From Psychromonas sp. B3M02 (GTDB taxonomy: Bacteria > Pseudomonadota > Gammaproteobacteria > Enterobacterales > Psychromonadaceae), in assembly GCF_003318165.1 (NCBI RefSeq), contig NZ_QOCB01000145.1:1-35192 (forward strand): a DNA stretch of 35,192 nt, in the 5' to 3' direction. The position numbers were made by a program, and so were the translations under genes. Of the stretch, positions 1 through 35,192 are shown in pieces. The first letter of the stretch is position 1, and each line of letters begins with the position of its first letter. Under the pieces are notes generated by a model. That model had not been told where the DNA came from. It was given only the letters and a program-made list of their open reading frames with translations, and searched no databases.

Positions 1-81
1 CAATAAGTAAGTATATTACTGTTGTAATTAGCATTATAAATTTAGAAAGGTGACTAGTTCCTAGAGTCATTTTTTAATACA

Positions 82-107
82 AAAAAATGACCCAAAGGCC
101 ATTTTTC
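82..107 (-). terminator. Intrinsic terminator of metH
   Basis: Read on the minus strand, a 10-bp stem (AAAAATGGCC paired with GGTCATTTTT, including one G-T wobble, loop TTTG) is followed by a run of T. It begins about 20 nt after the metH stop. A second overlapping A/T inverted repeat (66-75 with 82-91) could form in its place. Nothing else is visible in positions 1-126. Confidence 0.75.
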
Positions 108-126
108 TGAATTAAATCACATATTA

Positions 127-3100
127 TTAATTGATGTTGGGTCCTAACCATCGCTCTGCTGTTTGCATATCCCAACCTTTACGTTGCGCATAATCTTCTA
201 CTTGGTCTTGCTGAATACCAGCAATAGCAAAGTAACGACTTTCAGGATGAGAGAAGATCCAGCCCGATACTGCGGCACCTGGATACATGGCATAACTTGA
301 TGTTAACTGCATACCAATCTTTTGTTCTACATTCATCAAATCCCAAATAACTGCTTTTTCACTATGTTCAGGACAAGCAGGGTAACCAGGGGCAGGACGA
401 ATACCTTGATATTTTTCTCGGATTAAATCATCATTATTTAAAGTTTCATCGGCAGCAAAACCCCAATACTCTTTACGCGTTTTCTGATGTAGATACTCAG
501 CAAAAGCCTCAGCTAAACGATCACATACAGCCTGAACTAGGATGGCATTATAGTCATCATTCTCTGCTTTATAACGATCAGCAACTTCTCGCTCACCAAT
601 CCCGCCTGTTACCGCAAAGGCAGCAATATAATCAGCCACACCGGTTGATTTAGGAGCAACATAATCAGCTAATGAATGGTTAACAAACGGAGCTTTTTTC
701 TCGGTTTGCTGACGTAATTGATTACTCACTTGCAACACAGTTGAACGTGTTTCATCACTGTAGATTTCTATATCATCACCGACGCTATTTGCAGGAAAAA
801 TACCTACTATGCCCGATGCGCTAATTTCTCCAGCTGCTTCTACTGTATCTAACATTTTTAATGCATCAGCAAATAAGCGTGTTGCCTCTTCACCAACAAC
901 CTCATCTTTTAATATACGCGGGTATTTACCTGCTAATCCCCAAGTCATAAAGAATGGAGTCCAATCAATATATTCGCGTAAGACATTGATCGACATATTT
1001 TTAATCACTTGCACGCCTAACTGATTAGGCACTTTAGGTTGATAATTAACCCAATCAAGTTTAGCTGAATTAGCACGTGCTTGCGTCAATCCAATAGGTG
1101 CACTACGTGGGCGTTTATTCGCATGCTGCTCACGTACACGCTGGTAATCTTGATTTAATTTTTCAACGAATTCAGGTTTATTTTTGGGGCTTAATAGTTT
1201 TTGACAAACACCCACGGCACGAGAAGCGTTAGAAACATAAACCACAGGCTCATCGTAGTTTTGTTCTATTTTCACAGCGGTATGTGCTTTAGAGGTTGTT
1301 GCGCCACCAATCAATAATGGTAACTTCAGACCTTGACGTTGCATCTCTTTAGCAACATATACCATCTCATCTAAGGACGGCGTGATCAGACCTGATAAAC
1401 CAATTAGATCAGCCTTTTCAGCAATCGCGGTTTTAATAATAGTTTCAGTCGATACCATTACACCCAGGTCAACGATCTCATAGTTATTACATTGTAAAAT
1501 AACCCCTACAATGTTTTTACCAATATCATGAACATCACCTTTTACAGTCGCCATCACCACTTTACCATTGGTTGCTCCAACCGCTTTAGTGGCTTCAATA
1601 AATGGGTTTAAATAAGCAACCGCTTGTTTCATAACACGGGCTGATTTAACCACTTGTGGTAAAAACATTTTACCTTCGCCGAATAAATCACCAACGATAT
1701 TCATTCCATCCATTAACGGCCCTTCAATCACTTCAATAGGCATATCAAAGGCTTGACGGGCTAATTCGGTATCTTCTTCAATAAACTCAGTAATACCTTT
1801 AACTAACGCATGGGCAATACGTTCATTCACTGGCAGGTTTCGCCATTCAAGGGCTTTACCGTCATCGACTTTTACTGCACCATCACCACGGTATTTTTCA
1901 GCAATATCCAGTAATGCATCAGTGGCGTTAGGATTACGATTTAATACCACGTCTTCCACTGCATCTTTTAATTCTTTTGGAATATCGTCATAAATGGCTA
2001 GTTGGGCCGCATTAACAATCCCCATGTCCATACCATTTTGAAAACAGTAATACAGGAATACTGCATGGATCGCTTCACGTACTGGGTTATTACCACGGAA
2101 GGAGAAAGATACATTAGAAACACCACCAGAAATCATCGCATGTGGTAGGTTATCTTTAATGTCTTTTACCGCGTCAATAAAATCAACGGCATAGTTATTA
2201 TGTTCTTCAATACCAGTTGCAACGGCAAAAATATTAGGGTCAAAGATAATATCTTCAGGTGGAAAGCCTACTTGGTTAACCAAAATATCGTATGAACGTT
2301 CACATATTTCATATTTACGTTCACGTGTATCAGCCTGACCAACTTCATCAAAGGCCATGACAATCACAGCAAAACCGTAACGACGAATTAGTTTGGCTTG
2401 ATGGATAAAATTATCAACACCCTCTTTCATACTGATAGAGTTAACAATACCTTTACCTTGTACGCACTTAAGGCCTTCTTCTAAAATTTCCCATTTAGAA
2501 GAATCTACCATAATCGGCACGCGCGAAATATCAGGTTCAGAGGCACATAGGTTTAAGAAACGTTTCATGGCAAATAATGAATCAAGCATCGCTTCATCCA
2601 TATTGATATCAATAATATCAGCGCCAGCTTCCACTTGATGCAATGCAACCTCAAGGGCTTCATCGTATAACTCATCTTTAATTAAACGTTTAAAACGTGC
2701 CGAACCCGTTACGTTAGTACGTTCACCAACGTTTTGGAAAAGAGAATCAGCTCGTATTGTTAATGCTTCTAAACCACTTAAACGACAGGCTACTTCTATT
2801 TCAGGTAACTCACGTGGTTTAACGCCAGCAACGGCATCAGCCATCGCTTTAATATGTGCAGGCGTAGTACCACAACAACCACCCACTAAATTAAGGAAAC
2901 CACTTTCAGCCCACTCTTTTATATGGACCGCCATTTCATCCGCTTCTAAATCATATTCACCAAAAGCATTAGGTAAACCGGCATTGGGATGAGCAGACAC
3001 ATACGTTTCTGAAATACGTGACATCTCTTGCACATATTGACGTAACTCATCAGGACCTAAAGCACAGTTCAAACCAAAGGTTAATGGTTCTGCATGACGT

Positions 3101-3810
3101 AATGAGTTGTAAAATGCTTCTGTAGTTTGGCCCGATAAAGTACGACCCGATGCATCGGTGATCGTCCCTGAAATCATCACAGGCAATTTATAACCTAGCT
3201 CTTCAAATACGGTTTCTACTGCAAAAACAGCGGCTTTAGCATTCAAGGTATCAAAAATAGTTTCAATCAGAATTAAATCACTGCCACCTTTAATCAAGGC
3301 TTTAGTTGATTCAATGTAAGCAGTTACTAGTTCATCAAAGCTAACGTTACGAAAAGCAGGATCGTTCACATCAGGAGAAATAGAACAAGTACGGTTAGTT
3401 GGGCCTAAAACACCTGCAACAAAACGTGGACGGTCAGGCATTTCATCGGTTTTTTCATCGGCAACACGACGCGCAATACGCGCAGCTTCATAGTTAATTT
3501 CAGCAGAGATAGATTGCATATCGTAATCTGCCATGGCGATGGTCGTTGCATTGAAAGTATTAGTTTCTAGGATATCAGCGCCAGCATCTAAGTACTGACG
3601 ATGAATATTAGCAATCACTTCAGGTTGTGTGATCACCAATAAATCATTATTACCTTTTAAGTCACAGCTCCATTCTTTAAAGCGTTCGCCGCGAAAATCA
3701 GCTTCTTCAAATTTCTGATCCTGGATCATGGTGCCCATGCCACCATCTATCAGAAGAATATGTTTTTCTAATTGCGCTTTTATCATCGCACTACGATCAC
3801 TTACCGACAT
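127..3810 (-). CDS. metH: Cobalamin-dependent methionine synthase MetH
   Basis: Transfers the methyl group of 5-methyltetrahydrofolate to homocysteine through enzyme-bound cobalamin, giving methionine and tetrahydrofolate in the cytosol. The protein has the four MetH modules in order: a homocysteine/zinc domain (GGMGTM near the start, GLNCALGP, then [10 protein letters not shown] supplying the zinc cysteines), a pterin-binding domain ([11 protein letters not shown]), a cobalamin domain with the B12 motif DVHDIG followed by GLSGLITPS, and a C-terminal AdoMet reactivation domain with [13 protein letters not shown] chose the ATG at 3810, which gives 1227 residues, the same length as E. coli MetH, and an N-terminus aligning with MSSKVEQLRAQL. 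It has a CAGGGAA ribosome site 5 nt upstream. A longer in-frame start at 3894 adds 28 residues with no match to the family. It is transcribed alone, probably under MetR control. Confidence 0.98.
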
Positions 3811-3932
3811 AGAGTTCCCTGTTTCTTTTATTCTGAATAAAAAATGAGTGAAAATAATAGCATAGAAGTTGAGCTCATAATCTTTTAAAGGCATTTCTAT
3901 CTTGAAATATTCTGTTATAAATTATGAATTTT

Positions 3933-3960
3933 TTGATAGTTGTTTGCTGATAAAGGTCAA
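3933..3960 (-). promoter_or_regulatory. Predicted metH sigma-70 promoter
   Basis: On the minus strand there is a TTGACC -35 element (3955-3960, 5 of 6 to consensus), a 16-nt spacer, and a TATCAA -10 element (3933-3938, 4 of 6). The promoter lies about 125 nt before the metH start, directly downstream of the MetR-type box. This means metH need not depend on any transcript from the metA side. Confidence 0.5.
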
Positions 3961-3976
3961 TTACACAGATAAAAAG

Positions 3977-3989
3977 TGAAGAATATTCA
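3977..3989 (-). promoter_or_regulatory. MetR-type activator box upstream of metH
   Basis: TGAATATTCTTCA on the minus strand is a perfect match to the MetR consensus TGAA-N5-TTCA. Its centre lies about 26 bp upstream of the predicted -35 element, near -60, which is where LysR-type activators usually bind. A related half-site, TGAAATATTC, occurs at 3903-3912 between the promoter and the gene. In enterobacteria metH is activated by MetR with homocysteine. That this holds here is inference from the site. Confidence 0.6.
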
Positions 3990-4131
3990 TTTTGATGGTG
4001 CTGTAATAACAATTACATTAAATAATGTTTTCTAAATTTTACGCAGGAAAAGAACTGAGTTATTCGATGTAATTTTAACAAGTAAAATAGATAAGTTAGT
4101 TAGCATGATTAGTATAAGGAAAGGCAAATAT

Positions 4132-4164
4132 AAAAAAAGCGAGCCATTACGATAGCTCGCTTTT
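4132..4164 (-). terminator. Strong intrinsic terminator in the metA-metH gap
   Basis: A perfect 10-bp stem, AAAAGCGAGC (4135-4144) with GCTCGCTTTT (4155-4164), has a 10-nt loop. On the minus strand it is followed by seven T residues, while on the plus strand only four T follow. It therefore works best for a minus-strand transcript arriving from the 4165-4500 region. It is more than 550 nt beyond the metA stop, which suggests a transcript of its own. Confidence 0.75.
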
Positions 4165-4494
4165 GAATAATTTTTTTAAGTAGTAAAGAACGTGTATGAC
4201 TGTGAGTTTACCAATCACAATCTATATTAAAAGCAAATATGAACGGTGCCCGTTGGCAATGCGTTTGCTAAATAATGAAACGCCTAGTGTTGATATTCGC
4301 TTTTAAAAAAACCAAAAAACTTAATAATAATCAAACCTCCAGTGTCAATGAGTACAACCGGTATCAATCATATAAAAATCAACTTGAATGCTCTTTGAGC
4401 CAATGAGTCCTTAAATTAACAACTCAGTAATAGTTGATTGCTTATACACCGGTACGCGTAATAATTAAAAATAACTGTACCTCCATAATCTCTT
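4132..4494 (-). ncRNA. Candidate structured ncRNA with two tandem three-way-junction units
   Basis: No protein-coding frame is convincing here. Two units of the same secondary structure lie 144 nt apart. Unit A (4227-4306) has an outer stem pairing 16 of 18 positions (4227-4244 with 4289-4306), an inner hairpin 4247-4258, and a 6-bp hairpin 4261-4283. Unit B (4357-4453) has an outer stem built from 4357-4362/4448-4453, 4371-4374/4443-4446 and 4377-4384/4432-4439, with inner hairpins 4390-4400 and 4404-4426. Shared marks sit at exactly the same spacing: CAATG (4257 and 4401), TTGAT (4290 and 4434) and ACCTCCA (4335 and 4479). Strand and ends are inferred from a minus-strand TATAAT at 4501-4506 and the terminator at 4132-4164. 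I do not recognise it as any known RNA family. It could instead be a remnant of a mobile inverted repeat. Confidence 0.45.
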
Positions 4495-4500
4495 GATTAA

Positions 4501-4529
4501 ATTATAAAAATTTATTTTATTAACGTCTT
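4501..4529 (-). promoter_or_regulatory. Possible promoter of the candidate ncRNA
   Basis: On the minus strand there is a perfect TATAAT -10 element (4501-4506), a 17-nt A/T-rich spacer, and AAGACG as a weak -35 element (3 of 6). Transcription would begin near 4494, just before unit B. In AT-rich DNA a TATAAT can occur by chance, so the call is tentative. Confidence 0.3.
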
Positions 4530-4577
4530 TAGAAAGCCCATTACAAACAACAAACTCTCTCTAGGAACCTGTTTTTG

Positions 4578-4592
4578 TAACAACGATTGTTA
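4578..4592. promoter_or_regulatory. 15-bp palindrome TAACAA-CGA-TTGTTA
   Basis: A perfect 6-bp dyad with a 3-bp centre, lying about 90 bp upstream of the predicted start of the candidate ncRNA and about 130 bp beyond the end of metA. It has the size of a repressor or activator operator, but I do not recognise the family. Confidence 0.3.
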
Positions 4593-4720
4593 TCACAAGA
4601 GTAAATGTAACTGTTAACTCCCTTACTCATAAATAAGTATAGGAAGGGTTTTCAATTTAGCTAGTATTTTTAATAAATAAATTTAAAAAATTTTTTTAAG
4701 TAAGCTTTATAACCCTATCA

Positions 4721-5638
4721 CTACGTTAAATCTGTTAGGTCATATGGCGTTACCTGATAAACACAATAGTTTAGCCAGTTACTATATAAGAGGTTGCCAT
4801 GACTACGCCAAATCGCTCTTGGCGGTTGGTTTGCATCATCTTGCGGATAATAATTTATCGGCAATTCAGGCTCTAAACCTTCTTCTAAATCTCGCAAGTA
4901 CTCATTATGTAAAGTACTCGCATCATATTCAGGATGACCCGTAATATACACTTGACGACAATCTGGGCTAGCAGCTAAATACACACCCGCTTCTTTTTCA
5001 TCTGCAAAAACCGTTAGGTCGGTTTTTTCTTGAATTTCAGCGCTATCAAACTCAGCGTAACGTGACAAAGGAGCCCAAAACTCATCATCAAAACCACGTA
5101 CTAAAGGATGTTGATGGTGATGTGTTTTATGTGGATAAATGCCTGATAATTTATCATCGCGTGTCACTTTATCCAGGTCATAAAATATTTTTAACGCCGC
5201 TTGTGCCGCCCAACATAAAAATAATGTTGAGGTAACATTGTGGCGAGACCACTCAACAATTTCAGTAAACTTTTCCCAGTAGTAAACATTTTCAAAGGGG
5301 ATAGTACCTAGAGGTGCGCCAGTAATAATAAAACCATCCCATTTTTGTTCTTTAAGGCGCTCAAAGTCGCCGTAAAACTTATCTAAATGTTTTTGAGGCG
5401 TATTACGGCTAGCGCGTGCATCTACACGCAATAACTCAATATCAACTTGCAAAGGTGTATTAGACAACAAACGCATCAATTGTGTTTCTGTTTCAATTTT
5501 TTTCGGCATTAAGTTCAAAATTAATACACGTAGCGGACGGATATTTTGGTGACTTGCCCGTGTCTCGGACATCGTAAAGATGTTCTCAGATTTTAAAATA
5601 CTCGATGCAGGTAAATCGTCTGGAATACGAATTGGCAT
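4721..5638 (-). CDS. metA: Homoserine O-succinyltransferase MetA
   Basis: Activates homoserine by acyl transfer, the first committed step of methionine synthesis. The 305-residue protein aligns along its length with E. coli MetA, from [11 protein letters not shown] to the C-terminal YDLTDL. Catalytic residues are visible: acyl-accepting Cys142 in [10 protein letters not shown], and His235 and Glu237 in GHPEYD. Residue 111 is Gly (GAPLG), the state associated with succinyl-CoA rather than acetyl-CoA use. The ATG at 5638 has an AGAGGAAAC ribosome site. The gene is preceded by tandem MetJ boxes, so repression by MetJ with S-adenosylmethionine is expected. No good T-tailed terminator follows the stop, only A/T-rich dyads at 4682-4700. 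Confidence 0.97.
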
Positions 5639-5657
5639 ATTAGTTTCCTCTACAAAT

Positions 5658-5681
5658 AAACGTTTAGATGTCTAGAAGTCT
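5658..5681 (-). promoter_or_regulatory. Tandem MetJ operator (met boxes) of metA
   Basis: On the minus strand, AGACTTCT and AGACATCT (5666-5681) are two abutting 8-bp met boxes, each 7 of 8 to AGACGTCT. They are followed by a weaker third, AAACGTTT (5658-5665). MetJ dimers bind such abutting boxes cooperatively with S-adenosylmethionine as corepressor. The operator lies 20-43 bp upstream of the metA start. A possible -10 element TATGAT lies just upstream (5685-5690), so bound MetJ would cover the start of transcription. Confidence 0.85.
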
Positions 5682-5766
5682 AACATCATAATTAAATTTA
5701 AACATCATTAATTGTGGTTTCTGAACATTTCATATCATCAGTATTTCAACTTTAATCGTATAAAGC

Positions 5767-5795
5767 GATGCGATGAGTATGATGTGCACCGCATC
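5767..5795. repeat. Dyad GATGCG...CGCATC in the metA/acetyltransferase divergent region
   Basis: Inverted 6-bp arms (5767-5772 and 5790-5795) are separated by 17 bp that include the palindrome GTGCAC. It lies between the metA operator and the divergent acetyltransferase gene. It could be an operator or the stem of a leader RNA; nothing more can be said. Confidence 0.25.
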
Positions 5796-5883
5796 ACCTC
5801 CCTTTATTGATCGACTATTCTAGTATCTACCTAATGCTTTCGTTAGACTGCCTACATCAATCAATAATATGAAAGGAATGACT

Positions 5884-6369
5884 ATGCTAGAAACTAAAAC
5901 GCTTATTGCAGACTTAAACAACCCTCAACATGCTAAAGCATATCTTAGTTTGATGTCTCACTATGCTAGTGATCCTATGGGTGGCGGTAAAGATATTAGT
6001 GACTACGCTAAACAAAATTTAGTGCCTAGTTTAATGAAACGTACAGATGTGTTTATTGTATTGATTTTTGATGGCGAGACACCTGCTGCTTTATTAACAG
6101 CTATTGAAGGCTTTTCTACTTTTGCTTGTAAACCACTGTTTAATATTCACGATGTAGTGGTTCATTCTGATTATAGAGGCAATGGATTAACCAAACATTT
6201 ATTTGAACGAATTGAAGAGTTAGCGAAGTTTCGTGAGTGTTGTAAAATAACCTTAGAAGTATTAAGTGGTAATGAAGTAGCTTGTAAAGCTTACGAGGCA
6301 CTAGGCTTTTCAGATTACCAATTAGATCCAGAGTATGGCAGCGCATTATTTTGGACAAAATCGCTATAA
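5884..6369 (+). CDS. GNAT-family N-acetyltransferase
   Basis: A single-domain acetyltransferase of 161 residues. The acetyl-CoA pyrophosphate-binding loop is visible as YRGNGLTKHL after the beta-4 strand (IHDVVVHSDY), and the typical C-terminal NEVACKAYEALGF follows. These mark the GNAT fold; the acyl acceptor (amine, amino acid or protein) cannot be read from sequence. I chose the ATG at 5884 because AAAGGA sits 6 nt upstream of it. The earlier in-frame ATGs at 5869 and 5878 overlap or abut that ribosome site. It is divergent from metA and convergent with the SCO gene, and is probably monocistronic. Confidence 0.85.
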   Translation: MLETKTLIADLNNPQHAKAYLSLMSHYASDPMGGGKDISDYAKQNLVPSLMKRTDVFIVLIFDGETPAALLTAIEGFSTFACKPLFNIHDVVVHSDYRGNGLTKHLFERIEELAKFRECCKITLEVLSGNEVACKAYEALGFSDYQLDPEYGSALFWTKSL

Positions 6370-6379
6370 ATCCCGACAG

Positions 6380-6407
6380 GTAACCATTAGCGAATGTTAA
6401 TGGTTAC
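6380..6407. terminator. Convergent intergenic hairpin
   Basis: A perfect 10-bp inverted repeat, GTAACCATTA with TAATGGTTAC and an 8-nt loop, sits between the ends of two convergent genes. There is no T tract on either side, so termination efficiency is uncertain. A short direct repeat, GGTTACTGGTTACTGG, overlaps its right arm. Confidence 0.45.
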
Positions 6408-6431
6408 TGGTTACTGGCTATAAAACAGTTA

Positions 6432-7109
6432 TTAAATTGTTTTACCTTGTTGATAACTCGCTTGAATCTTTTTAATGTCTTCCACCATTAAGTCCATATC
6501 AACCTGATTAATCCCCTGCTCATTACGCACTGATTTAAAGGTAGCGTGAAACTCTCCTTCAGGATTTATCAGCACAATAGAAGCACTGTGATCAACTAAG
6601 TAATACTGATCTTGCTCACTCTCTTCAACAATACTGTAGATTAATCCAAGTTGCGTAACAAAAGGCCATAACTGTTTATGTGTGCCTGTGACACCAATAA
6701 AATTAGGGTTAAAGTAATTCACATAATCGGCGAGTTGCTCAGCTTTATCGCGGTTGGGGTCAACTGATACAAACACCACTTGGGTAGTGTTATCTGGATC
6801 ATTGGGTAGCAATGGATAAACGCGATCTAGGTTAGCTAAAGTTGTTGGGCAAACATCAGGGCAAAAAGTATAACCAACAAAAAACAACGTCCATTTTCCT
6901 TTTAAAGAAGCATTTGTAAAGGCTACTTTCCCAGCTTTTTGAAAGGCAAAATCAGGTAAAACAGGGTGAGACTGATTTAAGACTAAGGCTTTATTGTCTG
7001 TGACAAAAGGTAGGCGACTACTGGTATTTAAAGCGCTTGCTTGTAACACTCCGAATAACAAACAAAACCCCATCATGATACAAGTAAATACAATAATTAA
7101 AGGTTTCAT
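6432..7109 (-). CDS. SCO1/SenC/PrrC-family copper chaperone
   Basis: A membrane-anchored, thioredoxin-fold protein of 225 residues, of the family that delivers copper to the CuA centre of cytochrome c oxidase or acts as a thiol reductant. An N-terminal hydrophobic segment (about residues 4-26) anchors it in the inner membrane facing the periplasm. The copper ligands are visible: Cys83 and Cys87 in FCPDVCPTT, and His173 in VDHSASIVL. It lies 52 bp downstream of lexA on the same strand without a clear terminator between them, so some read-through is possible. No cytochrome oxidase genes are in the window, so the client is unknown. Confidence 0.9.
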   Translation of the reverse strand: MKPLIIVFTCIMMGFCLLFGVLQASALNTSSRLPFVTDNKALVLNQSHPVLPDFAFQKAGKVAFTNASLKGKWTLFFVGYTFCPDVCPTTLANLDRVYPLLPNDPDNTTQVVFVSVDPNRDKAEQLADYVNYFNPNFIGVTGTHKQLWPFVTQLGLIYSIVEESEQDQYYLVDHSASIVLINPEGEFHATFKSVRNEQGINQVDMDLMVEDIKKIQASYQQGKTI

Positions 7110-7161
7110 TTGTTCTCTCTTTTAACAATTTATACCACCAACTTTAAGGTGATTTTTATAG

Positions 7162-7788
7162 TTACATCCAATCTGCAGTTCTAATAACCCCTACAGCAAT
7201 ACCTTCAATATCAAAAGCTTGGTATTCTAAGTCCACTTTAATCGGGTCAAACAAGTTATTTTCTGCTTTTAAGGTCACTTGCTTTCCATCACGATAAAAA
7301 CGTTTTACGGTGACATCTTCTTCAACGCGTGCAACAACTACTTGGCCATTATTGATATTTTGAGTTTTATGTACCGCTAATAGATCGCCATCCATAATAC
7401 CAATATCTTTCATACTTTCACCTTGTACACGTAATAGAAAATCCGCTGTTGGGTGAAATAATGAAGGATCTACATCGTAATGGGTTTCAACATGTTCTTG
7501 TGCCAATATAGGCTCACCAGCAGCGACTTTACCAATTAATGGTAAACCTTCCACTACTACTTCATTATCTTTGTGCTCAGTCACAACACGAATACCACGA
7601 GAAGTACCCGATAAGATTTCAATCGCACCTTTACGTGCCAGTGCTTTTAAATGCTCTTCAGCAGCATTCGCACTTTTAAAACCAAGAATCTTTGCCAGTT
7701 CCACGCGCGTTGGTGGCATGCCTGTCTTAGCTATTTGATCTTTAATTACATCTAAAACTTCGCCTTGGCGTTTAGTTAGCTCTTTCAT
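7162..7788 (-). CDS. lexA: SOS repressor LexA
   Basis: Represses the DNA-damage regulon and is inactivated by RecA-stimulated self-cleavage. The 208-residue protein has the winged-helix DNA-binding domain ([14 protein letters not shown], then [14 protein letters not shown]), the Ala90-Gly91 cleavage site (KVAAGEP), catalytic Ser125 (QGESMKDIG) and Lys162 (DVTVKRF). The spacing Ser-37-Lys matches E. coli S119/K156. I chose the ATG at 7788 because the protein then begins MKELTKRQ, like MKALTARQ of E. coli, and GGAG lies 6 nt upstream. The start at 7800 would put the ribosome site inside the gene. An SOS box upstream indicates autoregulation. Confidence 0.97.
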
Positions 7789-7811
7789 TAGGATCTCCAC
7801 GCATTAATAAA

Positions 7812-7827
7812 CTGTAAACATACACAG
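7812..7827 (-). promoter_or_regulatory. LexA (SOS) box of lexA
   Basis: CTGTAAACATACACAG matches the gammaproteobacterial SOS consensus CTG-N10-CAG with an A/T-rich core. It is centred about 31 bp upstream of the lexA start codon. Confidence 0.8.
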
Positions 7828-7842
7828 TGTATATTCATACAT
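7827..7842 (-). promoter_or_regulatory. Second, degenerate SOS box
   Basis: GTGTATATTCATACAT abuts the first box, sharing one base. It keeps the TGTATAT-type core but departs from CTG...CAG in one base on each side. E. coli lexA also has two boxes, which favours a real weak second site. Confidence 0.45.
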
Positions 7843-7914
7843 GGTTAAATACCAGCTATCACGTTATTTTTATTCAACGACTAAGGTTATCTGCAAAAAC
7901 ACGCTTAAATCAAA

Positions 7915-8664
7915 CTACAGTTGGCCACTAAAAGTCACTGTGGTTGCACCACTGGCATTTTTAGGACCAATCCAATTAAGAGACTTAGCTACCGAAGGCG
8001 CTAATTTATCGGTTCCCTGAATTTCTCCATTTAGCTTATAAACACCTGCCTCGCTTAAGGTAATATCTAATGCAGTTGTTAATTCATCAGACTGTTGATT
8101 AACAAAAGCGGTTATATCGCCGTCATCACAACCTAGCTCAACTGTTGGAGAATCAAGGTTTACTCTGCCTAACTGGCTATTCACAACGGCATTCTGCCAC
8201 AACACATTACCTTGCAGTTGTTGACAATAAGGCTGACCTTGAACAACTTCTTTAATCACAGCAGATAAGTTACCTTCAAGTTTCACTGGTAAACGCATCG
8301 GCAATAATGTCAGCAGCTCTTTTGCAGTTAGGTCTAAGATGACATTGCTTGCTTTGGTACCCGATAGACCATAACTAACAAAACCTTTGCCAGACATAGC
8401 GTCAGGGCCGTTATAAAAAGAGACATCACCAGCTAGATTTAATGTTAATAAATCCATTACACTAACGTTCCATTTAACGTTATCGAAGCTTAATTTTCGA
8501 TTTACTTCTACTTCTTGTGCTTGTCCTTGCCAGATCGTGCCACTGACATTTTTTATCTTAAGGCCATTTAATGGGATCCAACCCACTACTAAAGCAGCAG
8601 GTAATTTAATAATTAAAGTCGCGAGATAAACTAAGACGACTAAAATGGCGATTTTGATTTTCAT
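7915..8664 (-). CDS. gspN: Type II secretion protein GspN
   Basis: Last gene of the type II secretion operon. GspN is an accessory inner-membrane protein, present in only some systems, with one N-terminal membrane segment and a periplasmic beta-rich body. Its exact role is not settled. Here a hydrophobic segment covers about residues 4-26, followed by GWIPLNGLKIKNVSGTIWQGQA, the most typical part of the family. Length 249 residues, as expected. An AAAGG ribosome site lies upstream of the ATG, and the gap to gspM is 18 bp. lexA follows downstream on the same strand with its own SOS-controlled promoter. Confidence 0.9.
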   Translation of the reverse strand: MKIKIAILVVLVYLATLIIKLPAALVVGWIPLNGLKIKNVSGTIWQGQAQEVEVNRKLSFDNVKWNVSVMDLLTLNLAGDVSFYNGPDAMSGKGFVSYGLSGTKASNVILDLTAKELLTLLPMRLPVKLEGNLSAVIKEVVQGQPYCQQLQGNVLWQNAVVNSQLGRVNLDSPTVELGCDDGDITAFVNQQSDELTTALDITLSEAGVYKLNGEIQGTDKLAPSVAKSLNWIGPKNASGATTVTFSGQL

Positions 8665-8682
8665 TGACTGCCTTTAATTTTA

Positions 8683-9162
8683 TTAATAACTTAATGTTAA
8701 ACGGTTAATTTTTACTAAACCTTGCACTTTGTCTTGGCTTAAATCGGCACTATTAATTTTCACTTTATGCTGATTTTGTAGGCTAGTTATCCAATCAATA
8801 AACTGGTTAAATTCAATTTGATTTATCCAGACATCCACTGTGTCGTTACGACTTTGAATACGCGTTATATTAATTTGGTTACGTTTAGCACTGCTATTGA
8901 TGAGTTGTGACAATGTTTGTCTTTTACCTGTGTCTTGATTAACTCCACCAGCACTGATCACTTTATTAGCATTCACTTTCACCCATTCTAAGCTTTGTTG
9001 TGCGTTCTTAAGTTGTTGTTCGCTGGCCGCTAAGTTGTTCGCTAAGGGTTGCCACACAATAAAGTAGATAAAAGCAATAAACAGAATAACCGCAGAAATA
9101 AAGGTAAGTTGTTGCTCTCTTTGGCTAATGCTTTCCCACCAATCTTTAATTTGTTCAAACAT
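8683..9162 (-). CDS. gspM: Type II secretion protein GspM
   Basis: Bitopic inner-membrane protein that pairs with GspL and stabilises the assembly platform. The 159 residues give a short cytoplasmic head (FEQIKDWWESISQREQQ), one membrane segment (about 19-38, ending IVWQPL) and a periplasmic coiled/ferredoxin-like part. The head and WQPL motif resemble Vibrio EpsM. The start codon overlaps the gspL stop by one base (TAATG), so translation is probably coupled. Confidence 0.93.
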   Translation of the reverse strand: MFEQIKDWWESISQREQQLTFISAVILFIAFIYFIVWQPLANNLAASEQQLKNAQQSLEWVKVNANKVISAGGVNQDTGKRQTLSQLINSSAKRNQINITRIQSRNDTVDVWINQIEFNQFIDWITSLQNQHKVKINSADLSQDKVQGLVKINRLTLSY

Positions 9163-10361
9163 TATTTAACCCTCACAGTCACTGTACCCGCGATACGATC
9201 TGCATTATTACCTAACGTTCCCTGCTCAAAATTATAACGAGATGGTACATTAGCAGCGAATTGCTCAAAGGCTTGGAAACTATTTGCACTGATTGTTAAG
9301 CTCAGCTCTTGATTTCTACTGGTGTATTTTAAGTTGGAAATATTGATACTTGGTACCGCTTTTAAAGCAGGCAGTAGGTCATTTAAAATAATCAATAGGC
9401 CTGTCTCTTCTTGATCAACATTAGTGCTTGCTAAGAGAGTTTTTAATCGCTTTTTAATACGGCTGTATCTTAATCGACCTTGTTCAGGGAAAGCAGCTTG
9501 GTAAACATCTTCTACCTGTGATTTAACCACTAAGGTTTGCTGTTCAGTCTGCTCTATTTTCACAAATAGATTAACCACTAATACTACAAATAATATCCCG
9601 GCAGCAACCGCTACCCCTTTCCATTTATGTAGCTGTAAGTGGTTTTCTTTATGTACTGCAAATTCACCCGTTAATAAATTGGACTGATTATGAATAGCGC
9701 CTTCACTTAACAGCTGCATAGGCAATACAGGCGATGCTGCGACCCATTGTCCTACTGGAATATCAGGCAGAGGGCTATAGCTTTGAATCACTTGTTGTGT
9801 ATTTTGTTGTAAACGTAAGGCAAGTACATCGGCAAGCATTTCATCTTCACAACTCCAAGCCTGGAAAGCACTTTCTCGAATCAACCATTGCTTGCCTTGT
9901 TGTAAAGCTTGCCATTGTGTTTCATCTGCGGATGGTAATGCTAGCGCTTCAGGAATTAAACGCTGACAGAATATTTCAGCGGCCTCTAACCAATCTAACC
10001 AAAGTTGCACTTTAGATTTAAAACAGATAGCCACTTCAATTTGATCGACTTTTTTAGACAACACAGAAAAATGTAATTTATCTACATCACTGGCTAACTC
10101 ATCCTCAAGCATATAAGGTAAGGCTTGTTGTAGTTGACGTGTAAAGTTGCCCTTAATCGCTACCGACTTTAAGGTAATATCAACACTCGGCGCTAAACAA
10201 ATGACTTTACGTGTTTGTGCTTTTTCAGTTAATAAGGTTAAGGCTTCTGCATTATCTAATTCGCCAGAAGCAATAATTTCTTGTTCTTTCTCAGACCATA
10301 TTAACCAATGAATTGTCTGATGTGCTTCACTTGCTAGGCGAATAATTAATTGTTCACTCAC
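9162..10361 (-). CDS. gspL: Type II secretion protein GspL
   Basis: Links the GspE ATPase to the inner-membrane platform. At 399 residues it has the expected layout: an actin-like cytoplasmic domain (about 1-240), one membrane helix (about 249-268, GVAVAAGILFVVLVVNLFV) and a periplasmic ferredoxin-like domain at the C-terminus. Translation begins at GTG, overlapping the gspK stop (GTGA), with GGAGAGG upstream; the non-ATG start and overlap suggest coupling to gspK. The N-terminus would bind GspE and the membrane helix would pair with GspM. Confidence 0.94.
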   Translation of the reverse strand: MSEQLIIRLASEAHQTIHWLIWSEKEQEIIASGELDNAEALTLLTEKAQTRKVICLAPSVDITLKSVAIKGNFTRQLQQALPYMLEDELASDVDKLHFSVLSKKVDQIEVAICFKSKVQLWLDWLEAAEIFCQRLIPEALALPSADETQWQALQQGKQWLIRESAFQAWSCEDEMLADVLALRLQQNTQQVIQSYSPLPDIPVGQWVAASPVLPMQLLSEGAIHNQSNLLTGEFAVHKENHLQLHKWKGVAVAAGILFVVLVVNLFVKIEQTEQQTLVVKSQVEDVYQAAFPEQGRLRYSRIKKRLKTLLASTNVDQEETGLLIILNDLLPALKAVPSINISNLKYTSRNQELSLTISANSFQAFEQFAANVPSRYNFEQGTLGNNADRIAGTVTVRVK

Positions 10362-11368
10362 TGAGCCTCTCCAGCGCCAACCAACTCATCTATCCCTGCA
10401 TATTGGAATCGAATCTCGGTGGCTTCTTCACTCTCTATATTAAATAATAGCTTTAATACTATTACACGTTGGTCAAATTCTGCTGCACCATAAAATTGAA
10501 AATAATCACTGGTGACACTTAATTGCGCTTGTTCTTCATCAGAAATTGACTCTCCATCCAATAAATCTTCAGATAAGAACTCCTCTACCGATTCCCAACC
10601 ACTGGTAGGTCTATCATCAATAAGCTCTTCAAAATCTTCCACACTAAAATCTAAATCTTCTGAAAACAGCGAATATAATAAAGCCGCTTTATCTTGCCTG
10701 ACCGTATTCACATTAATCAACTGTTCAGAGGTGGGTAATGCACATAAGTAATCTTTAATGTTTTCGTAAATTTCCGCTGTGACACCTTGCACAGAACGTA
10801 ACTCTGAAATATCGACCATTAAGTTGTTTGCGGTTAAATGTGGTACTTGCAAAGATTCGTAATAACGATCTTCAGCCCCTTCTGATTCATCTGCTGAATC
10901 ATCGCTATCAACCCAATCTCGCGCAGATTCAACAATCGTATCTGCGGTACCTTCTTCTACATCTAACTCTTCTAACAAACGTTTTAATTGGCTAACCGCT
11001 AATGGTTCGTCATCTTCATCATCGTCTTCCTGAGTTGCTAATGCATTGACATTAAAGCAACTTCTGAAGTCCACCATATTGCCGGTGATTTGACCTTCAT
11101 CCACGGGAAACACTAAATCTGGCGTTGCCCAAGTTTGATTTAAGCTCACAATATCACTGTCTTCAAAATCATCTTCTAAAATCATTCGGCTGAATTCAAC
11201 CGTAGCTTGCCCGTACCAATAAATTTTGTCTGAGTAGTTCACTCCCTCAGTACGTAATAAACTAGAGGTCATTCTACCCGTCATGGTAGAAGCAACCGTC
11301 ACCATGATCGCTAAGATCATTAGTACTGTGATTAATGCGATGCCCTGTTGTTTATGCGGCGCTGACAT
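10358..11368 (-). CDS. gspK: Type II secretion minor pseudopilin GspK
   Basis: The large minor pseudopilin thought to cap the pseudopilus tip together with GspI and GspJ. The 336 residues begin with a short prepilin leader cut after Gly9 (QQG|IALITV). The position-5 Glu found in the other pilins is absent, which is characteristic of GspK and fits a tip position. A large alpha-helical insert domain follows, here very acidic (for example EDDDEDDEP and ESEGAED), as expected for calcium-binding GspK. The stop overlaps the gspL start, and the start overlaps the gspJ stop by one base. Confidence 0.94.
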   Translation of the reverse strand: MSAPHKQQGIALITVLMILAIMVTVASTMTGRMTSSLLRTEGVNYSDKIYWYGQATVEFSRMILEDDFEDSDIVSLNQTWATPDLVFPVDEGQITGNMVDFRSCFNVNALATQEDDDEDDEPLAVSQLKRLLEELDVEEGTADTIVESARDWVDSDDSADESEGAEDRYYESLQVPHLTANNLMVDISELRSVQGVTAEIYENIKDYLCALPTSEQLINVNTVRQDKAALLYSLFSEDLDFSVEDFEELIDDRPTSGWESVEEFLSEDLLDGESISDEEQAQLSVTSDYFQFYGAAEFDQRVIVLKLLFNIESEEATEIRFQYAGIDELVGAGEAQ

Positions 11369-12006
11369 TAATCTCCGACCTCACTAGCCGCTAAGATAAA
11401 TACCCGTCTTAGCTCGCCATAATGTTTACTGTTGATGGTGATCTCAATCCCCGTTGGTAATTCAGAGTTGGATGACCATGTTGTTACCCAGGTATCATCC
11501 CAAAAACGAAAAGATAACCCTTCCACATCATTTAAAATAACTTGTTGTTCAGTCTCTTCACCGGAAATAGTATCCGGATGTAAATAATATAAACGTTGTA
11601 ACTGGCCATCTTGAACACGATAACCAACACGTAACACATTAGATCGAGGTAATAAATTAAGTGGGTTAAACCAGCCTAAACGATTAAACTCAATCCCTTC
11701 ATATTCAGAATCTAGAATTCCATCTCCAGCATATAAAACTTGTAAATCTTCGTCGTCAGTCCCTTCGGTACGCGATGTTCTAGCAACCATTTGCACAAAA
11801 TCCCGCTCTATCAACAACATGCCGCGTTGGATCTCTTTTAAGTTTTGATCATGTTCACGACTTATTTCACCGCTACGTAATACACCTTGCAATATCTGAT
11901 AAGCAGCAAAGCTGAGCATGGCAAAAATAGCAATGGCGACCAGGATTTCAACTAAGGTGAAACCTTGATTTTTTGAGATACGCTGACCTTGTTTATTGTG
12001 CAACAT
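11368..12006 (-). CDS. gspJ: Type II secretion minor pseudopilin GspJ
   Basis: Minor pseudopilin that forms the tip complex with GspI and GspK. It is 212 residues long, with the prepilin peptidase site after Gly15 (KNQG|FTLVEILVAIAIFAML), Glu at position 5 of the mature protein, and the usual hydrophobic N-terminal helix. The 14-bp overlap with gspI suggests translational coupling. Confidence 0.95.
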   Translation of the reverse strand: MLHNKQGQRISKNQGFTLVEILVAIAIFAMLSFAAYQILQGVLRSGEISREHDQNLKEIQRGMLLIERDFVQMVARTSRTEGTDDEDLQVLYAGDGILDSEYEGIEFNRLGWFNPLNLLPRSNVLRVGYRVQDGQLQRLYYLHPDTISGEETEQQVILNDVEGLSFRFWDDTWVTTWSSNSELPTGIEITINSKHYGELRRVFILAASEVGD

Positions 12007-12385
12007 AAGTCCTTATATACCCCAATGCTTGACCATCTTTTGTATCACTCACTTCAACATCTAATGCTCTAAAACTATTATTGCTGGTTTTCACACCTTT
12101 GTAGCGTAAATACCATGTTACACCAGCAAACTCGACCTCTTCTTCTTCCCAGTTTAAACCAGGCCACTCTTCCTCTATTTTTAGTTCAGCAAGGCGATTA
12201 CTAGCAATCCAGGTGGCAAAGGTTTTTTGTTGTAAATAGTCCTGATTACGTAAGGATTCAGAAGCTGCCTGCATTACAGCTAACCCTGCAGTCGCTAAAA
12301 TAACCAAGGCTAACATCACCTCTAATAAGGTCATGCCCGCTTGCTGTTGAATGCTTTTTTTAGCGTTAGCTTTATTCACCGTCAT
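11993..12385 (-). CDS. gspI: Type II secretion minor pseudopilin GspI
   Basis: Minor pseudopilin that initiates the pseudopilus tip with GspJ and GspK. Length 130 residues. The prepilin site lies after Gly17 (QQQAG|MTLLEVMLALVILA), with Met at mature position 1 as is common in GspI. It overlaps both neighbours by 14 bp. Confidence 0.95.
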   Translation of the reverse strand: MTVNKANAKKSIQQQAGMTLLEVMLALVILATAGLAVMQAASESLRNQDYLQQKTFATWIASNRLAELKIEEEWPGLNWEEEEVEFAGVTWYLRYKGVKTSNNSFRALDVEVSDTKDGQALGYIRTYVAQ

Positions 12386-12971
12386 ACTCTTTAATCACAT
12401 CGATCACACCGGTCATGGACACCTTAACGGTGACATCATGGCTAGTATCACCTGTATTAAAGAAGGTATAACTAAAGGGAGTCACTTCGCCACTCGCCAT
12501 AATATAAATCACAGGTTGCAATGTGCTCTGCTCTTCCTCACCAATATTTACACGCTCAGAGTCACTAATAAATGAATCATCGGTTGCACTATTTTGTACT
12601 GCTTCTAATTCACCCCAAACACTACCGGATAAATCAAATTCAGCGAGCATATCATCAGGAAATGTCACATCGCCTTTAATACGCTCATCAACAATCGGTA
12701 TCCACTGCTTAGTGGTTACATCATAAGATGTGAAGGTATAACCCTGTTCATTAAACTGAATACCAAACTCTGTATTTAAAATAAGAGCCTGATCTTGAGC
12801 AAGCTGCACCAAAGTGGTAAAACGTTGGGCATGCCATTCAGTGCTTTCAGTAGTACTGCCGCTACTGGGTAAAGTCATCACTACGCTAACAGAAACCATA
12901 CCGAGTAATAACAGTACTAGCATGACTTCTAATAGCGTGAAGCCTCGATTGCGATGTCGCAACATGCGCAC
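12372..12971 (-). CDS. gspH: Type II secretion minor pseudopilin GspH
   Basis: Minor pseudopilin linking the tip complex to the GspG shaft. The 199 residues have a prepilin site after Gly10 (RNRG|FTLLEVMLVLLLLGMV). The start shown is a GTG with AGGA 4 nt upstream. An ATG two codons later (12965) has a spacing of 10 nt and is equally possible; both leave a short basic leader. The C-terminal part is longer than in some GspH proteins and rich in Ser/Glu. Confidence 0.92.
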   Translation of the reverse strand: MRMLRHRNRGFTLLEVMLVLLLLGMVSVSVVMTLPSSGSTTESTEWHAQRFTTLVQLAQDQALILNTEFGIQFNEQGYTFTSYDVTTKQWIPIVDERIKGDVTFPDDMLAEFDLSGSVWGELEAVQNSATDDSFISDSERVNIGEEEQSTLQPVIYIMASGEVTPFSYTFFNTGDTSHDVTVKVSMTGVIDVIKEYDGE

Positions 12972-12984
12972 TTAATCCTAGTGA

Positions 12985-13425
12985 CTATTTATCAAGTAAA
13001 TTCCAGTTACCGATATCATCATCAGTACCCTCTTCACCATCTAGACCCACAGATAGAATATCGATTTTGCCGTTTTCACCTGGGCTATTTAAGACATAAT
13101 CATTACCCCAAGGGTCTTGTGGAAGACGTTTAATATAACCATCTTCACGGTAATTACGTGGTGTTGGTGACACGCTTGGCTCTGATACTAACGCTTCTAA
13201 GCCTTGGTCTGTTGTTGGATAAACGCTGTTATCTAACTTATACATATCCAGAGAATTCTCTAAAGCAACGATATCTGATTTCACCTTTTGGATATCAGCT
13301 TTGTCTTTGTTACCGATGAGATTAGGTACCACCATAGCTGCTAATACACCTAGGATCACGATAACCACCATGATCTCCAGTAAAGTAAAACCTTTTTGTT
13401 GTTGCGTTGAAGTTGATTTTTTCAC
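12985..13425 (-). CDS. gspG: Type II secretion major pseudopilin GspG
   Basis: Major subunit of the pseudopilus. The 146 residues are highly typical: leader cut after Gly12 (QQKG|FTLLEIMVVIVILGVLAAMVVP), then VYPTTDQGLEALV and RLPQDPWGNDY. An acidic C-terminal loop, DGEEGTDDDIGNW, matches the calcium site needed for GspG stability. Translation starts at GTG with AAGGA 7 nt upstream. The 37-bp gap from gspF is one of the larger gaps of the operon. Confidence 0.97.
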   Translation of the reverse strand: MKKSTSTQQQKGFTLLEIMVVIVILGVLAAMVVPNLIGNKDKADIQKVKSDIVALENSLDMYKLDNSVYPTTDQGLEALVSEPSVSPTPRNYREDGYIKRLPQDPWGNDYVLNSPGENGKIDILSVGLDGEEGTDDDIGNWNLLDK

Positions 13426-13462
13426 TTTCTTGTCCTTTTTTATTTTCTGAGAAATGGTTCAG

Positions 13463-14677
13463 CTATCCTGATACCAAATTATTAAGCGCTAATATTGGTT
13501 GTAAAATTGCGGCAACAATAAACAACACAACACCCGCCATGGAAATAACTAATGCCGGCTCAAACAAACCTAATGCTAATGTCACTTGCGCCGAAAACTG
13601 TTTATCTTGATTATCTGCTGAACGTTCTAACATATTACCTAACTCACCGCTACGCTCACCACTAGCAATCATATGTAACATCATAGGTGGGAACAGCTTC
13701 GTACTGGCTAATGCTCGCCCTAAACTTGTCCCTTCTCTGACTCGTTCAGCCGCCTCTCCTACTTTTAAACGTATATGTAGATTACTTAATACATTACCAG
13801 CAATGCTCATGGCTTCAAGCAAGGGAACTGAACTGCTATTTAAAATGCTTAATGTTCTGGCAAAACGTGCTGTATTAAGTTCATTCACCACTTTACCAAT
13901 AACTGGAAAATTAAGCAGAGCACGATCAAATCGTAGCTGATTTTTAGCTTTTCGTAAGTAATGCTTAAATAATAAAAAGGCGATAATACACAAGCCAACA
14001 AAATACAAACCATAAGCGCTCAGTGCATCACTGGTAGCAATGAGAAATTTAGTCGAGGCAGGTAGGTCAGCGCCCATATGTTGGAATTGCCCAACAACTT
14101 GTGGCACCACTGAAGTTAATAGAATCGCCACCACTGAAATAGCCACCAGCGTTAATACGATTGGGTAGATCAACGCCTGCATCATCTTGCTTTTCATCTC
14201 TTGGCGCTGTTCTTCGTAATCTGCGAGTCTATCTAATACTTTTTCTAAATGACCAGACTTTTCACCCGCTGCCACCATCGCACAAAACAGGTTATCAAAG
14301 ATCATCGGGTAATTACGCATACTATCGGCTAGACTATAACCTTCGATAACACCACCACGTACCGCCGAAATCATATCTTTAATTTTTGGCTTATCGCATT
14401 GGTCAGCAACCGCTTGTAACGATTCTTCAATGGGAATCGATGAGGCCACTAAAGTAGAAAGCTGGCGGGTAATAAGCGCTAAATCGGTGGTTTTTATCTT
14501 GGTTTGAATAAAACTTTTACCAGCTTTTTTACGTTTTGCAGCAATCGCCTCCACTTCTAGCGGCATCATGCCTGCATTACGTAACTGCTGCCGTAGCATA
14601 CGTGCAGAATCAGCTTCTTGCGTGCCTTTTTTCTGTTTGCCTTTTGCGTCTATCGCTTTATAAGAAAAAGTAGCCAC
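13463..14677 (-). CDS. gspF: Type II secretion inner-membrane platform protein GspF
   Basis: Polytopic core of the inner-membrane platform. The 404 residues contain two repeated cytoplasmic T2SSF domains (about 70-190 and 270-395). Membrane segments lie near residues 170-190, 217-237 and 375-397. Family motifs include AMVAAGEKSGHLEKVLDRLADY in the first repeat (shown in part) and MIASGERSGELGNMLERSA in the second. It is separated from gspE by one base. Confidence 0.96.
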   Translation of the reverse strand: MATFSYKAIDAKGKQKKGTQEADSARMLRQQLRNAGMMPLEVEAIAAKRKKAGKSFIQTKIKTTDLALITRQLSTLVASSIPIEESLQAVADQCDKPKIKDMISAVRGGVIEGYSLADSMRNYPMIFDNLFCAMVAAGEKSGHLEKVLDRLADYEEQRQEMKSKMMQALIYPIVLTLVAISVVAILLTSVVPQVVGQFQHMGADLPASTKFLIATSDALSAYGLYFVGLCIIAFLLFKHYLRKAKNQLRFDRALLNFPVIGKVVNELNTARFARTLSILNSSSVPLLEAMSIAGNVLSNLHIRLKVGEAAERVREGTSLGRALASTKLFPPMMLHMIASGERSGELGNMLERSADNQDKQFSAQVTLALGLFEPALVISMAGVVLFIVAAILQPILALNNLVSG

Positions 14678-14678
14678 A

Positions 14679-16199
14679 CTAATCCTCTCTTGTTACACGT
14701 AAAATCTCTTCTAACGTTGTTAGACCAGCCATTACTTTCTGGATACCATCGTCGCGAATGCTTTCTGAGGTTTTACGAATTTCACGCTCAATAGCCTGTT
14801 CACCTGCACCAGTATGGACAAGTTCACGCACTACTTCATTGACCACTAACAGCTCATGAATACCGGTACGTCCACGATATCCAGTGTGATTACATTGCAC
14901 ACAGCCGTCAGGGCGATAAATAATCGCTTGTTCATCTTCCGCTTTCCCTAAAATCACTTTTTCAGAATCAGTAGCAGAATGAGCAACTTTACAATGTGGA
15001 CATAAACGACGTACTAAACGTTGCGCAAGCACACCTAGAATACTCGATGATAAAAGGAAAGGCTCTACACCCATATCATGTAAACGAGTTACTGCACCAA
15101 CTGCAGTATTAGTGTGTAAGGTAGATAATACTAAGTGACCAGTTAAACTGGCTTGTACGGCGATCTCTGCAGTTTCTAAGTCACGGATTTCACCAATCAT
15201 CACCACATCAGGATCTTGACGTAAAATCGCACGTAAACCACGTGCAAAGGTCATATCTACCTTGGTATTAACTTGTGTTTGACCAATGCCATCGATGGCA
15301 TACTCAATAGGATCTTCAACAGTAAGAATGTTCCTATCGCGCGAGTTTATCTCTAATAACCCTGCATAAAGCGTGGTACTTTTACCTGAACCCGTTGGGC
15401 CCGTTACTAAGATAATACCGTGTGGTTTATGAATTAAATTTTGTAGTAATTTATGGTTTTTAGGCGTCATTCCTAGCGTAGATAAATCCAGCTTAACGGC
15501 ATTTTTATCCAATAAACGTAGTACTACGCGTTCACCGTGGCTCGCAGGCATGGTTGATACACGTACATCAACAGCACGACCACCAATACGTAATGAAATA
15601 CGACCATCCTGCGGAATACGCTTTTCAGCAATATCCAATTTAGCCATTACTTTAATACGAGAGACTAATAGCGCTGCTAACTTGCGTTGCGGTTTTAGTA
15701 TTTCACGTAAAACACCATCGATACGGAAGCGAATAACCAAGGTTTGTTCAAAGGTTTCAATATGAATATCCGATGCTTCTTCTTTAATCGCTTCACCTAA
15801 CATAGCGTTGATCAACTTAATGATCGGCGCATCATCTTCGGCCTCTAGTAAATCATCATCGGCAGGCAATTCTTCAGCTAGGGTAAAGAAATCATCAGCC
15901 CCCAAATCTTCCATTAGTTGCTGCGCTTCCAATGAAGAAGATTGATAAGCACGCGCAACTAACCTATCAAAGGTTTCATTGTCCACCTGTTGGGTACTAA
16001 AAGCATGACCTATCACACGTCTTGCCTCGACTAATAACTCCACTGAAGGTGGTTGTTTAAAACACAAAGTACTATTCGGACCGTCGTGGGACATCACCAA
16101 TTCATGCTTTTTAGAGAAAGTAAAAGGCAATTGCCCCGAAGGTGTAAACTCTACAACCTCCGGATCTAATGCACTATCGACATCACTCACATTATTCAT
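14679..16199 (-). CDS. gspE: Type II secretion ATPase GspE
   Basis: Cytoplasmic hexameric ATPase that powers pseudopilus growth. The 506 residues include an N-terminal GspL-binding domain, the Walker A motif GPTGSGKS (about 267-274), an Asp box, the Walker B region [12 protein letters not shown] (about 329-340), a His box (STLHTN), and the zinc-binding tetracysteine CPHC...CVQC (Cys400, 403, 433, 436) that separates GspE from most PilB-type relatives. The start overlaps the gspD stop by 4 bp (ATGA). Confidence 0.97.
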
Positions 16200-18202
16200 A
16201 TCGCTTTATCCGCTTTTTCTAAATCAATCTCGTGATTACTTTCACGCTCTGACTTTAAAAACGTTCTTGGATCAATTTCAACGGACTCACCCCAATGTGG
16301 CAACAGTGGGACCTCAGTTTCAGGCATTAGTGCAACACCATCAACACCTTGGCTCAGCTGTATTTGACGCATTAAGCCATACTTACGTTGGCTGAGTTGC
16401 ATCATAGTTTCATCGTCACGAATAATCGTTGCACGTAAGAACACCATTAGATTGCGTTTTTCAGTAGAACTTTGAGTAGAACGGAATAACACACCAAGGT
16501 ATGGGATATCACCTAACCATGGCACTTTATCTATCGTCTCATTCACTTCTTCATCGATTAAACCACCAATTACAATGGTTTCACCTGATTTAGCTAACAC
16601 AGAGGTTTTCACTGAACGTGTAGCAAACACCACATCCACTGACGTTTGACCTTGAATACTTGATACCTCTTGTTCAATGACCATTTGCACCGAATCACCT
16701 TCATTGATCTGAGGCGTCACTTTTAACTTAATACCAACCTCTTTACGTTCAATGGTCTGGAATGGATTATCGTTAGAAGTGCTCGATGTAGAGCCTGTTA
16801 ATACCGGTACTTCGTCACCAACAATAAAGCTTGCTTCTTGATTATCAAGCGTCGTAATACTCGGTGTTGCCAAGATATTTGAAGTACTGGTAGAACTTAA
16901 TGCCTGAATAATCACAGCCCAATCACTGTTCACATAACCGGCTACACCACCTGAAATAGAAGATAACGCACTTGATAGATCTTCATAGTCATCTTCATCA
17001 TTATCAATGGCATATACACCCGTCGCTAAATCAGTTAGCGATGCACCGTTGTCGTTAAATTGAGTACCTAAACCTGAAGTACTACCCCATTGAACATTTA
17101 AACGAACACCGTCACCTTCAGACACTTCTACAATAATAGCTTCCACTAACACTTGCGCACGGCGAATATCCAACTGGTGAATAATGCTAGTTAATGACGA
17201 CATTAACGCAGGTTGTGCGGAAATGATGATCGAGTTAGTTGGTTCATGTGCTTGGATATTTAAATTAGAATCGTTACTACTATTGCTCGATTTCTTCGAA
17301 GAAGGGTCTTCTAGACCTTTACTAACGCCTGTTAATACCTGAGCGACTTCTTTTGCATCAGCATATTTAAGGTAGAAAACACGTGTGTTACCGTTATTTT
17401 TCAGTTCACTATCTAAAGACTTGATCAGTTTGATGACACGGCTTCGCGTACTTGGCTCACCACTCACAATCACTGAGTTAGTTCTTTCATCGGCGACTAA
17501 ACGTGGTTTAAGTACACTCGTAGAACTGCTTTTAGAGCTGGTTGAGGTTTCTTGAATAGAGTTGATCATATTAACCATGTCGAGGGCACTGGCAAATCGC
17601 AACTTAACAATATCCACTTCTTGGTCACCGGCTTTATCCACACGATGAATAATTTTCACTAAACGATTTACTACCGCCGCACGACCAGTGATCATAATAA
17701 CGTTTGAAGGGTCGTAATGCACCACGTTACCGCCACCAGCACTATCATTTAATTGACGTAATAAAGGCGCAAGCTCTCTTACTGATACATTGATAACAGG
17801 TACAACACGGGTAACCATCTCATCGCCTTTGTACTCACTGTCATCGTCGATAACCGGAATCGCAGCAACCTTCGCATCTTTGGATTTAATGACTTTAATG
17901 ATGCCGTTATCCATTTCAACAATCGCAAAACCATATACTTCTAATACATTTAAGAAGAATTGGTAATATTGGCTTTCATTAAGTAGGTCATAACTACGTA
18001 CATTAATTTTACCGCGTACTGATGGGTCTAAAATGATGGTTTTATTTAAGTTTTTACCAACAATATTAATAAACTCATTTAAATCAGCATTTTTAAAACT
18101 AGCAGAATACTCTGCAGCTTCTACTACAGCAGACTGTGAAAACAAAACAAAAACACTAGCCCCCAAAAAGCTAACCAGTCTTTTCTTTATTCCTAACATC
18201 AT
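16196..18202 (-). CDS. gspD: Type II secretion secretin GspD
   Basis: Outer-membrane secretin that forms the exit channel. The 668-residue precursor has a signal peptide (cleavage near Ala29/30, VVEAA), the N0 domain ([22 protein letters not shown], shown in part), N1-N3 domains with repeated TNSVIVSG / [10 protein letters not shown] motifs, and the C-terminal secretin domain ending with [15 protein letters not shown] Ser/Asn-rich loop ([13 protein letters not shown]) lies in the N3 domain, as is usual. No pilotin gene is in the window. Two adjacent ATGs could start translation; GAGG lies 5 nt before the first. Confidence 0.97.
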
Positions 18203-18296
18203 TACAACCTCATTGCTTGCTACTTCTGCTTATAATCTCGCTATTAATATATTATGACAATTAATAGTTCAGCGACTAAAACTTTATTTATTATTA

Positions 18297-19160
18297 TTAT
18301 GGAATACTAAAATATAATTCATTCAATTCACCATCACGGTCAATTGTTAAACTCATCTCAGTCATAGTTGGAAATTCTTTCATTAAACCTACTGCTTGGG
18401 TGATATCGGTTAAATCCACCCCATTTAATTCAACCGCTAAATCACCGGCTTTTAATCCGGCTTCTTCGAATAGCTCCGGATTCTTACCTGGGTTAACACG
18501 ATATCCCTTAATTTGGTCACCTTCTCTTACTGGCGAAATACGCACGTAATCAAGCAACTTACCGGGGTCATCGACTAACTCATCTCTATCTAACGGGATC
18601 TCTTTTACTTTTGAAGCGCGGCTACTACGTTTATTGCTGCTCGTGGATCTTTTAGCACGTACTTCTTCGCCTTTTTCCAGCTTAGCTAAACGTTCGTTTT
18701 CCTCTTCTAAGCCATCTAGAATCAAAGTTTGTTCTTCGCCATCCACATTAATAATAATACGGTCTTGATAGATCTCCGTGACCACTGCATCTGTACCAGG
18801 GATTTCAGAGTCAATAAAATAACTATCTTGAGAACGCTTATATTCGATGATAACACTAGAAAGTCTTGGGTCGGTGGCAGCAACTATGCCAACTAAGGTA
18901 AGTTTTAAACGCGTTTTAGGGGCTTCAATCTGTTCTTGTTGATAAACGATGCTTTTCCCTTGATAACGACCAAAAATAGCTTGTTCCTGTAATTTTTGGG
19001 TACTTAATCTATTACTCTCATTCACTTTTCTTTCAGTGGTTGGTGTCCAATTATGGCTACTTTCTGACTCTGGATAGATAGATAAGGTCAATAATGCAGA
19101 CTGGTAAGCTACCGAGCTACAGATCACTGCCAATAATATTTGGGGTAGTATGGAAATCAT
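18297..19160 (-). CDS. gspC: Type II secretion protein GspC
   Basis: First gene of the operon. GspC connects the inner-membrane platform to the periplasmic N0 domain of the secretin. The 287 residues include one N-terminal membrane helix (about 4-22), a linker, the HR domain (about 85-155, LTLVGIVAATDPRLSSVIIEY, shown in part), a basic Ser/Arg-rich stretch (AKRSTSSNKRSSRASK), and a C-terminal PDZ domain (about 195-287) involved in substrate choice. The 94-bp gap to gspD is the largest in the operon, and no terminator is visible in it. Confidence 0.95.
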   Translation of the reverse strand: MISILPQILLAVICSSVAYQSALLTLSIYPESESSHNWTPTTERKVNESNRLSTQKLQEQAIFGRYQGKSIVYQQEQIEAPKTRLKLTLVGIVAATDPRLSSVIIEYKRSQDSYFIDSEIPGTDAVVTEIYQDRIIINVDGEEQTLILDGLEEENERLAKLEKGEEVRAKRSTSSNKRSSRASKVKEIPLDRDELVDDPGKLLDYVRISPVREGDQIKGYRVNPGKNPELFEEAGLKAGDLAVELNGVDLTDITQAVGLMKEFPTMTEMSLTIDRDGELNELYFSIP

Positions 19161-19410
19161 TGCCTATATTCTCATCCTATTACTGAATTATTGAGTATCA
19201 AACATCATTGATATCATATTAATGCTAATGAAGCGCTTTATAAAATAACAATTAGCAGAAAATTTCAATATTCATGAGACTTAGGCTGTAAGTTAAAAGC
19301 TTAGCTGTTGATAAGATAACACTTTTATAAAAGTTTTTATGTCACAAGTTTATAACGAATATTATGTCATAGCTTGGCCTTGAATTATCAAGTTTTGGCC
19401 TCACTTGTTA

Positions 19411-19426
19411 AGTGACACTGGTCACA
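19411..19426. promoter_or_regulatory. CRP-like binding site
   Basis: AGTGA-CACTGG-TCACA matches the CRP consensus TGTGA-N6-TCACA in 9 of 10 arm positions. It is 258 bp from the gspC start and 209 bp from the hslR start. That is far from both, so it needs a distant promoter to act directly. Catabolite control of secretion genes is plausible but is inference here. Confidence 0.45.
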
Positions 19427-19488
19427 TTAATTAAGCGTACCCTGTGAGTAATTAAAATAACTTAGTACTTTTTAACCATTTTGCACAG

Positions 19489-19505
19489 TAAGGTAAGTTA
19501 CCTTA
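19489..19505. promoter_or_regulatory. Perfect 17-bp palindrome TAAGGTAA-G-TTACCTTA
   Basis: Eight-base arms repeat exactly around a single central base, a pattern expected of a dimeric regulator operator. It lies about 123 bp upstream of hslR. I cannot name the regulator. Confidence 0.4.
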
Positions 19506-19627
19506 TAGGCTAAATATTTTAAAAGTAACCGAGAACACTTATATTAATAATGGTTCACTAAGCAATAGTAATTTAGCAATGCACTCATTTTTACTATACT
19601 AAAATACGTTTTTTGAGTTAAGAATTT

Positions 19628-20032
19628 ATGACAATACAGACTGTTAGACTAGATAAATGGCTATGGGCCGCACGTTTCTATAAAACCCGTAGTTTAGCGC
19701 GAGATATGGTACAAGGTGGCAAGGTCCATTATAATGGGCAACGCTGTAAGGCCAGTAAAAACGTTGAAGTGGGCGCTATCTTATCGATTCGTCAAGGTGA
19801 ACTTTTATTCGAAGTGGTCGTTGAGCAATTATCAGAGCATCGACGAGGCGCGCCAATCGCACAAACACTTTATCAAGAGACTGAAAAAAGTGTTGGCAAG
19901 CGAGAGCAGCACCAGATGTTACGCAAATTAAGTTTACAAAATGCACCACATCCGGACCGAAAACCTAATAAAAAAGAACGCCGCGAACTAATACAGGCAA
20001 AAACACAACGCAATACAGCTAATTTTGAATAA
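19628..20032 (+). CDS. hslR: Heat-shock protein HSP15 (ribosome-recycling RNA-binding protein)
   Basis: Binds free 50S subunits that still carry a nascent chain-tRNA, helping to rescue stalled ribosomes after heat shock. The 134 residues begin with a complete S4 RNA-binding domain (VRLDKWLWAARFYKTRSLAR, then VHYNGQRCKASK, about residues 6-60) and end in a very basic tail (RKPNKKERRELIQAKTQR). Length matches E. coli HSP15. It is followed after 29 bp by hslO, as in Vibrio and Shewanella relatives, so an hslR-hslO operon is likely. Confidence 0.95.
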   Translation: MTIQTVRLDKWLWAARFYKTRSLARDMVQGGKVHYNGQRCKASKNVEVGAILSIRQGELLFEVVVEQLSEHRRGAPIAQTLYQETEKSVGKREQHQMLRKLSLQNAPHPDRKPNKKERRELIQAKTQRNTANFE

Positions 20033-20061
20033 TGCTGCACCTATAAATATTGAGAGAATTT

Positions 20062-20922
20062 ATGACAGACCAACTACAACGCTTCCTATTTGATGACTTC
20101 GAGATTCGTGGCGAAATCGCACAGGCACATGCAGCTTTTGAAGAGTGTGTGACTAATCACGACTACCCAGTAGAAGTAGCCAATACAATTGGAGAGTTAT
20201 TAATCGCAACCAGTCTGCTAACTGCAACATTAAAGTTTAAAGGTAAAATTGCAGTTCAAATTCAGGGCGATGGTCCATTAAGCATGGCAGTTATTAATGC
20301 GAACCAAAACCTTGAAGTCCGTGGTACTGCACGTTATCAAGGCGATACAACTGGTTTATCTTTTTCTGAATTAATTGGTAAAGGCAACCTAATGATCACC
20401 ATCACCCCTGATAATGGCGAACGTTACCAAGGTATTGTGGCATTAGAAAAAGCAACGCTAGCCGCTTGTTTAGAAGATTACTTTGTTCAATCTGAACAGC
20501 TTGCGACTAAAATAAGCCTATTTGCAGATAGTGCTAGCACTCCTGTGCAAGCAGCTGGTTTATTGATTCAAACTTTACCTGCACACAGCGAAACCCATGA
20601 AGAAGATTTTGCACATGTATGTGCATTAGCCAATACAATTAAAGCAGAAGAGATCTACACACTGCAAAATGATGATCTATTATTCCGCTTATATCATCAG
20701 GAAAAAGTTCGCCTATTTGAGACCCAACCAATTAACTTTGTGTGTGGTTGTTCAAAAGAGCGTTGCTTGTCTTCATTAGCCTCGTTAGATGAAGAAGAGA
20801 TCAAAGATATTTTAGAAGAACAAGACAGTATTGATATGCGTTGTGAGTATTGTGCAACAACCTATTCATTCAAAGAGAGAGATTTACAAATCCTTTTCAC
20901 TTCTACAAATCAAAAGCATTGA
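20062..20922 (+). CDS. hslO: Redox-regulated holdase chaperone HSP33
   Basis: Cytosolic chaperone switched on by oxidation. The 286 residues contain the substrate-binding core (NHDYP near 33, then SLLTATLKFKGKIAVQIQGDGP, shown in part, and ITPDNGERYQGIV) and the C-terminal zinc/redox switch: Cys228 and Cys230 (CGC), and Cys261 and Cys264 (CEYC). Under oxidative stress zinc is lost and disulfides form. I chose the ATG at 20062, which matches the family N-terminus and has GAGAGAA upstream; a TTG-started extension at 20050 is unlikely. A strong terminator follows. Confidence 0.96.
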   Translation: MTDQLQRFLFDDFEIRGEIAQAHAAFEECVTNHDYPVEVANTIGELLIATSLLTATLKFKGKIAVQIQGDGPLSMAVINANQNLEVRGTARYQGDTTGLSFSELIGKGNLMITITPDNGERYQGIVALEKATLAACLEDYFVQSEQLATKISLFADSASTPVQAAGLLIQTLPAHSETHEEDFAHVCALANTIKAEEIYTLQNDDLLFRLYHQEKVRLFETQPINFVCGCSKERCLSSLASLDEEEIKDILEEQDSIDMRCEYCATTYSFKERDLQILFTSTNQKH

Positions 20923-20954
20923 TTTATCATACAAAAGTGTGATGTCACAAAGTT

Positions 20955-20984
20955 GCCATGGATATTTTTCCGTGGCATTTTTTT
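20955..20984 (+). terminator. Intrinsic terminator of hslR-hslO
   Basis: A 7-bp GC-rich stem, GCCATGG with CCGTGGC (one T-G wobble) and an 8-nt loop, is followed by A and seven T residues. It begins 32 nt after the hslO stop. Confidence 0.85.
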
Positions 20985-21096
20985 GCCTAAAAATCAGACA
21001 ATGATCCCACTTATCTCAGCATAATTCCCTTACTCTCCGAATGGTTACATTAGATTTTTTTCATAAAATTAATATCGGCTATAAAGGGGAAAAACC

Positions 21097-22716
21097 ATGG
21101 CCCAAACACCACTATCGACTGCAAAACTGAAAGAATACGGCATCACAAATATCTCGGAAATTTTATACAATCCGAGTTATGGAACACTGTTTACGGAAGA
21201 AACTGCGGAGTCTTTAAGTGGCTATGAAAAAGGCATTATTACAAGCAATGGAACTGTGGCTGTTGATACGGGCATATTTACAGGGCGTTCACCTAAAGAC
21301 AAATACATTGTCAAAGACGACACCACTCGCGATACGGTTTGGTGGAGTGACCAGGGTAAGAATGATAATAAAGCTATTGATCAAAGTACTTGGAATGCAC
21401 TCAAGCAAATTGTCACAGAGCAACTCTCTAATAAAAAACTATTTGTAGTAGATGCTTACTGCGGTGCGAATGAAAATTCTCGCTTGAAGGTTCGCTTTAT
21501 TATGGAAGTTGCATGGCAAGCTCATTTTGTAAAAAACATGTTTATTCGTCCTACAGAGGAAGAGTTGGTAGATTTTGAACCTGATTTTGTAGTGATGAAT
21601 GGCTCTAAAACGAATAATCCAAATTGGCAACAACAAGGGCTTAACTCTGAAAACTTTGTTGCATTTAACCTAACCGAAAAAGTACAAATCATCGGTGGTA
21701 CTTGGTACGGTGGAGAGATGAAAAAAGGCTTATTCTCGGTGATGAACTACCTATTACCGTTAAATGGCATGGCTTCTATGCATTGCTCAGCTAATATCGG
21801 GGAGGCAGGAGATACGGCTATCTTCTTCGGTTTATCAGGCACAGGCAAAACCACCTTATCCACAGATCCAAAACGCGCATTAATTGGTGATGATGAACAT
21901 GGCTGGGACGACCAAGGTGTATTCAACTTTGAAGGGGGTTGCTACGCTAAAACAATTCGTCTGAGCGAAGAGGCGGAGCCAGATATTTTTGGTGCGATTA
22001 AACGCAACGCCCTGTTAGAAAACGTCATGATCGACGATCAAGGCCAAGTCGATTATGACGATGCCAGCAAAACAGAAAATGGACGCGTTTCTTACCCGAT
22101 CGACCATATTGAAAATATCGTTAAACCGATATCTAAAGGTGGCCACGCTAAAAAAGTGATTTTTTTAACTGCAGATGCATTTGGTGTATTACCACCTGTT
22201 TCTAAGTTAACCAAAGCACAAACACAATACCACTTCCTGTCTGGCTTTACCGCTAAACTGGCTGGTACTGAGCGTGGTATTACTGAACCAACACCTACAT
22301 TCTCAGCTTGCTTTGGAGCTGCTTTTTTAAGCCTGCATCCAACGCAATACGCACAACAGTTAGTGAAAAGAATGGAAGCTTGTGGCGCTGAAGCTTATTT
22401 AGTAAATACCGGTTGGAATGGTTCGGGTAAACGTATTTCAATCCAAGATACACGTGGCATTATTGATGCAATCTTAGATGGATCGATTGAAAAAGCGGAA
22501 GTGACGACTATCCCTTTATTTAATTTACAAGTGCCTACTAGCCTACCTAATGTAGACAGTAGTATCTTAGATCCACGAGATACCTATGCAGATACTGCAG
22601 AGTGGGACCATAAAGCTGAAAAATTAGCGCATCTATTTATTGATAACTTTGCGCGTTACACGGATAAAGAAGAAGGCAAAATATTACTTTCAGCAGGACC
22701 TAAGTTAAGCGACTAA
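21097..22716 (+). CDS. pckA: Phosphoenolpyruvate carboxykinase (ATP)
   Basis: Converts oxaloacetate and ATP to phosphoenolpyruvate, CO2 and ADP, the entry step of gluconeogenesis. The 539-residue protein is nearly identical in length to E. coli PckA (540). It shows [11 protein letters not shown], the Walker-type kinase loop GLSGTGKT (about 245-252), [10 protein letters not shown] with the metal-binding Asp, RVSYPI and the C-terminal [11 protein letters not shown]. The ribosome site is GGGGA, 7 nt before ATG. It is monocistronic, bounded by terminators on both sides. The hslR-hslO-pckA order next to gspC is shared with Vibrio and Shewanella. Confidence 0.98.
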
Positions 22717-22729
22717 CTCACCTTAACCA

Positions 22730-22765
22730 GTAACACACTCATGGTATTTATTATGAGTGTGTTAC
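22730..22765 (+). terminator. Long hairpin after pckA
   Basis: A perfect 13-bp stem, GTAACACACTCAT with ATGAGTGTGTTAC and a 10-nt loop, starts 13 nt after the pckA stop. No T tract follows, so it may act as an mRNA 3'-end stabiliser or a terminator helped by other factors. Confidence 0.6.
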
Positions 22766-22879
22766 TAACATACAACGCAACTCTTTCCCCCTTTTGATTT
22801 CACTTTTTGATGGAACTATCAACTCACAGTTGTGGTCTACTGCTGCGATATACATAAACATATTAAAAGGGACATTATC

Positions 22880-23494
22880 ATGAAAACTTGGTTAGCATTG
22901 TTATGCTGTGGCTTATCATTAACTGCTTGTGGCAGTAGCTCTTCAAATAGTAGCGGCACAGTAGAGGCAGAGGCAACAAGCAATACAAGTAGCACGGCAG
23001 TGCAAACAGACTCAACGGAAACAAGTACTGACGAAACCACAGATTCAACCGATTACAGCGCAATGAGTTGCGAAGATAACTTAATTGAAGCGTTAACTCT
23101 GATTAATCAACTACGAGCCGAGTCACAAACCTGTGGAGCGACCACTTACCCTGCCGTAGATGCCGTCACTTGGAGTTCAGCATTAACCTTGGCTGCAGAA
23201 GAGCATTCTTCAAATATGGCTAACTATAATTTCTTTAGCCATACCGGTTTAGATGACAGCACAGTTGGTACCAGAGTCACAGCACAAGGTTATGAGTGGA
23301 GCTACGTTTCTGAGAATATCGCTGCCGGTCAAACGTCAGTGCAAGATGCAGTAGATGGTTGGATGGAAAGTGAAGGTCATTGTATTAATATTATGAGTGA
23401 AAATGCACAGGAGATGGGTCTAGCTTGCGCAGTGAATAGCGATGCAGACTATCAATATTATTGGACACAGGTATTTGCTAAACCATTACAATAA
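22880..23494 (+). CDS. CAP/SCP-domain lipoprotein (YkwD-like)
   Basis: A predicted lipoprotein of 204 residues. A type II signal peptide with lipobox LTAC puts the lipid on Cys17, followed by Gly/Ser, so sorting to the outer membrane is likely. Residues 18-65 are a low-complexity Ser/Thr/Glu linker. From about 70 to the end is a CAP domain: NQLRAESQTCG, LTLAAEEHSSNMA, FFSHTGLDDST, YVSENIAAGQ and VDGWMESEGHCINIM, with the His/Glu/His set of the family. Bacterial CAP proteins of this type are common and mostly uncharacterised. I chose the ATG at 22880, with AAAAGGGAC upstream, because it starts a proper signal peptide. The start at 22832 would add a charged extension. Confidence 0.88.
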   Translation: MKTWLALLCCGLSLTACGSSSSNSSGTVEAEATSNTSSTAVQTDSTETSTDETTDSTDYSAMSCEDNLIEALTLINQLRAESQTCGATTYPAVDAVTWSSALTLAAEEHSSNMANYNFFSHTGLDDSTVGTRVTAQGYEWSYVSENIAAGQTSVQDAVDGWMESEGHCINIMSENAQEMGLACAVNSDADYQYYWTQVFAKPLQ

Positions 23495-23499
23495 AAGAA

Positions 23500-23538
23500 A
23501 AAGTAAGGAAGTGCTTTTAATAACAACTTCCTTACTTT
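23500..23538. terminator. Bidirectional terminator
   Basis: A perfect 13-bp stem, AAAGTAAGGAAGT with ACTTCCTTACTTT and a 13-nt loop, lies between the convergent CAP-domain gene and the scsD-like gene. Short A/T runs flank it on both sides. Confidence 0.7.
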
Positions 23539-23550
23539 AAAAGATATCGC

Positions 23551-24072
23551 TTAACTTAATAGCATTCTTGCCCACATGCCAAATGGGCTAGTAAAACCAG
23601 TGGTTACCGCAGTAATTTCACCTTTATCTACCACAATTAAAGTGGGTGTTAAGCTAATGCCCCAAGTTCGACTGATCACCGCTTTAGGATCATTTAGTAC
23701 CGTAAAATCATAATCTTTTGCATTCAGGTATTGTTGTACACGCTCTTCACTTCCTGAACTCAAAGCAATACTCACCACTTGCATACCATCGCTAACAAAG
23801 TTCACCGAAGGTGACACTGTCGTACAAACACTACACCAAGTTGCCCAGAAATAGACTAGTACTGGCTTTTCTTGGCTCATGGCAATCAAATCAACCTGCT
23901 CACCTTGCACGCTAGTTGCCACTAATGCAGGTGCTTTACCTGATGCTATTGATTGAGCTCGCCATAAATCAACACCCCAACCTAATGCGAAGGCTAGCAG
24001 TATATAAATAGCACCGGACTTAAGGTGACTACCCCAGCCTTTTTTAGGCTTTTTAACATTTTCATCAGTCAT
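23551..24072 (-). CDS. Membrane-anchored thioredoxin-like protein, ScsD-like
   Basis: A thioredoxin-fold protein of 173 residues facing the periplasm, with an N-terminal membrane anchor (about 21-36). The active site is WATWCSVC (Cys80, Cys83) and the cis-proline motif is LTPTLIVV. It resembles ScsD/TlpA-type redoxins, which exchange electrons with a DsbD-like partner. Its ATG lies one base after the scsB-like stop, so the two form an operon and probably a redox pair. TlpA or a DsbE-like reductase are other possible names; no cytochrome c maturation genes are nearby. Confidence 0.85.
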   Translation of the reverse strand: MTDENVKKPKKGWGSHLKSGAIYILLAFALGWGVDLWRAQSIASGKAPALVATSVQGEQVDLIAMSQEKPVLVYFWATWCSVCTTVSPSVNFVSDGMQVVSIALSSGSEERVQQYLNAKDYDFTVLNDPKAVISRTWGISLTPTLIVVDKGEITAVTTGFTSPFGMWARMLLS

Positions 24073-24073
24073 G

Positions 24074-26182
24074 TTATTGACCTTTTGCTTGTTGGATCGC
24101 TTTCATCACATCATCGCTATTTAAAATAGTAGATAACTCAATACCGTTAGGTGCTGCTGGCCCATAAACAATATTAAAAGGCACACCATAACGATTAAAC
24201 GATTGTAAATAGGCAGTCACATCATCAGCACGCACCGTCCAATCACCGCTCATCGCTATCACATCTTGCTTTTGCAATTCGCTAGAAACCGGATCTTGTA
24301 ATAACACCCCAATTTTATTCGCCTTACAAGTGACACACCACTTAGCTGTCACATCGACAAATACCACATGTCCTTTATCTACTTCCTGTTGAATCACTTG
24401 TGTATCCAAAGGCACCCATTGTGTTCCATCGTGAAGTGGGTCAACCCAATGTTTAGCGGTTAAATGATTCGCTACAAAGGCTATGGAAACCACCACGAAC
24501 AAACTTAATAAGCTAATCAGAAAAACGCGTTTCCCGTGTTTTTTCCAAATTAAAATGGCAAAGATAAACACCATTAACAAAGCAATCATCACAGTATAAG
24601 TAACACCGATAAAACTACTTAATAGGCTAATTAACCATAAACAAGTAAGTAGAATAAGCAGCGCAAATATAAGTTTGACTGTGCCCATCCATTTACCTGG
24701 TTTAGGCATTAATGTTGCAATGTTTGGGAACACAGCGATCAATAACCAAGGGAGCGCCATGCCTATCCCTAACGCCGTGAAAATAGCAAATAATTGCCAA
24801 GGAGATGCACCTAAAGCAAAAGCGACAGCAGTTCCTAAGAAGGGTGCACTACAAGGTGTGGCTAACAAGGTAGCAAACATACCTTGTAGATAATGGCCAA
24901 GATAACTATGTCCACCTTTAGTCGCTAACCAAGTTTGCATCGAAGAAGGTAATTGGATTTCAAATAAGCCCAACATATTGGCGGTAAACAACGCTGTAAC
25001 AACGACCATAAAGCCAATAAAATAAGGGTTCTGGAACTGAATTCCCCAGCCTAATGCTTCGCCTGAGAATTTTAGTATTAAAAGAAATAATGCTAATAAC
25101 CAAAACGAACTGATAATACCTACACTAGAAGCTAAGAACTGTTTACGAATTTGCGAGCGTTGACTGCCATCTACACCTAAAACTGAGCTTAATTTCAACC
25201 CTAAAACGGGTAATACACAGGGCATAATATTCAGAATTAAACCACCCACTAAGGCAATTAGAAAAATTGAAAAAATAGATTGCCCAGCGCTTGAAATAGG
25301 GTCACTACCTAATGTAGTTGCCACTTCCACTGCCACATCAGTATCAACCACGGTGATATTAACCAGGGCATTACTTAAATCGACTTCACCTCCCCAGCTG
25401 GTTGCATCAAAGGTAGCCGTGACTTGTTTGCCTGCAACTTCAAGAACCGGTTTTGAGAAAAAGACATTCTCTAATTCAGAGTCACTACTATCTATAAAAA
25501 GGTCTGGTTGCTGCCAATCTAGTTGATGTGATAATTGTACAACTACTTGTTGATTAGCTTGATCCCATGCACTCTTTATCTCAGTAATATTGGCATTATT
25601 TTTTTGCGCTTCAATCGCTGCTTGATCAACTAAAATGGGCACACTACTCACAGCCTGAGCGTAAGCAAAAGCAACATCATCGTTAATGGTTAATTGTTGC
25701 GGATTAAAGGTTAAATTAATCTCATAATCGGTTAATACACAGATGGTTGTACAAGAAGCTAAGGTTAAAGTACCTTTTAAACGACTCATTTGATTCGGGT
25801 CATCTAAAGTGATTTGCATCGGAAAATGAATTTGATCTTTATAACCAACAGTTTCAACCCCTAACACAGGGTAACGTTTAGGCGTTGGCCATGACCAATC
25901 TATATCCTTAATATTCGCAGACTGTGTTGACCAATCGAATGTGGGTGCAACACCACCTTCACCTGGTGAGCGCCAATAGGTTTTCCACCCCGACGCCAAA
26001 CTGACATTTAAAATACTATTCACTGTATTTTCTTCAACTTGGCCGGTTAACTGTAAATTCACTTTTACCGGTAGATGATTAAAATTGGTGATCCAACCTG
26101 TTTCAGGAGCTTGTGCAAAAGCACTGTTGATTAACCCAAAGAACAATAAAAATGATAAACCGAACTGCCTTAATCTGGACAT
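24074..26182 (-). CDS. DsbD/ScsB-family thiol:disulfide interchange protein
   Basis: An inner-membrane electron conduit of 702 residues that carries reducing power from cytosolic thioredoxin to the periplasm. Order: signal peptide (1-23, INSAFA|QAPE), a periplasmic N-terminal domain with the long ScsB-type front part (GWKTYWRSPGEGG) and a CTTIC pair, a DsbD transmembrane core (8 or so helices) with redox Cys in IMPCVLPVLGLK and TPCSAPFLGTA, and a C-terminal thioredoxin domain with WCVTC (Cys616, Cys619). I chose the ATG at 26182 with GGAG 6 nt upstream. The 26257 start adds a second hydrophobic stretch before the real signal peptide. ScsB proteins are linked to copper tolerance in Salmonella. 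An ScsC partner is absent here. Confidence 0.88.
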   Translation of the reverse strand: MSRLRQFGLSFLLFFGLINSAFAQAPETGWITNFNHLPVKVNLQLTGQVEENTVNSILNVSLASGWKTYWRSPGEGGVAPTFDWSTQSANIKDIDWSWPTPKRYPVLGVETVGYKDQIHFPMQITLDDPNQMSRLKGTLTLASCTTICVLTDYEINLTFNPQQLTINDDVAFAYAQAVSSVPILVDQAAIEAQKNNANITEIKSAWDQANQQVVVQLSHQLDWQQPDLFIDSSDSELENVFFSKPVLEVAGKQVTATFDATSWGGEVDLSNALVNITVVDTDVAVEVATTLGSDPISSAGQSIFSIFLIALVGGLILNIMPCVLPVLGLKLSSVLGVDGSQRSQIRKQFLASSVGIISSFWLLALFLLILKFSGEALGWGIQFQNPYFIGFMVVVTALFTANMLGLFEIQLPSSMQTWLATKGGHSYLGHYLQGMFATLLATPCSAPFLGTAVAFALGASPWQLFAIFTALGIGMALPWLLIAVFPNIATLMPKPGKWMGTVKLIFALLILLTCLWLISLLSSFIGVTYTVMIALLMVFIFAILIWKKHGKRVFLISLLSLFVVVSIAFVANHLTAKHWVDPLHDGTQWVPLDTQVIQQEVDKGHVVFVDVTAKWCVTCKANKIGVLLQDPVSSELQKQDVIAMSGDWTVRADDVTAYLQSFNRYGVPFNIVYGPAAPNGIELSTILNSDDVMKAIQQAKGQ

Positions 26183-26490
26183 GATGACTCCGAAACCGAT
26201 ACAAAATAAAGTGATGAATATGATAAATACAACACTGCGAGAATAGCTGTGACTCAATAAGATTCAAAAGGTTCTAATTACCCAAAATACTTGACCGTCA
26301 ATGTCCTAAATTTATTGCACCCTATTTAGCTCATTATGAAACAAATTTATCCGCTAACAAAGTCATCCCTATAGTTAAGTTATAACGTATACAGTGTACA
26401 ATCGAGATAAAGCAGAAAAACCAATCAATATTTTTGCCAAATCAATAATCAAATTACAGTATTTTTATCTTAAACATGGAGTTACCTTTT

Positions 26491-27480
26491 ATGAAAGTCG
26501 CTATGTTCAGTTCTCGTAGTTATGATATTCAACACTTTGAACCATTAATTTCAGCTTCCATGAGTATTAATTTTTTTGATACTCAACTTAACGAGCAAAC
26601 TGCGGCATTGGCTTCGGGCTATGATGCTGTTTGCGCTTTCGTAAACGATGATTTAAGCGAACAAGTATTAGTACAACTGCATGAGCTAGGTATCAAATAT
26701 ATCGCGATGCGTTGTGCTGGTTTTAATAATATCGATCTAGATTGCGCTAAAAAATTAGGTTTAACCATCGTTCGTGTTCCCGCTTATTCACCTGAAGCCG
26801 TGGCAGAGCATACCATTGCGTTATTAATGACATTAAACCGTCGTACTCACAAAGCCTACCAGCGCACACGTGATGCTAACTTTTCATTAGAAGGCCTAGT
26901 TGGGTTTAATCTGCACGGTAAAACTGTTGGTATTATTGGCACCGGTAAGATTGGTATTGCGACCATGGCTATTTTTAAAGGCTTTGGTTGTAAAATTCTA
27001 GCTGCTGACCCTTACCCTTCTGCTCATGCCAAAGCACTAGGCGCTGAATATGTAGATTTCCCAACCCTATTCAAAAACAGTGATGTGATCAGCTTGCACT
27101 GCCCATTAACTAGCGATAACAAACACCTATTAAATAAAAATACCTTTGATTTAATGAAAAAAGGCGTCGTGATTGTGAATACTAGTCGCGGTGGTTTGTT
27201 GAATGCACATGATGCCATTGAAGCGTTAAAATCAGGGCGTATTGGAGGGTTAGGTTTAGATGTTTATGAGGAAGAAGAGCATCTGTTTTTTAATGACCAT
27301 TCTAGTGAAATTATTACTGACGATACCTTCCGACGCTTATCGGCTTGTCATAACGTTATCTTTACTGGCCATCAAGCTTTCTTAACTAAAGAAGCATTAA
27401 CCAGCATTGCTGAAACAACACTGGATAATTTACAACAGCTTCAAGACGCAAAAACGTGCGACAACGAAGTAAGTGAGTAA
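26491..27480 (+). CDS. ldhA: Fermentative D-lactate dehydrogenase LdhA
   Basis: NADH-linked reduction of pyruvate to D-lactate. It has 329 residues, the same as E. coli LdhA, with long shared blocks: YQRTRDANFSLEGL, the Rossmann loop GTGKIG, DPYPSA, VISLHCPLT, VNTSRGG (substrate-binding Arg), LGLDVYEEE (Glu) and the catalytic His in FTGHQAF. I chose the ATG at 26491; GGAG lies 9 nt upstream and overlaps the alternative start at 26476. It is divergent from the scsB-like gene and ends at a strong hairpin. Confidence 0.95.
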   Translation: MKVAMFSSRSYDIQHFEPLISASMSINFFDTQLNEQTAALASGYDAVCAFVNDDLSEQVLVQLHELGIKYIAMRCAGFNNIDLDCAKKLGLTIVRVPAYSPEAVAEHTIALLMTLNRRTHKAYQRTRDANFSLEGLVGFNLHGKTVGIIGTGKIGIATMAIFKGFGCKILAADPYPSAHAKALGAEYVDFPTLFKNSDVISLHCPLTSDNKHLLNKNTFDLMKKGVVIVNTSRGGLLNAHDAIEALKSGRIGGLGLDVYEEEEHLFFNDHSSEIITDDTFRRLSACHNVIFTGHQAFLTKEALTSIAETTLDNLQQLQDAKTCDNEVSE

Positions 27481-27488
27481 TCACTAAT

Positions 27489-27530
27489 AAGCTATGCCTT
27501 AAGTGATTACTTAAAGCATAGCTTGCTTTT
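27489..27530. terminator. Bidirectional terminator after ldhA
   Basis: A 16-position stem with one mismatch (27489-27504 with 27509-27524) closes on a GATT tetraloop. GCTTTT follows on the plus strand. It serves ldhA and probably also the convergent methyltransferase gene. Confidence 0.8.
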
Positions 27531-27532
27531 AT

Positions 27533-27988
27533 TTATAACCACCTTCTAACTTGATTTTTATAGGCTTCAAACTGTGAACCAAAGATGCGCATTAATGCCT
27601 TCTCTTCCGGCTCAATAAAGCGCTTATTCATACTGTAGATATAAAAAGGGATCACTAATAAGCATAATGAATTCCCTAATACAGAGGCTTCAGCAAGTAA
27701 CAAACCAAGCAAGCCTAAATACATGGGGTTACGCGAATAACGATAGATACCCGTATTTACTAGCACAGACGTTTTCTCTGGGGTAGTTGGGTCAACGGTT
27801 GTATTGGCTTTTTTGAATGCCCAGCCTCCTGATAAAACCACCAAGATAGCGATAATGACAATGAATAAAGCCAGCCAATGCAAAACAGGTAAGTGAACAT
27901 TCACACTACTCAATAAATAACTAATTAACAGCATCATTAACATATATAACAGCGTGATGACCGGCGGATATCGTAAAATTCGTAACAT
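27533..27988 (-). CDS. Membrane methyltransferase, isoprenylcysteine/phospholipid methyltransferase family
   Basis: A small integral membrane protein of 151 residues with about four hydrophobic helices. It carries the family signature NTGIYRYSRNPMYLGLLGLL and the C-terminal EPEEKALMRIFGSQFEAYKNQV (shown in part), where the AdoMet-binding residues lie. Bacterial members are widespread and their substrates are mostly unknown; true protein prenylation does not occur in most bacteria. I chose the ATG at 27988, with AGAGG 7 nt upstream. Confidence 0.85.
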   Translation of the reverse strand: MLRILRYPPVITLLYMLMMLLISYLLSSVNVHLPVLHWLALFIVIIAILVVLSGGWAFKKANTTVDPTTPEKTSVLVNTGIYRYSRNPMYLGLLGLLLAEASVLGNSLCLLVIPFYIYSMNKRFIEPEEKALMRIFGSQFEAYKNQVRRWL

Positions 27989-28201
27989 AATTTGCCTCTT
28001 ATCAAACAATAGAACCAATATTTCTGTAGATTTAGATCTTTCGAGTAGCCTAATATGATGGGGATTTCTTAATGAGATCTGAAAATTATATAATTTACGT
28101 CATAAAAGGCTTGTTTATCTGTTTTTTTAGCATACAAATTGTGCAGAATCCTATTTTTTAGTTTAAACTGCGCGACTAATTTAATTCCAGAGGAAAATGA
28201 T

Positions 28202-28771
28202 ATGTCTGATAAGGTCTTTATCACTGCACAACAATTACTTGAAGACTCATTTCGTCTTGCATCACAAGTTTACGATAGTGGCTTCCGCCCACAGTTTATA
28301 GTTGGTATTTGGCGTGGCGGTGCACCAATCGGTATTGCAGTTCAAGAATTCTTTGACTACAAAAAAGTAGAAACAGATCATATCGCAGTACGAACCTCTT
28401 CTTACTACGGCATCGGTAAACAAAGCAAAACCATTAAAGTACATGGTTTACATTACATCATTGAAAATGCAAATGCAGACGATGGTTTACTGATTGTTGA
28501 CGATGTATTTGATTCAGGACGAAGTGTTGTTGCGTTAACTGAAAAGCTAACTGAAGTAATGCGTTTAAATATGCCACGTGACGTGCGTATTGCGACACCA
28601 TACTACAAGCCAAAAAACAAAGCTGTAGATATGGTACCTGATTACTACATCCATGAATCAGATGAATGGTTAGTATTCCCACATGAAGCATCAGGTTTAT
28701 CAGTAGAAGAAATTACTGAAGGAAAAAGTGACTTTAAAAACATCGCTCACTTATTCACTAAAGAAGACTAA
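28202..28771 (+). CDS. Phosphoribosyltransferase (hypoxanthine phosphoribosyltransferase-like)
   Basis: A type I phosphoribosyltransferase of 189 residues, of the COG2236-like group often annotated as hypoxanthine or xanthine phosphoribosyltransferase. The PRPP-binding signature LLIVDDVFDSGRSV lies at about 96-109, with VGIWRGGAPIGIAV as the PPi loop. It is not a close match to E. coli Hpt or Gpt, so base specificity is uncertain. I chose the ATG at 28202, preceded by AGAGGAAAA; an upstream TTG at 28139 has no ribosome site. It is monocistronic. Confidence 0.85.
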   Translation: MSDKVFITAQQLLEDSFRLASQVYDSGFRPQFIVGIWRGGAPIGIAVQEFFDYKKVETDHIAVRTSSYYGIGKQSKTIKVHGLHYIIENANADDGLLIVDDVFDSGRSVVALTEKLTEVMRLNMPRDVRIATPYYKPKNKAVDMVPDYYIHESDEWLVFPHEASGLSVEEITEGKSDFKNIAHLFTKED

Positions 28772-28796
28772 TATTCACCGTGCTATATTGTGATTG

Positions 28797-28822
28797 AAGG
28801 AGGCTATATGCCTCCTTTTTTA
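28797..28822 (+). terminator. Intrinsic terminator of the phosphoribosyltransferase gene
   Basis: A perfect 8-bp stem, AAGGAGGC with GCCTCCTT and a TATAT loop, ends in six or more T residues. It starts 25 nt after the stop codon and lies just past the end of the convergent acpH gene. Confidence 0.9.
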
Positions 28823-28828
28823 TATTTA

Positions 28829-29422
28829 TTAATCACTGACAAACTGTTTACTAGCCACTAACACATCTGCATAGAGTTCAGTAAAAATAGCTGCGAAGTC
28901 CTGATAATGCTCAACCAACACTTCGCCAGTTTCCGCAAGTGGTGCCATTCTTGGGCTATGTGATGACATCCTTTGTAAGGCATATTCAATATTACTGATT
29001 TTTTGATAGGACTCGATCCATTTATCCCGCCATACTAAGCCATTGATACTCATAAACCGTTCCGGTAATTGCACATTCTCAGCGAGTGTTTCCTGCTCAA
29101 TTTGACGCTCAGCTAAACAACAAAATTCGCGTAAACTTAACGCTTGAAAATCAGACCAATTAGCCGCTAAACAATGGTCCCAAAACATATCTAACGCAAT
29201 AGGAGCATAACGACGAAGATGCGCTGGAAATAGCTTTTTTGCTACGAGAACTTGTGTATGTTTATCTGTGAAACTATCCACAAAGCGATGTAAACGGATC
29301 CCTTCAACAATGGCTGCAGGAAACTGTGTATCTGGATTGCCTTTAACAAAGTCACCTAAGAAGTTACCAGTAAAGCTGGTATTGGTAACCTCTGCAATAT
29401 GTAAATGCGCAAGATAATTCAT
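28829..29422 (-). CDS. acpH: Acyl-carrier-protein phosphodiesterase AcpH
   Basis: Removes the 4'-phosphopantetheine arm from holo-ACP. At 197 residues the protein aligns with E. coli AcpH from MNYLAHLHIAEV through NFLGDFVKGNP, GIRLHRFVDSFTDKH, APIALDMFWDH and MSSHSPRMAPL. The conserved His and Asp residues in these blocks are the presumed metal-binding set of this HD-like family. It is the last gene of a minus-strand run. The only ribosome site, AAAGG, is 12 nt before ATG, so translation may be weak. Confidence 0.92.
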   Translation of the reverse strand: MNYLAHLHIAEVTNTSFTGNFLGDFVKGNPDTQFPAAIVEGIRLHRFVDSFTDKHTQVLVAKKLFPAHLRRYAPIALDMFWDHCLAANWSDFQALSLREFCCLAERQIEQETLAENVQLPERFMSINGLVWRDKWIESYQKISNIEYALQRMSSHSPRMAPLAETGEVLVEHYQDFAAIFTELYADVLVASKQFVSD

Positions 29423-29522
29423 ATTACTGATTAACCTTTATCGAGAGAATACTGTCATGATGTAGGTAAAAGCTATCTATTACAAATATTTGAAGCGCAT
29501 TCACAAGGTTCACTCGCAGACA

Positions 29523-30410
29523 TTACGCTTGATTTAATGTCGACTCAACGGCACTTTGTTCGTGGCGTTTACTGACCATGATCCCGATAAATACCACAAA
29601 AATACTTAACCATTGCCATAAGATTAACACTTCGTTCAGTAACAATGCCGACAATAACAAGGCAAATACAGGCACTAAATTAGAGTAAGCAGCGGCAGTG
29701 AGTACAGAAGAGCGTTGCAAGCCATAATTATACATACCGTAAGCACCTAATGTCACCGCAGAGCCCAAGTACACAATGTTCATCAAGGCATAAAAGTCAT
29801 GTTGTTGTGGCCACTCCATAAACGCAAGAAATGGCGCAAAGAATAGTGTGCCAGATAAGCCCTGTAGTGCAATCAGTGATAAAGCCGAGTAACGATTTAA
29901 CAGATGTTTCATCGCCACCACATAGATAGCGGCACACACCATGGCTAAGGCTTCTAAACTATTTCCTAATAATGGATTAGGTGCATGGTCAGTATGAGGA
30001 GAAACAACGCTGAGTAGAATGCCGCCTGTAATGCACAGGGAAAACCCCGCTATTATGTTTTTACTGAGTTTTTCTTGTAGTAAAAAGTACGCAAAAAAAG
30101 CCACTAAAAGAGGTAAACAAGAAACAATGACTCCAGCCTGTGATGCTGAGGTAAACTGCATTGCGTGTCCTTCAAATAGATAATATAAACACGGCTCTGC
30201 TAGTGACATGATCAGTAACCACTTCCAGTCACCCTGTTGATATTTAAAACGTTTTACCCAAGGCCAAAGACATAGGCAGATCACCAAGGTAATCAGCATA
30301 CGCAAAAAAATTACAAAATTAGGCGGGTAAAAATCAATAGCCACTTTTAAGGTGATAAAAGAACTTCCCCATAAAAAAGTCGCTATTAAAAAACACAATA
30401 CAGCTGGCAT
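29523..30410 (-). CDS. EamA/DMT-superfamily transporter
   Basis: An inner-membrane exporter or permease of 295 residues with about ten helices in two EamA repeats. It begins PAVLCFLIATFLWGSSFITL, and the second repeat begins near LEALAMVCAAIYVVAMKHLL. The substrate cannot be inferred. Translation could begin at the ATG at 30410 or at a GTG three codons upstream (30419); neither has a strong ribosome site. I prefer the ATG. The 95-bp gap from the GNAT gene contains an A/T-only dyad. Confidence 0.85.
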   Translation of the reverse strand: MPAVLCFLIATFLWGSSFITLKVAIDFYPPNFVIFLRMLITLVICLCLWPWVKRFKYQQGDWKWLLIMSLAEPCLYYLFEGHAMQFTSASQAGVIVSCLPLLVAFFAYFLLQEKLSKNIIAGFSLCITGGILLSVVSPHTDHAPNPLLGNSLEALAMVCAAIYVVAMKHLLNRYSALSLIALQGLSGTLFFAPFLAFMEWPQQHDFYALMNIVYLGSAVTLGAYGMYNYGLQRSSVLTAAAYSNLVPVFALLLSALLLNEVLILWQWLSIFVVFIGIMVSKRHEQSAVESTLNQA

Positions 30411-30505
30411 ATTTTTCACTCTGAAAAATCTCAGTATCCTACCACCCGTTTTGCACTTTTGTCATAATAAGTTATTTAAAAAATGATATTTTTTACTACT
30501 TAAAT

Positions 30506-31000
30506 TCAATACTCTATTTCTTGATGGTATAAGCTAAAACCACGCGCTTGATAGTTTGCTAAAGCGCTCGGATGATCCAAACTACAGGTATGAACCCAAA
30601 GACGCCTAGCTTGACAAGTTTGCCAAGCTTGTTGAATGGCATAACTCAGTAAATAACCACCAAAACCTTTACCAATAAAGGCAGGGCTTAATCCAAAATA
30701 CTTAATCTCTACTGCTTGTTCTTCAGCAATCTCTAACTCAAAGTAACCAGCAATCGCCCCTTCATAATAAGCTACCCAAGTTCGCAAATTATCGCGTTCA
30801 ACATAGATTTTCCAGCTTTCATCGGACTCTTTCAATTTATCAAACCACTGCCACTGCTCACCAATTAACGAATAGAGGAAACGGTTAAAACGATACTCTT
30901 TAATTTTTGCTTCGGTAATCGTTAAACCAGGTACGCTTGGCTTAGCCTTTAACTCAGTTTCAGCTAGCATCTGTAAATAATAAATGGTGGTGTTGCTCAT
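30506..31000 (-). CDS. GNAT-family N-acetyltransferase
   Basis: An acetyltransferase of 164 residues. The core has IKYFGLSPAFIGKGFGGYLLSYAI (shown in part; the GKGFGG loop binds acetyl-CoA), then RLWVHTCSLDHPSALANYQARGFSLY, the typical end of the GNAT fold. The acceptor is unknown. AAGGAAG precedes the ATG. It lies 21 bp after the unknown exported protein gene and is probably co-transcribed with it. Confidence 0.87.
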   Translation of the reverse strand: MSNTTIYYLQMLAETELKAKPSVPGLTITEAKIKEYRFNRFLYSLIGEQWQWFDKLKESDESWKIYVERDNLRTWVAYYEGAIAGYFELEIAEEQAVEIKYFGLSPAFIGKGFGGYLLSYAIQQAWQTCQARRLWVHTCSLDHPSALANYQARGFSLYHQEIEY

Positions 31001-31021
31001 TATCTTCCTTACTTCAAAATG

Positions 31022-31810
31022 TTAATTAGTTTTACCTGTGGCTTTTTCATATAATTCGTTGAAATTTTTAGTACTAAAAATCAAGTCTTCGCCACCAGAG
31101 TAGGCTTTTAACGTAACAGAAGGTTGCGCTAAAAATTGTGCCAATACAAAATCGTTACTCGGCTCTGTATCTGCATAAAAAACCACTAATTCACCTTTAC
31201 AAATCACCGCAAAGCGCACCAATTCTTGATTAACATACATAGGTGTTGATTCAGGTTGTTCACTTTGTCCATCGGCACAACCTTGTGCTTGTTTAGTCTG
31301 AAAAAATATACTTAATTTCTGATAACTGCCTCTGCCTAACAGAGCAATAATAGGTCTTGTATTGACCTCTTTAGTCAAAATCACATTTTGCTTTTCATTG
31401 ATATACCAACCTCTATCATTCTCAACTTTCTCTTGTAAAGAGATTTGATCTAAATATTTAGGTACATCATCAAGGTAAATATCTACCGTCCTAGCCAGAT
31501 TCTTCCAGCGACCATTGATTGGTAGATAATAATAAGCTAAATCAATAGCTTGCCCATTAACCACTACTTCCCATAAACCCTTATAGTGTGCATCCTGAAT
31601 CTTACTTGTTTCAATCACTAGGTTTTCAGGTGTGGTGTTGCCGCAGCTTTCACAATATTTTTTGAGTACTTGGATATGTTCATTTTGTAATAGCTGCAAG
31701 GCTAATGTTGCTTCTTTTTTACTCACACGTTGCGCTTGGTCCGCCACTGAAGATACACAATAAAAGAGCAAACTAAGCAGCAACAGTGACAGTGATTTCC
31801 TTATGTTCAT
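31022..31810 (-). CDS. Exported protein of unknown function with a CxxC motif
   Basis: I do not recognise this 262-residue protein. A signal peptide covers about residues 1-23 (basic MNIRKS, a Leu-rich core, SSVA|DQ). The mature part begins with a helical stretch holding YCESCG (Cys53, Cys56), and has further Cys residues in QGCADG and VICKGE. The rest looks like mixed alpha/beta with no repeat. The CxxC plus two later Cys in an exported protein suggests disulfides or metal binding. I chose the ATG at 31810 with AAGGGAAG upstream; the 31876 start would add 22 residues before the signal peptide. It is 25 bp after the XRE-cupin regulator and 21 bp before a GNAT gene. Confidence 0.75.
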   Translation of the reverse strand: MNIRKSLSLLLLSLLFYCVSSVADQAQRVSKKEATLALQLLQNEHIQVLKKYCESCGNTTPENLVIETSKIQDAHYKGLWEVVVNGQAIDLAYYYLPINGRWKNLARTVDIYLDDVPKYLDQISLQEKVENDRGWYINEKQNVILTKEVNTRPIIALLGRGSYQKLSIFFQTKQAQGCADGQSEQPESTPMYVNQELVRFAVICKGELVVFYADTEPSNDFVLAQFLAQPSVTLKAYSGGEDLIFSTKNFNELYEKATGKTN

Positions 31811-31835
31811 TATACTTCCCTTCGAATAACTCATA

Positions 31836-32372
31836 TTAAGGATAATGGATAATATTGAAGAAGCGTAATAAGTCATTACCTACATTACGATATCCATGTG
31901 CTTGATCAGCATTAAATTTAGCACTTTCACCAGTATTCAGTCTATGCCACTGATCTCCGCAAAAGTATTCCATTTCACCACAGGTTACAACAATATGTTC
32001 GAGTACACCTGTTTGATGCGCCTCTGAATATTGTTCATGGCCAATGGCAAAACACAATTCAAACATCTCAATGCCAGTGTGCTTATCAAATTCAAATAGT
32101 GTATTAATACTCACTTTTTTGTCCGCTAAAAGGCCCTGTATATGAGAAGTTTGCTCATTATTCACACCTAAAAAAGCAGACAATGGCAAATTAAAGCCAG
32201 TCGCTATTTTCCAAAGCTTTGCAATAGTTGGGCTAGATTCGCCTCGTTCAATCTGTCCTAACATGGCTTTTGATACACCACAATGCTGACTCGCAACATC
32301 CAAACTCCAGCCTTTTCCTGTACGATTTTTTTTAAGCTGAGTAGCTACTGTTTCATTAATAAAATCTGACAT
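31836..32372 (-). CDS. XRE-family regulator with C-terminal cupin domain
   Basis: A one-component regulator of 178 residues. An N-terminal helix-turn-helix of the Cro/CI type (about 11-66, LDVASQHCGVSKAMLGQIER as the DNA-binding core) is joined to a cupin_2 barrel (about 105-176, ending ADQAHGYRNVGNDLLRFFN) that would bind a small ligand. I chose the ATG at 32372, with AAGGT 6 nt upstream. It is divergent from the BenE-family transporter across 71 bp holding an inverted operator pair, so it probably controls both itself and the transporter. Such XRE-cupin/transporter pairs are common, but the inducer is unknown here. Confidence 0.9.
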   Translation of the reverse strand: MSDFINETVATQLKKNRTGKGWSLDVASQHCGVSKAMLGQIERGESSPTIAKLWKIATGFNLPLSAFLGVNNEQTSHIQGLLADKKVSINTLFEFDKHTGIEMFELCFAIGHEQYSEAHQTGVLEHIVVTCGEMEYFCGDQWHRLNTGESAKFNADQAHGYRNVGNDLLRFFNIIHYP

Positions 32373-32381
32373 ATTTACCTT

Positions 32382-32433
32382 GTGCGTTATAACAGTCAAT
32401 GTTAGCTTAAGCATATTGTACGTTAAAACGCAC
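32382..32433. promoter_or_regulatory. Paired inverted operator between XRE-cupin and benE-like genes
   Basis: GTGCGTTATAAC (32382-32393) and GTTAAAACGCAC (32422-32433) are inverted copies matching in 11 of 12 positions, with 28 bp between. Each arm contains its own small dyad (GTTATAAC; CGTT-AA-AACG). The right arm abuts the transporter ribosome site GGAAGGT, and the left arm lies within 10-21 bp of the regulator start, so binding would affect both genes. Confidence 0.7.
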
Positions 32434-32443
32434 GGAAGGTATT

Positions 32444-33634
32444 ATGAAAACTGTTTGGCATCGGGTCAACTTTATTATTGCGGCAATGAGCGCTGGATTA
32501 GTGGCAGTGATTGTCGGATTTTCTAGTTCAGTGGCACTACTCTATCAACTAGTGATTAACCTTGGTGGTGATAGTCAGATGGTTGCTAGTTGGTTTTTAG
32601 CATTGGGTATTAGTATGGGGTTATTGAGCATTGTCCTTTCATACTGTTACCGCATTCCTATTCTCATCGCCTGGTCAACACCAGGTGCTGCATTGATGGT
32701 CGCAAACGTACAAGGGTTTACACTCAACGAGGCGGCTGGCGGTTTTATTGTTGGTGCTTTTCTGTTATTTATTTTCCCGCTATTAATGCCTTTGGATAAA
32801 CTGTTTAAATGGTTACCTCAACAACTAGCATCAGCTATGTTGGCTGGCATATTATTAAACTTTGGTTTTTCTGTCTTTACTCAGATGGATCTCCAGCCAA
32901 TCTTAATCATTAGTATGTTTATCAGCTATTTATTAGCAAAGCGTTTTGTGCCGCAATGGGCATTATTAATTGTAATCATAGTGTCTGCTACTTTAGCTTG
33001 GCAATTACAACTTATTGAAAGTAAAAGTATTGATTGGCAATGGAGCACATTACAATTTATTCAGCCAGAATTTTCATGGTCGGTGATAGTAGGTATTAGC
33101 ATACCGTTATTTATCGTGACGACAGCGGCTCAAAATATTCCTGGTATCGCCATGTTGCAGAGTTTTGGCTACCACGCACCGATTAAGAAAGTATTATCCA
33201 TTACTGGATTCACTAATTTATTTACTGCGGCCTTTGGAGGTTATGCACTGAACCTTGCTGCAATTAGCGCTTCTATTTGTATGTCTGAGGATGTTCATGA
33301 AGATCCCAAGAAACGTTATTGGGCAAGTATCTGGGCAGGTATTTTTTATATAATACTAGGCCTATTAGCCGCTTATATTATGGCTTGGTTTGCGCTTTTA
33401 CCTTCCTCTTTAATCTTGGCACTGGCGGGTATTGCTTTATTTGGGACGATCACACATAGCTTACAACAGAGTGTTAATAGCGAATCAAAACATGTCAATG
33501 AAGCCGCAGTGATCACCCTATTAATCACAGCTTCTCCAATCGCATTATGGGGATTAAGCTCGGTGATTTGGGGAGTAATTGGTGGCGGATTGGTTTTATT
33601 CATTAGCCAACTCAAAACCAAGTCCATGAAATAG
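32444..33634 (+). CDS. BenE-family (benzoate/proton symporter-like) transporter
   Basis: An integral membrane protein of 396 residues with about twelve helices. It begins VWHRVNFIIAAMSAGLVAVIVGFSSS (shown in part), with ILIAWSTPGAALM and AAFGGYALNLAAISASICM as the most family-like blocks. The BenE family was named for benzoate uptake in Acinetobacter. No aromatic-degradation genes are in the window, so the substrate is open. GGAAGGT lies 4 nt upstream of the ATG. The stop lies 2 bp from that of the convergent Methyltransf_32 gene, so transcripts must overlap. Confidence 0.88.
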   Translation: MKTVWHRVNFIIAAMSAGLVAVIVGFSSSVALLYQLVINLGGDSQMVASWFLALGISMGLLSIVLSYCYRIPILIAWSTPGAALMVANVQGFTLNEAAGGFIVGAFLLFIFPLLMPLDKLFKWLPQQLASAMLAGILLNFGFSVFTQMDLQPILIISMFISYLLAKRFVPQWALLIVIIVSATLAWQLQLIESKSIDWQWSTLQFIQPEFSWSVIVGISIPLFIVTTAAQNIPGIAMLQSFGYHAPIKKVLSITGFTNLFTAAFGGYALNLAAISASICMSEDVHEDPKKRYWASIWAGIFYIILGLLAAYIMAWFALLPSSLILALAGIALFGTITHSLQQSVNSESKHVNEAAVITLLITASPIALWGLSSVIWGVIGGGLVLFISQLKTKSMK

Positions 33635-33636
33635 CA

Positions 33637-34836
33637 TCAACGACTCGCTTGGATTAACAGGTTACGTGGTGTGACCTGTGATTCACAAAACGTCGACACT
33701 TGCACTTGATAACCCCATTCTTGCAAACGTAATCCTCTATCATAAACTAACCAGAGCTCTAATGGTCGACGAAAAAATTGAGAAACTAACTCTGCTCTGC
33801 GTACTTGATTAAAGCGCTCTTTACCTTGCTGTAAATACTCACTGAGGTCAGCTGGCAATTCAAATGATAGCTTTTTACACTCAATCACCCATTGCGCAAA
33901 CTCACTAAAGTCACTTGAAAGTAAGGTTTTAGGAAAACTCGGCACGTTTAAATAAGTACTAGTACCACGTATCGCTTTTTGTAAACAATCAAAACTCAAT
34001 CGCCACCAAACCTCTTGATCATTTAATTCCGTTTGACGAGCACCTAAAGTACTCTGTTGTGAAACAGCTAGCTTTAAATCCTGTTTGCTTAAGGTAAGTC
34101 CTGACAATAACTGACTGGTTTGTTGAACATGATTAGAAAGTGGCTGGTAGTACTGGTCTTTAGTTAAATGATAACAGCAGGGACTAATCGTTACTTTCTC
34201 AGTTTCAGATTGACCCGCTGCGTTAATGAGGTGTCTGTGCAAATCTCCACAAGCATGTAAAGCAACCGCATGTTGCTCTTGTTTTAAATGTATATCAGCT
34301 TCATTCAACAATACATTGGCTTGGTAAAATGTTTGCGGTATGGCATGTTTTTCAGCGAGTACTTTCCCCTGCAGACAAAGCTCATCATTCCACTCCACAG
34401 CTGTCACAGGGTTATTATTTTTAAAGTGAATAAGGCGTCCTAAATGGCCTTTTCCAGCACACCACTCTAAGATAGGAAGTTGATCATTGATACGCTGAGA
34501 AAATTGCTCAATTTGTGTTAACTTTCTGCCTTTGATGCCATTTTTAAACCAAAATGGAATATTACTTGCTAACTTATCGCTTAGATCCTTCACTTCAAAC
34601 AAAGGATCACTCACATCTAATAACTCAGGAATAAATTGCTTTAACAGAGGGTGTAATAAACTCGGGTTATTTTGATATAGAGATAACTTTGCTTGATCAA
34701 TCGATGCTAAAAATTCAATTAACGCACTGTTCTCATTAAATGCAGGATAACCAACCAATGAAAAAGCATTGTAATGCCAATACCCCATTAATTGTGCTAA
34801 ATATTTATCTATTTTATTAAACTGACTGCTAAGCAT
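33637..34836 (-). CDS. Methyltransf_32-type SAM-dependent methyltransferase
   Basis: A predicted class I methyltransferase of 399 residues. The AdoMet-binding loop is ILEWCAGKGHLGR (near residue 140), with AVEWN as the acidic second motif. HACGDL and SPCCYH are the signatures of the PF13679-type family, which is widespread in marine gammaproteobacteria and related to eukaryotic METTL25-like proteins. The substrate is not known; rRNA or tRNA are candidates by analogy only. Its N-terminal 130 residues and C-terminal 100 residues have no motif I recognise. GGGATAG precedes the ATG. Confidence 0.8.
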   Translation of the reverse strand: MLSSQFNKIDKYLAQLMGYWHYNAFSLVGYPAFNENSALIEFLASIDQAKLSLYQNNPSLLHPLLKQFIPELLDVSDPLFEVKDLSDKLASNIPFWFKNGIKGRKLTQIEQFSQRINDQLPILEWCAGKGHLGRLIHFKNNNPVTAVEWNDELCLQGKVLAEKHAIPQTFYQANVLLNEADIHLKQEQHAVALHACGDLHRHLINAAGQSETEKVTISPCCYHLTKDQYYQPLSNHVQQTSQLLSGLTLSKQDLKLAVSQQSTLGARQTELNDQEVWWRLSFDCLQKAIRGTSTYLNVPSFPKTLLSSDFSEFAQWVIECKKLSFELPADLSEYLQQGKERFNQVRRAELVSQFFRRPLELWLVYDRGLRLQEWGYQVQVSTFCESQVTPRNLLIQASR

Positions 34837-34870
34837 TATCTATCCCGAGACTTCTCTTTGTTGGCATCTG

Positions 34871-35104
34871 ATACCAAGCATACTAGTTAACTTATCTAAT
34901 TAACCTATTAAAATGGCTTATTTCTTCGTAGTGCTGTCATTAATACCAATCATAGTAAGTAACTGATCTATTTTACTTGTTAAAACAACTTATTTTTTCG
35001 TTGTAAGTTTCGTATAGGGAACAACCATTTACATCAACTTACGCCTCAAACTAAGCCATTTTTCCGGCGCAAAATCTAGATCAGTTATTTAATACAATTG
35101 GTAT
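34871..35104. mobile_element. Composite miniature inverted-repeat element (MITE-like)
   Basis: Left end ATACCAAT...TAACTGATCTA (34943-34975) and right end TAGATCAGTTA...ATTGGTAT (35073-35104) are inverted repeats of about 32 bp with around six mismatches, giving a 162-bp element with no coding capacity. A second left end lies 72 bp further out (from ATACCAAG at 34871), in the same orientation. Its inner part AAAATGGCTTA (34911-34921) pairs better with TAAGCCATTTT (35052-35062) near the right end than the inner copy does. The structure is thus two tandem left ends and one right end. No transposase is present; it would need one in trans. Confidence 0.6.
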
Positions 35105-35161
35105 GAGATAGAAATTACAGATTAACTATTTATCCATTGGATGGGTAAAAGGAAAAAAGAG

Positions 35162-35192
35162 ATGAAACTTCATTACTTACCCCTGTTGTTAT
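35162..35192 (+). CDS. Start of an exported protein (truncated by window end)
   Basis: ATG at 35162 is preceded by AAAAGGA at a spacing of 8 nt. The ten visible residues, MKLHYLPLLL, look like the start of a signal peptide. The remainder lies outside the window, so nothing can be said of the function. Confidence 0.5.
   Translation, partial: MKLHYLPLLL

Follow-up and report, generated by a model that had tools for sequence, protein, structure and literature searches.

A duplicated structured RNA in the metA–metH interval of Psychromonas, a putative free-standing noncoding RNA gene

The metA–metH interval

The contig of Psychromonas sp. B3M02 analysed here in full (35,192 nt, the window) carries metA and metH on the minus strand, and the RNA locus described below adjoins metA in the gap between the two genes (Table 1). 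Relatives share the metH start adopted here (AGGGAACTCTATG), which is preceded by AGGGAA; a mechanical list of open reading frames puts the start at 3894, an ATG that gives a longer frame. An initial annotation, made from the letters of this stretch, had noticed two tandem three-way-junction units in the gap. Their location is real, but the strand had been left unspecified (the minus strand is favoured for the RNA) and the limits were too short, as the locus extends from 4132 to 4664. From the candidate promoter, transcription would be expected to start near 4629. Between the end of the terminator and the metH start lie 322 nt, and a conserved stretch within them was, by eye, very similar in relatives, including G007, where the RNA is absent; it is perhaps a metH promoter or regulator site.

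Table 1. Features of the RNA locus and its surroundings, in window coordinates unless a locus is named (clades 1 and 2 as in the text)
Feature	Position	Strand	Sequence	Basis
metA	4721–5638	−		HTS domain
Candidate promoter	4636–4664	−	CTAGCT, 17 nt, TATACT	Position and 17-nt spacing kept in relatives
RNA 5′ part, weakly conserved between clades	4487–4629	−		Alignments
Unit B	about 4350–4486	−		Covariation in clade 1 and clade 2
Unit B tract, then AU-rich stretch	4484–4480	−	GGAGG	
Unit B P1	4455–4448 / 4362–4352	−	GTACCGGT / ACCGGTTGTAC	
Unit B P2	4432–4439 / 4377–4384	+ strand letters	AGTTGATT / AATCAACT	
Unit B P3	4426–4422 / 4408–4404	−	TGAGT / ACTCA	
Unit B P4	4400–4397 / 4393–4390	−	GCTC / GAGC	
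Unit A	4218–4342	−		Covariance models and covariation
Unit A tract, then AU-rich stretch	4340–4336	−	GGAGG	
Unit A P2	4304–4293 / 4240–4229	−	AAAAGCGAATAT / ATATTTGCTTTT	
Unit A P3	4283–4278 / 4266–4261	−	GCGTTT / AAACGC	
Unit A P4	4258–4255 / 4250–4247	−	TGCC / GGCA	
3′ domain, short in the window species, with an extra closing stem in relatives	4165–4217	−		RNAalifold, both clades
Intrinsic terminator	4132–4164	−	AAAAGCGAGCTATCGTAATGGCTCGCTTTTTTT	13-pair stem and T run; counterparts in relatives
Conserved stretch outside the RNA, between its terminator and metH	3901–3943	−		Relatives, by eye
metH	127–3810	−		Methionine synthase domains
RNA at its second location	L095:3894–4400; L096:4712–5345			

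Tandem units in the window sequence

The repeats that had been listed at exactly 144 nt recur as claimed (CAATG at 4257 and 4401, TTGAT at 4290 and 4434, ACCTCCA at 4335 and 4479), and TAAAT and GCTT recur at 143 and 141 nt, within the claimed 3 nt. CAATG occurs once more at 4346 and TTGAT at 4493, both absent from the initial annotation. Among offsets of 100–200 in positions 4200–4490, 144 was the best, matching 23 bases in words of at least 5, a value reached by 1 of 300 dinucleotide shuffles (mean 11.4, s.d. 2.4). The named stems are present in unit A (GCGTTT 4261/AAACGC 4278 and TGCC 4247/GGCA 4255) and in unit B (TGAGT 4404/ACTCA 4422 and GCTC 4390/GAGC 4397), and the shape said to be common to the two units forms in the minimum-energy folds of both.

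Two covariance models were built, R1 from 11 unit A sequences of clade 2 and R2 from 23 unit A sequences. The window unit A scored 42.5 bits with R1, in which it is not included, and 90 bits with R2, in which it is. The folding energy of the single sequence was mildly unusual (z of −2.3 and −2.2), and the window unit B reached a chance-match score with R1 (23.3 bits, compared with 23.2 bits for the unrelated stretch 23577–23476); we therefore took the proof of the units from covariation in relatives. The intergenic stretch 23476–23577 is a hairpin that gave 23–25 bits with R1 and R2; it probably matches by chance or is a terminator.

A conserved fold supported by covariation

RNAalifold, run separately on 9 genomes of clade 1 and 11 of clade 2, drew one architecture shared by unit A and unit B in both clades. 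The four sets had z scores of −5.9, −9.1, −5.8 and −6.3, and in none of them did any of 100 column shuffles reach the observed value. Across 23 unit A sequences, in an alignment (A5) fitted to the structure by R1, 92.7% of 641 cells were paired, compared with 38–44% for slid structures; double-sided changes were seen at 18 of the 28 pairs (97 cells), and none of five measures was reached in 500 shuffles (0/500). In the MAFFT alignment of clade 2 unit A (11 sequences), 93.2% of cells were paired and 9 of 28 pairs were doubly changed, with the further pair types matched by 9 of 500 shuffles.

For unit B, 20 of the 23 sequences were taken in. The nine of clade 1 were 90.8% paired with double changes at 11 of 29 pairs; the clade 2 set (11 sequences, including G004 and G011 and excluding L029, L031 and L097) was 87.0% paired with double changes at 13 of 35 pairs, and its further pair types were matched by 29 of 500 shuffles. 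Because A5 was fitted to the structure, and the unit B structures were predicted from the very alignments counted (a short 5′ pairing drawn by RNAalifold being excluded), both counts lean towards the structure. Joint MAFFT alignments over the two clades, which are offset by one base and fold poorly for that reason, gave no fold for unit B and 8 pairs only for unit A, so the clade-wise sets and A5 were used instead. Together, the 23 unit A sequences and the unit B sequences of both clades bear out the earlier proposal that compensatory change keeps two three-way-junction units.

In clade 2, RNAalifold drew a longer 3′ domain with a further closing stem. This stem is claimed mainly from RNAalifold, because an automatic check chose the wrong strands in about half of the 22 sequences. 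A AATGGAGTACAAGCGCTGATGGATGGCGAAAG-like segment is conserved in the clade 2 3′ domain (L036 and others) and is absent from the clade of the window.

Units A and B are copies of one fold

R1 detected unit A in 23 loci, that of the window included, all at E ≤ 2.4e-8. Both models, built from unit A alone, also detected its neighbour: R2 placed unit B directly upstream of unit A in 19 of 23 loci, of which 15 reached E ≤ 0.05, and missed it in L020, L021, L022 and L026, with one other match in 130 kb. R1, applied to 20 loci, found it in all but L020 and gave three further matches at other places. Units A and B are therefore two copies of one fold and, on this comparative evidence, the internal duplication is older than the sampled species. 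Since chance matches exist, a score of 20–25 bits is of little worth alone, and the case for unit B rests on its place and its covariation.

Distribution within and beyond the genus

The RNA was found in 23 of 24 Psychromonas genomes, so that the homologues with covarying pairs for which the initial annotation had suggested looking in related genomes do exist; the genus was taken to comprise 14 contigs named Psychromonas and further genomes sharing the genus label. A DNA search of 60 genomes (that of the window included) matched 10. Besides that genome itself, matches adjoined metA in six genomes at E ≤ 1.8e-12 and in G013 at 0.0019, and weak matches away from metA were seen in G023 and G038. 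Comparison of the metA-to-metH gap in 21 genus genomes, again with our own, revealed a conserved block in 20, with metH within 767–1246 nt of metA in 19 of these 20 (L030 leaves its contig). Carriers of the RNA include P. arctica (L026) and P. hadalis (L037). The block is absent from Psychromonas sp. RZ5 (G007, locus L024), where the gap measures only 196 nt and no match was found even at E ≤ 5. In three genomes of other families with adjacent metA and metH (L040, L042 and L045), the gap is 80–95 nt.

Searches with the covariance models, run on genome samples of the order and the class under stricter Infernal filters that may miss distant relatives, returned 22 genus genomes (own included) and one weak match elsewhere for R1 in 295 genomes of the order, and the genome of the window only for R2 in 369 genomes of the class at E ≤ 1e-3. 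G013 carries the RNA, as found in a further search, though it is missing from the order-search matches. The weak match, in G177 of another family (E of 0.005 in the order search, 30.8 bits in a separate scan), was dismissed as chance, having no adjacent second unit or terminator; none of 11 other genomes of that family matched. By these searches, nothing convincing is present outside the genus among the genomes searched.

Each of the 22 matching genus genomes has one locus at E ≤ 0.01, and in six genomes searched to E ≤ 5 all further matches were at chance level. A DNA search of the genome of the window gave no convincing second copy (next best E of 0.089), and plasmid and phage collections gave no match, a clade 2 sequence having been run against the plasmids as well. 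Four viral contigs with a degenerate form of the motif were rejected, scoring at best 15.5 bits (E of 0.73).

The RNA is kept apart from metA and metH

Two genus genomes, G004 and G011, yielded no metA at E ≤ 1e-60 and no metH at E ≤ 1e-50. G011 is a single contig and 99% complete; G004 counts for less, because at 79% completeness the absence of a gene is less sure. In both genomes, the two RNA units lie between a divergent fructose-type PTS gene and a SNF2/SWIM helicase gene (domains scanned in L095 alone; the L096 proteins are alike by eye). A terminator-like hairpin follows the units in L095 and L096, with a short T run in the latter, and in G011 a promoter-like CTGGTA-17-TATGCT precedes the RNA. 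In G017, the RNA is on a 3.2-kb contig (L097:2470–2840), apart from the contigs holding metA and metH; unit A is clear there and unit B weak. A further candidate near metH of G017 (L110, 25.2 bits) was rejected as a plain hairpin with a T run and without P3 and P4. An RNA kept elsewhere in genomes where metA and metH were not found is best read as its own gene, and the tie to these two genes suggested by its place in the window is not supported.

Strand, promoter and terminator

In the model-fitted alignment, 45 cells were G-U and 16 A-C, an excess that favours the minus strand as the RNA. Minus-strand folding energies were lower than those of the complement in all four sets. The reverse complement gave equally strong z scores (−6.7, −8.1, −6.2 and −7.2), as expected of paired DNA, and z thus cannot tell the strand.

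A pattern written after inspection of the alignment (a YTGGYA-like hexamer, exactly 17 nt, TAYAMT) occurs upstream in 15 of 24 loci, these being the 23 with the RNA and L024 without it, which also has the pattern; by eye, five more (L020, L026, L027, L028 and L039) have a promoter-like site one letter off. A generic scan at its own threshold called no minus-strand promoter in the window, the candidate at 4636–4664 included, and called a strong minus-strand terminator with its stem at 4164–4135. The terminator has a counterpart in all 20 metA-linked loci carrying the RNA; none was identified in G017 (L097). In the 14 loci with both ends called, the predicted RNA is 475–739 nt long, and in the window 495, or about 500, nt. 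From the conserved promoter-like and terminator sequences we infer that the locus is transcribed.

Alternative explanations

The tandem arrangement had been likened to double-aptamer riboswitches and to multi-unit sRNAs. The second likeness fits tandem units of one fold. The first would make the RNA a cis-acting tandem-aptamer riboswitch or attenuator in the metH leader, as might be expected of an element that shares its strand with metH, precedes it and is closed by an intrinsic terminator, tandem aptamers being a known arrangement. This is very improbable and already contradicted by the relocated RNA of G004 and G011, which precedes the SNF2-type gene in genomes where metA and metH were not found, and by the layout of the gap, where the RNA's own terminator comes before the separate stretch upstream of metH that G007 keeps with the RNA absent and, in the window, 322 nt before metH itself. 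It is also improbable that the RNA is a processed 3′ UTR element of metA with no gene of its own: the RNA follows metA in 20 genomes and no strong terminator is evident between the two in the window, but the promoter-like site with its 17-nt spacing is kept, and is kept in G011, which has no metA match. As for a mobile palindromic repeat or MITE-like element, the outcome that the initial annotation had envisaged if matches proved to be scattered, the RNA does occupy at least three genomic places within the genus; it is barely credible nonetheless, as it is already contradicted by the single locus per matching genome, with further matches in six genomes at chance level and no convincing second copy by DNA in the genome of the window. 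The sequences show compensatory changes, not recent copying, and plasmids and phages gave no match.

A different kind of explanation is that each unit is a tiny gene, with GGAGG as the Shine–Dalgarno sequence, an AUU-like start and a peptide of about 15 residues, the junction controlling translation in a manner comparable to small type I toxins or leader peptides. The frame after GGAGG reads I-I-T-S-Y-Q-F-L-V-R (unit B, clade 2), I-I-T-S-Y-Q-F-L-E-K-S-N-K (unit A, clade 2), I-I-I-T-F-Y-H-F-I-K-S-E-C-Q-S (unit A, clade 1) and I-I-I-K-F-F-G-F-F-K-S-E-Y-Q-H (window); its start codon would be AUU, UUG or similar, and AUU starts are used by infC and pcnB. Nearly every unit A copy keeps this frame open, with a similar peptide; the UAG within a conserved UUAGGAG closes it in 15 of 23 copies (L037 by eye), but the frame overruns that UAG in 7 of 23 and stops early in G017. 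An RNAcode-like permutation test was applied with identical rows merged; the unit A sets excluded L028 and L097, and the unit B sets excluded L033, L035, L097 and most copies of clade 1. It placed frame 0 at the top in four of six overlapping sets. Frame 0 had p values of 0.029 (unit A, 19 sequences) and 0.018 (unit B of clade 2, 9 sequences), but of 0.15, 0.29, 0.089 and 0.078 in the other four sets, and in two of those frame 2 was better (p of 0.0195 and 0.045), which slightly lowers the chance of a mini-gene. Non-major bases by codon position were 7, 10 and 18 in unit B of clade 2 but a flat 13, 14 and 12 in unit A of clade 1. The window units, moreover, have no ATG start, and the unit B frame differs between the clades and is not kept in clade 1. 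A Shine–Dalgarno-led reading frame in each unit is thus a weak and mixed hint in the alignments, and we consider the tiny-gene explanation rather unlikely. Rather unlikely, too, is a dual-function genus-specific RNA that would encode two related AUU-started micropeptides of about 15 residues in tandem, each driven by a strong Shine–Dalgarno tract and under structural control.

Comparison with known RNAs

The initial annotation had recognized no known family, and none emerged here: Rfam 15 gave 0 matches over the whole window at the gathering cut-off and, for 12 loci at E ≤ 2, only L20_leader (E of 2; 23.7 bits, where the cut-off is 58.7). A literature search by genus name, which covered few subscription papers, returned no report of a structured RNA of Psychromonas. 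P. ingrahamii is named among the compared genomes in a paper that combines Psychromonas with sRNA terms (PMC5471319).

The RNA resembles CsrB and CsrC in being free-standing, a few hundred nucleotides long, built of repeated modules and closed by an intrinsic terminator, and titration is the action proposed for it below. CsrB, however, consists of many small hairpins with many GGA motifs in the hairpin loops, whereas two junctions of about 130 nt are found here. GGA, counted regardless of loop position, is not enriched in the window species, where 591 nt hold 4 copies and 5.3 would be expected; three relatives show a modest excess (9, 11 and 14 against 5.4, 7.8 and 10.4). The CsrB model (RF00018) did not match the RNA locus, and the match over the cut-off in the same genome lies elsewhere, so this identity was rejected, as was 6S (RF00013), whose own locus is at C56:48139–48322, away from the RNA. 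The CsrB-like loci of this genome are C142:44850–45227 (56.7 bits, under the cut-off of 71) and C70:31845–32208 (71.5 bits, just over it).

Glycine and c-di-GMP riboswitches occur as tandem aptamers, and in them too a pair of similar folded domains precedes a terminator; the present RNA differs in having no constant downstream gene and no Rfam match. Ibs/Sib (QUAD) are duplicated type I toxin loci that share with it tandem units of about 140 nt, a Shine–Dalgarno-like tract and possibly a tiny frame, but here structure is what is conserved and peptide coding is a hint only. The large ornate RNAs GOLLD, ROOL and OLE are in Rfam. Another duplicated type I toxin locus is zorO-orzO (PMC3919570). 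As presented in PMC12286853, GOLLD, ROOL and OLE are alike in being long structured RNAs of unassigned function and narrow distribution; unlike them, the RNA described here is built of a duplicated module, is confined to one genus in the genomes searched and has no Rfam match. Taken with the Rfam and literature results, it is a new family within a class already known in broad terms, that of free-standing structured RNAs, and its duplicated module is unusual.

Interpretation

Comparative sequence analysis establishes the fold, its duplication, the single locus and the independence from metA and metH. The explanation that we favour, and hold to be probably correct, is that the locus is a free-standing structured noncoding RNA gene of Psychromonas, read from the minus strand and composed of two modules and an intrinsic terminator. 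Both modules would have one fold, in which a GGAGG-like tract and an AU-rich single strand are combined with the long stem P1/P2 and the hairpins P3 and P4.

Such an RNA would presumably act in trans. One possibility among several for a repeated module, which we put forward tentatively, is a multivalent trans-acting binder that titrates a partner. On its rigid junction, each unit would display a single-stranded face rich in purine and AU and, because both units share that face, one RNA could hold two copies of the partner. The partner bound and titrated might be an RNA-binding protein or, through GGAGG, the anti-Shine–Dalgarno sequence of the 30S subunit. The duplicated module makes this design testable, by comparing one unit with two.

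If correct, these results mean that an RNA family with strong covariation was found from one window of raw sequence, and that Psychromonas would have a large RNA regulator which Rfam 15 lacks. The survival of the RNA where metA and metH were not found would mark it as freed from its neighbours. Were the tiny frames translated, the locus would offer a clean example of one set of bases serving both a structured RNA and micropeptides.

Elsewhere in the window, the minus strand at 9162–19160 encodes type II secretion proteins, recognized by Pfam and NCBIfam as GspC, D, E, F, G, H, I, J, K and L.
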